DNA of 64,000 nt, taken from the NCBI RefSeq assembly GCF_004135645.1, contig NZ_SDPW01000001.1, positions 124,001 through 188,000 of the forward strand. The letters run 5' to 3'. Position 1 is the stretch's first letter, and every line of letters begins with the position of its first letter. Position numbers and translations under genes: made by a program. The notes beneath the pieces were generated by a model. That model made no database searches, was not told the DNA's origin, and was given only the letters and a program-made list of their open reading frames with translations. Positions 1 through 64,000 of the stretch are shown in pieces. Source of the stretch: Senegalimassilia faecalis (lineage in GTDB: Bacteria; Actinomycetota; Coriobacteriia; Coriobacteriales; Eggerthellaceae).

Positions 1-666
1 CTTTGCTTTCTTGCCCTTGCGGGGCCCAAGGCCGATAAGATCGCGAGCTTTCGAGATGTAGTCAAGCATGGACACGATGGTAAGCGCAAGCGCCACGAAC
101 ATGACGGCCCAGCTGAGCACCCACATCATGTCGCAGAACGCATCGATAAGCGTGCCCATCATGTAGCTGTCCTTCACGGTGAACATGACGATGGCGATCA
201 TCTGGAACACCGTTTTGAACTTGCCGTACCAGCTGGCCGAAATGACAACGCCTTTGCTTGCCGCCACCATGCGCACGCCCGATACAATGAACTCGCGGGC
301 CACGATGATGAGCGCCACCCAGCTTGGCAGCACGCCTAGCTCGATAAGCGCCAACAGGGCGGCAACCACCAGGATCTTGTCGGCCAGCGGGTCCATGAAT
401 TTGCCGAAGTCCGTCACCTCGCCGCGCGAACGCGCAAGGTAGCCGTCAAGCCAATCGGTGCACGAGATAAGCACGAAGATGCCTGCGGCGATGAGGCTTT
501 TCGAGTATTCAGCGATGTCGGGCAGGTTGAACCATTGCGGCCACGGGCTAAGCAGCGCCACCACGAACACGGGCACCAGGCAGATGCGCACAAGCGTCAC
601 GATGTTCGCGGGGGTCCACAGGCGCGTGGTGGTTTCCGGCGCGGCCTCGACTTGCAGCTGAGCCAT
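1..666 (-). CDS. pgsA: CDP-diacylglycerol-glycerol-3-phosphate 3-phosphatidyltransferase, C-terminus cut by window edge
   Basis: Reads from an ATG at 666 through 222 open codons to base 1, so the stop lies outside the window. It is a multi-pass membrane protein. The CDP-alcohol phosphotransferase signature is intact: DWLDGYLAR, then G eight residues on, then DPLAD (DG-x2-AR-x8-G-x3-D-x3-D). The enzyme joins CDP-diacylglycerol to glycerol-3-phosphate, the committed step to phosphatidylglycerol. The start lies 3 nt after the rimO stop, so the two are probably cotranscribed. The rimO-pgsA order is common in Gram-positive genomes. A cardiolipin-synthase-like paralogue is the only serious alternative. 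Confidence 0.9.
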   Translation of the reverse strand, partial: MAQLQVEAAPETTTRLWTPANIVTLVRICLVPVFVVALLSPWPQWFNLPDIAEYSKSLIAAGIFVLISCTDWLDGYLARSRGEVTDFGKFMDPLADKILVVAALLALIELGVLPSWVALIIVAREFIVSGVRMVAASKGVVISASWYGKFKTVFQMIAIVMFTVKDSYMMGTLIDAFCDMMWVLSWAVMFVALALTIVSMLDYISKARDLIGLGPRKGKKAK

Positions 667-669
667 GGG

Positions 670-2019
670 CTATTCGCCTTCCATTTCGTAGAGCAGCGTG
701 TCTGCGATTTTGACGCGGACTACTTCGCCGGGTTTTCCCTGGTCGACATAGGTGACACCGTCGACTTCCGGTGCTTGGCACATGGCGCGGCCGAACAGCT
801 GGCCGTCCTCTTCGGTGCCTTCGACCAGCACGTCGACCGTGCTTCCCACGCGGCTAGCGATCAGCGGCGTGCACACGTCGTCTGCTAGGTCGCGCAGGCG
901 TTGCGCGCGGAAAGCCTTTTCGTCGTCTTCAACCTGGTCGGGCAGGTCGTATGCGCGCGTGCCCTCTTCGCGGGAGTAGGCGAACACGCCGATGTAGTCG
1001 CACAGGCCCTCTTCCACGAAATCGCACAGCTCGTCGAAGTCGTCTTCGGTTTCGCCGGGGAATCCTGCGATGAGCGTGGTGCGCAGCGTGACGCCCGGCA
1101 CCATGTCGCGAACGTGCTCCATGAGCTGCTCGTATTCCTCGCGCGAACCCTTACGGTGCATGGCCTTCAAGATGCGCGGCTGCACGTGCTGCAGCGGGAT
1201 ATCGAAGTAGTTGCAGATGTTGTCGTGGTCGGCAACGGCTGACAGCAGCTCGTCAGTGATGCCCTCAGGCTGGATATACATGATGCGGAACCAGGTATCG
1301 GGAAACTCGTCGGCTAGTTTGCCTGCAAGCGTGCCGAGGCTTGACGGTTCGTCAAAGTCTTGGCCCCAACGGCCCGTATCCTGCGCAATGAGCACGACCT
1401 CGCGCACGCCTTCGGCCACGCGATCGGCCACATCCTGGCGTACCTGTTCGTAGGGGAAGCTGTGGTAGCGCCCGCGGATATAGGGAATGGTGCAGTACGA
1501 GCAGAAGCGGTCGCAGCCGTCGGAAATCTTCACATAGGCAGATACCGCGCGCGTGCCGTCAAGGGCGATGGCGCCTTCGGGCACCGCACCCAGCGTTGCG
1601 CTGCGCAGATCTTTCAACACGCTGTCGGTAAGGCCAAGTGCGCCAGCAACGATGGACGAGATGTCGTCTTCTTTGCTGCACGGAACAAACGCGCTTGCTT
1701 CCTGCAGCTCGTCTGCCAGCTCTTCACCGTAACGCGCCGGCATGCAACCTGCGACGATAAGCGCCGCACCTGCGGCTACGTTGGGCATGCCCGCAACCTC
1801 GAAAATGGCCTCGAGGCTTTCCTCGGTGGCGCTTTGGATGAACGAGCAGGTGTTCACGACGACTGCGTTGGCCGTTTGCGGGTCGTTTGCTATGGCGAAG
1901 CCGGCGCGGCGCAGTTGCGATTGCATGCGTTGCGTGTCCACTTCGTTTTTTGCGCACCCCATGGTGACGAACGCGACGGCGGGCGGGTTCGTGCTAGAGA
2001 AGTTGGTGTTCGGTTCCAC
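670..2019 (-). CDS. rimO: Ribosomal protein S12 methylthiotransferase RimO
   Basis: 449 aa. It has the three methylthiotransferase layers in order. The N-terminal UPF0004 domain has cluster cysteines at about C22 (TMGCAKNEVD), C58 (VNTCSF) and C92 (AGCM). The radical-SAM core has CDRFCSYCTIP at about 169-176, and a TRAM-like domain closes the C-terminus. The cysteine context and RGRYHSFP after the radical-SAM motif fit RimO better than MiaB or MtaB. It adds a methylthio group to an Asp of ribosomal protein S12. It is 8 nt downstream of yajQ and 3 nt upstream of pgsA. A second methylthiotransferase, MtaB-like, lies at 19166-20392. Confidence 0.93.
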   Translation of the reverse strand: MEPNTNFSSTNPPAVAFVTMGCAKNEVDTQRMQSQLRRAGFAIANDPQTANAVVVNTCSFIQSATEESLEAIFEVAGMPNVAAGAALIVAGCMPARYGEELADELQEASAFVPCSKEDDISSIVAGALGLTDSVLKDLRSATLGAVPEGAIALDGTRAVSAYVKISDGCDRFCSYCTIPYIRGRYHSFPYEQVRQDVADRVAEGVREVVLIAQDTGRWGQDFDEPSSLGTLAGKLADEFPDTWFRIMYIQPEGITDELLSAVADHDNICNYFDIPLQHVQPRILKAMHRKGSREEYEQLMEHVRDMVPGVTLRTTLIAGFPGETEDDFDELCDFVEEGLCDYIGVFAYSREEGTRAYDLPDQVEDDEKAFRAQRLRDLADDVCTPLIASRVGSTVDVLVEGTEEDGQLFGRAMCQAPEVDGVTYVDQGKPGEVVRVKIADTLLYEMEGE

Positions 2020-2027
2020 GAAAATCC

Positions 2028-2525
2028 TTAGCGATAGTTGACGTACTGAAGCGGTTGGCCGTAGTCCTGGCCTTTAAGGAACGCGATGACTTCCTGCAAC
2101 GTGTCGCGCGAGGCGGACGAAACGCGCAGCTTGTCGCCCTCGATAGCCACTTTGACCTTGAGTTTCGTGCCTTTGATGTCCTTGTTGATTTTGCCGGCGG
2201 TTTCTTTGTCGATGCCCTCGACGATGGTGGCAACCTGGCGCACGCTTTGGCCCGTTGCCGCCTGAGGGTCGCCCCACTTCACGGCCGCAAGGTCGATGCC
2301 GCGCTTGATGAGCTTGCTGCCGATGATGTCGATGACCTGGCGTGCAACGAAATCGGCGGGCGCCGCCACGGTGATGGTCTTCTTCTGCTTGTCGAGCGTG
2401 ATCTCGGCGCCGGAGCCTTTCAGGTCGTAGCGCTGCGAGAGCTCCTTTTTAGCCTGCTGGAAGGCATTGTCGACTTCTTGCATATCGACGCTGGATACCA
2501 CGTCGAAGCTGGATTCTTTCGCCAT
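2028..2525 (-). CDS. yajQ: YajQ family (DUF520) nucleotide-binding protein
   Basis: 165 aa, the usual length of the family. It begins MAKESSFDVVS and carries the family-typical segment QRYDLKGSGAEI. YajQ proteins have two ferredoxin-like folds and bind nucleotides or RNA; some bind cyclic-di-GMP, but the role here is unknown. I chose the ATG at 2525 over the longer open frame because AAAGGAT lies just upstream and homologues start at this residue. It lies between the RodZ-like gene and rimO. Confidence 0.88.
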   Translation of the reverse strand: MAKESSFDVVSSVDMQEVDNAFQQAKKELSQRYDLKGSGAEITLDKQKKTITVAAPADFVARQVIDIIGSKLIKRGIDLAAVKWGDPQAATGQSVRQVATIVEGIDKETAGKINKDIKGTKLKVKVAIEGDKLRVSSASRDTLQEVIAFLKGQDYGQPLQYVNYR

Positions 2526-2580
2526 GTCAGATCCTTTCGGTTTCGTGCTTGTAAGCGTGCTGAAGCGATGCACGCCGAGC

Positions 2581-3957
2581 TTATTGATAGGTGGTAGAGG
2601 TGCCGGTTCCCGTGTTGCTTGAGGTGTCGGCGCCTGTTGACCCCGTGGAGCTTGCCGTGCCCGTTGCATTAACGGCGGTTCCCGTACCCGTTGCAGATTG
2701 CGACTGGGTAGAGGTGCCGGTTCCGGAATAGGTGCTGCTAGTGCCTGACGTGCTTGCGGACGTTGACGCGGTGCCGCCCGTAGAAGTTCCGTTCGTGGTT
2801 GCGGACGTGGAGCCCGTCGTTGACGTGCCGTTCGAACTTGACGTGTTCGTAAGGCCGTCCACTTTCACGTTCGGGTGGTCTTGCGCCCATTGTGCCAGGT
2901 AGTTTTGGAAGTTGACCGTGGCGGTGGGCATGCCCGTGGTGGCGTCGTTAACGAAATCGACTGCTTTGCCGTCCATGGTGACGGTGAAGCCGCTTGACAC
3001 CCACGAGGCAAGGCTCCACGTGCCGGACACGTCGACCGTTTTGTCTACCGGGCCGGTAAGCATCTCCTCGGTGGCCTGGCCGTCCTGCGTGATGACCACA
3101 TAGGCCGTCTGGCCGCTTGCCAATTTGTATTGCACCGTCACGCTAGTGGGCGCGGTTTCAGCGGACTGCGTTTGCTGCGACGTGTCGTTCGAGGCAGACT
3201 CGCTGGTGCTGCTGCCGTCCGCCGACGTGTCTGTGACGCCGGTGATGGGGACCTTCGCCACGTCTTGCGAGTTCGAAGCGCCCTTGTTGCCGAACAGCAG
3301 CGCGATGATGACCACGAGCAGCACCAAGATGACTGCCGCAACGATAACGTACGGCAGGCGTGTTTGGTTTCCGCTGCAGCCCATGTTCTGCGACCCGGAA
3401 TAGAAATTCGTGAACTGCGCAGCACCGCCGCCACCGACGCGACCTCCGCGGCGGCTTTCGCTCTCGGCGCGCGCTGCGCGGGATGCGAGCGGCTCGTGAT
3501 ATTCGTGCGTGCTGGCGTTCGAGCGGCTGCGGCGCGTGGTGCCGCCTTGCGTGCGGTCCGAGCGGCGCGAGGGCGTGCCGTCGCGGCCTTCCCTGCCCGC
3601 GCGCTGGCCTTCGCGCTGCCGCGCGCTTGCCTGGCGTGCCTCGTGGTGGGAAACAGAACGCCGGCCTGAAACGTGCGCAGGCGACTCCGATTCGCCGCGC
3701 GTGCGACCGACCTGGTACGCGTACGCTTCGTCAAGGTACATGCGCGTGATGTCGCTGGGGTTAAGCCCCACCAGACGTGCGTAGGCGTTCACCATGTTGC
3801 GCGTGTAGCCGCGTGCCGGCAAACGCGAAAAATCGTTGTTTTCGATGGCTCGGAGGATGTCGGGGCGAATGCGCAAGCGACGGGCTGCCGACTGAACGTC
3901 GTAGCCTTTTCTTTCGCGAGCTTCGCGCAAGACGGTGCCGAATGAAACCTGCGCCAT
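2581..3957 (-). CDS. RodZ-like protein: N-terminal helix-turn-helix, one membrane segment, DUF4115 and Ser/Thr/Gly-rich tail
   Basis: 458 aa. Residues about 1-85 form a RodZ-type HTH (VLREARERKGYDVQSAAR...). A basic, Arg/Ser-rich linker runs to about residue 200. A single membrane helix (LPYVIVAAVILVLLVVII) follows, then an extracytoplasmic DUF4115-like domain (VTVQYKLASGQTAYVVI...). The last ~90 residues are a repetitive Ser/Thr/Gly tail. RodZ links MreB to the wall elongation machinery in rods; actinobacterial homologues can lack MreB. It is 12 nt downstream of ftsK. The tail suggests a surface-exposed or glycosylated extension (inference). Confidence 0.75.
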   Translation of the reverse strand: MAQVSFGTVLREARERKGYDVQSAARRLRIRPDILRAIENNDFSRLPARGYTRNMVNAYARLVGLNPSDITRMYLDEAYAYQVGRTRGESESPAHVSGRRSVSHHEARQASARQREGQRAGREGRDGTPSRRSDRTQGGTTRRSRSNASTHEYHEPLASRAARAESESRRGGRVGGGGAAQFTNFYSGSQNMGCSGNQTRLPYVIVAAVILVLLVVIIALLFGNKGASNSQDVAKVPITGVTDTSADGSSTSESASNDTSQQTQSAETAPTSVTVQYKLASGQTAYVVITQDGQATEEMLTGPVDKTVDVSGTWSLASWVSSGFTVTMDGKAVDFVNDATTGMPTATVNFQNYLAQWAQDHPNVKVDGLTNTSSSNGTSTTGSTSATTNGTSTGGTASTSASTSGTSSTYSGTGTSTQSQSATGTGTAVNATGTASSTGSTGADTSSNTGTGTSTTYQ

Positions 3958-3969
3958 GTCTTCTCCTTA

Positions 3970-6474
3970 TTAGTTGTCGCCGTCGTGCTGCTCGAACGCT
4001 TTCAGCGTTTCAAGCTCCATGGCGTCGACGAGCACTTCTCGAGGCTTGCTGCCGTTTGGCGGACCGACAACGCCTTTGTCTTCAAGCATGTCCATTATAC
4101 GCCCAGCGCGTGAGTAGCCCACTTTGAGGCGTCGCTGGATATTCGATGTGGAACCCAGGCCGCTTGACACTACCAGGTCGGCTGCTTCCCAGATAAGCGG
4201 GTCATCGTCTGCGCACGTACCGCCGCTTGCGTCGGAGGGACACGAGCCAGGCGTGATGAGGTTCGTCGACAGAATCTCCGAATGGTATTCCGGTTCTCCC
4301 TGCCCGCGCAGCTGCTCGACTACGGCGTTGATCTCGTCCTCGGACACGTAGCAGCCTTGGATGCGCATGGGCTTGGCGTATTCGGGCTTGCTGAGCAGCA
4401 AGTCGCCCAATCCGATGAGGTTTTCGGCGCCGGGCGTGTCTAAAATGACGCGGCTGTCGATGCCGCTGGCCACGTTGAACGCGATGCGGTTCGTGATGTT
4501 CGCCTTGATAAGGCCCGTGACGACGTTGGTGGACGGGCGCTGCGTGGCCACGATAAGGTGAATGCCGGCCGCGCGCGCAAGCTGCGCGATGCGGCTGATG
4601 GAGAATTCCACTTCCTTGCCAACGTTCATCATGAGGTCGGCAAGCTCGTCGATGATAATGACGATGTAGGGCAGCTCGTCGCCCAGGTCGTTCTCGGGCG
4701 GCTGCTCCCCTGCCTCTTCGGCGGCCTTCGCGGCAGCCTGCGCCGCCTGCACTTTGGCGTTGTATTGCCCGATGTTGCGCGCGCCCACTTTCGAGAACAC
4801 CTTCAGGCGGCGCTCCATCTCGGCAACGCCCCAGCTGAGCGCGCTAGCTGCTTCTTTGGGCTCCGTGACAACGGGTACGTACAGGTGAGGGATGCCGTTG
4901 TACGGCGTGAACTCAACGCGCTTCGGGTCGATCATGATGAAGCGCACTTCGGCGGGCGTGGCGCGCACGAGGATCGACATGATCATGGCGTTGATGGACA
5001 CCGATTTACCCGAGCCGGTGGTGCCGCCGATAAGCAGGTGCGGCATCTTCGCCAGGTCAGACACGATGCAGTGGCCCTCGACGTCTTTGCCGATGGCGAT
5101 TTGCAGCGGGCCGGGACCGGCGTCTTTGATGACGTCGCCAAGCAGCACGGTTTGGCGCGTGCGGTTCGGCACCTCTATGCCCACGTAGTTCGTGCCGGGA
5201 ATAGGCGCGAAGATGCGCACGCCCGGCGCGGCCAGCGCCAGCGCGATGTCGTCTTCAAGCGCGGTGACGCGACTGACGCGCACGCCGGCGGGCAGATCGA
5301 CCTTGAACAGCGTGACCGTCGGGCCGGCAACCCAGCCGACTACCTTCGCCATGATGTTGAAGTCTTCGAGCGTTTCCTGCAGGCATGCACCCGTTTCTTG
5401 CAGCTCGGCATCGGTTGCCAGGTCTTTTTCGGGGTTGGTTGATGTGGCAAGCAGATCCATGGGCGGCAGCTCGAAGCCCTGTTCGGGGCGCGGTGTTGCC
5501 ACGGGTGTGGGAGGCTTCGACGAGGGGCGCGGTGCCGGTGCCACGCCGCGTTCAACCGGCTTGCGGCGGCCGAGCTTGCGCGTCAAGGCTTGCGGCTCCG
5601 CTTCGGCGGCGCGCTTCGATTGCTCTTCGGTTAAGGGGCGGGACGCGGCGACGGTGCGCGCTGAGCGCCTGCCCTTCGGCTTGTCGTCATGGTCGAGCAC
5701 CTGCGTGGGGGCAGATTCGAGTTCGGGGTCTGCAGCACCCACTTTGCGAATGCGGTCGGCCGGTCGGCTGACGCGGGCGAAAGGCGGCGCGGCAACAACG
5801 CCGTTTTCAGCCTCGGCGGCCTCTTTACGCTCTTCGGCGTAGGTGCGGAACTTCTGGATGATGCTGGACAGCGAAAACCCGATGATGACCAGGCCGGCGA
5901 TAATGATGCCGATAAGCACGATGGCGCTGATAACCTGGCCAAACAGCTTCAGTCCACACCAGGCAATGGCCGCGCCGATATAGCCGCCGCGCGCGGTAAG
6001 CTCTGCGGGCAGGAACAGACTGTCGGTGGCATCTGGGGTGGTTTCCGGCGTGAACAGCGAAAACAGCGAAAGCGCCGCCACAAACACCAGGGCAAGGCCC
6101 AAGCTGACGCGCACGGGGATGCTTTGCTTTTCGACGCGCACAAGGCAGGCGGCCCCGATGGCCACCAGGAAAAACGGCAGCAGGTACGCGCCCAGGCCTA
6201 GGCACAGGTGCAGTGCCTGCGACACAAACGACGTTACCACCGCATCGGTGGGAATGACGGCGGCAACGAACAACACGATGCCAAGCAGCGCCACCACCAC
6301 GCCGGTGATGTCGCGCTTCGTGCGCTCGTCGAAGATGCGAGGTTCCGGCTGCGGCGTCGGTGCGCTTTTTTGAGCGCGTTTCTGCGCAGGGCTGGCCGCT
6401 TTCGACTTGCTTTGCGCGGTTTTCTTCGCGGGCGCCTTCTTATTCGATTGTTTGTTCGAGGCAGTTCGGGCCAC
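3970..6474 (-). CDS. ftsK: DNA translocase FtsK/SpoIIIE
   Basis: 834 aa from a GTG at 6474, chosen because AAAGGGGAGG precedes it. The longer ATG frame would run into the hairpin at 6520-6548. Order: Lys/Ala-rich N-terminus, four or five membrane helices, a Pro-rich linker, an alpha domain, the RecA-like motor with Walker A GGTTGSGKS near residue 482 and Walker B IIIIDELADL, and a C-terminal winged-helix gamma domain (LKVGYSRAGRIMDMLE) that reads polar DNA motifs. It pumps DNA through the closing septum and supports chromosome dimer resolution. It is followed by the RodZ-like gene. Confidence 0.95.
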   Translation of the reverse strand: MARTASNKQSNKKAPAKKTAQSKSKAASPAQKRAQKSAPTPQPEPRIFDERTKRDITGVVVALLGIVLFVAAVIPTDAVVTSFVSQALHLCLGLGAYLLPFFLVAIGAACLVRVEKQSIPVRVSLGLALVFVAALSLFSLFTPETTPDATDSLFLPAELTARGGYIGAAIAWCGLKLFGQVISAIVLIGIIIAGLVIIGFSLSSIIQKFRTYAEERKEAAEAENGVVAAPPFARVSRPADRIRKVGAADPELESAPTQVLDHDDKPKGRRSARTVAASRPLTEEQSKRAAEAEPQALTRKLGRRKPVERGVAPAPRPSSKPPTPVATPRPEQGFELPPMDLLATSTNPEKDLATDAELQETGACLQETLEDFNIMAKVVGWVAGPTVTLFKVDLPAGVRVSRVTALEDDIALALAAPGVRIFAPIPGTNYVGIEVPNRTRQTVLLGDVIKDAGPGPLQIAIGKDVEGHCIVSDLAKMPHLLIGGTTGSGKSVSINAMIMSILVRATPAEVRFIMIDPKRVEFTPYNGIPHLYVPVVTEPKEAASALSWGVAEMERRLKVFSKVGARNIGQYNAKVQAAQAAAKAAEEAGEQPPENDLGDELPYIVIIIDELADLMMNVGKEVEFSISRIAQLARAAGIHLIVATQRPSTNVVTGLIKANITNRIAFNVASGIDSRVILDTPGAENLIGLGDLLLSKPEYAKPMRIQGCYVSEDEINAVVEQLRGQGEPEYHSEILSTNLITPGSCPSDASGGTCADDDPLIWEAADLVVSSGLGSTSNIQRRLKVGYSRAGRIMDMLEDKGVVGPPNGSKPREVLVDAMELETLKAFEQHDGDN

Positions 6475-6519
6475 GCCCTCCCCTTTCGTTCGCGAATCGT
6501 GTGCGGTGTACAGCGAAAC

Positions 6520-6548
6520 GAGCACCCGGGCCTGTGCCTTGGGTGCTC
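6520..6548 (-). terminator. Hairpin downstream of RNase J gene
   Basis: A perfect 8-bp stem (GAGCACCC / GGGTGCTC) with a 13-nt loop. On the minus strand it is followed by GTTTCG, with no true U-run. It lies 30 nt past the RNase J stop and before the ftsK GTG start, so it is a likely terminator or RNA-stabilising hairpin. Confidence 0.5.
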
Positions 6549-6577
6549 GTAAGTGGTGCTACGTATGCAGGGCGCGG

Positions 6578-8428
6578 CTACACGTCGAGCAGGTTGATGA
6601 CGGTCATCGGGCGCGTCTTCGTGCGCTCCCACAAGATGGACAGCAACGCATCGCGCGCGGCCTTCTTCAGCTCTTTGCCCGAAGCGCCCTTGGCAAGCGC
6701 TTTCGTCATGGCGCTTTTCACGCTTTTCTCGCACTCGGAGGCAAGGTAGGCGTCGTCGCCGCTCGTGATGCCGTGCATTTCCACGGACACGTTGCCCACA
6801 ACGGCCTTCTTGCGCGAAGAGACGGCCACGGCCACGGCGGCAAAGCCTTGCGAGCCAAGCGCCGTGCGCTCTTCGAGCACCTGCTCGGACGTGTCGCCCA
6901 CCGACAGACCGTCCACGAACACGATGCCGGACTGCACCGTCTCGCCGTGCTTGACTCCCTTCGTGGACAGCTCAAGGCTTTCGCCGTTTTCGCAGATGAA
7001 CACGTTTTCAGCAGGCACGCCCACCGCTTCGGCCAAGCGTGCATGAGCGCGCAGGTGCGTGGCCTCGCCGTGCACGGGCATGAACGCCTTCGGCTGCACG
7101 ATGGTGAGCATGATCTTCAGTTCCTCGGCGGATGCATGGCCGGACACGTGCACGCGGGCGCGAGACTTGTCCCACACGTCGGCGCCGATTTTCGCCAGGC
7201 TGTTCACCACTTTCGTGACGGCCTTCTCATTGCCGGGCACGGGCGTTGCCGAGATGATGACGGTGTCGCCGGGCTCCATATCGATGGTTTTATGCTCGCC
7301 GGCCGCAATACGTGCAAGCGCGGACAACGGCTCGCCCTGGCTGCCGGTGCACATGATGACCACCTGCTCGGGCGGGATGCCCTTCAGGTCGTACGCGTCG
7401 ATGATGTCCTGGTCGGAGATCTTCAAATACCCAAGCTTGCGTGCGATATCGGTGTTCTGCACCATGGAGCGGCCCGTTACCACCACTTTGCGGCCGTTGG
7501 CCACGGCGGCGTCGCAGATTTGCTGCAAGCGATGGATATGGCTGGCGAACGATGCGACGATGACGCGTCCCTGCGCCTGGGAAATGACGCGCGAAAGCAC
7601 CTTGCCCACTTCGGCCTCGCTGGGCGTGAACGTGGGGTTCGTGGCGTTCGTGGAGTCCGACATCATAAGGTCGACTCCTTCTTCGGCGAAGCGCGCCAGC
7701 GCCCCGAAGTCGGTGTGCACGCCGTCGATGGGCGTTTGGTCGAGCTTGAAGTCGCCTGTGTGCAGCACGTTACCGGCCGGGCTGCGGAAGAATACGCCAA
7801 CAGCGCCGGGGATGGAGTGGTTCACGGCGAAGAATTCGGCCGTGATGCAACCGAGCTGCACCTTGTCGCCAGGCTTGATTTCCACGAGCTTCGCGTTTTT
7901 GATGCGATGTTCCTTGAACTTGCCCTCGATAAGGCCCAGCGTCATCTTCGTGCCGTAAATAGGCACCTGACGATCAAGGTCTTTGATGAGGTACGGAAGC
8001 GAACCTGTGTGGTCTTCGTGGCCGTGCGTGATGACGATGCCGCGCAGCTTATCGGCATGCTGCAGCACGTAGGTGTAATCGGGAAGAATCAGGTCGACGC
8101 CCGGATGGTTGTCGTCGGGGAACATCAGGCCCGCATCGTCAAGTACCATGTCGCCTTTGCACTCGAACACGGTCATGTTCTTGCCGATGGCGTCAAGGCC
8201 GCCAAGCGGGATGATCTTCAGCGTGGCGTTTTTATCTTTCTTAGATGAATCGAACGTGCGTTTTTTCATGGAGCGCGAACGCTTGCGGTGCTCGCCTGCG
8301 TTGCCTTCCTTCGAAAGTTTCGGACGCTCCAGGTCAAGCTTTACGTGCTTGACGGATTGCGTCTGCTTGCTGCCACCTTCAGCGCGCACGTCATCATTGC
8401 GCTGGGGGCGCTTGTCGTTTTGGCTCAT
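6578..8428 (-). CDS. rnj: Ribonuclease J
   Basis: 616 aa. A basic, low-complexity N-terminus of about 65 residues precedes the metallo-beta-lactamase/beta-CASP fold. The zinc site HGHEDHTG is near residue 133, followed by HTGDFKLD, SDSTNA and the beta-CASP/RMMBL segments (CTGSQGEP, HVSGHAS, HGEATHLRAHA). The C-terminal domain is typical of RNase J. The enzyme combines 5'-3' exo- and endoribonuclease activity in mRNA turnover and rRNA maturation. AAGGAAAT precedes the start. It is downstream of dapB-dapA on the same strand, an order seen in other actinobacteria. The N-terminal extension is longer than in Bacillus RNase J. Confidence 0.95.
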   Translation of the reverse strand: MSQNDKRPQRNDDVRAEGGSKQTQSVKHVKLDLERPKLSKEGNAGEHRKRSRSMKKRTFDSSKKDKNATLKIIPLGGLDAIGKNMTVFECKGDMVLDDAGLMFPDDNHPGVDLILPDYTYVLQHADKLRGIVITHGHEDHTGSLPYLIKDLDRQVPIYGTKMTLGLIEGKFKEHRIKNAKLVEIKPGDKVQLGCITAEFFAVNHSIPGAVGVFFRSPAGNVLHTGDFKLDQTPIDGVHTDFGALARFAEEGVDLMMSDSTNATNPTFTPSEAEVGKVLSRVISQAQGRVIVASFASHIHRLQQICDAAVANGRKVVVTGRSMVQNTDIARKLGYLKISDQDIIDAYDLKGIPPEQVVIMCTGSQGEPLSALARIAAGEHKTIDMEPGDTVIISATPVPGNEKAVTKVVNSLAKIGADVWDKSRARVHVSGHASAEELKIMLTIVQPKAFMPVHGEATHLRAHARLAEAVGVPAENVFICENGESLELSTKGVKHGETVQSGIVFVDGLSVGDTSEQVLEERTALGSQGFAAVAVAVSSRKKAVVGNVSVEMHGITSGDDAYLASECEKSVKSAMTKALAKGASGKELKKAARDALLSILWERTKTRPMTVINLLDV

Positions 8429-8453
8429 ATACTATTTCCTTACTGCCTACGCA

Positions 8454-8487
8454 CGAAGCGGGGCTGCACCCGTGCAGCCCCGCTTCG
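8454..8487 (-). terminator. Perfect 16-bp palindromic hairpin between dapA and RNase J gene
   Basis: The arms 8454-8469 and 8472-8487 are exactly complementary with only CC between them, so the top pair must open to form the loop. It starts 8 nt after the dapA stop. No U-tract follows on either strand, so it fits a U-less terminator or an mRNA-stability hairpin. Confidence 0.55.
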
Positions 8488-8495
8488 CCTCCTGG

Positions 8496-9386
8496 CTAGA
8501 GGACGCCGACCTCGCGCATGGTGTGCTCAAGCTCGGCAGACTGCTCAGCCGTGGCATCCACCAGCGGCAGGCGAACGCCGCCGACGGGGAAGCCGGAAAG
8601 CTTCAGTGCCTCTTTGACCAGGATGGGGTTCGCTGTCTTGAACAGCCCTTCCATGAGGGGCATGAGACGCTCGTTCGCGGCAGCGGCTTCTTCCCACTTG
8701 CCTGCCGCGCACAGATCGACGATCTCCTTCATGCGAGAAGGAGCAACATTGCCGATCGTGGAGATGACGCCCACGCCACCCAATTTCATGATGTCGTAGG
8801 TGGCGGAATCGTCGCCGGAGTAGACGCAGAAGCCTTCGGGCGCGCCTTCGACGATTGCCTTCACCTGATCAAGGTCGCCGGAAGCTTCTTTCACGGCGAC
8901 GATGTTGTCGAATTCGTTTGCAAGGCGCAGCGTGGTTTCGGCCTTCATGTTCACCACGCAGCGGCCGGGGATGTTGTACAGGATGATGGGCAGCTCCACG
9001 GAGCCGGCAATAGTGCGGAAGTGCTGGTAGATGCCCTCTTGCGGAGGCTTGTTGTAGTACGGCACGACGCACATGAAGCCGTCGACGCCCAGCTTTGCCA
9101 CATCGGAGGCGAAGCTCACCGTGTCGGCCGTGCAGTTGTCGCCCACGTTGGCGATAACGGGAATGCGGCCGTCAACAGCGGCGACCACAGCTTTGAACAG
9201 CTCGATTTTGCCGGGATAGAACACCGTGGGGCTTTCGCCGGTGGTGCCGTTGATGATAAGCGAGTCGGCGCCGCCCTTCACAAGGCGGTCGGCAAGCTCC
9301 TGAGCGCGATCAAGGTCGAGCTCGAGGTTTTCCTTCATGGGCGTGACCATGGCGGGGATCATGCGACCAAAGCGAGGCTGCTCCAT
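8496..9386 (-). CDS. dapA: 4-hydroxy-tetrahydrodipicolinate synthase
   Basis: 296 aa TIM barrel. It has the substrate-loop motif INGTTGESPT, the YNIPGR segment and the Schiff-base lysine in VAVKEASGD. It condenses pyruvate with aspartate semialdehyde, the first dedicated step of the diaminopimelate/lysine branch, feeding peptidoglycan. The ATG at 9386 was chosen over an 11-codon longer frame because homologues begin just before RMIPAMVTPM and GAAAGG sits upstream. dapB lies upstream on the same strand, separated by about 156 nt with a hairpin. Confidence 0.95.
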   Translation of the reverse strand: MEQPRFGRMIPAMVTPMKENLELDLDRAQELADRLVKGGADSLIINGTTGESPTVFYPGKIELFKAVVAAVDGRIPVIANVGDNCTADTVSFASDVAKLGVDGFMCVVPYYNKPPQEGIYQHFRTIAGSVELPIILYNIPGRCVVNMKAETTLRLANEFDNIVAVKEASGDLDQVKAIVEGAPEGFCVYSGDDSATYDIMKLGGVGVISTIGNVAPSRMKEIVDLCAAGKWEEAAAANERLMPLMEGLFKTANPILVKEALKLSGFPVGGVRLPLVDATAEQSAELEHTMREVGVL

Positions 9387-9467
9387 CTTATGGCACCTTT
9401 CTGTGCAAGCGCGCGACATGATGCCGTGCGCGGTTTCCTGCTTGAATTCAACAGTCTTGTATTATGC

Positions 9468-9491
9468 CACGGCACCCTTGCGGGCGCCGTG
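9468..9491 (-). terminator. Hairpin between dapB and dapA
   Basis: A 10-bp stem (CACGGCGCCC / GGGTGCCGTG, one G-U pair) closed by a GCAA tetraloop. On the minus strand it is followed by GCATAATAC rather than a U-run. It may be a weak terminator or attenuator after dapB. Confidence 0.45.
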
Positions 9492-9542
9492 AAGTCTACT
9501 AAATTGTCACGTGAGCACGTCGATTACGCTTGTGGCGCGACG

Positions 9543-10310
9543 TTAGCCCATGAAGTTTTCCAGGCCCACGATAAGGCCTTCTTTGTCGCCGACGCTGCGG
9601 ATGCCTAAAAGCACGCCGGGCATGTAGGACTCGCGGTCCCAGGAATCGTGACGAATGGTGAGCGTCTGGCCCATGGAGCCGAACACCACTTCCTGGCTAG
9701 CCACGTAGCCCATGGAGCGCACGGAATGAACCGGTACGCCGCTGATAAGCGCGCCGCGCGCACCCTCGGCACCGGCGATCTCGGTTTCCTTGCCCGGAGC
9801 GGCGCTGACGCGGCCGTCGCGCGCCTGCGAGATGATCTCGGCCGTGCGAACCGCCGTGCCGGACGGCGCGTCCTTCTTGTTGCAATGATGGAACTCCAGC
9901 ACCTCGGCTTCCGGGAAAAACGGCGCTGCCGCTTTCGCGAACTGCATCATGAGCACGGCGCCCGTTGTGAAGTTCGGGGCATAGAACAGGCACGTGCCTG
10001 CGGGGGCCAAGGCCGCCAGCTCCGTGAGCTTGTCGTTGGACAGGCCCGTGGTGCCCACGACGCAGTCGATACCGGTGGGAAGCGCCGCGCGCAAATTGCC
10101 TTCCACCACCGAGGGCTGCGTGAAGTCGACGAACACGTCGAACCCGCCTGCGGCTACGGCCTGCTCGACCGTTTCGTACACGGCGAAGGCATCAGATGCC
10201 CCGTGGGGGTCGATGCCGCAGGTCACCTGCATGTCATCGGCGGCGGTGACGGCGTTGACGACGGCGGACCCCATGCGTCCGGCGAAGCCGGAAACTGCAA
10301 CGTTGATCAT
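9543..10310 (-). CDS. dapB: 4-hydroxy-tetrahydrodipicolinate reductase
   Basis: 255 aa. The N-terminal Rossmann motif is VAVSGFAGRMGSAV. The DapB core follows: DFTQPSVV, GTTGLS, APNFTTGAVLM, the signature EVLEFHHCNKKDAPSGTA and RMGY-like HSVRSMGYVASQEV. It reduces the DapA product with NAD(P)H. AGGAGCACTT precedes the start. Expected cytoplasmic partner of DapA in diaminopimelate synthesis. Confidence 0.95.
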   Translation of the reverse strand: MINVAVSGFAGRMGSAVVNAVTAADDMQVTCGIDPHGASDAFAVYETVEQAVAAGGFDVFVDFTQPSVVEGNLRAALPTGIDCVVGTTGLSNDKLTELAALAPAGTCLFYAPNFTTGAVLMMQFAKAAAPFFPEAEVLEFHHCNKKDAPSGTAVRTAEIISQARDGRVSAAPGKETEIAGAEGARGALISGVPVHSVRSMGYVASQEVVFGSMGQTLTIRHDSWDRESYMPGVLLGIRSVGDKEGLIVGLENFMG

Positions 10311-10331
10311 AAGTGCTCCTTAGTGCTTGGG

Positions 10332-10361
10332 GCCGGCGGCGATCAGGCGATTACCGCCGGC
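10332..10361. other. Intergenic hairpin between pnp terminator and dapB
   Basis: Inverted repeat GCCGGCGG (10332-10339) and CCGCCGGC (10354-10361) with a 14-nt loop, in the leader of dapB 22 nt upstream of its start. Its function is unknown. It could mask or mark the 5' end of dapB mRNA. Confidence 0.35.
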
Positions 10362-10375
10362 GCTTGGCGATACCA

Positions 10376-10403
10376 AAACGGCGGCCTGCGCTAACAGGCC
10401 GCC
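10376..10403 (-). terminator. Intrinsic terminator of pnp
   Basis: A perfect 9-bp stem GGCGGCCTG / CAGGCCGCC with a 6-nt loop, followed on the minus strand by GTTTTGG. It lies 20 nt past the pnp stop. Confidence 0.75.
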
Positions 10404-10422
10404 GAAACACTACATCTATGCC

Positions 10423-12654
10423 CTACTGGACGTCGTGACGACGACGCGGGGTGCGGTTGGCGCGGCCGGGGCGCACGTCGCGCTCGCCGTGGCCTTCGTG
10501 CTTGCCGCCCTTGTCGTGGTCGCGGCCGCCGCGCTTCTCGCGCGGAGCCGGAGCGCTGCCTTCGGGGGCATCGGGCTTGTCGAGGCGATCGAGGGAAATC
10601 TTGCCCGTCTTCGGGTCAACCTCGAGTACCTGGACCTTCACCACGTCGCCCATGGACAGCACGTCCTCCACCTTGCCGACGCGGCCGTTGGCCACGCGGG
10701 AGATGTGCAGCAGGCCGTCTTTGCCCGGCGTCAGCTTGATGAAGGCGCCGAAGTCCTTGATGCCCACGACTTCGCCTTCATAGATTTCGCCGACCTCCGG
10801 CTCCTTGACGATGCCCAAGATCATGGCCTTGGCGGCCTCGCCCGCAGGGCCCTCGACGGCAGCGATGTGGATGGTGCCGTCTTCCTGGATGTCGATCTGC
10901 GCGCCCGTCTCGTCCTGGATGCCGCGGACAACCTTGCCGCCGGAACCGATGACGTCGCGGATCTTGTCGACCGGGATGTGGATGGTCTCGATGCGCGGAG
11001 CGGTGTCGCGCAGGCTTGCGCGCGGCTCGGGCAGCTCGGCCAGCATGGCGTTGAGGATGAACGCTCGGCCTTCGTGGGCTTGCTTCAGCGCGCGGCCAAG
11101 GATTTCAGTGGACAGGCCCTTGGCCTTGTTGTCCATCTGAAGGGCCGTGATGCCCTTCGCCGTGCCGCACACCTTGAAGTCCATGTCGCCGAGGAAGTCT
11201 TCAAGGCCTTGGATGTCGGACAGAATGACGACGTCGTCGCCTTCCTTGATGAGGCCCATGGCGATGCCGGAAACGGGAGCCTTGATCGGCACGCCGGCGT
11301 CCATGAGCGCCAACGTGGAACCGCAGGTGGAAGCCATGGAAGAAGAGCCGTTAGACTCCAGAATCTCGGACACCACGCGGATGGAGTACGGGAACTCGTC
11401 CTCGGAGGGGATCACCGGCAGAAGCGCGCGCTCGGCCAGTGCGCCGTGGCCGACTTCGCGGCGCTTCGGGGCGCCCATGCGGCCGGTTTCGCCCGTGCAG
11501 TACGGCGGGAAGTTGTACTGGTGCATGTAGCGCTTGCCCTCGGCCGGGTCGATGGTGTCAAGGCGCTGCCACTCGTTGAGCATGCCAAGCGTGGCGATGG
11601 AGAGCGCCTGGGTTTGGCCGCGCTGGAACAGGCCGGAGCCGTGCACGCGGGGCAGGTAGCCCGGCACGATGTGCAGCGGGCGAATCTCGTCGGGGCGACG
11701 GCCGTCGGCGCGCTCGCCCGTTTCGATGACCATGGCGCGCATGGCGTGCTTCTCAAGCGCCTTGAGGGCGGCGGCGATGTCGGAGCCCCAGGCGGCAAGC
11801 TCTTCCTCGCTGAACTGCTCGGCCTTGATGCGGGCCTTCAGCTCCTCGACCTTGCCCATGCGGGCCTGCTTGTCGGCGTCTTTCAGAGCGGCGGACATCT
11901 CGTCGAAGAACGGGTTCACTCGCGCGTCGATGGACGGATCGGCCACATGGATGGGCCACTCGACCGGCGTGATGTCGCAGCGGTCGAGGAAGCGCTGCTG
12001 GGCGCGACAGAATTCGGCGATGGCCTCCTGGCCGAAGTTCATGGCGCGCAGCATGAGGTCTTCGGTGACCTCGTTCGCGCCGGCTTCCACCATGGAGATG
12101 TAGTCGGCCGTGCCGGCGATGGTGAGCTCGAGGTCGGAGGTCTCCTGCTCGGCGTACGTGGGGTTGACGATGAACTCGTCGGTTCCCGGGTTATGGGCGA
12201 TGCGCACGCAGGCAGCCGGGCCGTCGAACGGGGCGCTGCCAAGCATCAGCGCTGCGCTGGCGCCGCCGACGCAGATGCAATCGGGCGGGTTCTGGCCGTC
12301 GCACACCAGCGTGGTGGCAACGATGTGCACCTCGCGCTTGAAGCCGTCCACGAAGCCGGGGCGGATGGGACGGTCGATCATGCGAGCGGTCAGCGTGCCC
12401 TTTTCAGACGGACGCGCCTCGCGCTTGAGGTAGCCGCCGGGGATACGGCCGACGGAGTACATCTTCTCCATGAAGTCGACGGTGAGCGGGAAGAAGTCGT
12501 AGTTCTTTTCTTCCTTGGAGATGACGGCGGTCACGAGCACGGTGGTGTCGCCCTGCGTGACGAGCACGGCACCGGTGGCCTGCTTAGCCAGTTCGCCCGT
12601 TTCGAAGCGGTACGTTTTGCCGAAAAGTTCGAAGGACTCGACGATCTTTTCCAT
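10423..12654 (-). CDS. pnp: Polyribonucleotide nucleotidyltransferase (PNPase)
   Basis: 743 aa. Two RNase PH domains are separated by a helical linker. The first has FFPLTVDFMEKMYSVGRIPGG; the second has SNGSSSMASTCGSTLALMDAGVP and LGDMDFKVCGTAKG. A KH domain (IRDVIGSGGKVVRGIQ) and an S1 domain (GEVVGIKDFGAFIKL) follow. The C-terminus is a short Arg/His/Gly-rich tail. It is a phosphorolytic 3'-5' exoribonuclease. It lies about 160 nt downstream of rpsO, the classic rpsO-pnp arrangement, with an intrinsic terminator between them. Confidence 0.97.
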   Translation of the reverse strand: MEKIVESFELFGKTYRFETGELAKQATGAVLVTQGDTTVLVTAVISKEEKNYDFFPLTVDFMEKMYSVGRIPGGYLKREARPSEKGTLTARMIDRPIRPGFVDGFKREVHIVATTLVCDGQNPPDCICVGGASAALMLGSAPFDGPAACVRIAHNPGTDEFIVNPTYAEQETSDLELTIAGTADYISMVEAGANEVTEDLMLRAMNFGQEAIAEFCRAQQRFLDRCDITPVEWPIHVADPSIDARVNPFFDEMSAALKDADKQARMGKVEELKARIKAEQFSEEELAAWGSDIAAALKALEKHAMRAMVIETGERADGRRPDEIRPLHIVPGYLPRVHGSGLFQRGQTQALSIATLGMLNEWQRLDTIDPAEGKRYMHQYNFPPYCTGETGRMGAPKRREVGHGALAERALLPVIPSEDEFPYSIRVVSEILESNGSSSMASTCGSTLALMDAGVPIKAPVSGIAMGLIKEGDDVVILSDIQGLEDFLGDMDFKVCGTAKGITALQMDNKAKGLSTEILGRALKQAHEGRAFILNAMLAELPEPRASLRDTAPRIETIHIPVDKIRDVIGSGGKVVRGIQDETGAQIDIQEDGTIHIAAVEGPAGEAAKAMILGIVKEPEVGEIYEGEVVGIKDFGAFIKLTPGKDGLLHISRVANGRVGKVEDVLSMGDVVKVQVLEVDPKTGKISLDRLDKPDAPEGSAPAPREKRGGRDHDKGGKHEGHGERDVRPGRANRTPRRRHDVQ

Positions 12655-12775
12655 GTGGTGTTCTTTCTTTCTCTTCTGCCTTAACTGCCCTAGTGCAGCT
12701 AAGCTTCTTTGGCCTTTCGGTACTTATGGTTCCCTGTGGCCGCGAGCAGGCGCGCCCTTGCACGTCCGACCGCTA

Positions 12776-12806
12776 TGCAAAAGCCCGCGCGGGCTGCGCG
12801 GGCTTT
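12776..12806 (-). terminator. Intrinsic terminator between rpsO and pnp
   Basis: A perfect 11-bp stem AAAGCCCGCGC / GCGCGGGCTTT with loop AGCCC, beginning 7 nt after the rpsO stop. A short run of Ts from the stem and tail follows on the minus strand. Read-through would supply pnp. Confidence 0.75.
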
Positions 12807-12812
12807 CGTTGA

Positions 12813-13100
12813 CTAGATGTTGTCGCGGATGCCGAGCTTCTTGATGAGGGCACGGTAGCGCTCGATGTCGCGTTCCTTGATGTACTTGAGCAGACCGCGA
12901 CGCTTACCGATGAGCATCATGAGGCCACGACGAGAATGGTTGTCCTTCTTGTGGGTCTTCAGGTGCTCGGTGAGGTTGCGGATGCGCTCGGACAGGATTG
13001 CAACCTGCACGTCCGGATTGCCCGTGTCGTGCTCGTTCGCGCCGAATTCGGCGACCAGTTCTGCCGTACGCTCTTTCGAGATGCTGAGTTTGCTAGGCAT
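12813..13100 (-). CDS. rpsO: 30S ribosomal protein S15
   Basis: 95 aa, slightly above the usual 89. It has the S15 core: [21 protein letters not shown], then [19 protein letters not shown] and [17 protein letters not shown]. It binds the central domain of 16S rRNA and nucleates 30S assembly. The 251-nt upstream interval holds a perfect TTGACA at 13232-13237 on the minus strand, but only a poor -10 match below it. No other gene is seen in that interval. Confidence 0.97.
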
Positions 13101-13351
13101 AGCTTAACTCCACCTTTCCTGCGGGTCTGCCCCGCCTTCCGTGCAGCTTGTGAAAGCTGCGCTCTACGTGCTTTTCGCTGAGATCCATGCAATATGGGAA
13201 CCAAGTGAAAAGTGTTTGCCGAATGGCAACTTGTCAATTGTATGCGATGACCTGGCGCGTTCGCAAGATGCACCTGAGCGCGTCACAGCATGCGCACATC
13301 TTTGCACCGGCCGGCGAAGCGAACGCCGCAGTCGCCGTTGTCCCTGGTGCG

Positions 13352-13600
13352 CTACTCCGCCGCGCGGGCTGCGCGCAGGCCTTGCACCAGCTGATCGGCG
13401 CACGACGTGGAGCGGCGTCCGCACGTGTTGCCTTCGAGCACGCATGCCACCTCGTCGATGTTCTTGCCTTCGATGAGCTTGCTGATGGCCTTAAGGTTAC
13501 CGTCGCAGCCGCCGACGAAATCGACGTGCTTGATGGTGTCGCCGTCAAGGTCGATGTGGATTTCGCGCGAGCACACGCCGCGGGGTTGGTAGGTATACAT
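13352..13600 (-). CDS. TSCPD-domain protein (TIGR03905-like)
   Basis: 82 aa. It matches the small TSCPD family: YTYQPRGVCSREIHIDL, VDFVGGCDGNLKAISKLIEG, then GNTCGRRSTSCADQLVQGL, in which the TSC(A/P)D box is visible. The domain also occurs at the C-terminus of some ribonucleotide reductases. Three cysteines (about C9, C32 and C53) and a TSC motif suggest metal binding (inference). The role of the stand-alone form is not established. It follows recO on the same strand after a 61-nt gap. Confidence 0.8.
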   Translation of the reverse strand: MYTYQPRGVCSREIHIDLDGDTIKHVDFVGGCDGNLKAISKLIEGKNIDEVACVLEGNTCGRRSTSCADQLVQGLRAARAAE

Positions 13601-13661
13601 GTGTTCTCCTCTCGTCGATGATGCAAGTATGACAGACGCGATAAGGTTCTTTGCGCGTCTC

Positions 13662-14438
13662 CTAAAACAATCCGCAGGTGAACAGGAACGCCAGCGATTT
13701 AAGGTTCGTGGATGCGTGCATGTGGGCCCAGGCCTGGCATAGGCGCAGCACGCCGAAGACGGACGATTGGTCGATATCCGCGTGCGCGATGTCGGAGAAA
13801 CGCATGCCCAAAAGCGCGCGAGCCCACGATATGGTGGCGGCGTTTATGCGCACGGCGTCGGGCGTGACGCAGGCTTGGCATTCCACGCCGCCTTCGGCAT
13901 AGGAAAACGCAATGCCCTGCGCTTGGGCGTCAGCCTGTTGCGCGTCGATGGGCTGGCCGCACAGGCAGCAGGAATCCAGCGTGGGGCGCACGCCCGCGAA
14001 CGCGAACGTTTTCAGCAGGTGCGCGGCTGAGATGGCGGGCGCGTGCAGCGCATCGGCGCCATCGAGGGCACAAAGCGCGGCGCTAGTGCATGCGAACAGC
14101 TTCGGGTTCTCCAGATCGGCTTGCGTGATGCGGTCGAGCAGCTCAAGCATGGGGGTTGCCGCCGCAGTGCGCTCGATGCTTTGCCGTAGCGCACCGTTAC
14201 CCGCGCAGAGGCGCACTTCCTTCACGATATCAAGCGACCTGCCGCGCGCGAAGAGCACGTCGGCTTCTGCGCCGAGTTCCAACCGGGAAGCGAACTGGCT
14301 GGATGGCCGGCGCGCCCCTTTTGCCACGGCCCGCAGCTGACTGCCGTTTTGCGCCAACAGCGACAAGATCAGGTCGGTCTCCCCTAGCTTCGTTTTGCGC
14401 AGGACGATGACGCGCGCCGTGTAGGTTTGCTGCGCCAC
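13662..14438 (-). CDS. recO: DNA repair protein RecO
   Basis: 258 aa. The N-terminal OB fold starts TARVIVLRKTKLGETDLILSLL with GAEADVLFARGRSLDIVKEV. A helical domain carries a zinc-finger pair, CCLCG, and later ECQAC. RecO loads RecA onto SSB-coated DNA with RecR in gap repair. Its start lies 2 nt past the stop of the zinc-ribbon/PASTA gene, so the genes are probably coupled. The position downstream of era is conserved in many Gram-positive bacteria. Confidence 0.92.
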   Translation of the reverse strand: MAQQTYTARVIVLRKTKLGETDLILSLLAQNGSQLRAVAKGARRPSSQFASRLELGAEADVLFARGRSLDIVKEVRLCAGNGALRQSIERTAAATPMLELLDRITQADLENPKLFACTSAALCALDGADALHAPAISAAHLLKTFAFAGVRPTLDSCCLCGQPIDAQQADAQAQGIAFSYAEGGVECQACVTPDAVRINAATISWARALLGMRFSDIAHADIDQSSVFGVLRLCQAWAHMHASTNLKSLAFLFTCGLF

Positions 14439-14440
14439 CG

Positions 14441-16159
14441 TTACTGGAACGACACGCTGGTGACGTTGTCGGACGAATCGAACGTGATGGTGCCCGAGAC
14501 TTGCTTGGAGTCGCCGGAAACGCTCAGCGTTTGCCCCAGCACGGTCACCGAGGTGGAAGCGCGGCCCGTTGCGGTGAACGACACGGTGTTGTCGCCCTGG
14601 TACGTGACGCTATCGACCGACGAAACGGTGAACGCCGAGTTATCGGACGCCTTCAGCGTGTTCGAGGCCAGATACGACCGGGCTGCCTGCGTCAACTCGC
14701 TTCCGCGCGATTTCGCGATGTTGATGGTGACGACGGTATCGGATGAAGCCTTCGAGCCAGCTTGCGGGTCGCTGCCGAGAAGCGTGCCTTCGGGAACCGT
14801 CTCGTTATACGTATAGGTGGAAGCGGCTTGAAGGCCAGCAGCTTCGATGGCGGACACAGCTTCGCGGTACGTCATGCCCGTGATGTCGGGAACGGTGTAG
14901 GCTTCGGCAACCGTCAGCGTGATGGCCGTGGAAGCCTTCGCTTTTTCGCCTTCGCCGGGGTCTACCGACAGCACCGTGCCTTCGGCCTCGTCGGAGCGCT
15001 TCGTTGTAACGGTAACGTTTTCAAACCCGCTGTCGGCCAGCGCTTTTGCGGCATCGTCTTGGGTTTTGCCCACCACCGCGGGAACAGTGCGCGACGTGGA
15101 GACATGGATGACCACTTCGGAGCCCTCTTCCTGGCGCGCGCCGGCGCCTGGATCCATGAGCAGCACCAAGCCTTCCGTGGAATCAGAGGGCACCGTGGTG
15201 GCACGCACGGTGAAGCCCTTGTTCTGCAGCAGGTACGTTGCGTCGGACTGCGTCATGCCCGTGACGTCGGGAATGACCTTGCCGCCCCACATCTCGAGAT
15301 AGTACGTGACCCCCGCAGCGGCTGCTGCGGCAAGGACGAGCACAAGCGCGATGATGATGGCGGCTTTTTTGCCGCGGCCGGCGCTTTCGCGCGCATCGGG
15401 GGCTTTGAAGTCTTTCTGCTTCGGCGGCTCGACGCCTTCGATGCGCGGCATCTGCATGGTGTCGCCGGCGCTCCATGCCGATTTCGGCGGTACGTATCCG
15501 GGATTCACCAGGAACTCGTCGAAGCCGGACAGGTCTGCCCCCGTTGTTGGGCGTGGCTCGGGCGCGGTCAGCTTCGGTCCAATGACCTGGGTTTTCTCGG
15601 CCTCAAGTGCCACGGAGCGCAGTTCGCGGACGTCAAGCACGTGCGTGCGGTCGTTATCCTTGATGTCAAGGTCGCTCAGGGCGTTTCCTAGATCGCACGT
15701 TTCGCTTGCCTCGAGAGATGCCGCTTTAGGGGCATCGTCGGATTCGTTGTTGCCGTTTTCAGCGGCGTTGTCATCTGCGCTGCCTTCTGACTCATTGGCA
15801 TCTTCTTCGGGTTTTGCCTCTTCGACGTCGGAATCTTCGTGCTCGGTTTCCGATTCGACTTCATCGTGAGGCTCGTTGTCTTCGCTTTCGGGCAGCGGAA
15901 GCGCATCATCGATTTCGTCCGCGATTTCTTGTTGTGCAACGGGCTCGTCGTCGTTGAATTCGTCGACGGGCTCATAGGAGAACGCGCGCTCGGGCGTGGT
16001 CATGCCAATGCCGGATACGCTGATATTCGGCAGGCCCTCAAGGGCTTTGCTGTCGGCCTGAGTTTCTTCGGGGGTGTTATCGGCCGCAAGCCGCGTTCCG
16101 CATTCGTCGCAGAACTTCGCTCCTGAACGATTATCCGTATGACAATGAGGACAAATCAT
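14441..16159 (-). CDS. Zinc-ribbon membrane protein with three extracellular PASTA domains
   Basis: 572 aa. Residues 1-25 form a zinc ribbon (CPHCHTDNRSGAKFCDECG). A long acidic cytoplasmic region to about 260 (runs of E/D/S) and one membrane helix (AAIIIALVLVLAAAAAAGVTYY) follow. Three PASTA domains begin at VIPDVTGM, TVPAVVGK and YTVPDITGM. A C-terminal domain of about 100 residues is not recognised. PASTA domains bind muropeptides or beta-lactams in PknB-type kinases and PBPs, but this protein has no kinase domain. It sits between era and recO. It is probably a wall sensor or scaffold (inference). Confidence 0.8.
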   Translation of the reverse strand: MICPHCHTDNRSGAKFCDECGTRLAADNTPEETQADSKALEGLPNISVSGIGMTTPERAFSYEPVDEFNDDEPVAQQEIADEIDDALPLPESEDNEPHDEVESETEHEDSDVEEAKPEEDANESEGSADDNAAENGNNESDDAPKAASLEASETCDLGNALSDLDIKDNDRTHVLDVRELRSVALEAEKTQVIGPKLTAPEPRPTTGADLSGFDEFLVNPGYVPPKSAWSAGDTMQMPRIEGVEPPKQKDFKAPDARESAGRGKKAAIIIALVLVLAAAAAAGVTYYLEMWGGKVIPDVTGMTQSDATYLLQNKGFTVRATTVPSDSTEGLVLLMDPGAGARQEEGSEVVIHVSTSRTVPAVVGKTQDDAAKALADSGFENVTVTTKRSDEAEGTVLSVDPGEGEKAKASTAITLTVAEAYTVPDITGMTYREAVSAIEAAGLQAASTYTYNETVPEGTLLGSDPQAGSKASSDTVVTINIAKSRGSELTQAARSYLASNTLKASDNSAFTVSSVDSVTYQGDNTVSFTATGRASTSVTVLGQTLSVSGDSKQVSGTITFDSSDNVTSVSFQ

Positions 16160-16206
16160 GCCGAAACTCCTAGCACAAACCTTGCAATCACAATAGCCCT
16201 ATTGTA

Positions 16207-16235
16207 GCGAACGCGGCCGGGTCGACCGCGTTCGC
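16207..16235. other. Intergenic hairpin between era and zinc-ribbon/PASTA gene
   Basis: A 10-bp perfect stem GCGAACGCGG / CCGCGTTCGC with a 9-nt loop, 22 nt past the era stop. On the minus strand it runs directly into TACAATAGGG, so the element joins a possible terminator to a -10-like TACAAT (16201-16206) ahead of the next gene. No U-run follows it there. Confidence 0.45.
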
Positions 16236-16257
16236 TTTGTCAACATGCGCGAAAGGA

Positions 16258-17208
16258 TTACAACCCTTCGCCGTAGCCGAAACGCCTGATTTGCGTGGCG
16301 TCGCGGCGCCAGTTCTTCTTCACCTTCACCATGAGGTCGAGGTATACGCGGGTGCCGAGCAGCTGTTCGAGGTCGGCACGCGCTTCTTGGCCGATGCGCT
16401 TGATGGCCTGGCCGCCCTTGCCGATGATGATGCCCTTCTGCGAGTCGCGCTCCACGTAGATGCGTGCCAGAATACGGTTGAGGTTCTTCGCCTTTTCGTA
16501 CTCCATGTGCTCGATGGTGACGCCGATGGAGTGCGGTACCTCGTCGCGGAACGTGCGCAGGATCTTCTCGCGGATGAACTCGGCCACGATGACCTCGATG
16601 GGCTGGTCCGTTTCCATGTCGGCGGGGAACCATGCCGGGCCCTCGGGCAGGAAATACTCCACTTCCTCGATGAACGCGTCCACGTTGTGGCCCGATTCGG
16701 AGCTCAGTCCCACCATGGCGTCCCAGTTGGCCAGCTTGTCGGCGGCTTCGGCCTGCGCGTGCAGCTGCTCTTTCGTGACCAGGTCGGATTTCGACAACAC
16801 GCAGATTTTCTTCGCGTGCTTGCAGTGCGGGCCGTCAAGCTGGGCCGCCACCCACTCGTCACCGCGGCCGACGGGCTTGGAGGCGTCGATGAGCATGGCG
16901 ATGACGTCGACGTCTTCAAGCGCCTTGAGCGCCGAGGTGTTCAGCTCTTCGCCAAGCGCGTCGTGCGGCTTGTGCAGGCCAGGCGTGTCCACGATGATCA
17001 TCTGCATGTCGTCGCGCGTGTATACGGCGCGGAAACGGTGGCGCGTGGTTTGCGCCGTGTTCGACGTGATGGCGATTTTCTTGCCCATGATGGTGTTGAG
17101 CAACGTGGATTTGCCGGCGTTCGGGCGGCCGATAAGCGTGACGAAGCCGGATTTGAAGCCGTCGCCCGAAGGCGGCGCGGCGTGTCCGAAGTAGGCGTCG
17201 AGGTCCAT
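16258..17208 (-). CDS. era: GTPase Era
   Basis: 316 aa. The GTPase motifs are G1 GRPNAGKS (27-34), G3 DTPGLHKP and G4 SKSD. A C-terminal type-II KH domain follows, with EKILRTFRDEVPHSIGV and IIIGKGGQAIKRIG. Era binds the 3' end of 16S rRNA and checks 30S maturation. AGGAGACTT lies upstream of the start. The dgkA-like gene is 24 nt upstream and ybeY is next; ybeY-dgkA-era is a conserved Gram-positive cluster. Confidence 0.96.
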   Translation of the reverse strand: MDLDAYFGHAAPPSGDGFKSGFVTLIGRPNAGKSTLLNTIMGKKIAITSNTAQTTRHRFRAVYTRDDMQMIIVDTPGLHKPHDALGEELNTSALKALEDVDVIAMLIDASKPVGRGDEWVAAQLDGPHCKHAKKICVLSKSDLVTKEQLHAQAEAADKLANWDAMVGLSSESGHNVDAFIEEVEYFLPEGPAWFPADMETDQPIEVIVAEFIREKILRTFRDEVPHSIGVTIEHMEYEKAKNLNRILARIYVERDSQKGIIIGKGGQAIKRIGQEARADLEQLLGTRVYLDLMVKVKKNWRRDATQIRRFGYGEGL

Positions 17209-17232
17209 AAGTCTCCTTTGAGGGTTGGGTTG

Positions 17233-17655
17233 CTAGGAAATGAAAAGCGCCAGCAAGCGCGGGGCGAACACGATGATGCCCACAACCAGCGACGCGATGG
17301 CGCCAGCTAGCGCCGCGCCGGCCGCGCAATCTTTCGCCTTGCGTGCCAGCTCGTGGTAGCCGGGGCTTGCCAGGTCCACCACGGCTTCGATGGCGGTGTT
17401 AAGCGTTTCAAGCGCGAACATCATGCCGATGCACACGATGACGGCAAGCCACGACGCCGTGTCGATGCGCAACGCGAAGCCGAGTGCGATGGCAACAACG
17501 GCGAAGCCGGCGTCGATGCGCAGGTTGCGCTCGCCGCGCACGGCTTCGGCAAGGCCGCGTCCTGCGTTTGCGAACGCAGAGCCAAGCTTGTAGCGCTGGC
17601 CCAGCCCTTTCGTGTCGGCAGTGCGCACGAAAGGCTTCGTTTCGTTGGCGGGCAT
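17233..17655 (-). CDS. dgkA: Diacylglycerol/undecaprenol kinase (DgkA family)
   Basis: 140 aa with three membrane helices. The family signature ALETLNTAIEAVVD is followed by HELARKAKDCAAGA. Gram-positive members phosphorylate undecaprenol rather than diacylglycerol, recycling the lipid carrier of wall synthesis; that substrate is inferred from family and neighbourhood. It starts 3 nt after the ybeY stop and is followed by era. Confidence 0.88.
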   Translation of the reverse strand: MPANETKPFVRTADTKGLGQRYKLGSAFANAGRGLAEAVRGERNLRIDAGFAVVAIALGFALRIDTASWLAVIVCIGMMFALETLNTAIEAVVDLASPGYHELARKAKDCAAGAALAGAIASLVVGIIVFAPRLLALFIS

Positions 17656-17658
17656 GGC

Positions 17659-18106
17659 TTAACGGCTGTTCCAGGCTTTGAGGATTTCGTCCTCAAGCGC
17701 TTCCATGACCTGCGCTTCCTCTTCCACGATGTGGTCGTAGCCGCACAGGTGCAACAGGCCATGCACGAACAGCAGGCTGATTTCCTGCTCGAACGTGGTG
17801 CCGAACTCATGCGTTTGGCGTTCGGCCACATCGGGCGCGATGACCACGTCGCCCAGCTCGTACACGTCGTCGAAGCCTTCTGGCACGATATCGGAAAGCT
17901 CGTCTTCCACACCGTCGCATTCGAACGACAGCACGTCGGTGGGGCCAACTTTCCCGCGATACGTTTCGTTGAGGTTCGCGATCTCGTCGTCGGTGACGAA
18001 GCTTAGGGACACCTCGGTGTTTTCGGGTTTGTGCTGGTGATTCAGCACGAATTGCGCCAACTCCACCAGCGGCATGTCCTTCAGGTCGTCTTCGCGATAG
18101 TCGTAA

Positions 18107-18123
<17 letters not shown>
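17659..18123 (-). CDS. ybeY: Endoribonuclease YbeY
   Basis: 154 aa. The zinc-binding signature HGLLHLCGYDH is intact near residue 122, after the characteristic NETYRGKVGPTDVLSFEC. It takes part in 16S rRNA 3' maturation and 70S quality control. It overlaps the 3' end of phoH by 17 nt, which implies translational coupling in the phoH-ybeY-dgkA-era run. Confidence 0.94.
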
Positions 18124-19096
<973 letters not shown>

Positions 19097-19112
19097 GGGC
19101 GCTAGTATAGCA
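19097..19112 (-). promoter_or_regulatory. Extended -10 promoter directly abutting the phoH start
   Basis: The minus strand reads TGC-TATACT (hexamer at 19104-19109), then AGCGCCC, then ATG. The hexamer-to-ATG spacing of 7 nt places the transcription start at or next to the A of the start codon. No TTG-type -35 lies at 16-18 nt, as expected for an extended -10 promoter. Confidence 0.55.
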
Positions 19113-19165
19113 CGAGGAATTTCGCGTTTTTGCGGCGCGGCCTGGACGTTCACGGCCTGCACAAG

Positions 19166-20392
19166 CTAAAGCGTTACGGGCATGAGCGCGCCTGCCTTGA
19201 CACCTTCGGGAGCCGGCAGCTCGTGGTAGCTTTCCGTCATGGCCACGCCGTTTTCCTCGATGAGCGCCAGCTCTCTGGTGCCGGCTCTGTTTTCTCGATC
19301 TTGTTGGCGTAGTTGCTTGGCAAGCGCGCGTAGCGTGCGGGCGCGTTCGGCACGCATTTCGTGCGGAACTTGATCGGTGCGCGCAGCTGCGGGAGTGCCC
19401 TCGCGCTGCGAGTACGGGAACACGTGGATTTTCGAGAAGCGGCAGCGTTGCGCCACGTCAAGCGTTTCTTGGAAATCCGCGTCCGTTTCGCCGGGAAAAC
19501 CGCAGATGATGTCGGTAGACAAAGAAAGCTCGGGAAGCTTTGCATACAGCTTGTTTACCAGCGCCTCGAATTGCTGCGCCGTGTACGGGCGGTTCATCTC
19601 GGCAAGCACCTTCGTGGAACCCGATTGCAGCGGCAGATGCAGATGGCGGCAGATGCGACCGTTCGAGCGAGCCATGACGTCGATGAGCTTGTCGGACACG
19701 TCGGCCGGTTCGATGCTTGAGATGCGGAAGCGACACGGCGGCTGACCCGGTTCGTGCACGTCGGCGGTGTCGTCGAGCAACGCCTGCATGAGGCCGTCGA
19801 GCATAAGGACTTCCCCCTGGCCGCCATCGAAGCGATACGACCCCAGGTTGATGCCGGTCAGCACGATTTCGCGGGCGCCCGCTTCAGCGAGCGCCTTGCA
19901 TTCTTCGCGCACATCGCCAGCGTTGCGGCTGGTGGCCCGCCCGCGCGCAACGTGCACGATGCAGTACGTGCAAGCGTTGTTGCAGCCGTCCTGTACTTTC
20001 ACACCCACGCGTGTGCGAAAGCCGTTGCCAACGGCCAGTGCGTGATATCCCGACTTCAAAGGCCCAACCAGCTGGTCAATCACTTCATCGACCTGCAGTT
20101 TTCCCGCAACATGCACGCGGCCCGGCGCCATGGCCGTGAACGCATCGGCATCGATGGCCGCTGCGCAGCCGGTTACCACCACGTGAGAAAGGTCGTTCGC
20201 GCGCAGGGCATGGCGCACCGCCTTGCGCGTTTTCTTCTCGGCTTCGCCCGTGACGGTGCACGTGTTCACCACCACGATGTTCGCGGCGGCTTCGTCGGTT
20301 TCCTGGCAACCGCGTGCGAGCAGGCCCGATGCGAACGCATCGGATTCCACGCGGTTGACCTTGCAGCCAAGATTCACGATGGCGAAGTTCAT
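19166..20392 (-). CDS. mtaB: tRNA (N6-threonylcarbamoyladenosine-37-C2) methylthiotransferase MtaB
   Basis: 408 aa. The N-terminal cluster cysteines are in NLGCKVNRVES, VNTCTVTGEAEKKTRK and TGCAAA. The radical-SAM motif is CNNACTYCIVHVARGR, and a short TRAM-like C-terminus follows. The pattern NLGCKVN and CTYCIV separates MtaB from RimO and MiaB. It converts t6A37 to ms2t6A37 in ANN-decoding tRNAs. Its start overlaps the rsmE stop by 4 nt, so the two are coupled. Confidence 0.9.
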   Translation of the reverse strand: MNFAIVNLGCKVNRVESDAFASGLLARGCQETDEAAANIVVVNTCTVTGEAEKKTRKAVRHALRANDLSHVVVTGCAAAIDADAFTAMAPGRVHVAGKLQVDEVIDQLVGPLKSGYHALAVGNGFRTRVGVKVQDGCNNACTYCIVHVARGRATSRNAGDVREECKALAEAGAREIVLTGINLGSYRFDGGQGEVLMLDGLMQALLDDTADVHEPGQPPCRFRISSIEPADVSDKLIDVMARSNGRICRHLHLPLQSGSTKVLAEMNRPYTAQQFEALVNKLYAKLPELSLSTDIICGFPGETDADFQETLDVAQRCRFSKIHVFPYSQREGTPAAARTDQVPHEMRAERARTLRALAKQLRQQDRENRAGTRELALIEENGVAMTESYHELPAPEGVKAGALMPVTL

Positions 20393-21189
20393 GCGCGCTC
20401 CTTTGCGCCCAGCCCGCCCAGCTCATAGAGCACCAGCGCCGGCGCCACGATGCCGGCGGTTTCCGTGCGCAGGATGGAGCGGCCCAGCGATACCAAGCTT
20501 GCGTGCGCGTTGCTCGCCAGAAGTGCCTCCACTTCTTCCGGAGCAAGTCCGCCCTCGGGGCCAACAACCACTGCGATTCGTGCTTCGACCGGGGGTTTTC
20601 CTACATTAGCTAGTGCGCTTGCAAGCGCTTCGTGTAGCACGGCCGTGCCCGGAGCCTCTTCCCAGCACACGAGCACCGCGTCGAAACCCGCCAGCGCGGC
20701 GCACACCGCGGGCAGCTTCATGGGCTGGTTTACGTGCGCCAAGCGCGTTTGCCCCGACTGCATGGCGGCGCTTTTGGCGATGGCTTGCCAGCGCTCGGTT
20801 TTCGCAGTTGCTTTCTTCGCGTCTACTTTCATGATGGAGCGTGCGGCGGCAAACGGTATGAATTCGGCGACGCCCAGTTCGGTGGCATGGCGGATGACGG
20901 TTTCCATTTTGTCGCCCTTCGCCAGGCCCTGCACCAAGCAGACGTGCGGCATATCGCTTGCCTGGTCGAGATGGCCGGCAATGCGCACGACGGGCAGCGC
21001 CTCGGCAAACGAGACTATTTCGCATTCGAAATAGTCTTGGGCGGCATCGACGACGGCAACATGTTCGCCCGGGGCAAGGCGCAGCACTTTAGCGTGCTTG
21101 GCATCATCGCGCGAAAGCGCAAGTGGAAATTCCGCTTGCGCTTCTTTTGCGAGCACCTGAACGTTTAGAAAGAAGTGTGGAAGAGACAC
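20389..21189 (-). CDS. rsmE: 16S rRNA (uracil1498-N3)-methyltransferase
   Basis: 266 aa SPOUT methyltransferase. The N-terminal PUA-like part has HAKVLRLAPGEHV. The knotted C-terminal half has GDKMETVIRHATELGV, VGPEGGLAPEEVEAL and SLGRSILRTETAG, all family hallmarks. It methylates U1498 of 16S rRNA in assembled 30S subunits. It lies 12 nt downstream of dnaJ; the dnaJ-(prmA)-rsmE-mtaB order is conserved, and prmA is absent here. Confidence 0.93.
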   Translation of the reverse strand: MSLPHFFLNVQVLAKEAQAEFPLALSRDDAKHAKVLRLAPGEHVAVVDAAQDYFECEIVSFAEALPVVRIAGHLDQASDMPHVCLVQGLAKGDKMETVIRHATELGVAEFIPFAAARSIMKVDAKKATAKTERWQAIAKSAAMQSGQTRLAHVNQPMKLPAVCAALAGFDAVLVCWEEAPGTAVLHEALASALANVGKPPVEARIAVVVGPEGGLAPEEVEALLASNAHASLVSLGRSILRTETAGIVAPALVLYELGGLGAKERA

Positions 21190-21201
21190 GAAGCTCCTTC
21201 G

Positions 21202-22341
21202 CTAGTTGAACTTGTCGCGCAGCTTCTGCAGCGGCGTGCGCGCCTCGGAAACGTCTTCGCCCAGTTCGTGGGCCAACTGCTCAAGCAGCTCGCGCTGCTT
21301 TTTCGTAACCTTCTTCGGCACCACCACGGTAACGTGCACGTACATATCGCCGCGAGCATCGCTGCGGAAGCGCGGCATGCCGAAGCCTTTCACGCGCACG
21401 ATCTGATCGTTCTGCAGGCCCTCGGGGATGCGCACCTTCACCTTTTCGCCCTCGAAGATGCCGTCGACCTCGATTTCAGCACCAAGCGTTGCCTGGACGA
21501 TGGACACGTTCGCGCGGCAATGCAGGTCGTCCCCGTCGCGTTCGAAGAACTCGTGGGGCTGGATGCGGCACGTGACAATGAGGTCGCCCGAGCGCGCACC
21601 GCGAAGGCCTGCCTCGCCGAAGCCGGTCAGGCGCAGCTGCTGGGCATCGCGAATGCCCACGGGCACCTCGACGGTGACGCGCTGACGGTCGGGCACGCGG
21701 CCCTGGCCTTCGCACTCGGGGCACGGGTTGTCGATGGTTTTGCCCGTGCCGTTACACTTGCTGCACGTGGTGGCCGTTTGCATGTCGCCCAGGAACGTGT
21801 GCTGCACGGTGACCACGCGGCCCTTGCCGCCGCACTCGGGGCAGGACACTTCCTTGCCGTTTTCGCCCAGGCCCGTGCCGTCGCAATCCGGGCAAGGCGC
21901 CAGGCGGTCGTAGACGATTTCCTTTTTGGCGCCCGTGGCAACTTCCTCAAGCGTCAGTCGCAGGCCAACGCCCATGTCGCGGCCTTCCGTGCGCTGCTGG
22001 CGCGCACCGCCGCCGCCCGCGGCACCGCCGAAGAAGCTGCTGAAGATATCGCCGACGCCGAAGCCGCCGCCGAACAGGTCGTCGAAGTCGACGTAGCCGT
22101 TGCCGCCATAGCCGCCGCCCGCGGCGCCCGGGACGGTGCCGAAGCGGTCGTACTGGGCGCGCTTGTTGGCGTCGCTGAGCACATCGTATGCTTCGTTGAG
22201 CTCTTTGAACTGGTCTTCTGCGTCGGGAGCTTTGTTTACGTCAGGGTGCAGCTCGCGCGCTTTGCGACGAAACGCCTTCTTGATATCCGCCTCGGTTGCG
22301 TCGCGGGAGACGCCGAGAACTTCGTACAAGTCCTTCGCCAT
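21202..22341 (-). CDS. dnaJ: Chaperone DnaJ
   Basis: 379 aa. The J domain ([21 protein letters not shown]) is present, but its HPD lies in ELHPDVNK. A Gly-rich linker with [17 protein letters not shown] follows. Four zinc-finger repeats are intact ([32 protein letters not shown]), then the C-terminal substrate-binding domain. It is the Hsp70 co-chaperone. It follows hrcA after 57 nt; DnaK and GrpE are not in the window. Confidence 0.96.
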
Positions 22342-22398
22342 GGTGTTTCCGTTCTACCTTTCTTCGGGGCGCGGTACGCTGCCGGCCCCTTGTACCAC

Positions 22399-23415
22399 CT
22401 AGTTATCGCCTAACGCGGCGCCAGCGATGCGCACCGCGCGAATTACCTTCGAATAGTCCATGCGCGTGGGGCCGATGACGGCCACGACGCCTGCCGCGTC
22501 GCCACGCCCGTAGCGGCTGGCCACCACCGACACGCCCGAAAGCGCTTCGGCATCGTTTTCCGAACCGATGCGCACGCTAGGCGCGCCCGTGCATGTCTGC
22601 GCCGCGTTGTCGAGGATGTGCAGCAGCACCGTGTCGTCTTCAAGCACCTGCATGACGGGAAGCAGCGCCTGCGATTGGCTGAACTCGGGTTGCGCAAGCA
22701 GCGACGTTACGCCCAGGCTGTGCGCGCGCGACGTGTCGCCCTCGCGCATGCACGAAAGCACCTCGTCAAGCGTCATGCGCACGAGCGGGTTGCGGAACGC
22801 CTCGGCCATTCCCTGCCCCAGGCCGTTTTCGATCTCGTGCAGGCTGTTGCCCGAGAACACGTCGCCGAGCAAGTGCTGCACGCGCGCAAGTTCGTCGCTG
22901 GGCACCTCTTCGGCGAATTCCATTTGCCGATTGAACACCTGGCCGTCTTCGGTGACCACCACCACAAGCGCCCGGTACGGCGTGAGCGAAATGAGCGAGA
23001 CTTGCTTGATATGCAGGTCAAGCACCGAAGGGGCAAGCACGATGGACAGGCAATCGGTCAGCTTCGTGAGCGCCGACGACGTTTGTTCCACCAAATCGTC
23101 AAGCTCCGATGCGCTTTCGCGCAGCTTGTCTGCCGCCTTCTTGCAGCGCTCGTCCTCTTCTTCGCGGCCTTCCTGAGCAAGCAGGTTGTCGACGAACGCG
23201 CGATACCCTTGATCGGTTGGGATACGGCCGGCCGAGGTATGGGGCTGCGCGATGTAGCCGCCGTCTTCAAGCACCGAAAGCTCGTTGCGCACGGTTGCCG
23301 CGCTGACGCCGAGCTGGTAGCGCTCGGTCAACGTACGCGAGCCCACCGGCAGAGCGCGCGCCACGTATTCCTCGATCAATGCCGCCAACACTTTTTGACG
23401 TCGATCTGAAAGCAC
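22399..23415 (-). CDS. hrcA: Heat-inducible transcription repressor HrcA
   Basis: 338 aa from a GTG start with GGAG 4 nt upstream. The N-terminal winged helix has LSDRRQKVLAALIEEYVARALPVGSRTL (read in two parts) and SAATVRNELSVLEDGGYI. The C-terminal effector domain has the HrcA-typical NPL(V)RMT stretch and IGPTRMDYSKVIRAV. It binds CIRCE operators and is held active by GroE. A CIRCE lies 64 nt upstream, so this gene is autoregulated together with dnaJ. Confidence 0.95.
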   Translation of the reverse strand: MLSDRRQKVLAALIEEYVARALPVGSRTLTERYQLGVSAATVRNELSVLEDGGYIAQPHTSAGRIPTDQGYRAFVDNLLAQEGREEEDERCKKAADKLRESASELDDLVEQTSSALTKLTDCLSIVLAPSVLDLHIKQVSLISLTPYRALVVVVTEDGQVFNRQMEFAEEVPSDELARVQHLLGDVFSGNSLHEIENGLGQGMAEAFRNPLVRMTLDEVLSCMREGDTSRAHSLGVTSLLAQPEFSQSQALLPVMQVLEDDTVLLHILDNAAQTCTGAPSVRIGSENDAEALSGVSVVASRYGRGDAAGVVAVIGPTRMDYSKVIRAVRIAGAALGDN

Positions 23416-23472
23416 GCTTCTCCACCATCCTTTCGCATGTGTACCACTCTTTGGTATTCGGTTTCGTAGCAG

Positions 23473-23505
23473 ATTATATTAGCAGCCCGGCCGGCGGAGT
23501 GCTAA
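23473..23505 (-). promoter_or_regulatory. CIRCE operator with adjacent TATAAT -10 of hrcA-dnaJ
   Basis: On the plus strand TTAGCAGCC (23479-23487), nine spacer bases and GAGTGCTAA (23497-23505). One arm is a perfect CIRCE half-site and the other matches 7 of 9 bases. The minus-strand TATAAT at 23473-23478 abuts the operator, so HrcA bound here would block the promoter. Confidence 0.85.
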
Positions 23506-23564
23506 TACTGCACCGAATTGTAAGAATTGCGAAGACGAAGGCGCCCGCGTGCCCCGATACGTGG

Positions 23565-24674
23565 TTACGGAGCCAGGTCAAACAGCGCGCCATACAGATC
23601 GTTGCCGCACAACCATCCGCGCTCAGTCGGGCGCCAACGGTTGCCCTCGTGTACCGCAAGCCCCTGCTGAGCAAGCTCTTCAAGCACGCGTCGCACGTCG
23701 GGCAACTGGCTTTCCGCCTGCGTGATCAGCTCATCGGAAACGCCGCGCGACATGCGCATGCCCAACATGAGGTCTTCCGCGAACATCTCGGCGCGGTTCA
23801 GGTCGTCGGTGACCTGTCCGTCTTGCACGCGCATGCGGCGCTGGTCGTTTTGCGTCATGGACGCTGCGCTTTTCCCGATACCCAGGTACGGCACGCCGGT
23901 CCAGTAGGCGATGTTGTGCTTGCAGGCATAGCCGGGCTTGGCGTAGCTTGCAACCTCGTAGCGCTGATACCCTGCCGCCTGCAGAAGCCGCGCGGCGACT
24001 TGCATATGCTCGGCTTCGACGTCGTCGTTGGGCTCTTCCATCTGGCCTGAGAGCACCATGGCGTCGAATGGCGTATGCGGCTCGATGGTAAGCGGGTAGA
24101 TGCTCATGTGCGTTACCCCCTGTTCGATAGCCGTCTGCACGCTGTGCTCGAGGGAGGCGGTGGTTTGCCCCGGAATGCCGCACATCAAATCAACGCTGAC
24201 GTTGTCGAAACGCTCGTGCGCGGCGGCGACGGCGCGCTTGGCCCCCTCGGCGTTATGCGCGCGCCCAAGCGTAGCCAGCACGTTGTCGTCGAAGCTTTGC
24301 ACGCCGATGGACAGGCGGTTCACGCCGAGTGCCCAGATGTCTCGCACCATGGCGGGCGTGAGGCTTTCGGGGTTCGCTTCCATGGTGCACTCGACGTCGG
24401 GTTCAAGGCGCATGGACAGGCTGAGCGTGTACAGCAGCATGGACAGGCGGCTTAAGCCCACGTGCGAGGGCGTGCCGCCGCCTAGGTACACGGTTTCGAT
24501 GCTGCCAAGTTCCCCTTCGCGGGCTTTGCGGCGGATTTGCAGGCAGAGCTCTTCGATGTATTCGTCGATGAGCGGGCTGTCCTGCTTTACGGCCGATGTG
24601 GTGAAATCGCAGTAGGCGCAGCGCTTCACGCAAAACGGCAGATGCACGTACAGGGCGCGGTAGGGATCATGCAT
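23565..24674 (-). CDS. hemW: Heme chaperone HemW (oxygen-independent coproporphyrinogen oxidase-like)
   Basis: 369 aa. The radical-SAM motif CVKRCAYCDF is near the N-terminus, followed by ETVYLGGGTPS, NRLSIGVQSF and the HemW-specific CKHNIAYW. HemW lacks the CPDH residues of true HemN and delivers heme to target proteins. I used the ATG at 24674. A TTG 12 nt upstream is an alternative, and either overlaps the end of dusB. In many Gram-positive genomes hemW lies directly before hrcA, as here. Confidence 0.9.
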   Translation of the reverse strand: MHDPYRALYVHLPFCVKRCAYCDFTTSAVKQDSPLIDEYIEELCLQIRRKAREGELGSIETVYLGGGTPSHVGLSRLSMLLYTLSLSMRLEPDVECTMEANPESLTPAMVRDIWALGVNRLSIGVQSFDDNVLATLGRAHNAEGAKRAVAAAHERFDNVSVDLMCGIPGQTTASLEHSVQTAIEQGVTHMSIYPLTIEPHTPFDAMVLSGQMEEPNDDVEAEHMQVAARLLQAAGYQRYEVASYAKPGYACKHNIAYWTGVPYLGIGKSAASMTQNDQRRMRVQDGQVTDDLNRAEMFAEDLMLGMRMSRGVSDELITQAESQLPDVRRVLEELAQQGLAVHEGNRWRPTERGWLCGNDLYGALFDLAP

Positions 24675-25638
24675 GGGCGCCCGCAATCTCTAGCAGCTCG
24701 TCGAACACGGCGTCGAAGTCTTCGACGCCTACGCATGCGTTGATTTTCCCGCGCGCCGCCGCGGCTCCGGGAAGCCCGGCCATGTACCACATGGCGTGCT
24801 TGCGCATGCGCACGATGTTGCGGCCTTCGCGCTGGGCAAGCAGGCGCGCATGGCGCCGCGCCATGGCGATGCGCTGCTCAACCGTGGGCGCCACGGGCGG
24901 GTGCTCACCGGCCAGCGCGGCTTTGGCCTGCGCGAATATCCAGGGGTTTCCCTCGGCCGCGCGAGCGATCATGACGGCGTCGCAGCCAGTTTGCTGCTTG
25001 ATAGCCGCCGCATCGGCGCCGCACTTCACGTCGCCGTTGCCGATGACGGGGATGCTGACGGCCTGCTTCACGCGCGCAACGGTGCCCCAATCGGAGCTGC
25101 CGCGGTACAGCTGCTCGGCAAACCTGCCGTGCACGGCCACCGCGCAGGCGCCCGCCGCTTCCATGCGCCGGGCGAATTCCGGCGCCGTTTCCTGGCCTTG
25201 CGCCCACCCTCGGCGAAACTTCACCGTTACGGGGTGGTCAACGGCAGCGCGAACCGCGCTGACGATGCGTGCGGCAAGGTCGGGGTCGCGCATAAGCGCG
25301 CTGCCGTCGCCTTTCGTGACGATTTTGCGCGCCGGGCAGCCCATGTTGATGTCAAGATATGCCAGCGAATCCCCCACGGCCTGCTCGATCCACGCCGCCT
25401 GCGACGCCATGACGCCAGGCTCGTGGCCGAACAGCTGCACAGCCACCACGTCTTCACCTTGCGCCAGGTCAAGCAAGTGGCGCGTTTTCTCGTTTGCATA
25501 GGAAAGGCCCTTCGCGGACACCATTTCCGTGTAGGTCAGATCAGCGCCCTGCTCGCGGCACAGCGTGCGAAACGCCATGTCGGACACGCCGGCCATAGGC
25601 GCCAGCAGCAGCTGATGGGATGCGAAAAAATCGTACAT
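24667..25638 (-). CDS. dusB: tRNA-dihydrouridine synthase (DusB-type)
   Basis: 323 aa FMN-binding TIM barrel. Motifs are LLLAPMAGVSDMAFR at the N-terminus, LDINMGCPARKIV with the catalytic Cys, VTVKFRRGW, AVAVHGR and VIGNGDVKC. It reduces uridines in the tRNA D-arm using NADPH. The ATG at 25638 was chosen because it begins MYDFF just before the barrel and AGGA precedes it. The longer open frame runs through the intergenic hairpin. It overlaps hemW at its 3' end. Confidence 0.93.
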   Translation of the reverse strand: MYDFFASHQLLLAPMAGVSDMAFRTLCREQGADLTYTEMVSAKGLSYANEKTRHLLDLAQGEDVVAVQLFGHEPGVMASQAAWIEQAVGDSLAYLDINMGCPARKIVTKGDGSALMRDPDLAARIVSAVRAAVDHPVTVKFRRGWAQGQETAPEFARRMEAAGACAVAVHGRFAEQLYRGSSDWGTVARVKQAVSIPVIGNGDVKCGADAAAIKQQTGCDAVMIARAAEGNPWIFAQAKAALAGEHPPVAPTVEQRIAMARRHARLLAQREGRNIVRMRKHAMWYMAGLPGAAAARGKINACVGVEDFDAVFDELLEIAGAHA

Positions 25639-25700
25639 ACGTCCTATCCTATACCGACCGCACAAGGCGCGGCCGACCGCTTCATGCGCGAATGCCAAAA

Positions 25701-25749
25701 GGTTGCGAAAGCCGGAGCCCATGGTCTTTCGCAACCCCGGCTCCGGCTT
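25701..25749 (-). terminator. Two overlapping, mutually exclusive hairpins between small membrane protein gene and dusB
   Basis: Arms 25726-25736 and 25701-25711 form an 11-bp stem ending in TTTTGG, a terminator. Arms 25739-25749 and 25709-25719 form a second 11-bp stem that shares bases 25709-25711 with the first and encloses one of its arms. The arrangement can only fold fully one way at a time or as a pseudoknot. It may be a terminator with an alternative fold. Confidence 0.6.
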
Positions 25750-25755
25750 CATGCG

Positions 25756-25953
25756 CTACAACGATGAGAGGATGCCTACGCCCGACACCAGCGTGAACAC
25801 CAGCAAGCAGACAAGCGCGACGACCACGACCACGCAACCGCAGCCGGCCGCCTTCGTGCTGCCGCCTTGCGCGCGTTCGAGCTCGGCTTTCGCCTTGTTC
25901 TCGTCGAATGCGTCGTCAAGCCAGCTTCCCTCTTCGCGCGAACTTTTGCTCAT
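25756..25953 (-). CDS. Small single-pass membrane protein, function unknown
   Basis: 65 aa. A charged cytoplasmic part of about 35 residues (SSREEGSWLDDAFDENKAKAELERAQ) precedes CGC and one membrane helix (VVVVVALVCLLVFTLVS). I do not recognise a family. It starts 12 nt after the lepA stop on the same strand, and its stop is followed by the hairpin pair before dusB. Codon use looks like its neighbours, and its placement supports a real gene. Confidence 0.6.
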   Translation of the reverse strand: MSKSSREEGSWLDDAFDENKAKAELERAQGGSTKAAGCGCVVVVVALVCLLVFTLVSGVGILSSL

Positions 25954-25965
25954 ATGACCCGAGTC

Positions 25966-27783
25966 CTAATCGTCAACCTTCAAAATGGCCATGAACGCCT
26001 CTTGCGGCACTTCCACGTTGCCGATGGCCTTCATGCGCTTCTTGCCTTGCTTCTGCTTTTCCAGCAGCTTTCGCTTGCGGCTGATGTCGCCGCCGTAGCA
26101 TTTCGCCAGCACGTCTTTGCGCTTGGCTTTCACCGTCTCGCGCGCCAGCACGCGTCCGCCGATAGCGGCCTGGATGGGCACTTCGAACATCTGACGTGGG
26201 ATGATGTCCTTCAGCTTCTCCGTAAGCACGCGCCCGCGCTCATAGGCTTTGTCGCGGTGCACGATGAAGCTGAGCGCGTCGATGGGCTTGCCGGAAAGCA
26301 GGATGTCAAGCTTCACCAGGTTCGACGGCTTGTACCCATCGAAGTCGTAGTCCAGGCTTGCGTAGCCTTTCGTGTTCGACTTCAGCTTGTCGAAATAGTC
26401 CATGATCAGCTCGGACAGCGGAATCTCCCACAGCATCTCCACCGTGTGCTGCGACAGGTAGTTCATGGTAACGAACGTGCCGCGGCGCGCCACGGTAAGG
26501 TCCATGACGGCGCCCACGTAATCGGGCGGGATGAGGATCTTCGCCTTGAGGTAGGGTTCCTCGATGCGCTCGATCTCGCCTGGGTCGGGCATCTCCTGCG
26601 GCGAGTGCAGGCTGATCATCTGGCCGCCTTGGCGGTACACGTGGTACTCCACCGACGGCGCCGTGGCCAGAAGGTCCAGGTTGAACTCGCGCTCCAGGCG
26701 TTCCTTCACCACTTCCATGTGCAGCAGGCCCAAAAAGCCTACGCGGAAGCCGAATCCCAGCGCGTGCGATTTTTCCGGTTCCCAGATAAGGGCCGGGTCG
26801 TTGAGCGACAGCTTCTCGAGCGCCTCTTTGAGCGGCTCGTACTGGTCGGAGTCGATGGGGAACAGGCCCGTGTACACCATGGGCTTGGCCTCGCGGTAGC
26901 CAGGCAGCGGCTCGTCCACGCCGCCTTCGGCCAGCGTGATGGTGTCGCCCACCTTGACGTGCGACAGGTCTTTCAGGCCCGTGACCAGGTATCCTACCTC
27001 GCCGACGGAAAGCTCGGGCAGCGGCTCTTCCACGGGGTGGCGCGCACCGACCTCTTCGGCCTGGATGACCTTGCCCGACGCCATAAGGCGCAGCTTCTGG
27101 CCTTTGTGCATGGAGCCGTCCACCACGCGCACCAGCGCCACGACGCCGCGGTACGGGTCGAAATAGCTGTCGAAGATGAGCGCGCGCAGCGGTGCGTCGG
27201 CGTTGCCTTGCGGCGCGGGGATGTTGTACACCACCGCTTCCAGCAGGTCGTGCACGCCCACGCCCGTTTTGCCGCTTGCCAGCACGGCGTCGTCGGCTGG
27301 GATGGCAAGGCCGTCCTCGATTTCGGCCTTCACGCGCTCGGGCTCGGCCGAGGGGAGGTCGATCTTGTTGATAAGCGGGATGATCTCCAGGTTGGCGTTC
27401 ATGGCCATCATGGCGTTGGCCACCGTTTGCGCCTCGACGCCCTGCGTGGCGTCCACCACCAGCACCGCGCCTTCGCATGCGGCCAGGCTGCGGCTGACCT
27501 CGTACGTGAAGTCGACGTGGCCGGGCGTGTCGATGAGGTTGAACTGGTACGTTTCGCCGTCATCAGCCGTGTAGCTGACGCGCACGGCCTGGCTTTTGAT
27601 GGTGATGCCGCGCTCGCGCTCGATGTCCATGCTGTCAAGCAACTGCGCCTGCATGTCGCGGTGCGCCACCGTGCCCGTCATCTCGAGGATGCGGTCGGAC
27701 AGCGTGGACTTGCCGTGGTCGATATGGGCGATGATGCTGAAGTTGCGAATATGCGAAGGGTCGGTCATGGCCTCGGCTTTCAT
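25966..27783 (-). CDS. lepA: Elongation factor 4 (LepA)
   Basis: 605 aa. The GTPase domain has [36 protein letters not shown] and [13 protein letters not shown]-like domains II, III and V follow, then the LepA-specific C-terminal domain ([17 protein letters not shown]). It back-translocates or remodels stalled ribosomes. A second ATG five codons in (27768), giving [10 protein letters not shown], is the more usual LepA start; neither has a strong Shine-Dalgarno. Confidence 0.95.
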
Positions 27784-27875
27784 ATAACGGGCGCGCAGCG
27801 ACTTTACACGCCGCTGCGCGATTTTGCGTTTCGCTCGATTCTATCAGGGTTGCAGGCGGGCTTGCCGGCCAAGCA

Positions 27876-28298
27876 CTACAATTCCACGTCAGCGGCGCCG
27901 GCCGCCTGCGCGCTTACCGTGACCAGCTTCGCCTTCACCTGGCCATCGTTGGTGCACACGGCCCACGTGCCTTCGGGCAGCGTGATGGTGGCCTCACCCC
28001 CCGACACGGACTGCGTGGACGTTTGCTCGGGCACGAACTTCGACCCGTCTTCGGAAATGAACGTGGGCTTGCAGACGATCACCTGCGAAGCGTCCGTTTT
28101 CACGTGCACCTCGCCAGTGGATTGGGCGGCCGATTCCGGTTGCGCCACGTCATAGGTTTGCTTCTCGTCGGAATGGCACGACGCGCACGCCTTTCCCTGT
28201 TCGATGATCTCGTGCTGTTTCGCGCCGCACCCGGCAAGGCCGCACGCGCCGACGGCAAGCGCCGCCGCGCACGCCGCGGCAAGAACCTTCGTCCGCAT
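27876..28298 (-). CDS. Predicted lipoprotein with a single CxxCH heme-binding motif
   Basis: 140 aa. A signal peptide (MRTKVLAAACAAALAVGAC) ends in the lipobox LAGC, predicting a lipid-anchored extracytoplasmic protein. Just after it comes GKACASCHSDEK, a CxxCH c-type heme attachment site. The rest is rich in Thr/Val/Ser with no further CxxCH and no recognised domain. I chose the ATG at 28298 because AAAAGGGG lies upstream and the signal peptide starts there. A small electron-transfer lipoprotein is plausible (inference). A monoheme-like motif without an obvious distal ligand is weaker evidence than a multiheme pattern. Confidence 0.65.
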   Translation of the reverse strand: MRTKVLAAACAAALAVGACGLAGCGAKQHEIIEQGKACASCHSDEKQTYDVAQPESAAQSTGEVHVKTDASQVIVCKPTFISEDGSKFVPEQTSTQSVSGGEATITLPEGTWAVCTNDGQVKAKLVTVSAQAAGAADVEL

Positions 28299-28668
28299 TA
28301 TGGAAAACCCCTTTTCTTCCGTTTGCATCGAACGAAAATGTGCATTCCTCTGCACAAGTTTCAAAATGTCTGTGCGCTTGCGCGCAACATGCGGTATTCT
28401 ATCGCATTGCGTATCCGGCGCGACGTTCGCTCACAAAACGTGAAAGCGAATCCGCAGACAAGGCTGCACGAAGGATAGTCGTAGTGCCGGGTGGCCGATT
28501 GGCTTACCTGAACGGGAAAACCTGACCGTTCCGCATATGCATCTTCTTGAAAGGTTTGCGCCTGATGGCGGCATATGCCAATCTGTCATCCGCGCATTTC
28601 ACTCCTTTTGCCTGCCGGTTTCGCAGGAAGGCCCTGAAGGGCACACCACGTATCGAAGGAGTTTCGAA
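28299..28668. other. Divergent intergenic region between lipoprotein gene and rpsT
   Basis: 370 nt without a convincing gene. It must carry the divergent promoters. A TATTCT at 28394-28399 on the plus strand is a weak -10 candidate. The last 70 nt contain short stems (CCTGC...GCAGG and GCCC-TGAA-GGGC) ahead of the rpsT Shine-Dalgarno GAAGGAG. Confidence 0.4.
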
Positions 28669-29175
28669 ATGGCAAACATCAAGAGCCAGAAAAAGCGCAT
28701 CGTAACCAACGAGAAGTCCCGTCAGCGCAATCGCGCCTGCAAGTCCGAGCTGAAGACCGCCGTGCGCGCTGCTCGCGAGGCCGTTGCCGCTGGCGATGCT
28801 ACCGCCGCTTACGCCAAGGCGCTGTACGCCTGCCGTCTGCTGGACAAGGCCGCTTCCAAGGGCATCATCCACAAGAACCAGGCCGCGAACCGCAAGTCCG
28901 GCATCATGAACCTGGTGAACACCATCGTCACCGACGAGGTGCGCGCCGCTTATGTGAAGCCCGAGGCTAAGAAGCAGGAGTCCAACGGCAACAAGAAGGC
29001 TGCTCGCAAGGCTGAGCGCGTTGCTGCCATGAAGGCCGCTTCCGAGGCCAAGGCGCTGCGTCGCGCCGAGCAGCTGAAGCAGGAAGCTGCTGCCGCCGAG
29101 CGCAAGGCCAAGGCTGCTGCTGAGGCTGCCGCTGCCGAGGCTGAGGCCGGCGAAGGCGAAGAGGCTGCTGAATAG
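28669..29175 (+). CDS. rpsT: 30S ribosomal protein S20 with long C-terminal extension
   Basis: 168 aa. Residues 1-90 are canonical S20 ([18 protein letters not shown]..., then [33 protein letters not shown]). S20 is normally 85-90 aa. The remaining ~70 residues are an Ala/Lys/Glu-rich, probably helical tail ending in acidic [15 protein letters not shown] lies 7 nt before the ATG. It is the only plus-strand gene in the first 44 kb, and an intrinsic terminator follows. S20 binds the 5' and 3' minor domains of 16S rRNA. Confidence 0.95.
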
Positions 29176-29198
29176 CCTGCTGCTTTAGTTTGAGTGCG

Positions 29199-29227
29199 AA
29201 ACGCCCCGGATTTCCGGGGCGTTTTTT
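29199..29227 (+). terminator. Intrinsic terminator of rpsT
   Basis: A perfect 9-bp stem ACGCCCCGG / CCGGGGCGT with loop ATTT, followed by TTTTT. It is 25 nt after the rpsT stop. Confidence 0.92.
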
Positions 29228-29394
29228 GTGTTTGGGGCGGTTGAGATGGGAACTGGCAGGTGCCGGCAGGGAACGTGCGGACATGATATGGGGGCTTGTT
29301 GCTTGGTTGGTTTGGTTGCAGCTGCCCTGCTCGACTGGCGTCTTACGCCATTCCTGATTTCTGCGAACGGGAAAGCAGCTGCGGTATTGCTACC

Positions 29395-30417
29395 TTAGCG
29401 CCGTTTGGCGGTGATGCCGACCACCCATTCGCGAAATGCGGCATCGGGGTCTGCGCCGCTTTTCATGGCCTGCTCGGTGTTACGCGCGCTGATGAGCGCG
29501 GCGCGCAGCTCGTCTGCGGTAAAGCGGCGAGCGCAGGACACGTGGTCTTTCACTTGCCAATCCTGCTTCGGCCGCGCCTTCTCGTTCGCGATTTTCGCGT
29601 AGTCGGTGAGGGCGGCGGCAAGCGCGCGCGGCGTGGTGTTGCCGCGGGCAGCCATGCTTTTCGCGCAGATGAGTTCGCGCAGGCGCGCCGTGCACATGGG
29701 CATAAGCGCATGGGGCGACACCGAGCGCATGCGCTGCAAAAGCAGCAGGCAGCGGGCTGTGTCGCGCGCGGCGAACGCGTTCACGAAATCCCACGGCTTT
29801 GCCTCGGCCGTGCGGCTGACCAGCTGCAGCACCTCTTGTTCTCCAACGGCAGCCGTGCCGGTGTGAGCCAGCACGATCTTCTTGATTTCGGCATCCAGAT
29901 GCACGGTGTCTTCGCCGACCAAGCTTACGAGCGTGGCAGCAGCGCCTTCCGAGAACGTGACGCCGTGGCCGACGGCCATGGAACGCACCAGTTTCGGTAG
30001 GTCGCGCGCCTTCGGGGGCGCGCAGTCGATGACGGCGGTTTTGCCGTGCTTGGCCACTGCTTTGTACAGTCGCGTGTTCTTCGCCAGCTTTTCGGCTACT
30101 AACGCCAGCACCGTGGACTCGCACGGTGCATCAAGATAGGCAACGATCGGCTCGGAATCGGCTTTCTTGAGGTTGTCGACGCCGCGCACCTCCACCAGGC
30201 GCACATCGGATGCGAACGGGATGGTGTTGCAGGCGTTCACCACGTCGTCGCCGGTGAATTCCGCGCCTTCGAACACGTCGGAGTTGAACGACAGGTCGCC
30301 CATCTTCGACAAGCGTTCGCGCAGGCGTTTCATAACGGCGTCGCGTTTGAGAGCGTCTTCGCCGTTGACGAGATAGACGGGCAGCAGCGCCGCCCCGGTA
30401 TGTTTCGTATCAGTCAT
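29395..30417 (-). CDS. holA: DNA polymerase III subunit delta
   Basis: 340 aa. The N-terminal AAA+-like start is LLPVYLVNGEDALKRDAVMKRL, with FASDVRLVEVRGVDNLKK and LVALVAEKLAKNTRLYKAV-type helices. No P-loop is present, as expected for delta. It opens the beta clamp within the clamp loader. It lies directly downstream of comEC, 9 nt apart, in the comEA-comEC-holA order conserved in Firmicutes and Actinobacteria. It converges on rpsT. Confidence 0.88.
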   Translation of the reverse strand: MTDTKHTGAALLPVYLVNGEDALKRDAVMKRLRERLSKMGDLSFNSDVFEGAEFTGDDVVNACNTIPFASDVRLVEVRGVDNLKKADSEPIVAYLDAPCESTVLALVAEKLAKNTRLYKAVAKHGKTAVIDCAPPKARDLPKLVRSMAVGHGVTFSEGAAATLVSLVGEDTVHLDAEIKKIVLAHTGTAAVGEQEVLQLVSRTAEAKPWDFVNAFAARDTARCLLLLQRMRSVSPHALMPMCTARLRELICAKSMAARGNTTPRALAAALTDYAKIANEKARPKQDWQVKDHVSCARRFTADELRAALISARNTEQAMKSGADPDAAFREWVVGITAKRR

Positions 30418-30426
30418 GCGGCCATT

Positions 30427-32841
30427 CTACCGCAGGCAGCTTACCTCGATGACACGTTCCGTGAATCTGCAGACCACGTCCCCATGCTCGTCGGTGCGCA
30501 ATATGGTGCTTCCAGCAGCTTGCAGGGCGTCAAGGGTGTTTGCGGCGGGATGGCCATAGCGGTTGTGAGCACCCACCGAGACGAGCGAAATCTCAGGTTG
30601 CAAGGTGAGGGCCTGCTCCTCGGTCAGGGCGTTTTTCGATCCGTGGTGCCCTACTTTGTAGAGGTCAACATCTCCAACGCTCCCGTTTTCAATCATGGCC
30701 GCAAGCTGGTCGTGCTCGGCGTCGCCCACAAGCAGGCTTCGCCACTCCCCTTGCCCGTCTCCGTTGACGTCCGCATCTGCAAGAAGGCACACGCTGTCGG
30801 CGTTGCCGCCTTCGTCGGTGAATGCTGCTGGCCAGATGCAGGTGAGGGTTAAGAACCCCGCAGTTATGGCGTCGCCTTGAGACAACCCTGCTATGTTGCG
30901 CTCCCCTACCAGCTGGCAAGCGTTGTTTCGCAGGGTGCCGCACGATGCGCATGCGCAGGTAAGCGCATCGTTTGCTACCAGCACGCGATCGGTTTGCACG
31001 GCGCCGCGCAGCGAAGTGAGCGAACCCATGTGGTCGTCGTCGGGATGCGTGATGACGATGGCGTCAAGGTGGGCGATGCGTTGTCGCGCCAGCGCTTCTC
31101 GCAGCATGTTGTCCTGGTTACCGGTATCGATGAGGATGGCCTTCCCTTTGCTGCGCACTAGGATGGCATCGCCCTGCCCTACATCAAGCGCAATGATTTC
31201 CGTTGCTCCGTTTTGGCCGAAAGCAACAAGCAACGCGCCAACGAGCAAACAGCCGGCAACGCTAGCACAAGCCCATCGAAGGTTGCGGTGCCGGCGCTTC
31301 TTCGTGCTTGGCGTTGGCCACCACAGCCACAGCGCCGCAGCGCAAGCGAAGCCTAGCGCCAGCGCGGCACCTAAAGACAAGGTGACGGGTATGCTGGCAT
31401 ACGGGATACACGCCACGGCGTGCGTGACTGAGCGCAGCAACCAGGCTAGCCCGCAGGCCACCGCAGCCATGCACCCTGCGGTGGCAGGAAACGCAAGCGC
31501 CACCATGCTGCAAAGGATGCCGGCCGTGCATACCGGCCCGAAGAGCGGGCCTGTTGCCATATTCGCAAGCGGTGCCACCAGGGGAAGCTGGGAAAACAAC
31601 GCAGCGGACAGGGGCGTTGCTAAAACCGAGGACGCCAACGTCAGCGCTAGGGCTTCGCGCGCAAAAGCGGGTACCCGTGGTGCCAGGCGCTCGATCCAGC
31701 GATCGGTGAGCGAGCCGAACAGGACGATGCCCAACGTGGCGAAAGCCGACAGCGCAAACGAAGCCGATAGCGCCGCAAGCGGGTCGAGCGCGATGAGACC
31801 CGCCATGCAAACGGATAGCGAAGACAACGAAGAGGCCCGCCGCCGCGCCGTCCAAGACAACAGCCCCGCAATGGTCATCACTGCCGCACGAACAGCGGAA
31901 ACCGGGACGGCGGTCAGCACAAGGTAGGCGAGCACCAGCGATATTTGCAGTGCCATCGACAGGTTGCGTGGTAGTCCGAGCAGCCGGACGGCCGATGCAA
32001 CGAATGCGACCATGATAGATAGATGAGCGCCCGATACGGCCACGACGTGCGCTAACCCGCTGACCTGGAAGTCTCGGTATGTTTCCTCGTCAAGTGCGCC
32101 GCGCCATCCGCACACCAGCGCGGAGGCAAGTCCGTTGTCGATGCGTTGCGGGTGCGTCAGAAAGGTGATTGCCCGCTGCCGGATTGCGGTTAGCATACCA
32201 AGGACGTCTGCTCGTCCAACCTGTTCGCACGTGCGCAGCTTGACGTTTGCCACGGCGCCCTTCTGCCAGCAATACGCTTCACGTGTTTGCGATGGAGCGC
32301 TTACGGTGCCGTAGCCTTCGAAAACGTTTCCATACGCTACCGTTGGCGTATCTTTAGGAAACGATACCGTCGCCACAACCGATGTTGAAGAGCTCTCGAC
32401 GGTAACGCTCGCAAGGCACGATGTTCCAAAAGAGCCGCTCGAGCCGTCTGCAAGCGCAACAATGGAAAGGCGGCCTGACATATTTTCCGCCGCGGTTTGC
32501 TGAACGTGCAGCGTGGCGGCTTTTGCGCATCCGAGTGCGCCACCAGCTAGCAATCCGATGGCCAGCATCCAAGCAAGCGCGAGTTTTCGTTTTCGCCACC
32601 ACAGCAACAGCAGCACAGAGGCTGCAATCCCATTGGCTAGGGCAGCGGCAATGCATGCGATGGCTTCTGCCTGCATAGTCAACGTCAGCGTCGCGGCGCT
32701 TCCAGCCCACAGTCCTACGGCAAGCGCCAGCGCTACGGGGATGGTGGGGCGCGCGGGAAACACGTGCGAGGTAAGGTCTTGCTGTTCGAGCGCAAAACCA
32801 TCGTTGAGCAACTCGCTTTGGGCAATGGCTACCCTACGCAT
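30427..32841 (-). CDS. comEC: DNA internalisation protein ComEC/Rec2
   Basis: 804 aa. The N-terminal DUF4131 region has three helices. The competence domain carries CGWRGALDEETYRDFQVSGLAHVVAVSGAHLS (read in two parts), a core signature. About ten membrane helices follow. A C-terminal metallo-beta-lactamase domain has LDVGQGDAILV, DTGNQDNML and THPDDDHMGSL. ComEC forms the inner-membrane channel for single-stranded DNA in transformation. It overlaps comEA by 13 nt. No Shine-Dalgarno is evident, which suggests translational coupling. Confidence 0.93.
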   Translation of the reverse strand: MRRVAIAQSELLNDGFALEQQDLTSHVFPARPTIPVALALAVGLWAGSAATLTLTMQAEAIACIAAALANGIAASVLLLLWWRKRKLALAWMLAIGLLAGGALGCAKAATLHVQQTAAENMSGRLSIVALADGSSGSFGTSCLASVTVESSSTSVVATVSFPKDTPTVAYGNVFEGYGTVSAPSQTREAYCWQKGAVANVKLRTCEQVGRADVLGMLTAIRQRAITFLTHPQRIDNGLASALVCGWRGALDEETYRDFQVSGLAHVVAVSGAHLSIMVAFVASAVRLLGLPRNLSMALQISLVLAYLVLTAVPVSAVRAAVMTIAGLLSWTARRRASSLSSLSVCMAGLIALDPLAALSASFALSAFATLGIVLFGSLTDRWIERLAPRVPAFAREALALTLASSVLATPLSAALFSQLPLVAPLANMATGPLFGPVCTAGILCSMVALAFPATAGCMAAVACGLAWLLRSVTHAVACIPYASIPVTLSLGAALALGFACAAALWLWWPTPSTKKRRHRNLRWACASVAGCLLVGALLVAFGQNGATEIIALDVGQGDAILVRSKGKAILIDTGNQDNMLREALARQRIAHLDAIVITHPDDDHMGSLTSLRGAVQTDRVLVANDALTCACASCGTLRNNACQLVGERNIAGLSQGDAITAGFLTLTCIWPAAFTDEGGNADSVCLLADADVNGDGQGEWRSLLVGDAEHDQLAAMIENGSVGDVDLYKVGHHGSKNALTEEQALTLQPEISLVSVGAHNRYGHPAANTLDALQAAGSTILRTDEHGDVVCRFTERVIEVSCLR

Positions 32842-33500
32842 ATCGAATCGGCCAGTGAAGCGAACTTCTTGTCCCCTATGCCTGATACGCGCTTGAGGTC
32901 TTCGATAGTTGCAAACGCGCCATTCGTCTTCCGATCGTCGACGATGCGCTGAGCTAACGCCGGTCCCACGCCGTTGAGCTGCTGCAATTCGTCTGCCGTA
33001 GCGCTGTTGATGTTGACTTTGCCTGGCGCAGCGGAAGAGGTGTTTGCGGAAGCGGCCGATGGGTCGATGCCTTGACCAGGCTGATCGGATGCTGCCTCCG
33101 GCACGATAATCTGTTCACCATCGGTCACGACGCGCGCCAAGTTAAGGGCATCGGCTGCCGCCGCATCGGCAAACCCGCCTGCGGCATCAATGGCCTGCTG
33201 TACGCGGCTTCCTGCCTGAAGCTCGTACAGGCCTGGCGCGGCAACTGCTCCCCCGACATGCACGAACACGCTTTCCTTAGCCGCTGCTTCGCTGTCCTCG
33301 GAAGCCTTTTGCGCCGATGCGTCTTCCTTATGCGAAATGGTGAAATCGCCCGCATTCGAGCCTAAGGCCGAAGCGATGCCGAACCCCGCAAGCGCCAGCA
33401 CCACCAGCACCGCTGCCGTTATGCCAATCATGACGGGCAGCTTCACGCCACCTATATGCAGTTTTGCGCGCAGCGAATCTGCGTAGCGAACAAAATCCAT
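32829..33500 (-). CDS. comEA: Competence protein ComEA, DNA-binding
   Basis: 223 aa. A cytoplasmic start and one membrane helix (MIGITAAVLVVLALAGFGIA) precede an acidic/Ala linker. An SLBB domain follows (VFVHVGGAVAAPGLYELQAG) and two helix-hairpin-helix motifs at the C-terminus (NINSATADELQQLNGVGPALAQRI and IEDLKRVSGIGDKK). It binds incoming double-stranded DNA outside the membrane and hands it to ComEC. A TGC-TATAGG sequence at 33571-33582 region is a candidate extended -10 upstream. Confidence 0.92.
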   Translation of the reverse strand: MDFVRYADSLRAKLHIGGVKLPVMIGITAAVLVVLALAGFGIASALGSNAGDFTISHKEDASAQKASEDSEAAAKESVFVHVGGAVAAPGLYELQAGSRVQQAIDAAGGFADAAAADALNLARVVTDGEQIIVPEAASDQPGQGIDPSAASANTSSAAPGKVNINSATADELQQLNGVGPALAQRIVDDRKTNGAFATIEDLKRVSGIGDKKFASLADSICVG

Positions 33501-33705
33501 GCCGAAGGCTCCTTTCTGGTTGCGGAGCCAAGCCTAGCGTACGAACCTTGCAGACCTTATGCCGATATCAGCGCCTATAGCACGCGCAACCTTGCAGCTT
33601 TATACGCTTGCCGCGCATCGCAAGCCCCTCCGCAATCACCCATGGCGCACGCCTCGCTATACGCAGGCAGCACGTCTTGTACTCGTTTTCGCAGATAATC
33701 GCGCC

Positions 33706-33740
33706 AAAACAAAAGCCGCCGGCTTATAACCGGCGGCTTA
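33706..33740 (-). terminator. Intrinsic terminator of thiI
   Basis: A 10-bp stem AAGCCGCCGG / CCGGCGGCTT with a 7-nt loop. On the minus strand TTTTGTTTT follows. It is 25 nt past the thiI stop and before comEA. Confidence 0.85.
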
Positions 33741-33763
33741 GTCTTCCGATGCGAGGCGTTGCC

Positions 33764-34987
33764 CTACGCTTGCGCTTTGCGAGATTTCTTCGGCTTGTAG
33801 CCCGGGCAGCGGTAGTCGTGCGGCTCGGCGGCGTCCGCAATCTCGGGCACCCATTCGTCGATGGGCAGCAGCGCTTCGGCGGCAAGCACGTCTTCAAGCT
33901 GCGCGTGCGTTTCGGGGCTGCGCGGCATGAACAGCGTGCAGCAGTCGGGCGCGTCCTGCGAGGAGATTTCGAACGTGCCGGCCTGCTGGGCCATGTCGAT
34001 GATCTCAAGCTTGTCGGTGCCGATAAGCGGGCGGAACACGGGCAGCTCGACGGCTGCGTCGGTACAGCGAATGTTGTCAAGCGTTTGCGAGGCAACCTGG
34101 CCCAGGCTTTCGCCGGTGACCAGCGCCTTCGCGCCTTCGCGCCTGGCGATTTCCTGCGCTACCTTGAACATAAGGCGGCGATACATGATGACGCGCAGCT
34201 GCGGCGGCACCTTCAGCGATATTTCACGCTGGTAGTCGCCGAACGGCACCACGTACACGCGTGCAATGCAACCGGTCTTCTCCAGCACGTGCGCGATATC
34301 GTCGACCAGGTACTCGCTGGTGTCGGACGTTTGCGGACGGCCCGAAAAATGGACGCCGATGCACACGGCGCCGCGGCGCGCCATGCGCCACGTGGCCACC
34401 GGGGAGTCGATACCGCTTGAAAGCAGGCAGGCCACCTTGCCCGAGCTTCCCACCGGCAAGCCGCCCACGCCGCGTACGCTGCGCGCATATACGTATGCAG
34501 CGTTCTGCACAACCTCGACGCCAACAACGACGTCGGGGTTTTTCATCTGCACCTTTTTCTCGGGATGCGCCTCGCACAGCGCCGCGCCGATGATGCGGTT
34601 CATGTCCATGGAACCGACTTCGAAATCCGTATGGTTGCGGCGCGCCTGCACCTTGAAGCTGGTGAAGTCGTCCACGTCGGCCATGGCGGCCAGCGCCGCT
34701 TCTTCCATCTGCTTTAAATCGCGCTCGCACTTATAGCCCGACGAGACGCGCGCCACGCCCGGAACCTTGCGGATGAACTCGGCGCAGCGCTTTTCCGTTT
34801 CCCAATCGGTACCTTCGCGCAAGAACACGCACAGGCGACCCGAGATACGGTGGATGGTGACGATGTCGAAATCGGTGAGCAGCGCCTCAAGGTTTTTCAG
34901 CAGGCGCATCTCAAACGTGGAGCGGTTGTGGCCCTTCAGTCCGATCTCGTGATAATGCACCAGGCAGATACGCTGGAATTCAGTCAT
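33764..34987 (-). CDS. thiI: tRNA 4-thiouridine synthase ThiI
   Basis: 407 aa. It has an N-terminal ferredoxin-like/THUMP region (HYHEIGLKGHNRSTFE, FKVQARRNHTDF) and a PP-loop ATPase with SSGIDSPVATWRMARRG. The later motif GESLGQVASQTLDNI is typical. There is no C-terminal rhodanese domain, as in Bacillus-type ThiI, which receives sulfur directly from a dedicated desulfurase. The ATG at 34987 has GAAGGACC upstream. The longer open frame runs back through the structured element and is rejected. Confidence 0.93.
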   Translation of the reverse strand: MTEFQRICLVHYHEIGLKGHNRSTFEMRLLKNLEALLTDFDIVTIHRISGRLCVFLREGTDWETEKRCAEFIRKVPGVARVSSGYKCERDLKQMEEAALAAMADVDDFTSFKVQARRNHTDFEVGSMDMNRIIGAALCEAHPEKKVQMKNPDVVVGVEVVQNAAYVYARSVRGVGGLPVGSSGKVACLLSSGIDSPVATWRMARRGAVCIGVHFSGRPQTSDTSEYLVDDIAHVLEKTGCIARVYVVPFGDYQREISLKVPPQLRVIMYRRLMFKVAQEIARREGAKALVTGESLGQVASQTLDNIRCTDAAVELPVFRPLIGTDKLEIIDMAQQAGTFEISSQDAPDCCTLFMPRSPETHAQLEDVLAAEALLPIDEWVPEIADAAEPHDYRCPGYKPKKSRKAQA

Positions 34988-35074
34988 GACAGGTCCTTCA
35001 GGTGAAGCGGCATGCAGGGGCGCGGTTTCGCGAAAAGCACGGCGGCGCGTGCTGCCAAGGGATAAGCGTTCACA

Positions 35075-35186
35075 GCAAAAGCCCCCTGACACGTTGCCTC
35101 TGAACTGGAAGTTCACCGTGCGCTTTCACGCACGTGCTTCCAGGCAGAACAAGGTGCCAGAGGGCTTGACGGCGGGAACCCCGCCG
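35075..35186 (-). ncRNA. Long structured RNA element between rpoZ and thiI
   Basis: On the minus strand a 7-bp hairpin (70-76/80-86 of block 35100, loop GTT) is followed by an 85-nt imperfect hairpin from 35165 to 35081. The hairpin has about 35 base pairs: a 12-pair basal stem, two central blocks and an apical CGTGCG-type stem with loop TGAAAG. TTTTGC comes directly after it. It could be the terminator of mihF-gmk-rpoZ, a leader of thiI or an independent small RNA. No Rfam family is recognised by eye; it lacks SRP, 6S or riboswitch hallmarks that I know. Confidence 0.45.
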
Positions 35187-35206
35187 CAATGATTACCAGA
35201 CGCGGA

Positions 35207-35467
35207 CTAGTGGTTCTGCGCGTCGATGGTTTCGGGGTCGTAGGACACGTCGCCACGAGCGATTTCGGCAAACGCCATGGACAGCGGCTTCTTGTCGGCA
35301 GCCTTGGCGATTTCCACGGCCGTTTGCAGCTGGATGGCGCGGTCGCGCTGGCCACGCATCATGTCGTTGATGTCGTGGGCGCGCTTCGACGCCAAAGCGC
35401 ACAGCAAGAAGCGGTCGTTGTCCGTCTCGTTGAGAAGGTCGGTGATCCTGGGTTCAATGATGCTCAT
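35207..35467 (-). CDS. rpoZ: RNA polymerase omega subunit
   Basis: 86 aa. It begins MSIIEPRITDLLNETDNDRF, with CALASKRAHDINDMMRGQRD containing the omega signature KRAxxIN. Then it has KPLSMAFAEIARGDVSY. It aids beta' folding and RNA polymerase assembly. The ATG at 35467 was chosen over a 26-codon longer frame that runs into gmk. It is 7 nt downstream of the gmk stop in the mihF-gmk-rpoZ operon. Confidence 0.93.
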   Translation of the reverse strand: MSIIEPRITDLLNETDNDRFLLCALASKRAHDINDMMRGQRDRAIQLQTAVEIAKAADKKPLSMAFAEIARGDVSYDPETIDAQNH

Positions 35468-35474
35468 ACGGTTT

Positions 35475-36047
35475 CTAACCTCGCGTTTTCTCGGCTTGTT
35501 CGTTGACGTAGGAAACGAGGGCGGCGCACGCCTCGTCCAAATCATCGTTCACAAGCTGTATATCATACTCCATTTTCCGAGAAAGCTCCACCTTTGCAGC
35601 GGAAAGACGCTGCTCGATGACCTCCTCGGTTTCGGTTCCGCGGCCGCGCAGGCGCGCTTCAAGCACTTCCATGGAAGGCGGCTCGATGAAAATGAGGTGC
35701 GCCTCGGGCACCTTCTCGCGGATTTGGAATGCGCCCTGCACATCGATTTCCAGGATGACCTGCTGGCCAGCCGCCATGTGCTCGGCTACGCTTGCGCGCG
35801 GCGTACCATAGCGGTTCGAGCTGTACTCGGCCCACTCAAGCAAGCCGTCGGTATCGATGAGCTGCTGGAATTGCTCGGGCGTTTTGAACTGGTAGTGAAC
35901 GCCGTCGATCTCGCCTTTGCGCGGCGCGCGCGTGGTTGCCGAAACGGACACCCACGCATCGGGAACCGCCTGCACAAGTCGGGCCACCAAGGTGCCTTTA
36001 CCAGCACCCGATGGCCCGGAGATGACGAACAGGTTGCCGCGACGCAC
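35475..36047 (-). CDS. gmk: Guanylate kinase
   Basis: 190 aa. It has the P-loop SGPSGAGKGTL, the GMP-binding region VSATTRAPRKGEIDGVHY and the segment ILEIDVQGAFQIRE. It phosphorylates GMP to GDP. It starts 3 nt after mihF. The order mihF-gmk-rpoZ is characteristic of actinobacteria. Confidence 0.96.
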   Translation of the reverse strand: MRRGNLFVISGPSGAGKGTLVARLVQAVPDAWVSVSATTRAPRKGEIDGVHYQFKTPEQFQQLIDTDGLLEWAEYSSNRYGTPRASVAEHMAAGQQVILEIDVQGAFQIREKVPEAHLIFIEPPSMEVLEARLRGRGTETEEVIEQRLSAAKVELSRKMEYDIQLVNDDLDEACAALVSYVNEQAEKTRG

Positions 36048-36050
36048 GAG

Positions 36051-36359
36051 CTAGCCCAGACGCTCCAGCAGCGCAGACTGCTGGCGCTCGCCCAAACCGC
36101 GCAGACGACGGCTTTCAGCGATCTGGAGCTCCCTCATAACCTTCTCGGCCTTGGCCTTGCCGTAGCCGGGCAGCGTCTCGATGAGCGTGGAAACCTTCAT
36201 ACGACCGACGACCGGGTCTTCCTTCATATCGATGACCTGAGCAAGCGTCAGCTTGCCAGCCTTAAGGTCGTCACGAACCTGCGCGCGCTTGATGCGAGCA
36301 GCCTTGGCCTTTTCAAGGGCCGCCTGACGATCTTCAGCGCTGAGTTGAGGAATAGCCAT
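36051..36359 (-). CDS. mihF: Actinobacterial integration host factor mIHF
   Basis: 102 aa, the usual length. It begins MAIPQLSAEDRQAALEKA, with VGRMKVSTLIETLPGYGKAKAEKVMREL, a helix-two-turn-helix nucleoid-binding segment. It is an actinobacterial nucleoid protein unrelated to HU/IHF of enterobacteria. It has a good Shine-Dalgarno, GAAGGAG, and its own promoter at 36396-36423. It heads the mihF-gmk-rpoZ operon. Confidence 0.92.
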   Translation of the reverse strand: MAIPQLSAEDRQAALEKAKAARIKRAQVRDDLKAGKLTLAQVIDMKEDPVVGRMKVSTLIETLPGYGKAKAEKVMRELQIAESRRLRGLGERQQSALLERLG

Positions 36360-36395
36360 CAGTAATCTCCTTCGTGTTCTTCAAGCGTTGCCGTG

Positions 36396-36423
36396 ATACT
36401 AGCACGTCACGCGGCAACGACAA
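36396..36423 (-). promoter_or_regulatory. Promoter of mihF-gmk-rpoZ
   Basis: Minus strand -35 TTGTCG (36418-36423), 16-nt spacer, -10 TAGTAT (36396-36401) with an upstream TGC extension. The predicted start leaves a leader of about 30 nt ending in GAAGGAG. Confidence 0.65.
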
Positions 36424-36579
36424 CCTGTCATTCGAGCAAACCACAAAAAAGTTTTCGCCAAAACACGGCCTGCACCTCGGATTTCTTTGAAACCGAGTGC
36501 GCGAGCCGCCATTGTAGGGCAACGACGACGCTTGCGCAAACGCGTAGGCTTCGCGTCATGAACGCGTTACCGAATCTCC

Positions 36580-37308
36580 CTAATCAAGCTCGGCAACAAT
36601 GGCGTCGAAGGCGGCGGCGGGGTCTGCGGCCTGCGTGATGGGGCGACCGATGACGATGTGAGATGCGCCGTTGGCGAACGCCTGGGCGGGCGTGGCCACG
36701 CGGCTTTGGTCGCCAAGGGCGGCGCCGGCCGGACGCACGCCGGGCGTGACGATGAAGCCTTCGGGGCCCAGCACGTCGCGCAGCATGGCAGCTTCCTGAG
36801 GAGACGCCACAACGCCGGAAATGCCGGCGCGTTTTGCCTGCTCAGCAAGCACGTTGACCTGTTCGGCCATGGGACGGGTGACGCCGGTGTCGGCAAGCGC
36901 GGCCTGGCTCATGGACGTTAGCACGGTAATGCCGAGAGTGACGGGCACCTCGAATCCGTATTCAGCAGCAGCGCGCTCGGCGCCTTTCTGCGCCGCGCTC
37001 ATCATGGCCACGCCGCCAACGGTGTGCATGGTCATCATGTCGGCACCAGAAGCTGCGGCCGAATACGCCGCGCCCTCGACCTGGTGCGGAATGTCGTGGA
37101 ACTTCAGGTCCAAAAACACCTTGAAGCCGCGCTCCTTCAGCGCATACACCACCGCCGGGCCGTTGGCATAGAACAGCGTCATGCCAACCTTCATCCATTT
37201 CGCCTTGCCCTGCAGCTTATCGGCCAGGTCGAACGTTTCCTCGATGTCGCAGTCAACGGCTACGATGACGCGGTCGCGCGCGGGGATGTCGGAAAACGAG
37301 GTTAGCAT
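36580..37308 (-). CDS. pyrF: Orotidine 5'-phosphate decarboxylase
   Basis: 242 aa. It begins MLTSFSDIPARDRVIVAVD. The catalytic block is VFLDLKFHDIPHQVEGA, with D-x-K-x-x-D geometry, and the C-terminal phosphate-binding part is FIVTPGVRP and IVIGRPIT. It forms UMP, the last de novo pyrimidine step. It overlaps the pyrD 3' end by 7 nt. The long frame upstream of 37308 is a shadow of pyrD. Confidence 0.95.
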   Translation of the reverse strand: MLTSFSDIPARDRVIVAVDCDIEETFDLADKLQGKAKWMKVGMTLFYANGPAVVYALKERGFKVFLDLKFHDIPHQVEGAAYSAAASGADMMTMHTVGGVAMMSAAQKGAERAAAEYGFEVPVTLGITVLTSMSQAALADTGVTRPMAEQVNVLAEQAKRAGISGVVASPQEAAMLRDVLGPEGFIVTPGVRPAGAALGDQSRVATPAQAFANGASHIVIGRPITQAADPAAAFDAIVAELD

Positions 37309-38252
37309 TGCAAAGCTCCAATCAGTTCGTTGACGTCTTTGACGCCATGACGCTCGCAGTACTCGGCGATGCCGTCGATGACGTCGATGGTTGCCTGGGG
37401 GTTCACGAAGTTCGCGGTGCCAACGGCCACGGCCGTGGCGCCGGCAAGCATGAACTCCACCGCATCGGTGCCGCACGCGATGCCGCCCATGCCCAAAAGC
37501 GGAACCTTCACGGTGTTGTGGCACTGCCACACGCAGCGCAGCGCTACGGGCTTGATGGCAGGGCCGGAAAAACCGCAAAGCGGACGCGCTGTGACGGTGC
37601 GGCGGCGCTCGGCGTCGATGGCCATGCCCATGAGCGTGTTGATCAGCGAGATGGCGTCGGCTCCGGCAGCCTCGGCGGCGCGCGCGATCTCGGCGATATC
37701 GGTGACGTTCGGCGTGAGCTTCACGATAAGCGGGCGCTTCGTGGCGGCGCGGCACATGCTCACCACGCGCTCGACGGACTCGCCGTGCGTGCCGATGGTC
37801 ATGCCGCCGGCATCGACGTTCGGGCAAGAGATGTTCACCTCGTATGCGTCGACGGGCGCGTCTTCAAGCGCCTCGATGACCTGCACGTATTCGTCGAAGC
37901 TGTGACCGGAAACGTTCACGATGGTGGTGGCGCCCACCTCGGCCAGCCACGGCAGCTCGTGGGCCTTCAGGTGCGCCACGCCCGGGTTTTGCAGGCCGAT
38001 GGAGTTCAACATGCCGCTGGCAACCTCGGCGATGCGAGGGCTGGCGTTGCCCTCCCAACCGTTGAGCGACACTCCCTTCGTGGTGACGGCGCCCAGCGCG
38101 CTGACGTCCACGAAGTCGGCGTATTCGCGACCTGCGGCAAACGTGCCCGACGCGGTGGTGACGGGGTTCTTCATGGCAAGCCCGCCCAGGTTCACGGCCA
38201 TGTTCACGCTGGTAGGAGCGCTGGTTTCGGGAAGCCGCTCGTTTTCGGTCAT
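37302..38252 (-). CDS. pyrD: Dihydroorotate dehydrogenase B, catalytic subunit
   Basis: 316 aa class 1B enzyme. Motifs are VTTASGTFAAGREYADFVD, the NxSCPNVDAGG block with the catalytic Cys (VNISCPN), IVKLTPNVTDI and LLGMGGIACGTDAVEF. It binds FMN and passes electrons to PyrK and then NAD+. It adjoins pyrK directly, with the stop and ATG touching, and overlaps pyrF. Confidence 0.95.
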   Translation of the reverse strand: MTENERLPETSAPTSVNMAVNLGGLAMKNPVTTASGTFAAGREYADFVDVSALGAVTTKGVSLNGWEGNASPRIAEVASGMLNSIGLQNPGVAHLKAHELPWLAEVGATTIVNVSGHSFDEYVQVIEALEDAPVDAYEVNISCPNVDAGGMTIGTHGESVERVVSMCRAATKRPLIVKLTPNVTDIAEIARAAEAAGADAISLINTLMGMAIDAERRRTVTARPLCGFSGPAIKPVALRCVWQCHNTVKVPLLGMGGIACGTDAVEFMLAGATAVAVGTANFVNPQATIDVIDGIAEYCERHGVKDVNELIGALQC

Positions 38253-39059
38253 CTACCACACCACCTTTTCAGCATCGAACACAGGCCCGTCGACGCATGA
38301 GCGGCGCTTGCCGTCGACGGTGTCGACGACGCACGACAGGCATGCGCCCACGCCGCACGCCATGCGCTTCTCCATTGAGATCTGGCACGGCACGCCCGCC
38401 TGCGCGGCCTGACCGGCCACGATCTTCATAAGCGGCTCGGGGCCGCAGCACGCCACATAGTCGTAGCGTTCGCCGTTAACGCCCGCGTCAAGGGCTTCTT
38501 GCGAAAGCGAGGTGCAGAAGCCCGCGCGGCCGAACGACCCGTCGTCGGTAGCCACGGCAACGCTGCCGTTGACGGTTTGCTGGTAGCGCTCAAGCGTCAC
38601 CAGGGCCGCCTGCGTCTGCGCGCCCAGCACCACGTCCACGTGCACGCCGGCAGCTACCAGTTCCTGGCACAGCATGAACAGAGGGGCTGCGCCCACGCCG
38701 CCAGCCACCAGCAGCGCGCGCTTGCAGCCTTCCGGCGCATTCCAACGACGGCCAACGGGCCCGATGAGCTCGCTTTGCGGTTCGGCGTCGGCAGCTTCGG
38801 GCGCCAGTCCCGCCAGATGGTTCGTGCCGAATCCGACAGTTTGGTACAGCACGTCAAGCGTGGCGGTAGCAGCATCGGCCGCGTACACCGAAAACGGGCG
38901 GCGCAAGATGTGGCCCTCCATGCCGGGAATCTTCATATGCACGAACTGACCGGGTTCGATGGCGGCCGCGATAGCCGGCGCCGAAAGCGTCATGAGATAC
39001 AGATTCGGGCCCACGCATCCGTTGCTTAGAATGCGCGCCCGCTCGTTCACAAGCGCCAC
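38253..39059 (-). CDS. pyrK: Dihydroorotate dehydrogenase B, electron-transfer subunit
   Basis: 268 aa. The FAD-binding ferredoxin-reductase region has RRPFSVYAAD. The NAD site is ALLVAGGVGAAPLFMLCQEL. The [2Fe-2S] motif CGVGACLSCVVD with a later C is at the C-terminus. It couples PyrD to NAD+, as in anaerobes. It heads the pyrK-pyrD-pyrF unit. A TGA-TACAAT extended -10 at 39114-39119 may give it its own promoter, since carB ends in a strong terminator. Confidence 0.94.
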   Translation of the reverse strand: MALVNERARILSNGCVGPNLYLMTLSAPAIAAAIEPGQFVHMKIPGMEGHILRRPFSVYAADAATATLDVLYQTVGFGTNHLAGLAPEAADAEPQSELIGPVGRRWNAPEGCKRALLVAGGVGAAPLFMLCQELVAAGVHVDVVLGAQTQAALVTLERYQQTVNGSVAVATDDGSFGRAGFCTSLSQEALDAGVNGERYDYVACCGPEPLMKIVAGQAAQAGVPCQISMEKRMACGVGACLSCVVDTVDGKRRSCVDGPVFDAEKVVW

Positions 39060-39113
39060 GGGGCTCCTTCCCTCGTTGGATGGCCGCGCCTGCGGCCGGA
39101 TACATTGCCAGCG

Positions 39114-39144
39114 ATTGTATCATTGCTGCAGCTAGATGACGCAA
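39114..39144 (-). promoter_or_regulatory. Candidate promoter of pyrK-pyrD-pyrF
   Basis: Minus strand: TTGCGT (39139-39144), 19-nt spacer, TGA-TACAAT (hexamer 39114-39119). It lies between the carB terminator and the pyrK start. No PyrR-type leader motif is seen here, so this unit may be constitutive or depend on read-through from carB. Confidence 0.45.
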
Positions 39145-39173
39145 AGTGGCCCTTGAAACGGCAAACGAACACG

Positions 39174-39202
39174 AAAAAGGGACGCTTGCAAGCAAGCGTC
39201 CC
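39174..39202 (-). terminator. Intrinsic terminator of carB
   Basis: A perfect 10-bp stem GGGACGCTTG / CAAGCGTCCC with loop CTTG, followed by TTTTT on the minus strand. It is 27 nt after the carB stop. Confidence 0.9.
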
Positions 39203-39229
39203 TATAAAGCCTAGCGCAGGGCGGAGCAG

Positions 39230-42476
<3,247 letters not shown>

Positions 42477-42484
<8 letters not shown>

Positions 42485-43838
42485 TGCAAGCCTCCTCACA
42501 AGCGCCCTCGGCGCCGAATTTCCATCCGGCCAAGCGGTCGGCGGCGATGTCGATGTCCAAATAGTCTTCGCGACCCTCCATCAGGCGCGCAAACGCCGTG
42601 AACAGGTAGTGCGCGTCGGTGGGGCCAGGGTTGGCCTCGGGATGGTACTGCACGGAAAACGCCGGGATGTCCAGAAACGCGATGCCCTCGGCCGTGCCGT
42701 CGTTGAGGTTGACGTGCGTCAGCTGGATGCGGCCGAAGCGTTCGTTTTGCACCACGGGCGCGATGCCGGCGCGCACCCAGAAGCGCAGGTCATCTTCGTG
42801 GCCCTTGAAACCGCCGGACAGCTCGGGCACCAGCGGGCCCAAGCTGGGGAACAGCAGGCCGAAGCCGTGGTTTTGCGCCGTGATCTCCACGCGGCGCGTG
42901 CGCAGGTTCATGACGGGATGGTTGCCGCCGCGGTGGCCGAACTTCAGCTTCTCGATGTCGGCGCCGGCCGCCTTGCACATCATCTGGTGCCCCAGGCAGA
43001 TGCCGAAAACGGGCACCTTGCCCAGCAGCTTCTCCACCTGGGAATACGTGCCTTCAACCGCTTCAGGATCGCCCGGGCCGTTGCTGAGAAACACCCCGTC
43101 GGGCGCCTGCTGCAGCACGCGCTCGGCCGGCGTGTCCCACGGCACGCACGTCACGTCGCAGCCTGCGCGCACCAGGCCATCAAGGATGGAGCGCTTCACG
43201 CCGCAGTCGTAGGCGACCACTTTGAAGCGAGGGGCCGGTGCGGGGGCTTGCGCGAACGCGTGGCTTTCAGGCAGGTCGACAATACCGTGAGTAAACGGCT
43301 TAGAGCAAGAAACGGTTGCTGCAAGGTTCTGGCCCACCAAGCTTTCGCTTGCGCGCACCTTTGCCAGCAGGCTTTCCTTGCTGAGGTCAAGCGTGGAGAT
43401 GATGGCGCGCTGTGCGCCATGGTCGCGTACGTGGCGCACCAAAGCGCGCGTGTCGACGCCTTCGATGGCCACTACGTTGTGCTGTCGCAAGAACTCATGC
43501 AAGGAAAGCTTGCTGCGCCAATTGCTGGGCGTGGTGCACATGTCGCGCACCACCAGGCCGCGCAGTGCCGGCGCGGCGGACTGGGCGTCTTCGGGGTTCA
43601 CGCCGTAATTGCCGATTTGCGGGTACGTCATGGTGATGATCTGCCCGGCGTAGCTGGGGTCGGTGGCCACTTCCAAGTAGCCTTCCAACGACGTGTTGAA
43701 GCAGATTTCGCCAAAGGCCTCCCCTGCTGCGGCGCACGCGGTGCCGTAGAACACCGCACCGTCTTCAAGCGCCAGCGCCGCCGGGGCGCCGGCGGCCTTC
43801 GACGTGCCGCTTAGCAACTGCTGTGATATCTTGCTCAA
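42477..43838 (-). CDS. carA: Carbamoyl-phosphate synthase small subunit
   Basis: 453 aa from a TTG at 43838. AAAGGAG lies 6-7 nt before it, whereas the upstream ATG at 43859 lacks one. The N-terminal domain has [10 protein letters not shown] and [10 protein letters not shown]. The class-I amidotransferase has [11 protein letters not shown] with the catalytic Cys and [11 protein letters not shown] with the His-Glu dyad. It hydrolyses glutamine to feed CarB. It is preceded by a PyrR-type attenuator at 43884-43981. Confidence 0.95.
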
Positions 43839-43883
43839 GAAGTGCTCCTTTCCATGCATGCAACCGCCAATGAGCTCCATACA

Positions 43884-43996
43884 GAAAAACCCTCGATCAC
43901 GAGGGCGTACGTTGTTTTCCGGGTAGCAGCCAACGGCTGCAGCGCTAGCCTTGTCGGTCTCTCCGTACCGCCCTTAAAGGACATGAGTCAAGTATA
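43884..43996 (-). promoter_or_regulatory. PyrR-regulated attenuator leader of carA-carB
   Basis: Transcript order on the minus strand: -10 TATACT (43991-43996), PyrR-binding motif (43981-43947) containing CGGTACGGAGAGACCG, then the terminator stem CCCTCG / CGAGGG with loop TGAT and TTTTT (43905-43885). The motif nearly matches that before pyrR. Bound PyrR would expose the terminator when UMP is plentiful. The -35 region is weak. Confidence 0.8.
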
Positions 43997-44017
43997 CGGC
44001 AGTATCGAGGATTCCCA

Positions 44018-44165
44018 TGCATTTATGCACTATTATTACGATTTGTTAACCAAATATGCAGTGAGCGGTAGCCGCCGAATTGTGCGCCCGCACGAAAACG
44101 CCTGGCCAGGCCCTACAATTCAGCGATAATCCGACTGGACTGCATCTATTGTTCAGTAGTACGAT
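44018..44165. other. AT-rich divergent region between carA leader and MFS transporter
   Basis: A noticeably AT-richer stretch holds a TGCAT-TT-ATGCA partial palindrome (44018-44029) that could be an operator. Just before the MFS start are TGGACT (44136-44141), an 18-nt gap and TACGAT (44160-44165), 6 nt from the ATG, which fits a leaderless promoter. Confidence 0.35.
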
Positions 44166-44171
44166 GCGCCC

Positions 44172-45365
44172 ATGGAGCAAACGTCATCGACAGATTCACG
44201 CCCTCCGGGTGCTTTTCGAGGGGCCATCGTTGCCACGGTGGCCTTGATTTCGGTGTTCGCCGCGGCCAGTGCCCCCATTCCTTTATATGCGCATTGGCAG
44301 GCAGAGCTGGGGCTCGCGGCTTCCGATGTTTCCATGACCATCGTCTCGTATCTTATCGGCGTGCTTGCTGTGCTGTTCTTCGCGGGTTCGCTGTCCGATG
44401 CGTCCGGCCGGCGGCCTTCCGTAGCGGCTTCGCTGTTGTGCGGCATCGCGGGCTGCTGCTTGTTCGCGGGCCTGGAAAACGGCTTCATGTTGCAAGCTGC
44501 TCGATTCGTGCAAGGCGTTTCCTGCGCGCTGGGCATGAGCGCCACGTCGGCATTCGTCATCGATTGCACTTCGGACAACCATCGCACGTTCGGCATGACC
44601 ATCGCCAGCACGGGGTACCTCATCGGGCTTACCGTAGGATCGCTTGGCATCGGCCTGTTCGCCACGGCTTTAACCGATTATTGGATAGTGTTCATCGTCT
44701 TGGTTTTCATCATGGCGGCAACGCTGGCGTTTCTGCCGTTCACGAAGGAGACAGTGGTGAATCGCATCACGTGGCGGCGCGCCGTCAAGCCTATGCTGCA
44801 GGTGCCGGCTCACTTGAAAGGCCTGCTGCCTATTGCAGCTGGCGGGTATATTTCCACGTGGTCGGTGGGCTTTTTCTTTCAATCGCTGGCCACCCCGGCT
44901 TCTGTGGACTACTTTGGCGCCAACGACCCGCTTATCCCGTCGTTGGTGTTAGCACTGGCCATGGCGCCAAGCGCATTAGGCGGGCCCATATCGGCGCGCG
45001 TCGGAACGCGAGCATCCATGGTGTTCGGCCTGGCCGCTACGTTCGCAACCAGCTTGGCGTTGCTTGCCTGTATGGTTGCCGGGCAGCTTGCGCTGTTCTT
45101 CGTGCTTGAGGTGCTGTTCGCCGTAGCGTGCGGCATCGTGCTTTCCGCCAGCATGCATATGCTCATCAGCGCATCGACTCCTCAGGAAAACGCCAGCGTT
45201 GTTTCGTTGACGAATTTCAGCGGCTATGCAGGTTCTACGATAATCAGCACCGTGGTTACCGCTGTTGCAGATAGCGTGGATCTGGCCTGGGTGTTCGCAC
45301 TGATTGTTGCGATGGCGGCCGTTTCCGTGGTACCTGGCTGCATAAAGCTAGCGAAAGAGAAATAA
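44172..45365 (+). CDS. MFS transporter (drug/metabolite type)
   Basis: 397 aa with about 12 hydrophobic segments. The MFS loop-2/3 signature is GSLSDASGRRPSV. A central loop (FTKETVVNRITWRRAVKP) separates two six-helix bundles, and the second half has a GG-PISARVGTR loop. The substrate is unknown. No Shine-Dalgarno precedes the ATG, but a TACGAT hexamer ends 6 nt upstream, so it may be leaderless. It is on the strand opposite to the pyr genes, and a truncated paralogue follows immediately. Confidence 0.85.
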   Translation: MEQTSSTDSRPPGAFRGAIVATVALISVFAAASAPIPLYAHWQAELGLAASDVSMTIVSYLIGVLAVLFFAGSLSDASGRRPSVAASLLCGIAGCCLFAGLENGFMLQAARFVQGVSCALGMSATSAFVIDCTSDNHRTFGMTIASTGYLIGLTVGSLGIGLFATALTDYWIVFIVLVFIMAATLAFLPFTKETVVNRITWRRAVKPMLQVPAHLKGLLPIAAGGYISTWSVGFFFQSLATPASVDYFGANDPLIPSLVLALAMAPSALGGPISARVGTRASMVFGLAATFATSLALLACMVAGQLALFFVLEVLFAVACGIVLSASMHMLISASTPQENASVVSLTNFSGYAGSTIISTVVTAVADSVDLAWVFALIVAMAAVSVVPGCIKLAKEK

Positions 45366-45369
45366 GGGG

Positions 45370-46089
45370 TTGCGCAGCGTTTTCGTGCAATGGCACTCCT
45401 GCGTGAAGTGGTTGGGAAAGGCAGTTGCAATGGTCGCCATTATCGCGGCGCTTCCGCTGACGCATGAGACTGTGTCCCACCGCATCACGCTGCGACGCGC
45501 CGTGCGGCCGCTTTTGCATGTGCCGAAGAGCATTCGCCCGGTGTTTCCCATCGCTGCGGGTTGCTACATTGCCGCCTGGGGCATCGGCATATTCTTCCAA
45601 TCGCTGTCCACACCGGCAGCCGTGCAGTATTTCGGGTCAACCGACCCGCTGGTGCCGGCGTTGATCTTGGCGCTGGCCATGGCGCCTAGCGCGGCGGGCG
45701 GTCCTATGTCAGCGCGCACGACCATGAAGTTTTCGCTGGTCGGAGGCAGCGTGCTCATGTTCGCAAGCTGTATTGCCTTGTATTCGACGCTTTCAGGCTC
45801 GCTGATGATCCCGTTCCTGGTTCTGTGTGCCGTGTTCGCCGTGGCATGCGGCATCATCCTGTCGGCCAGCATGCACATGCTTATCAGCTACAGCGAACCA
45901 TCGGAAAGCGCCAGCGTGGTTTCGCTCATCAACTTCGCCGGCTACGTGGGCACCACGCTGCTGAGCGTTGCCATGAGCGGCCTGGCCTCCGCCCTGTCGC
46001 TTGCAGGCGTTCTGGCGTTCATCACCGTCCTTGGGGGTTTGTTCATGATTCCCGGCACGCTGTGCGGCTTGAAAATGCTGCGGAAGTAG
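45370..46089 (+). pseudogene. Truncated tandem copy of the MFS transporter (C-terminal half)
   Basis: The open frame is 239 aa. From about 45440 on (LPLTHETVSHRITLRRAVRP...) it aligns closely with the second half of the upstream MFS protein (LPFTKETVVNRITWRRAVKP...), through the identical LALAMAPSA-GGP core. Roughly the first half of a transporter is missing, and the first ~20 residues match nothing upstream. It looks like a duplicate that lost its 5' half. Expression as a six-helix partner cannot be excluded, since a GAAATAAGGGG Shine-Dalgarno-like run lies nearby. Confidence 0.7.
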
Positions 46090-46216
46090 AACCGACCCTC
46101 ATCACGAGTGAATCCAAGTGATAGCCATTTTCCGATACAAACCATTGCGCAGGAATTGACTGACGATAGTTATACAGCCATTTTTTGTAATCCCAATCCT
46201 CCTTCAGCGGCGGACA

Positions 46217-46276
46217 AAACCTGGCAAACGACCTGTCCCCTTGCCAGGTTTCTGACAAGGGGACAGGTCGTTTGCC
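46217..46276. repeat. REP-like palindromic element with two alternative stems
   Basis: A perfect 21-bp inverted repeat (46223-46243 and 46256-46276) contains GACCTGTCCCC/GGGGACAGGTC. A second 11-bp repeat (46217-46227 and 46241-46251, AACCTGGCAA/TTGCCAGGTT) overlaps it, so the stems are mutually exclusive. GGGGACAGGTC-type palindromes resemble REP elements mobilised by TnpA-REP transposases. No transposase is present here. Confidence 0.6.
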
Positions 46277-46277
46277 A

Positions 46278-46317
46278 TAAAAAAGGCGTGGCTCCGAACT
46301 TTTGGAGCCACGCCTTT
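46278..46317 (-). terminator. Intrinsic terminator of pyrC
   Basis: A perfect 14-bp stem AAAGGCGTGGCTCC / GGAGCCACGCCTTT with an 8-nt loop, followed on the minus strand by TTTTATGG. It is 22 nt beyond the pyrC stop. Confidence 0.92.
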
Positions 46318-46339
46318 GCGGTGCGGTTTTCGAGCGTTG

Positions 46340-47632
46340 TTACTCGACGATCTTGCCATCTTCCATGGTGGCGTAGCCGCCGACGTAGACGTCGGTTGCG
46401 CGGCCGGTCAGCTCAGTGCCGATGAAGCCGGAATTTTTGGCCTTGCTGCAGAAGTCCGCAGCGTCGACGGTCCAGGCAACCTCGGGGTCGATGACGGTGA
46501 GGTCGGCCACGCTGCCAGCCTCGATGGCCACGCGGTCAACGCCCAGGATGGTGCGCTGGTTGGCGCTCATCAGCTCGACGAGGCGCTCCCACGTGATCTT
46601 GCCCGTGGCAACCAGGTTCGTGATGACCAGGCCCAAGCTGGTTTCCAGGCCGATCATGCCGAACGGGGCAAGCTCGAACTCGCGGTCCTTCTCCCATGCC
46701 GTGTGCGGCGCGTGGTCGGTGACGATGGCATCCACCGTGCCGTCGATGACGCCCTGGACAAGGGCCTCGGCGTCGGCGGCGGTGCGCAGCGGCGGGTTCA
46801 CCTTGAGCGACGTGTTGTAGTCATCGCCGATGGCGTCCTCGGTGAGGAACAGGTGATGCGGCGTGACCTCGCACGTGACGGGCAGGCCCTCGGCCTTCGC
46901 GGCGCGCACCATGTCAAGGCCGCGCGCGGTGGTGATGTGCTGGATGTGCAGCTTGCAGCCCGTCAGGCGGCACAGCGCGATGTCGCGGGCGATCTGCAGC
47001 TCTTCGCCTTCCGCCGGCCAGCCGAGCAGGCCGAGGCGCGTGGAGGCAACACCTTCGTTGACCTGACCTTCGCCCACCAGATCCTCGTCCTGGCAGTGGC
47101 TCATGACCACGCGGCCGAACTGGCTGGCGTAATCCATGACGCGGCGCATCATGCCCGCGCCCTGCACGCCGTGACCGTCGTCGGTGAACGCCACGGCGCC
47201 GTGAGCGATCATGTCGCCCATCTCGGACAGCGTTTCGCCCTTCAGACCCTGCGAGCAGGAGCCGGACACGTGCACGCGGCACTTGCCCACCTGCGCGGCG
47301 ATGGACTTCACATACTCTACGGCCACCGCGTTGTCCACGACCGGGTTCGTGTTCGGCATGGCGCACACGGCCGTGAAGCCGCCGTGAGCCGCCGCGCGCG
47401 TACCGGAAGCGATGTCTTCCTTCTGCTCGAAGCCCGGCTCGCGCAGGTGCACGTGCATGTCCACCAGGCCCGGGACCACGATCTTGCCGGCCAGGTCGCG
47501 CTCGACGCCCTTCTCCATGGTCAGGTTCTGGCCAACCTCCACGATCTTGCCGTCGCGGACGAGGATGTCGGCGGTTTCGTTCAGACCGACCTGCGGGTCG
47601 ATCACGTGCGCGTTCTTAAGCAGTAATGCCAT
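46340..47632 (-). CDS. pyrC: Dihydroorotase
   Basis: 430 aa, amidohydrolase type I. The metal motif is DMHVHLREPG, the carboxylated-Lys region is in the core and MPNTNPVVDN follows. HHLFLTED and VTDHAPHT carry further metal and catalytic residues. It closes carbamoyl aspartate to dihydroorotate in the cytoplasm. The ATG at 47632 has GGAGGGAG upstream. It overlaps pyrB by 17 nt. It is the last gene of pyrR-pyrB-pyrC. Confidence 0.95.
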   Translation of the reverse strand: MALLLKNAHVIDPQVGLNETADILVRDGKIVEVGQNLTMEKGVERDLAGKIVVPGLVDMHVHLREPGFEQKEDIASGTRAAAHGGFTAVCAMPNTNPVVDNAVAVEYVKSIAAQVGKCRVHVSGSCSQGLKGETLSEMGDMIAHGAVAFTDDGHGVQGAGMMRRVMDYASQFGRVVMSHCQDEDLVGEGQVNEGVASTRLGLLGWPAEGEELQIARDIALCRLTGCKLHIQHITTARGLDMVRAAKAEGLPVTCEVTPHHLFLTEDAIGDDYNTSLKVNPPLRTAADAEALVQGVIDGTVDAIVTDHAPHTAWEKDREFELAPFGMIGLETSLGLVITNLVATGKITWERLVELMSANQRTILGVDRVAIEAGSVADLTVIDPEVAWTVDAADFCSKAKNSGFIGTELTGRATDVYVGGYATMEDGKIVE

Positions 47633-48560
47633 CTTCGCTCCCTCCAAGCAGCAGGTACAGGGCGGCCATGCGGGTCAGGATACCGGCATAGACCTGGTCG
47701 AGAATAACCGAGCGCTCCGGGTGGTCGGCCATGAAGGAGTCAAGCTCCACGCCGCGGTTGATGGGACCCGGGTGGCACACGATGCAGTCGGGGCGCATAA
47801 GCTTGTTGCGCTTTTCGGTGAGGCCGTACAGCATGTTGTACTCGCGCAGGCTGGGGTACGGGGCGCCTTCGAGGCGCTCGCGCTGGATGCGCAGCATGTA
47901 CACGACGTCGAGCTCGGGCAGCACCTCGTCGATGTTGTGCGACACGTGGTCGGCGCCAAGCACCTCGGGGCGCGCGGGCAGCAGCGTCGGCGGTGCGATA
48001 ACAGTGACTTCGCAGCCCATGATCTTCAGCGCGGGAATCAGGCTGCCGCATACGCGGGAGTGCCCGATGTCGCCGACGACGCCGACCTTAAGGCCGTCGA
48101 GGCGACCCTTCGTCTGCCAGATGGTGTACAGGTCAAGTAGGGCCTGCGTGGGATGCTGGTGCTTGCCGTCGCCGGCGTCGATGACGTGCACGCCCGACAC
48201 GTCGGCGATCTTGCGCGGCACGCCGGCGTGCTTGTCGCGCACGACGATCATGTCAACCTTGTAGGAGCACAGCGTTTCCACGGTGTCGACCAGCGACTCG
48301 CCTTTGACGGTGGACGTGGAAGAACCGCCGAAGTTCAGGCTGGAAGCGGAAAGACGCTTTTCGGCCATCTCAAAGCTGGAGCGCGTACGCGTGGACGGCT
48401 CGTTGAACATGTTCACGACGGTGAAGCCTTTAAGCGTGGGCACCTGCTTGATGCGGCGCTCGTTGACTTCCTTGAACTTCACGGCCGTTTCCAGGATGGC
48501 CATGATGTCATCAGCGGAATACTCCGTGATGTCGATAAGGTGCTTGTGGTTGAAAGACAT
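47616..48560 (-). CDS. pyrB: Aspartate carbamoyltransferase catalytic subunit
   Basis: 314 aa. The carbamoyl-phosphate site is FNEPSTRTRSSFE, with GGSSTSTVKGES. HPTQALLD and the later MHPGP-like CHPGPINRGVE complete the active site. It condenses carbamoyl phosphate with aspartate. No PyrI is present, so the unregulated trimer is likely. It is 3 nt downstream of pyrR and overlaps pyrC. Confidence 0.96.
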   Translation of the reverse strand: MSFNHKHLIDITEYSADDIMAILETAVKFKEVNERRIKQVPTLKGFTVVNMFNEPSTRTRSSFEMAEKRLSASSLNFGGSSTSTVKGESLVDTVETLCSYKVDMIVVRDKHAGVPRKIADVSGVHVIDAGDGKHQHPTQALLDLYTIWQTKGRLDGLKVGVVGDIGHSRVCGSLIPALKIMGCEVTVIAPPTLLPARPEVLGADHVSHNIDEVLPELDVVYMLRIQRERLEGAPYPSLREYNMLYGLTEKRNKLMRPDCIVCHPGPINRGVELDSFMADHPERSVILDQVYAGILTRMAALYLLLGGSEDGITA

Positions 48561-48563
48561 GCG

Positions 48564-49151
48564 CTATTCACCTCCGAGCGGGGCTGCGCCGATGTGGGCG
48601 CCGGCGGACATTTCCAGAATCTCGACCTCGGATTTGCCGTCCACTTCCTCAAGGAACAGGCGGACGTTTTCCTGGGCTGCGGACGGCACGTTCTTGCCAA
48701 CGTAATCGGCGCGAATGGGCAGCTCGCGGTGGCCGCGGTCGACGAGCACGGCCAGCTCGACGCGGGCCGGGCGGCCGATGTCCATAAGCGCGTCAAGCGC
48801 CGCGCGGATGGTGCGGCCGGTGAACAGCACGTCGTCGACCAGCACGACATCCTTGCCGTCCATGTCGAAATTGATTTCAGTGGAGTGAACCTCGGGGGCG
48901 AAATGCGTGGCGAAGTCGTCACGATAGAAGCTGATGTCCAGCTTGCCCAGCGGCACCTTCGTGCCTTCGATTGCCTCGATTTTGTCGGCCAGGCGCTTCG
49001 CGAGCAAGTCGCCGCGCGTGACGATGCCGACGAGCGCGAGGTTGTGCGCGCCCTTGTTGGTCTCGAGGATTTGATGCGCGATGCGCGTCAAAGAGCGCTC
49101 GATCTCGTCTGCGTTCATGCAGACGTTCTTGACCGTTCCTGCGTCAGTCAT
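48564..49151 (-). CDS. pyrR: Bifunctional pyr operon regulator / uracil phosphoribosyltransferase PyrR
   Basis: 195 aa. The PRPP-binding motif is [17 protein letters not shown], with the PyrR-typical [17 protein letters not shown] near the N-terminus. PyrR binds the leader RNA when UMP is high and favours termination. A GTG two codons upstream (49157) is possible, but the ATG at 49151 has AAAGGG at good spacing. It sits at the head of pyrR-pyrB-pyrC behind its own attenuator. Confidence 0.95.
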
Positions 49152-49256
49152 ACACACCCTTTCTCATGTCGAGTGCGTACAGACAGACACGTCGCGTCAA
49201 GCGGAGCCGCCGAGTTTTTCGGCCCGCTCGAACCCTGACGTCATGTCGCGCGAGCA

Positions 49257-49401
49257 TAAAAAACGCCTTTGCGACTGACAAAGGCTTCGACTCTGATCCG
49301 CTCTTGTTCAGGCGAGCGTTCCGGGTGTTACCTTGTCGGTCTCTCTGTACCGCATTTAAAGGAACTAAGAGGACTATATGCGCTATTGCGGCGCTATGCA
49401 A
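49257..49401 (-). promoter_or_regulatory. PyrR-regulated attenuator leader and promoter of pyrR-pyrB-pyrC
   Basis: Minus strand order: -35 TTGCAT (49396-49401), 17-nt spacer, -10 TATAGT (49373-49378), PyrR-binding motif (49364-49330) with CGGTACAGAGAGACCG. The terminator stem GCCTTTG / CAAAGGC with GTTTTTT follows (49285-49258). The 35-nt motif matches the carA leader at all but a few positions and sits the same distance from its -10. Confidence 0.85.
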
Positions 49402-49492
49402 CCCCAAATATCGAAAAATCCAGCCAAGGGACGGATTTTTATGCAGAACAACCAGCTATGGTCGCACGCAGCTGGCGCAGCCGATGCCGATG

Positions 49493-49651
49493 TCGATGCA
49501 AAATCGCTCATGTATGTGATTTAATCCCTTACCCTCTGACGACATGAAATCCAGCAGCGTTCTGACCTGCGAAAACGAAGCGTTGCATTTCGCTAGCGCC
49601 TGATGATTTCCAGCAAATCACATACATGAGCGATTTTTGTATCTGCATCGA
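49493..49651. repeat. 159-bp MITE-like inverted-repeat element
   Basis: A perfect 22-bp inverted repeat (49501-49522 and 49615-49636) is flanked by outer TCGATGCA / TGCATCGA arms (49493-49500 and 49644-49651) with a 7-nt asymmetry. The 92-nt centre has no gene. Structure and size resemble a miniature inverted-repeat element or a large RNA hairpin. No target-site duplication is evident. Confidence 0.55.
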
Positions 49652-49684
49652 GGTTTAGGCGCTGCGGATGCGCGATGAGGGTTG

Positions 49685-50956
49685 TTAGTGCAGCAGATTC
49701 ACCATGCGGGTGGCTAGCGAATCCCAAGAGACGGCCGTAGTGTCGAAGCCAGTGCCGTGCAGCGGGTGCTTTGCCGCTTCGCGCAGCTGATCGGCCAGCG
49801 CGTCGGCCAGGCGCTGTTCGAACGCCGGCAAGTCCTCTTCGACGGGCGTATCGGTGCCGACGATGGTCGGCGGGGCCACGAACGCAACAGGCGCGCCCGG
49901 AAGCGAAGTCTCAAGCCAGGGGCGCACGCCGGGAAGCTCGGTGACCACGGCGCGGCAGCCGCTTGCCAGTGCCTCCACGGTGACCAGTGGCAAACCCTCG
50001 AAAAACGACGGCAACACGAACACGTGCGACATGTTGTACGCAAGCACCAGATCATCTTGCGACACACGTCCATGGAACAGCACCGGGAAGCTGCACGATT
50101 TCGCCACCTCGACGATGCGGTCGTATTGTTCCTGGTCGCTGTATCCGCCCACCAGGCAAAGCTCCACGGTTTCCGGGTCGAACGGCAGCAGGTTGAACGC
50201 GCGCACCAAGCTTTCGACGCCTTTCGCGCGGCACAGCTTGCCCACGTACAGCACGCGCAGCGGGTTCGCTGCGCGCAGCGCGGGACTAGGGACGAACTCA
50301 TGGGCGTTGTAGCCCGTCCCCACCACGCGAACGTTTGCGGGATCGACGTTAAACAGCTCGACGATCTCGGCCTTTTGCGCCTCGTGAAGCGCCATGATGC
50401 CGTCAAGGCGCCGCACGGCATCGAAGATGCGGTGGCGCTCAAGCGTATGGTTGCGAAGTTGGCGAAGGTCCGTTGAGTGGCTGATTCCCCAGATGGGACA
50501 GGGCCTCTTACCTGATGGCGAATCAGAACGAACCCAACCCGGTGACCAGTTTTCACCGGCTAGTTCGTCCAGCACTTCAGCAGCAACAGAGCACACCAGA
50601 TACAGGTGATGGCAGATAACGGCATCGGGCTTAAACGCCAGCAGCACCTCGCGGATGCGCTGCGCGAACGCAGACCGAAAAGCATCCACCATGTCGGACG
50701 TCATATCGCGATAACGCGTGGCCTCGTACGGCATGACGTCGGACATGCCGCACACAGGAAACGGTAGCGCGTCCGTGCGGAAGCGCACCGGGAAGAATTC
50801 CGCCCCAGCAGGCAACTGCGGCACATCGTCTCGGTCGATGCCGGCAATAACAGCCACTTCGTGACCTTGCGCGATCATGGACCGAACGGTTTCGGCAAGG
50901 TATACGCCGCTGCCGGTGCTATCGGGCTTTTGGGCGGATATGCAGAGGATTCTCAT
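49685..50956 (-). CDS. Glycosyltransferase family 4 protein
   Basis: 423 aa, GT-B fold. The N-terminal acceptor half has ILCISAQKPDSTGSGVYLAE and the unusual ICHHLYLVCSVAAEVL. The donor half has RVLYVGKLCRAKGVESLVRAFNLLP and the E-x7-E region FFEGLPLVTVEALASGCRAV. It probably transfers a nucleotide-activated sugar to a surface or small-molecule acceptor; the substrate is unknown. The ATG at 50956 has AAGGAG upstream. It is flanked by the MITE-like element and the selenium island, with no glycan cluster around it. Confidence 0.85.
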   Translation of the reverse strand: MRILCISAQKPDSTGSGVYLAETVRSMIAQGHEVAVIAGIDRDDVPQLPAGAEFFPVRFRTDALPFPVCGMSDVMPYEATRYRDMTSDMVDAFRSAFAQRIREVLLAFKPDAVICHHLYLVCSVAAEVLDELAGENWSPGWVRSDSPSGKRPCPIWGISHSTDLRQLRNHTLERHRIFDAVRRLDGIMALHEAQKAEIVELFNVDPANVRVVGTGYNAHEFVPSPALRAANPLRVLYVGKLCRAKGVESLVRAFNLLPFDPETVELCLVGGYSDQEQYDRIVEVAKSCSFPVLFHGRVSQDDLVLAYNMSHVFVLPSFFEGLPLVTVEALASGCRAVVTELPGVRPWLETSLPGAPVAFVAPPTIVGTDTPVEEDLPAFEQRLADALADQLREAAKHPLHGTGFDTTAVSWDSLATRMVNLLH

Positions 50957-51080
50957 GACGCTCCTTGGGAGTCGATGTGTTTGATTCACGCGCTTTCGGA
51001 AACGCGACAATGATAAGGCCGCAATCAGCATATGCCAGCAAGAAGCGCTCAGCTACGTGGCAGCGATGCCCGCTCGTAAG

Positions 51081-51117
51081 CGAAGCCCAGGCACCGGTTG
51101 ACGGCACCTGGGCTTCG
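51081..51117. terminator. Hairpin downstream of the desulfurase gene
   Basis: Perfect 11-bp arms CGAAGCCCAGG (51081-51091) and CCTGGGCTTCG (51107-51117) with a 15-nt loop. No U-run follows on the minus strand. It may end the desulfurase transcript. Confidence 0.5.
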
Positions 51118-51168
51118 AGGGGGGTGCGATAGCAACGGTCGGAAGACCCAATTGTCCGCATGTCTTCG

Positions 51169-52320
51169 CTACTCGCCAGAAAACTCGCTTGCGAGCTCTT
51201 TGGTGGCGGCGATGGCGGCGTCCACATCGGCATCATCGTTCATGGCGCCGAAGCTGAAGCGCACGACGCCTTGGGCTTCGGTGCTCAGCGCCTTGTGCAT
51301 AAGCGGCGCGCAATGGGCACCGGGCCGCGTGCATATACCGTAGCGCTGCGACAGCGCATCGGACACCACGCCGGAATCAACGTCGCCGATGTTGAGGGCC
51401 ACGATGCCGCAGCGCTGCCCCGAACCGCCTCCGAGCAATCGCACGCCGCCGACAGCGCTTATCTCGTTGACAAAACGGTTCGCCATAGCAGCAATTCGTT
51501 CTGAAACGTTTGCAACGCCCTGGTAAGCCAGCCAGTTGCAACCCGCAGCAAGGCCCGCCAAGCCGTGCGCGTTCGCCGTTCCCGCTTCAAGCGCTTCGGG
51601 CATAAAGCGCGGATGGCGTTCGTCGAAGCTGTGGACGCCCGACCCGCCCTCTAGCAGCGGCTCGATCTCAAGGCCGGGGCGCACGATCAGCCCGCCCGTG
51701 CCCTGTGGGCCGTACAGGCTTTTATGGCCAGTGAAGCACACGACATCGGCGCCCGTTTCAACAACATTGAGCGGCCAGGCGCCCGCCGTCTGAGCTGCGT
51801 CAAGCACGAACAACGCCCCTGCTTCGTGAGCCATGCGCGCCATGCGCGCGACATCGTACACATCACCTGTAACGTTGGACGCATGCGTGGCCGCCACAAG
51901 CGATGCCCCTTCGAGTGAACGCTGGTAGTCGTCCCAGTCAAGCGCACCTTCAGGGGCTATGCGCGCTATGCGAACAGTGCAGCCTCGCTCGTCACGCGCA
52001 CGAAACAACGGCCGCAACACGGAGTTGTGTGAAGCCGCTGTGGTAACGGCGCAACCTCCCTCAGAAAGCAGCCCGTCAATGGCGATGTTGAGCGCCATCG
52101 TGGCGTTCATAGCGAACGATACGCTGGCGGCGCCCCAACCGCCCAGCAAGTTGGAAACCGCCTGGCGCGCGCCGAATACCGCCAGAGACGCGTCGAGGGC
52201 TGCCTGGTGCGAGCCGCGGCCCGGGCCGCCGAACGAACACATAGCCGCCGTGACGGCATCGATGACAGCTTGCGGCTTGTGCTGCGTGGATGCCGCATTG
52301 TCCAAGTAAACCAACGACAA
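51169..52320 (-). CDS. Cysteine desulfurase-like aminotransferase class V (EF2568 family)
   Basis: 383 aa PLP enzyme. It begins VYLDNAAST, the PLP lysine is in CFTGHKSLYGPQGTGG, and the C-terminal catalytic Cys is in RPGAHCAPLMHK. The GxHCAPxxHK loop fits the EF2568 (TIGR01977) subfamily that clusters with selD and yedF, rather than IscS or SufS. It could mobilise sulfur or selenium from cysteine or selenocysteine. The activase gene is 136 nt upstream on the same strand. Confidence 0.85.
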   Translation of the reverse strand: MSLVYLDNAASTQHKPQAVIDAVTAAMCSFGGPGRGSHQAALDASLAVFGARQAVSNLLGGWGAASVSFAMNATMALNIAIDGLLSEGGCAVTTAASHNSVLRPLFRARDERGCTVRIARIAPEGALDWDDYQRSLEGASLVAATHASNVTGDVYDVARMARMAHEAGALFVLDAAQTAGAWPLNVVETGADVVCFTGHKSLYGPQGTGGLIVRPGLEIEPLLEGGSGVHSFDERHPRFMPEALEAGTANAHGLAGLAAGCNWLAYQGVANVSERIAAMANRFVNEISAVGGVRLLGGGSGQRCGIVALNIGDVDSGVVSDALSQRYGICTRPGAHCAPLMHKALSTEAQGVVRFSFGAMNDDADVDAAIAATKELASEFSGE

Positions 52321-52431
52321 TACCTTCCCTTTCCATACTTTGAATCCGCTCGAAACGCGAAACGTCCGCTTGACGCGTATCCGCTAGCTAACAGGCGGGC
52401 ATTACAACGCCTGCCGCGTTCGTTGCCTTAT

Positions 52432-52449
52432 ACCGGTTACAGCCGGTTA
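52432..52449. repeat. 18-bp repeat copy 1, directly downstream of the activase gene
   Basis: ACCGGTTACAGCCGGTTA here is identical to the copy at 56180-56197. It contains an ACCGG / CCGGT mini-stem with loop TTACAG. This copy lies 7 nt past the activase stop. Confidence 0.7.
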
Positions 52450-52456
52450 CCGGTAG

Positions 52457-53218
52457 CTAAACATCCAGTTCAGCAGCAAGCAATGCCGCGCCAAGCGCAC
52501 CGGCGAACCTGCCGTTTTCGCACGAGTCAACAGGAGCGGAAAGCTCTTCGGACAAGCGCAAGCGCACGTAGTCGTTCTCGCAAAGGCCGCCGGTAAGGAA
52601 ATAGCGCGAAGCCGGCACCTGCCCCACCAGCGTGGCCACGCGCGACACCACCGAGTCGATGACGCCGCGCGCGATGTTCTCACGCGGCTCTCCCTTGCCC
52701 ACCAGCGAGATGACCTCGGATTCCGCAAACACCGTGCACATGTTCGAGATGACGGTGGGTTGCCCCGCTGCAGCCAGGCGCGCCAGTTCCTGTTGGCTGA
52801 CACCCAAGCGGTCGGCCATGATCTCCAAAAAGCGCCCCGTTCCGGCAGAGCACTTGTCGTTCATCACGAACTTGCGTACCTTGCCGGCGGCAAGGCCAAT
52901 AGCCTTCGTATCCTGACCGCCCACGTCCACAACGGTTCCATCTTCTGCAAACAGCGCCCAAGCGCCCCGGGCATGGCAGGTGATTTCGGTGACCACCTTG
53001 TTCGCGTAAGGAACGGCGATGCGGCCGTAACCGGTTGCCACCACGGGAAGCTCGTTGGCGTCATAGCCGGCCTGTTGCAGCCGTTTAGCCACTTCATCGG
53101 CCGCTTCCACGCTGGAGAAACCGGTCGGCATAACCAGCTTCTCCGCAATGTCGCCCGTGTCGTTCGCCACAACCGCTTTCGTGGCCGTAGACCCGATATC
53201 AATGCCGATGCCAATCAT
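52457..53218 (-). CDS. Acyl-CoA dehydratase activase-like ATPase (HgdC/YjiL type)
   Basis: 253 aa, ASKHA fold. It begins MIGIGIDIGSTATKAVV. The [4Fe-4S] ligands are in NDKCSAGTGRFLE and SNMCTVFAESEV, and the second phosphate motif is FLTGGLCEND. Members are homodimeric ATP-driven reductases that push one electron into an HgdB-type partner. AAGGAGTTCAC precedes the ATG at 53218. The likely partner is at 56218-57396 (inference). Confidence 0.87.
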   Translation of the reverse strand: MIGIGIDIGSTATKAVVANDTGDIAEKLVMPTGFSSVEAADEVAKRLQQAGYDANELPVVATGYGRIAVPYANKVVTEITCHARGAWALFAEDGTVVDVGGQDTKAIGLAAGKVRKFVMNDKCSAGTGRFLEIMADRLGVSQQELARLAAAGQPTVISNMCTVFAESEVISLVGKGEPRENIARGVIDSVVSRVATLVGQVPASRYFLTGGLCENDYVRLRLSEELSAPVDSCENGRFAGALGAALLAAELDV

Positions 53219-53349
53219 GTGAACTCCTTGTTGTCTGGATACAGGCGCCCGCCTTGCCTGCGGACGCGACAAAAGCGCGCCGGGCGAACCGGCGCGCGTC
53301 ATACGTGCGTTACGTCAACGAGTTTAGCAGAAGCGGTCCCGCGAGGCGT

Positions 53350-53421
53350 CTATCTGACGTTCAAGCTCGACGATGCGCTGAAACGCCAAGCCTTGCGCAG
53401 CGGCAAGTGACGATCGGTCAT
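53350..53421 (-). CDS. Possible 23-aa leader peptide upstream of the activase gene
   Basis: MTDRHLPLRKAWRFSASSS followed by LNVR and a stop. AAAGGAG lies 6 nt before the ATG. It ends 131 nt before the activase start. No homologue is recognised. Another reading frame of the same stretch gives a Leu/Ala-rich peptide without a start codon. It is listed only because of the strong ribosome-binding site. Confidence 0.25.
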   Translation of the reverse strand: MTDRHLPLRKAWRFSASSSLNVR

Positions 53422-53737
53422 AGGCGTCTCCTTTCGGACGCAGCGCCCCCTGCGCTGTGCGTCCCTCGCCTTGTTACGCGAGCGTAAGGCCGCTCGCCAG
53501 CCACATGCCGCTTCGCGGCGTGTTGATAGATTGGGAAATGGGAATACGGAGCAAGCGCAATGCGAACGTTGCCCCTTGCAGAAAACGCCGGATGCAGAAT
53601 AGCCGGCTGATGCGCTTACCATACCACTCCGCAAGCGCGCAGATAAGAGTTCGGGGCGTTTCACTAAGCCAATTCATGAGGTTTTCGCACTCTAGAATTC
53701 CAGAGCGGCAAGACCATACCGCGCGCTCTCAAACGGC

Positions 53738-53746
53738 TGGTATACT
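53738..53746 (+). promoter_or_regulatory. Extended -10 promoter of selD
   Basis: TGG-TATACT on the plus strand (hexamer 53741-53746), with no clear -35. It would give a leader of about 68 nt carrying the 9-bp stem before the GGAAAGG Shine-Dalgarno of selD. Confidence 0.5.
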
Positions 53747-53820
53747 CATCAACGAAAACACGCGCTTGACCGAGCGTTTTCCGCAGGTCAAGCGATTCAA
53801 GCTCGCAGGAAAGGCACGCT

Positions 53821-54909
53821 ATGACTGGAAGTGCGCAGTCGAAAAAGGAAAACGACGGCGAACGCATACGCTTGACCACGCTGACCGAAAAAGGCGGTTG
53901 AGCGGCGAAGTGGGGTCCGGGCGACCTCTCGGAAATACTGAAAGACATTGCGCCGGCGCTGCCGGACCCGAACATTCTGCTGGGGTTCGATACCGCCGAC
54001 GACGCCGCCGTATACCAGGTGGATGAAGACAACGCAGCCGTGCTGACGCTGGACTTCTTCACGCCCGTGGTGGACGACCCGTACGAGTTCGGCGCCGTTG
54101 CCGCCGCCAATGCGCTGTCCGACGTGTTCGCCATGGGCGGGCGCCCCGTAGCGTGCCTGAACATCCTGGCGTTTCCCAGCTGCTTCGGCACCGATGTGGT
54201 TGGCGACGTGCTGCGCGGCGGCGCTGATAAGGTGCGCGAAGCCGGAGCGTTCGTGGTGGGCGGCCATTCCATCGAGGACGATGAGCCGAAGTACGGGCTG
54301 TCCGTGTTCGGATTGGTGCATCCAAAGCGCATGATCCGCAACGGCGGCGCGTTGCCGGGCGACGTACTGTATTACACGAAAACGCTGGGGACGGGCATCA
54401 TGAACGCTGCCTTGCGCGCGAATCTGAAGAGCGAGGACGACTTGCGTCCCGTCATCGACGGCATGATGGAGCTCAACCGCGCCGGTGCCGAGGCTATGCT
54501 GGCTTGCGGCGTGCGCGCGGCAACCGATGTGACGGGGTTCGGCCTTGCCGGGCACCTGCACGAGATGCTTGACGCTTCCGGGTGCGCGGCGCGCTTGGAT
54601 TGGGAGACGTTACCCCTGTTCGACGGCGTGTACGAGCTTTCGTGCGATTATTGCCGCCCCGGAAAGACGTTCGGCATCATCGACTGGGCCGAAGATTTCG
54701 TGGAGCAAGGCGGGCTTGACGACTTCGAGTTCGACAACCGCATGGGCGTGCTGTGCGACCCGCAAACCTCGGGCGGCCTGCTGGTGGCCATCCCGTCCGA
54801 GCAGGCGCAGAAGTTCGAAGCCGAGTTCCAAAAACGAATGAACCGTCCCCCAACCCGCATCGGTGAATTCACCATCGGCAAACCAGGCCACATTTACATG
54901 AACTGGTAG
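53821..54909 (+). CDS. selD: Selenide, water dikinase SelD, selenocysteine-containing (UGA at 53899-53901)
   Basis: 362 aa if UGA is read as Sec at codon 27. It begins MTGSAQSKKENDGERIRLTTL-type sequence, then GG-U-AAKWGPGDL, the selenoprotein form of the SelD active site (others have Cys there). The PurM-like fold follows: LGFDTADDAAV, TLDFFTPVVDDPYEFG, ATDVTGFGLAGHL and CDPQTSGGLLV. It makes selenophosphate from selenide and ATP. GGAAAGG precedes the ATG. The frame is uninterrupted on both sides of the UGA, so this is not a pseudogene. An automatic caller would start wrongly at 54019. Confidence 0.93.
53899..53928 (+). promoter_or_regulatory. Sec UGA codon and candidate bacterial SECIS of selD
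   Basis: UGA at 53899-53901. A 6-bp stem GGGGTC (53912-53917) / GACCTC (53923-53928) with loop CGGGC lies 10 nt after it, so the loop is 17-21 nt from the UGA. This is in the range of bacterial SECIS elements read by SelB. The stem includes one G-U pair. Confidence 0.6.
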
Positions 54910-55011
54910 AAGCGAAGCCGCCAAAAGCTACGGAACATACGTCCTTATAGAGTTGGGGTTCGACCACAACAACACTGCAGGTCATCGCTGGTTTCAACCC
55001 AATTTCGTAGG

Positions 55012-55140
55012 GTTGAGCGAAAGCTCAGCCGTTCAAATTCAGCGCCGAAGGCGCGTCACACTATTTTTGCGCGAAAGCGCAATCTATAATTTGTGGCGCG
55101 CCTTCGGCGCTTTCTATGAGGTGTCGAGTTTTCGCTCGAC
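55012..55140. repeat. Nested inverted-repeat element between selD and DUF3343 gene
   Basis: Imperfect ~49-nt arms face each other around a ~30-nt centre. Each arm holds a GAGC-GAAA-CTC-type hairpin and a GCGCC-GAAG-GCGC hairpin, and the centre holds TTGCGC-GAAA-GCGCAA. The inner arms (about 55040-55060 and 55092-55112) match at 20 of 21 positions. It is a bidirectional terminator, a large RNA structure or a mobile repeat. I do not recognise its family. Confidence 0.6.
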
Positions 55141-55167
55141 GCTACGGATTTGCTTGCTTGTCAACCT

Positions 55168-55413
55168 CTAGTAGAGGTCCACTATATTGATGGCGGACCA
55201 GGATAGGCTCTTTGTTTGCAGCACTTCCTCTAGTTCTTGTTGTTGGTTGGCGGGGGTGCTCCAGGCTAAGCCGCAGCCGGCGGAGATTTCGGAAGGGACG
55301 GGAATCATTCGTCCCGGGACCGAGCCGTCGGCTGAGGCGGCCTGCACGGCCATGGCATCGGCCGTGCTATCAAACGTCACCACCGCGTGAGGGGTTTTGC
55401 AGCGTGATGGCAT
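55168..55413 (-). CDS. DUF3343 small protein, putative selenium/sulfur carrier-like
   Basis: 81 aa. It has the DUF3343 pattern: HAVVTFDSTADAMAV near the N-terminus and PGRMIPVPSEISAGCGLAW with the conserved Cys. Members co-occur with YedF and the EF2568-type desulfurase. The Cys-Gly site suggests a persulfide or selenopersulfide carrier (inference). It begins 11 nt after the yedF stop, so it is cotranscribed. Confidence 0.85.
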   Translation of the reverse strand: MPSRCKTPHAVVTFDSTADAMAVQAASADGSVPGRMIPVPSEISAGCGLAWSTPANQQQELEEVLQTKSLSWSAINIVDLY

Positions 55414-55424
55414 TACCGCTCGCT

Positions 55425-56027
55425 TTACGGGCGCACGACCACGCGGGCGTTGAGCTGCTTCTCAGCGATCACGTACATGTTCGTAACCACGCCAACAGCC
55501 AGCTTATCGGAAATACCATAATGGTTCAGGCACGTGCCGCAGCTCATGATCTCCACGCCAGCTTCCGCAAGCTTCTTCAGATCGTCAAGCACTGGGCTTC
55601 CCTCAACCGTCAGCTTCACGCCGCCGTTATACGCCAGAATGGTAGCCGGAAGCTCATCCTGCTGCGTAAGGGCGAACACGAACGCCTTCATAAGCGTAGC
55701 ACCCAGCTCGTCATCGCCGGCGCCCATGCAGTCGCTGGAAAACACAACCACCTTGTCACCTGCGGGGACCAACTCGCCGCAACCGCAATCCTCAGCTTCG
55801 CCAGCTGCTGCAGCATCTTTGGTGAACGTAACGGCGAACTCCGCCTCGCCGCGCTCTTCGGACTGCGTGGCAATCTTCAAAGACTTGCCAAGGTTCTCAA
55901 GATTGTGCATGGCCGTTTTGTTGTCGACAAGAACCTCAAGCATGCCCTCGCCCATTTCGCTGAGCGCCTTCTTGGCACGCACTACCGGCATAGGACAAGC
56001 CTGGCCCTTTGCATCGATCGTTTCCAT
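55425..56027 (-). CDS. yedF: Selenium metabolism protein YedF
   Basis: 200 aa. The N-terminal TusA-like domain is METIDAKGQACPMPVVRAKKAL with the CPxP motif. The C-terminal DsrE-like domain has VVFSSDCMGAGDDELG and EIMSCGTCLNHYGI. This fused form is the selenium-associated YedF. No in-frame UGA is present; the Cys are ordinary. It lies between the HgdB-like gene and DUF3343 on the minus strand. Confidence 0.92.
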   Translation of the reverse strand: METIDAKGQACPMPVVRAKKALSEMGEGMLEVLVDNKTAMHNLENLGKSLKIATQSEERGEAEFAVTFTKDAAAAGEAEDCGCGELVPAGDKVVVFSSDCMGAGDDELGATLMKAFVFALTQQDELPATILAYNGGVKLTVEGSPVLDDLKKLAEAGVEIMSCGTCLNHYGISDKLAVGVVTNMYVIAEKQLNARVVVRP

Positions 56028-56179
56028 TGTCTGCTCCTTTCAGCGGCTTTGCCGCACATACGCTGGTTGTTGCTAGCGAGTATAACCCTCTTGCTTATCG
56101 AATGGCCTCGAACACGCCTCCGCCCGAAGATTAAAGCCGCGCCGAACGTAATAGTCCACCAATTCATCGCACCTCAAGC

Positions 56180-56197
56180 ACCGGTTACAGCCGGTTA
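56180..56197. repeat. 18-bp repeat copy 2, downstream of the HgdB-like gene
   Basis: Identical to 52432-52449 and likewise just past a stop codon (20 nt). The two copies flank the 3' ends of the two genes predicted to be partners. Confidence 0.7.
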
Positions 56198-56217
56198 AAC
56201 ACAAGGTGAAAAGCCTG

Positions 56218-57396
56218 TTACAGCATCTCGATGAACGCACCCAGGCGCGTTTCCACTTGACCGGCGTCGTTCGTGGAATAGTCCGTCTCAAGCTTCATGT
56301 ACGGAACGCCGGCCTCTTCGCAAGCGCGCTGCACCAGCACAGACTCGATGTTGAACGTATGGCACGCCTGCAACACCACTTCCACGATGCCGTCCACCTT
56401 GTACTTGTTCACCATGTCCAGCATGTGCTCGATGCGGCCCGTGTTCGGCGACATGACCGAGCAGTTGATCTGCAGGTAACGGTCGGAAATAGCGCGAAGG
56501 ATGTCGGGGGCGTCTTCGTCCACAAGCATGCTTTGCGTGCGCTCGCCCGAGCAATCGTCAACGCACACGATGACGCCGCCTGCGCGCTCGGCCGTCATGC
56601 CCACCTTCTGGATAACGCCGCCCGTGGGGCAGCCGGTGATCATGAGACGCTTGGCGTCTTTCGACACGGGGCGCTCCCCCGCCTCGTAAGCGCTGCGGCG
56701 CTTCGAGGCCAAGTCTTCGAGAATCTGCGCATACTGCTCCACATCGAACGTGAACGTGGCACGCAAAAGCGTGGTCATCAATTCAACGCCGCTCATGGCA
56801 GGCGGCTCAAGCTGCTGCAAACCGTACAGGTCGAGCATGGCGCGGCGCACGCGGTTGCGGCGACGAACGGCCTCGCGCAGCTTCTCGTCGGTGATATCAA
56901 CGTCGAAGCGCTGCTCAAGCTCCTCTTTCAGCAGCTTGCACTCTTCGTACCAGATATCGGGAGCGTAGCTGCGGTTGCGCGCCTGAGGAAGCTGCATGAC
57001 ATGCACGGGTTTGATGTCGGCAAGCAGCTCATACATCTTTTTCTTGCCATCGCACGTGGTTTCGCCAAGGATCATGTCGGAAAAATAGGTGAACGGGCAC
57101 TTGTTCGTCAGCGCGAAACCGTACGTGCCCTTGATAAGCGGGCAGAGGTTTTTCGGCAGCACCGTTTCGGCATCGGGAATGGTCTCGTTGTTCATGCCGC
57201 ACAAACCCACGGCGCCGGCGCCTGCTGCATCGACCAGCTCAAGCGGGCTATACGAGCACAGATAGCCGCAAAGCTTGCCGCCATCTTGCTTATAGTTCAT
57301 GGCGTTGATGAAGCTGGCGCGACGCGCTTCGTCGAACGTCTCGTAAATGCTTGGCAGGTCGGTAGGGACCGCCGGCTCCGCGGAGGGATCGTACAT
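56218..57396 (-). CDS. 2-hydroxyacyl-CoA dehydratase-like (HgdB/YjiM; double-cubane type) protein
   Basis: 392 aa from the ATG at 57396; a longer open frame has no support. It has the HgdB/BcrB fold with cluster cysteines in [52 protein letters not shown] and QACHTFNIE. Single-subunit members paired with an HgdC-type ATPase include the double-cubane cluster proteins, which carry an [8Fe-9S] cluster. The reaction here is unknown. It lies between yedF and focA, among selenium genes. Confidence 0.8.
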
Positions 57397-57758
57397 GAAG
57401 GCCTCTATTCTATTGCTCGTCTGAAAAGGTGAAACGCAGCCGCGAATACACATAGTAACCGACTCACGCTTCGTGAAAAGTACGCCCAAAGGCAGAAACG
57501 GCGCACCTATAACGAACCGAAGTATAGCACCGAGCGCAACGCGCAAGCAGCGAATGCCAAGCCCGTCGCGCGTATCAACAACGTATCTCCTCACTGATAG
57601 CAAAGCAGTCGCAGATACGAGCCGTCACGCACGAGAACGGTAGCCATCCTTAGGATTTGCGTTCTTGGAACACCTCGTGTTAAAACAGCCCATGAATGCA
57701 AAAGGTCGTTGCACTATACGTGCAACGACCCGATTCGCAGTGGCAGAGAACGCTTGGT
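57397..57758. other. Intergenic region between HgdB-like gene and focA
   Basis: 362 nt without a gene. It holds a TGC-TATACT extended -10 on the minus strand (hexamer 57521-57526) that would drive the HgdB-like gene with a ~120-nt leader, and the focA terminator at 57699-57730. Confidence 0.5.
57699..57730 (-). terminator. Intrinsic terminator of focA
   Basis: A perfect 11-bp stem GGTCGTTGCAC / GTGCAACGACC with loop GTATA, followed on the minus strand by TTTTGC. Confidence 0.9.
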
Positions 57759-58601
57759 TTATTTAACCTTCTTCTGGTTGTAGATGAACCAGTATGCCAA
57801 ACCAACAACCGCTCCACCGATGATGTTACCGATAGTAGCTGCCGAAATGTTGTAGAAGATGGCGCCCAGATCAAGCGCGCCGACGTTGGCAACCGAAGCG
57901 CCGAAACCCATCGTCTTCATGAGCAGCCCGGTGGGCAGGAAAAACATATTAGCAACGCAGTGCTCGAAGCCCGCCGCCACGAAGAAACTGATGGGAAGCA
58001 AAATACCCAGCACCTTGTCGGCCACGGTGCGCGCGGAAAAGCCGATCCACACGGCCAGGCACACCATGATGTTGCACATGATGCCCTTGCCCAACAGCAT
58101 GAACCAGTCGGGCGTGACCTTCGACACGGCCACGGACACCATCACGTCGCCCACGGCGCCGCCGTTCATGCCGCCGACGTTCGCCCAGAAAACAAGCGCC
58201 ACGGCCAGAAGCGAGCCGGCCAGGTTGCCCAGCCACACGACAACCCAGTTCTTCAGCATGCCGCCCATGGAAATCTTCTTCGAAGCCAGACCGGTGACCA
58301 TCAGGTTGTTGCCCGTGAACAGCTCGGCGCCGCAGCACAGCACCAAAACCAGGCCCAGGCAGAAGCAGATGCCGCCGACCATGCGCTGAGCCGCGAACGG
58401 CATGGTGGAGTCGCCCAAAAACACCATGAAGTACGTGGCACCGAAACCGATGAACGCGCCGGCAAGCATAGCCGACACAAAGCACTTTTCCACGCCCATC
58501 TTCGACTTCGTAACGCTGATGCCTTCTGCTTTCGCCAGGGTTTCTGCAGGCGAAAGCTCGTCCGGTTTTAACGTTTTCACATCAGTTTGATCCATGCTCA
58601 T
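57759..58601 (-). CDS. focA: Formate/nitrite transporter family channel (FocA-like)
   Basis: 280 aa, six helices. FNT motifs are GAFIGFGATYFMVF, GAELFTGNNLMVTGL and KGIMCNIMVCLAVWIG. Members exchange formate, nitrite or hydrosulfide. It sits in the selenium island, so formate linked to a Sec-containing formate dehydrogenase elsewhere is plausible (inference); nitrite or HS- cannot be excluded. GGAG lies 7 nt before the ATG. It is divergent from selA. Confidence 0.85.
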   Translation of the reverse strand: MSMDQTDVKTLKPDELSPAETLAKAEGISVTKSKMGVEKCFVSAMLAGAFIGFGATYFMVFLGDSTMPFAAQRMVGGICFCLGLVLVLCCGAELFTGNNLMVTGLASKKISMGGMLKNWVVVWLGNLAGSLLAVALVFWANVGGMNGGAVGDVMVSVAVSKVTPDWFMLLGKGIMCNIMVCLAVWIGFSARTVADKVLGILLPISFFVAAGFEHCVANMFFLPTGLLMKTMGFGASVANVGALDLGAIFYNISAATIGNIIGGAVVGLAYWFIYNQKKVK

Positions 58602-58812
58602 GTGCCATCTCCTTCGTTGAGGCCATCTCGTCTTAAGAGAAAATCACATAGCATTCTGACATGTTCACGTTATTGCTACCGTTTAAGTTTCGTTTTTGCT
58701 CACGAACGGTACCTTTCAAGGTGTCGAACGCCTTCGGAAAGAGATTCTATATACTAGTTAAAATCAATAATTGCCGTCAGTTGCTCGGCTTCACATACCG
58801 AAAGAAGGATCC

Positions 58813-60276
58813 ATGCCCGAACCCCGTACCGACCTGCTGCGAGCCTTGCCGCAGGTCGAAGAGCTTATGCAGGCCCCGCCGCTCAAGGCGCTTGAGAACA
58901 TCATCCCCCGCGCCATGCTGGTCGACTGCGCGCGCGGCGCCATCGACAGCGTGCGTCAAGGCGTGCTTGCAGGAACCGTCGAAGCCGTTGACGGCGAGGC
59001 CATCTTGGAGGCCGCCTGCCACAGCGCGCTTGCCACGCTGCGCCCGAGCCTGCGCCGCGTCATCAACGCCACCGGCGTGGTCATCCACACGAACCTTGGC
59101 CGAAGCGTGCTGGCCGAATCCGCCGTGCAGGCCGTCGTCGATGCGGCGCGCGGGTATTCCACGCTTGAATACAGCACCCAGCACATGGCGCGCGGCAGCC
59201 GTCACGACCATGTGGAGCACCTCATCTGCACGCTAACCGGCGCCGAGGCGGCCATCGCCGTGAACAACAACGCGGCGGCCGTCATGATGGTGCTAGCCGA
59301 GTTCGCCGCCGGGCACGAGGCCATCGTCAGCCGCGGCGAGCTGGTGGAGATCGGCGGCAGCTTCCGCGTGCCCGACATCATGGCGCAGTCGAACGCACGC
59401 ATGGTGGAGGTGGGCGCCACGAACAAGACGCACGCCTTCGATTACGAGCGCGCCATCACGCCCGACACGGCCATGCTGTTGAAGGTGCACCCGTCGAACT
59501 ACCGCATGATCGGCTTCACCGAAAGCGTGTCGAAAGCCGACCTGCGCCGCATTGCCGACGCCGAAAACGCGCGCCGTCGCGCCGCGGGCAGCTGCGCGCC
59601 CGACGTGCTGGTATACGAGGACCAAGGCTCCGGCGCGTTTCTGCATCTCGACGTGTTCGGCGAATACGCCGAGCCGACCGTGCGCGAGTCGCTTTCCGGC
59701 GGCTGCGACCTGGTGTCGTTTTCCGGCGACAAACTACTAGGCGGCCCGCAAGCCGGCATCATCGTAGGCAAGAAAGCCTACATCGACCGCCTGAAGAAGC
59801 ACCCGCTTGCTCGCGCCATGCGCCTGGACAAGATGACGCTTGCGGCGCTTGAGGCCACGCTGCGCCTGTACCTTGACCCGCAGGCGGCCTTGCAGCAGAT
59901 TCCCACGCTGCGCATGCTCACCGAGGACGCAAGCGTGGTGCACGAGCGCGCCGAAGCGCTCATGCATGCGCTGCGCAAGCACGTTTCCGCACGTCAGGCG
60001 CATCTTGACATCGTGGAGGAAACGGGACGCGCAGGCGGCGGGTCGCTTCCCATGTGCGATATCGACACGTATTGCGTGCGCATGGAGTTCAAAGCCGGCA
60101 ACGCACAGGCCTGCGAAGTGCACCTGCAGCGCAACCGCGAAGTGCCGGTAATCGGGCGCATCAAGCACGAATGCGTGCTGTTCGACGCGCGCACCATCAC
60201 CGAAAGCGACATCCATGAAATCGCCGAAGCCGTCGGAAGCTACTTCGCGACGCTTCCCGGCGCGAAGGAGGCGTAA
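58813..60276 (+). CDS. selA: L-seryl-tRNA(Sec) selenium transferase
   Basis: 487 aa PLP enzyme. The N-terminal tRNA-binding region runs to about 70, then RRVINATGVVIHTNLGRSVL, and the PLP lysine is in VSFSGDKLLGGPQAG. VEIGGSFRVPDIM and VGATNKTH are SelA hallmarks. It converts Ser-tRNA(Sec) to Sec-tRNA(Sec) with selenophosphate from SelD. GAAGGATCC precedes the ATG at 58813. It is 6 nt upstream of selB. Confidence 0.96.
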   Translation: MPEPRTDLLRALPQVEELMQAPPLKALENIIPRAMLVDCARGAIDSVRQGVLAGTVEAVDGEAILEAACHSALATLRPSLRRVINATGVVIHTNLGRSVLAESAVQAVVDAARGYSTLEYSTQHMARGSRHDHVEHLICTLTGAEAAIAVNNNAAAVMMVLAEFAAGHEAIVSRGELVEIGGSFRVPDIMAQSNARMVEVGATNKTHAFDYERAITPDTAMLLKVHPSNYRMIGFTESVSKADLRRIADAENARRRAAGSCAPDVLVYEDQGSGAFLHLDVFGEYAEPTVRESLSGGCDLVSFSGDKLLGGPQAGIIVGKKAYIDRLKKHPLARAMRLDKMTLAALEATLRLYLDPQAALQQIPTLRMLTEDASVVHERAEALMHALRKHVSARQAHLDIVEETGRAGGGSLPMCDIDTYCVRMEFKAGNAQACEVHLQRNREVPVIGRIKHECVLFDARTITESDIHEIAEAVGSYFATLPGAKEA

Positions 60277-60282
60277 AAGCGT

Positions 60283-62226
60283 ATGAGCGAACACGCGAAC
60301 GCCGCCGTGCCCGACCTGGTGCTGGGCACGGCCGGGCACATCGACCACGGCAAATCCACGCTGGTGCAGACGCTTACCGGCACCGACCCCGACCGCCTGG
60401 CCGAAGAGAAGCAGCGCGGCATCACCATCGAGCTGGGGTTCGCGCAGCTGGTGCTGCCCGACGGCACCGCCATGGGCGTGGTGGACGTTCCGGGCCACGA
60501 GAAGTTCGTGCGCCAGATGATCGCCGGGTCCACCGGCATCGACGTGGCGCTGCTGTGCATCGCGGCCGACGACGGCATCATGCCGCAAACCGAAGAGCAC
60601 CTTGCCGTGCTTGAATTGCTTGCCATCCCCACGTGCGTGGTGGCGCTGACGAAGTGCGACCTGGTAGACGACGAATGGGCGGCGTTCATGGCCGACGAGG
60701 TGCGCGGGCGGCTGGCCTCGACGCCCTACGCAAACGCCGACGTGGTGCCAGTATCCAGCCGCACGGGAGCAGGCCTCGACGAGCTGCGCGCGGCCATCCA
60801 GAAAGCCGCGCATGCTACGGCGCGCCGCGCCGCCTCTAGCACGTTGCGACTTCCCATCGACCGCAGCTTCACCATCAAAGGCGCCGGCACCGTTATCACC
60901 GGCACGCTGTGGAGCGGCATTGCCGCCGTTGGCGACGAAGTGGAGATCATGCCCGCCGGCACGCGCACGCGCATCCGCTCCGTGCAGGTGCACGGCAAGC
61001 CCGTCGACGCTGCAGCAGCCGGCCATCGCACGGCGCTCAATCTGAACGCCGTGTCCACCGAGCAGGTGCGCCCTGGTGATTTCCTCTGCACGCCCGGAAG
61101 CGTGGTGCCTACCGACCACTTCGACGTGGACCTGACGTATTTAGGCACGCCGGGAAACGACAAGCCGCTGGAATCCGGCTCGCGCGTGCACGTTGCCCAC
61201 GGCACGAAAGAATGCATCGGCCGCGTGCTGCTCATGGACGGCTTGCCGTCCATCGCGCCAGGTCAAAAGGCGACGGCGCAAATTCGCACCGAGGAGGACC
61301 TGCCGGTTTCATACGGTGACCGGTTCGTGATTCGCTCGTATTCTCCCGTCCATGTCGTCGGCGGCGGCGTGGTGCTGCGCGCCCACCCGCGCCGCACCAC
61401 CACCATAAACGAAGGCGACAAGGCGCTGCTTGAAGCCCTGCGATCAGGCGATGAAGCCGCAGCTGTGCAAGCGGCGTTCGCTCAAGCCGAATACCCCGTC
61501 AGCGCCGGCGAAATCGCCCAAGCAACCGGGCTTTCCGCGGCACGCGCGGCAAAAGAGCTTGCAGCGCTGGTCGAAGCCCGCAACGCACAGCGCATCAGCA
61601 CGGGAAACGCGTCTGCCGAGCTGTTCACCACGAAGCGCCAGCTGCAAAAACTTTCGAAGGCCATCGAGAACGCCCTGCTGAAGTTCCATGCCGCAAACCC
61701 TGCGGCCACGGGCATCGCGAAAGACGCCCTGCGCCAAAGCGTCATGCCCAAAGCCAGCGCCGAGGCGTTCGCCGCCGTGCTGGCTTCCGCCCAAGCGTCC
61801 GGCCAGGCCGTTATGTGCGACGGCCTTGTCAGCCACCCGCAAGCGGGTGCGGGCGCGCGCGTGCTCGAAGAGCAGAACGCGCAGAAGCTGTCCGACATCC
61901 TGCGCGAAGCCGGCGTGAAACCGCCGTTTGCAGCAGACCTGTTCGCCCAAGCCGACCTGGCGCCGAAGCAAGCCTATAAAGCGCTTGGCGTGCTGGAGAA
62001 GCAAGGCCGCATCGAGAAAGTCAACGACGACCTGTTCTTCGACTCCCAAGCGTTCGCAGCGCTGAAAACTGCCGTGGCCGAACAGCTGGCCGACGGCCCC
62101 GCCAGCGCCACCGAGCTCAAAGACGCCATGGGGCTTTCGCGCAAGCATGCTATTCCCGTGCTTGAGCACCTGGACGGCACCGGATTCACGCGCCGCGTCG
62201 GAGACGCCCGCGAACTGGTGAAATAG
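60283..62226 (+). CDS. selB: Selenocysteine-specific elongation factor SelB
   Basis: 647 aa. The GTPase is [21 protein letters not shown] with DVPGHEKFV and TKCDLVDD. EF-Tu-like domains II and III follow, and the C-terminal third contains winged-helix repeats that bind SECIS RNA (ELAALVEARN..., GLSRKHAIPVLEHL). It brings Sec-tRNA(Sec) to SECIS-programmed UGA codons. It begins 6 nt after selA, so selAB is an operon. Confidence 0.96.
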   Translation: MSEHANAAVPDLVLGTAGHIDHGKSTLVQTLTGTDPDRLAEEKQRGITIELGFAQLVLPDGTAMGVVDVPGHEKFVRQMIAGSTGIDVALLCIAADDGIMPQTEEHLAVLELLAIPTCVVALTKCDLVDDEWAAFMADEVRGRLASTPYANADVVPVSSRTGAGLDELRAAIQKAAHATARRAASSTLRLPIDRSFTIKGAGTVITGTLWSGIAAVGDEVEIMPAGTRTRIRSVQVHGKPVDAAAAGHRTALNLNAVSTEQVRPGDFLCTPGSVVPTDHFDVDLTYLGTPGNDKPLESGSRVHVAHGTKECIGRVLLMDGLPSIAPGQKATAQIRTEEDLPVSYGDRFVIRSYSPVHVVGGGVVLRAHPRRTTTINEGDKALLEALRSGDEAAAVQAAFAQAEYPVSAGEIAQATGLSAARAAKELAALVEARNAQRISTGNASAELFTTKRQLQKLSKAIENALLKFHAANPAATGIAKDALRQSVMPKASAEAFAAVLASAQASGQAVMCDGLVSHPQAGAGARVLEEQNAQKLSDILREAGVKPPFAADLFAQADLAPKQAYKALGVLEKQGRIEKVNDDLFFDSQAFAALKTAVAEQLADGPASATELKDAMGLSRKHAIPVLEHLDGTGFTRRVGDARELVK

Positions 62227-62343
62227 CTTTCAATCGCTAGGGTAAGCAATGCAATACGAACAAGACGACGGTTACGCCGAGCCCGCACCTAAGACGACCG
62301 TCAATGCTACATGAGAGTGCGGATGCACGGAATAGCAACCAAA

Positions 62344-62370
62344 CAAAAAGGAGCCCGTTTGGGCTCCTTT
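62344..62370 (-). terminator. Intrinsic terminator of selC
   Basis: A perfect 10-bp stem AAAGGAGCCC / GGGCTCCTTT with loop AAAC, followed on the minus strand by TTGTTT. It lies 8 nt past the encoded CCA. Confidence 0.9.
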
Positions 62371-62378
62371 GCATTTCT

Positions 62379-62475
62379 TGGCGGAGATGCGTGCGAATCG
62401 AACACACCCGAGACGTTCTGCGCGCCTCACAACGGCTTTGAAGGCCGCGGGAACCACCAGGCCCCACCCATCTCC
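62379..62475 (-). tRNA. selC: tRNA-Sec (UCA anticodon)
   Basis: About 97 nt including an encoded CCA (62381-62379). Acceptor GGAGATG pairs with CATCTCC. The anticodon stem CGGC closes loop CTTCAAA, giving anticodon UCA. A long variable arm GAGGCG / CGTCTC and a T loop TTCGATT follow. The long variable arm and UCA anticodon identify tRNA-Sec. It converges on selAB. Confidence 0.95.
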
Positions 62476-62490
62476 GAAAAGGCGTAATAG

Positions 62491-62496
62491 ATTGTA
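62491..62496 (-). promoter_or_regulatory. -10 element of selC
   Basis: TACAAT on the minus strand, about 16 nt before the tRNA 5' end. The -35 (TTCGTG at 17 nt) is poor. Confidence 0.4.
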
Positions 62497-62579
62497 CCGT
62501 AACAGAAGCGTAGCACGAAGTAATTCGATAAACGCACCGACAATTCCGCAAAGAGCGCACGTGAAGGCTTGTTCGCTTG

Positions 62580-63902
62580 CTATTTGTAGTATGGCAAGAC
62601 CAGATTTCCCACAAGCGCAACGCCCATGAAACCCACGGCAAACAAGACAACGGCAGCAATGATATGGGCCCGATAGGAACGGCGCCGCACCCTCGGCAGC
62701 ACTCGATAGACAGGACGCGGATCGAACAACAAAGGCATCGGGCTGATAAACAACAACCAGGTAAAGGCGAAGGTTACAGCTCGAGCAGGTATCGGCAGCA
62801 GCGCGGTGTCCCCACTTGTGTTAAATATAGAGTTCACGCAAATCACTGCAAGCAAAACTACCAAAATGATAAGCAAAACATCCCACGAAAAACCCAACCA
62901 ATAAGGAACTCGCGAAAACAACTTTCGCATGTTCACTTTTACCGAAGATTTCGTCTTGACCGGCGCCGGCATACCCCCCTGGCTGGCAGCGGAAATCGGC
63001 TCTTCATGCGGCACCACACAAGCCTCAACACTTTTGCAGCTTATATCAATGCCCACATCATAGGGGTCGCCACAAGCGATAGCATCTGATGACTGTTGCA
63101 CAACTGCGATAGACGAATCAAACGCCCGAGCCAACGCCTTGACCGACTGGAAGCGGTCGGCAGGGTCAAACGAAACGGCCTGCAGAACAACATCACGCAG
63201 TACCGAAGGCACGTTGTGCGTAGCCAGCACTTGAGCGATATGGTTTACTTCAGGCGTCTCTTCGCATAATAGGTAAAACAGCAGCATGCCCAGCGCGTAT
63301 ACATCGCTGCGCTCGTCGGTTTGGCCGTAGCCGAACTGCTCGGGCGGCGCATAGGCACGCGTGCCGAAATGCTTCGTGTCGGTAGTGGCATCCGCATCAA
63401 AGGTGCGCGCGATGCCCAGGTCGATGACGAACACCGCATTGCCTTCAACCATGAAGTTTGACGGCTTGATGTCGCGATGGATAAGCGGCGGGTCGAAACG
63501 CTCGTGCAGCTCGCAAACGGCATCGCACACCTCAGGAAACAACCGCTTCGCCAGTTCAATGGACGGGTCGCGCTCGTACACCACGTCGGCAAGCGTTTTG
63601 CCCGGTACGCATTCCATGACCACTGCATCCTGTTCACCGACGCTGTAGCAATCGAAGATGCGTGGAAGGTGCAGGAAGCGCGCACCTTGGCGCTGCGCAT
63701 CCAAGATGCGCCGATACGCTCCGCCAAGGCCCGCTTCGCAATCGAAATATTTGCGAATGTACGGGCCTTGTTCCGAGCCGTTTTGACCGACGAAGAACAC
63801 GCGCTCAGTGCGCTCGAGCTGGCCGTTTTTCAGCACGGCGTCAACGCGATAGCACTCGTCGCGCGCCAGGGAATCAAGTTGTTGCTGGAGTTCGTCATTC
63901 AT
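62580..63902 (-). CDS. Serine/threonine protein kinase with C-terminal membrane anchor
   Basis: 440 aa from MNDELQQQLDSLARD; the longer frame lacks support. The Hanks-type kinase has IRKYF in the VAIK position, catalytic loop PPLIHRDIKPSNFM, VIDLGIAR in place of DFG and GTRAYAPPEQ in the APE position. The glycine-rich loop is poorly conserved. After about residue 310 come a linker and three or four membrane helices, without PASTA domains. Its targets are unknown. Confidence 0.85.
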   Translation of the reverse strand: MNDELQQQLDSLARDECYRVDAVLKNGQLERTERVFFVGQNGSEQGPYIRKYFDCEAGLGGAYRRILDAQRQGARFLHLPRIFDCYSVGEQDAVVMECVPGKTLADVVYERDPSIELAKRLFPEVCDAVCELHERFDPPLIHRDIKPSNFMVEGNAVFVIDLGIARTFDADATTDTKHFGTRAYAPPEQFGYGQTDERSDVYALGMLLFYLLCEETPEVNHIAQVLATHNVPSVLRDVVLQAVSFDPADRFQSVKALARAFDSSIAVVQQSSDAIACGDPYDVGIDISCKSVEACVVPHEEPISAASQGGMPAPVKTKSSVKVNMRKLFSRVPYWLGFSWDVLLIILVVLLAVICVNSIFNTSGDTALLPIPARAVTFAFTWLLFISPMPLLFDPRPVYRVLPRVRRRSYRAHIIAAVVLFAVGFMGVALVGNLVLPYYK

Positions 63903-63954
63903 AACTGAAATGGTACCAGAAGTACGCCGGATGCGCGGCTGCGCCGTGGGCGGC

Positions 63955-64000
63955 TTATTCCGTGATGGTTTGCTCGTGAAACGCGTACAGCTGCTCATCG
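63955..64000 (-). CDS. C-terminal end of a gene entering from beyond the window
   Basis: The minus strand reads ...DEQLYAFHEQTITE followed by TAA at 63957-63955, open to the window edge, 52 nt upstream of the kinase start. Only 15 codons are visible, so identity and reality are uncertain. Confidence 0.35.
   Translation of the reverse strand, partial: DEQLYAFHEQTITE

Follow-up and report, generated by a model that had tools for sequence, protein, structure and literature searches.

The hairpin between rpoZ and thiI of Senegalimassilia faecalis, probably a decayed copy of a dispersed gene-end element of the Coriobacteriales

The long hairpin in the spacer between rpoZ and thiI of Senegalimassilia faecalis is, judging from its sequence and gene context, very probably the decayed member of a family of gene-end elements that are dispersed in genomes of the Coriobacteriales. 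The reading as a whole, in which this element would also act in the manner of REP or BIME sequences, is held with modest confidence. Throughout the family, copies occupy a characteristic position behind genes, keep their pairing, are dispersed over the genome, turn over, and show a bias as to the strand on which they fold. In the window, i.e., the whole stretch of 64,000 nucleotides of contig NZ_SDPW01000001.1 that was analysed, the locus comprises the following features:

35079..35167, minus strand: long hairpin, corresponding to the rod of the element in decayed form, 89 nt with 38 pairs, −54.9 kcal/mol
35169..35187, minus strand: small GC-rich hairpin of the predicted fold, at the position of hp1, the hairpin that flanks most family copies
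35071..35078, minus strand: 3′ flank TTGCTGTG, a degenerate version of the conserved YCTCGCTGAC end according to the alignments with covariance model R1 and with locus L041 (see below)
35207..35467, minus strand: rpoZ, the upstream gene (NCBIfam NF001589)
33764..34987, minus strand: thiI, the downstream gene (NCBIfam TIGR00342), whose closest orthologues align from the same ATG
35475..36047, minus strand: gmk, co-directional with rpoZ (NCBIfam TIGR03263)

All hairpin features are read on the minus strand, which is the strand of gmk, rpoZ and thiI, and the small hairpin begins 19 nt past the rpoZ stop codon. The first-pass annotation had described a hairpin of about 35 bp in 85 nt followed by TTTTGC, located between rpoZ and thiI and preceded by a second small hairpin. 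This description holds: NCBIfam confirms both genes, the stem reaches the extent given above, and the fold places the small hairpin at 35187-35169, while TTTTGC forms the 3′ end of the long hairpin, with its first two T being paired. Folding of the minus strand of 35060-35200 (141 nt) yields −72.2 kcal/mol, compared with −47.9 ± 4.1 kcal/mol for 200 dinucleotide shuffles, none of which was as stable (z −5.92), and the plus strand of the same segment yields −62.7 kcal/mol (z −5.26). A 450-codon ORF that starts with GTG inside the hairpin, as an upstream extension of thiI, was taken as an artefact, the orthologues supporting the ATG. In a scan of the window with Rfam 15 no family reached its gathering score at the hairpin and only tRNA genes matched; for the element in general, no credible Rfam match was obtained at 20 loci searched at the gathering threshold and four loci searched at E ≤ 5. 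A tRNA-Sec gene is present at 62379-62475 on the minus strand (ARAGORN; Rfam RF01852), so that the S. faecalis genome likely makes selenoproteins. With the window hairpin as query, blastn returned no second copy better than E 0.5 from its own genome and no convincing match from 59 relatives. Because the stems vary, blastn did not show further copies, and a sequence pattern and a covariance model were needed instead.

A ThiI search found thiI in 131 of the 138 family genomes, and the rpoZ-thiI spacer could be read at 110 of 111 loci. In the first type of spacer the two genes overlap or nearly touch, in the second roughly 60-130 nt contain a plain hairpin, and in the third roughly 165-440 nt mostly contain a very stable double hairpin. 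In spacers of the third type, CGACGCTGCGAA and TTCTCGCTGAC form a shared frame that encloses a rod of varying sequence but constant pairing. At loci L045 and L046 the same site has just a short GC hairpin followed by CTTTGCTGTG. The 612-nt spacer of L145 (genome G136) holds a giant repeat-rich hairpin of another kind (−346.7 kcal/mol). At L111, L112 and L156, by eye, an inverted repeat centred on TTAATTAA seemingly takes the place of hp1; for L111 and L112, the 5′ arm of this repeat is the end of rpoZ including the stop codon, as if the repeat had been made by local inverted duplication.

Behind the stop codon come, in this order, the small hairpin hp1, the motif GACGCTGYGR, a rod of ~97 nt with covarying pairs, the motif YCTCGCTGAC, and a tail block of ~16 nt that occurs in several versions. 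Together they make up an element of ~165 nt that is predicted to fold into two hairpins. In most copies hp1 starts a few nucleotides after the stop codon, and its arms are variable but complementary. Outside the limits from hp1 to tail no column rises above the conservation threshold in 193 copies. Covariation in relatives, which the first-pass annotation had proposed to look for, is strong. In alignment A1 (31 copies), 24 of 29 consensus pairs are changed on both sides, with few single-sided changes. For alignment A2 (39 copies) the covariation score is 0.575 as against 0.182 ± 0.009 for shuffled alignments (0 of 500), and the share of paired cells, 86.6%, falls to at most 46% when the partner is slid by 1-3 columns; the number of pairs changed on both sides (32 of 41; shuffled 28.1, 7 of 500) is less distinctive than the covariation score. 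Covariance model R1 was built from A2, which includes no copy from the window’s genome. Several copies are more elaborate: the rods of L256, L246 (4570-4745) and L260 are enlarged to ~175 nt by extra hairpin sequence near the terminal loop, and tandem copies occur in L311 (5591-5881), L336 (1894-2188) and L337 (6516-6787), where the second begins 157-176 nt after the first. In the window’s genome, a second short motif resembling GGGACAAAGGGACTGTCCC was seen by eye downstream of the copies at L240, L245, L246 and L255.

R1 matches at E < 1e-3 in 24 of 100 rpoZ-thiI loci searched, 20 of which sat in the seed of the model and four of which (L055, L062, L083 and L090) did not. Within the genus, genome G002 carries a clear copy between rpoZ and thiI (L041, a seed member) in the same orientation as the window copy, and the two share the arms AAGCCCTCTGGCACCTTG and CAGGGGGCTT. 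The comparison of the window arms with L041 scores 63, a value that none of 5000 random window stretches attained (best 57). With filters off, R1 scores the window copy (35176-35071) at 18.3 bits (E 0.027), the best match of the 64-kb window; a nearly perfect short hairpin at 46222-46277, which lacks the ends of the family, comes second with 16 bits. Under default filters R1 finds no match at E ≤ 1 for the window locus (L039) or for L040 from the third species of the genus, and the window copy is absent from the R1 matches obtained when its own genome was searched. Both of its ends are degenerate relative to the canonical GACGCTGYGR and YCTCGCTGAC. The hairpin is called a decayed copy because of this low score and these degenerate ends, and its membership in the family is therefore based on synteny and arm similarity.

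The pattern GACGCTGCGAN{80,110}TCTCGCTGA occurs in 53 of the 138 family genomes, with up to 31 copies, and its reversed control had zero matches among the genomes listed. At E ≤ 1, R1 finds 29 matches in the window’s genome (G000), 7 in G001 and 30 in G002. At E ≤ 1e-4 there are 27 in G000, and one further copy (L282, 64.5 bits) was found among 20 spaced 15-kb samples; the genome holds at least 28 copies that are better than the window copy. Sixteen chosen genomes, mostly single-contig, contain 0 to 48 copies at E ≤ 1e-4, with at least one in 14 of them; all genome counts by R1 are lower bounds, 150 candidates having been scored per genome. In a scan with one genome per species (at least 120 stretches), all but two of the 80 matches listed belong, by their titles, to the Coriobacteriia, namely to Eggerthellaceae genera, other MAGs labelled Coriobacteriaceae, Collinsella, and one Atopobiaceae MAG. 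R1 supports the four Collinsella loci and the Atopobiaceae locus with 54.8-81 bits; the two exceptions, in Azonexaceae (L320) and PVC (L358), were rejected, as they have no R1 match at E ≤ 1. In a class-wide sample, GACGCTGYGRN{85,110}YCTCGCTGAC was found in 84 of 396 genomes, of which 60 belong to the window’s family and 24 to two other families of the order, as judged from titles, while the 83 genomes from outside the order had no match; a single genome (G259) matched the reversed control, and at least one of the pattern matches (G325) is unlike the element. In a phylum-wide sample 10 of 396 genomes match, eight from the same family and two elsewhere with single, chance-like matches. The element was thus seen only in Coriobacteriales in the samples searched. 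A phage origin was rejected, since three pattern matches on viral contigs score 12.6-15.8 bits with R1, which is near chance. The element is apparently undescribed: among papers on repeats, palindromes, and structured or small RNAs of Coriobacteriia, Eggerthella, Gordonibacter and Adlercreutzia, no title or opening of an abstract indicated such elements.

The placement of copies was counted for the 182 that have enough flank. A sense stop codon of a frame of at least 100 codons lies within 60 nt upstream of 146 of these, compared with 269 of 1820 random positions, and the stop-to-rod distance is 31-38 nt in 108 of the 146 and 18 nt, inside hp1, in another 14. Using a crude gene caller for the neighbour context, the next called gene was co-oriented for 37 of 45 copies vs. 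131 of 201 genes in the spaced samples of G000. Counts of antisense ORFs and next starts (75, 139 and 147 of 182) were set aside, because frames are often open in GC-rich DNA and there was no control. The upstream genes are housekeeping genes; for the window’s genome and G108 we take them, from their translations, to include greA, frr, efp, aspS, purB, purC, lysA and hom, and furthermore metG, fabF, ilvC, hisB, pdxS, ffh, rplS, rplX and rpoD. For 13 of 25 upstream genes of the window’s genome an orthologue elsewhere is directly followed by a copy, in at least 11 cases in another genus; since the targets were fetched for holding copies, this measures sharing and not frequency. Among the matches listed, copies are co-oriented with replication in 26 of 28 cases in G000, 26 of 26 in G108, 17 of 21 in G105, 20 of 22 in both G096 and G102, and 20 of 26 in G106, with the terminus assumed opposite dnaA and lengths beyond G000 and G108 rounded or assumed; for genes in the 20 G000 samples the count is 136 of 213. 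This co-orientation is given little weight, and housekeeping genes are leading-strand biased anyway.

Individual sites differ between close relatives. In both G001 and G002, pdxS runs into pdxT with the overlap TAATG; in the window’s genome a copy splits the two genes. A gene pair that is presumably ccmB-ccmC is also occupied by a copy in the window’s genome; its spacer measures 15 nt in G002 and apparently holds the tail block alone in G001. The hisB-hisH spacer of G001 contains a rod that is shortened but still has two recognisable ends, and among 14 sites compared those occupied in G002 too include efp, frr and ffh. L240 and L242, both from the window’s genome, are alike in the rod except at two positions but have distinct hp1 and flank sequences. 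The core of L062 reads, by eye, as the reverse complement of the L063 core with the ends keeping their direction, and R1 scores L062 on both strands (66.3 and 56.5 bits). Judging from the two near-identical rods, from the flipped core in L062 and from the losses within the genus, rods appear to be copied, flipped and deleted as DNA. Since some sites are common to genera and others differ between congeners, the family is old, and its turnover continues.

When read in the gene direction, the stems of 184 copies, not counting their conserved internal loops, contain 188 A⋅C and 67 G⋅U mismatches, and the ratio points the same way in all four subsets (44:19, 13:2, 10:2 and 121:44). A previous count on 31 copies (29 G⋅U, 25 A⋅C) had indicated strand-neutral pairing and was replaced by that on 184. 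The opposite strand forms the more stable RNA in 176 of the 184 copies, the commonest terminal loop, CCGAAG (59 copies), becomes CUUCGG on it, and the conserved mismatches at positions 11-12 and 18-19 become tandem U⋅G/G⋅U and G⋅A, motifs that are stabilising. The p-values of this bias overstate its certainty because the copies are related, but its direction repeats across the sets. The strand on which pairing is preserved would therefore seem to be the one that lies opposite the neighbouring genes, an observation that argues against a simple role as a hairpin of the sense mRNA. It is somewhat doubtful, yet conceivable, that the folded opposite strand is itself the working form, either as a family of antisense RNAs ending at the stops of core genes or as a site in single-stranded DNA that some enzyme would mobilise and direct to the position just behind stop codons; to our knowledge, neither has a described counterpart.

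The element resembles REP, BIME and REPIN sequences in being dispersed and palindromic, in having many copies per genome mostly behind coding regions, and in diverging between species. REPs of the GTAG and CGTC super-families, units of 20-40 bp with the respective tag at one end, are according to PMC3733652 found predominantly behind coding regions and plausibly transcribed; Eggerthella, Slackia, Gordonibacter, Cryptobacterium and Actinobacteria have zero mentions in that paper. The copies studied here are likewise dispersed and mostly located downstream of coding regions. By contrast, the element is four to eight times longer (~165 nt), has two hairpins in fixed order instead of a GTAG/CGTC-tagged unit of 20-40 bp, and forms a rod with conserved internal loops in a fixed sense orientation, mostly a few nucleotides after the stop. 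A match to PF01797 (RAYT-type) is present in 71 of the 138 family genomes, including the copy-bearing G001, G002, G063, G097, G104, G106, G107 and G108, of which G106 and G108 have 45-47 copies, and absent from G000, G096, G102 and G105, the latter three of which hold 41-48 copies. A RAYT transposase as the mover was rejected on account of its absence from G000 and some copy-rich genomes. The ERIC/IRU elements of enterobacteria are ~127-bp imperfect palindromes in transcribed intergenic DNA; their copies are alike in sequence, whereas the stems of the present element differ freely, with pairing and end motifs kept.

That the window hairpin is the intrinsic terminator of the gmk-rpoZ transcript, and the whole family a set of long terminators, is unlikely. 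Like an intrinsic terminator, the window hairpin is GC-rich and ends in UUUU, copies sit at gene ends, and the short GC hairpin with CTTTGCTGTG in L045 and L046 takes the same site as if the two were interchangeable. However, 156 of 182 copies have no TTTT near the 3′ end of the rod, and since it is found in just 26 of 182 the explanation fails for the family. The frequent co-orientation of the next gene is also unlike that of terminators at operon ends, the internal loops and flanks are conserved beyond what a terminator needs, and the mismatch bias favours the opposite strand. Of the repeat-derived terminator that the first-pass annotation had considered, the repeat origin is thus borne out by ~30 related copies in the same genome, whereas the terminator does not extend to the family.

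A gene for a structured antisense RNA that converges on the upstream gene and has hp1 at its 3′ end would account for the greater stability of the opposite strand, its CUUCGG loop and the excess of A⋅C mismatches, as C(UUCG)G loops, tandem U⋅G/G⋅U and tandem G⋅A pairs are typical of RNA. G⋅T and G⋅A mismatches would favour the same strand as DNA, however, conservation in 193 copies ends ~16 nt past the rod with no promoter-like block upstream, and the flipped core of L062 persists, all of which makes such a gene distinctly unlikely. The new ncRNA suggested in the first-pass annotation is conceivable, the pairing being that of a folded strand. A site for recombination or transposition that acts as a single DNA strand in folded form, similar to integron attC sites or IS200/IS605 ends, is improbable as well, despite Watson-Crick covariation with few intermediates, the bottom-strand bias, the fixed orientation behind genes, the co-orientation with replication, and the gain and loss within the genus together with the flipped core of L062 relative to L063. 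The element shares with attC sites variable stems, conserved ends, a location behind genes in one orientation and a folded bottom strand. Integron attC sites carry R boxes of the form RYYYAAC/GTTRRRY, which by eye the ends of the element consensus do not have; the upstream genes are housekeeping genes and not cassettes, no cassette arrays were noticed, PF01797 transposases are absent from G000, and the comparison of occupied and empty sites shows spacer differences alone. A cis-acting thiI leader, raised in the first-pass annotation, can practically be dismissed, for although the element stands before thiI here and at 24 of the 100 loci searched, copies elsewhere stand before other genes and follow many (greA, frr, efp, purC, aspS, hisB and others), and several thiI genes abut or overlap rpoZ, leaving no spacer.

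For the favoured explanation, a dispersed gene-end element, a REP-like mode of action is proposed tentatively, by analogy. Copies would spread or convert within a genome via a folded single strand, as in REP/BIME sequences, and would persist where they have landed just behind a stop codon. Because of the stem mismatches, the bottom DNA strand in its folded form may take part in the copying or retention of the element, an antisense RNA being less likely; the folded strand under selection would be mainly the one opposite to the gene. Once in place, the element could form a boundary in the intercistronic or 3′ region that limits 3′-to-5′ decay or read-through, and could absorb supercoiling. It is from the likeness to REPs that we infer an effect of the element on expression. 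REPs close to stop codons reportedly affect translation as well. That sites are shared between genera, and that the rod has internal motifs, points to a function more specific than mere selfish spreading.

Little is known about gene regulation in the Eggerthellaceae, gut bacteria that metabolise drugs and plant compounds. The element is a candidate for a general gene-end device of ~165 nt that stands behind up to dozens of core genes and spans several families of one order, its pairing being kept while its sequence changes. The strand bias and the near-fixed distance to the stop codon provide testable claims on the origin and upkeep of dispersed palindromes, and R1 lets annotators recognise many unexplained intergenic hairpins.
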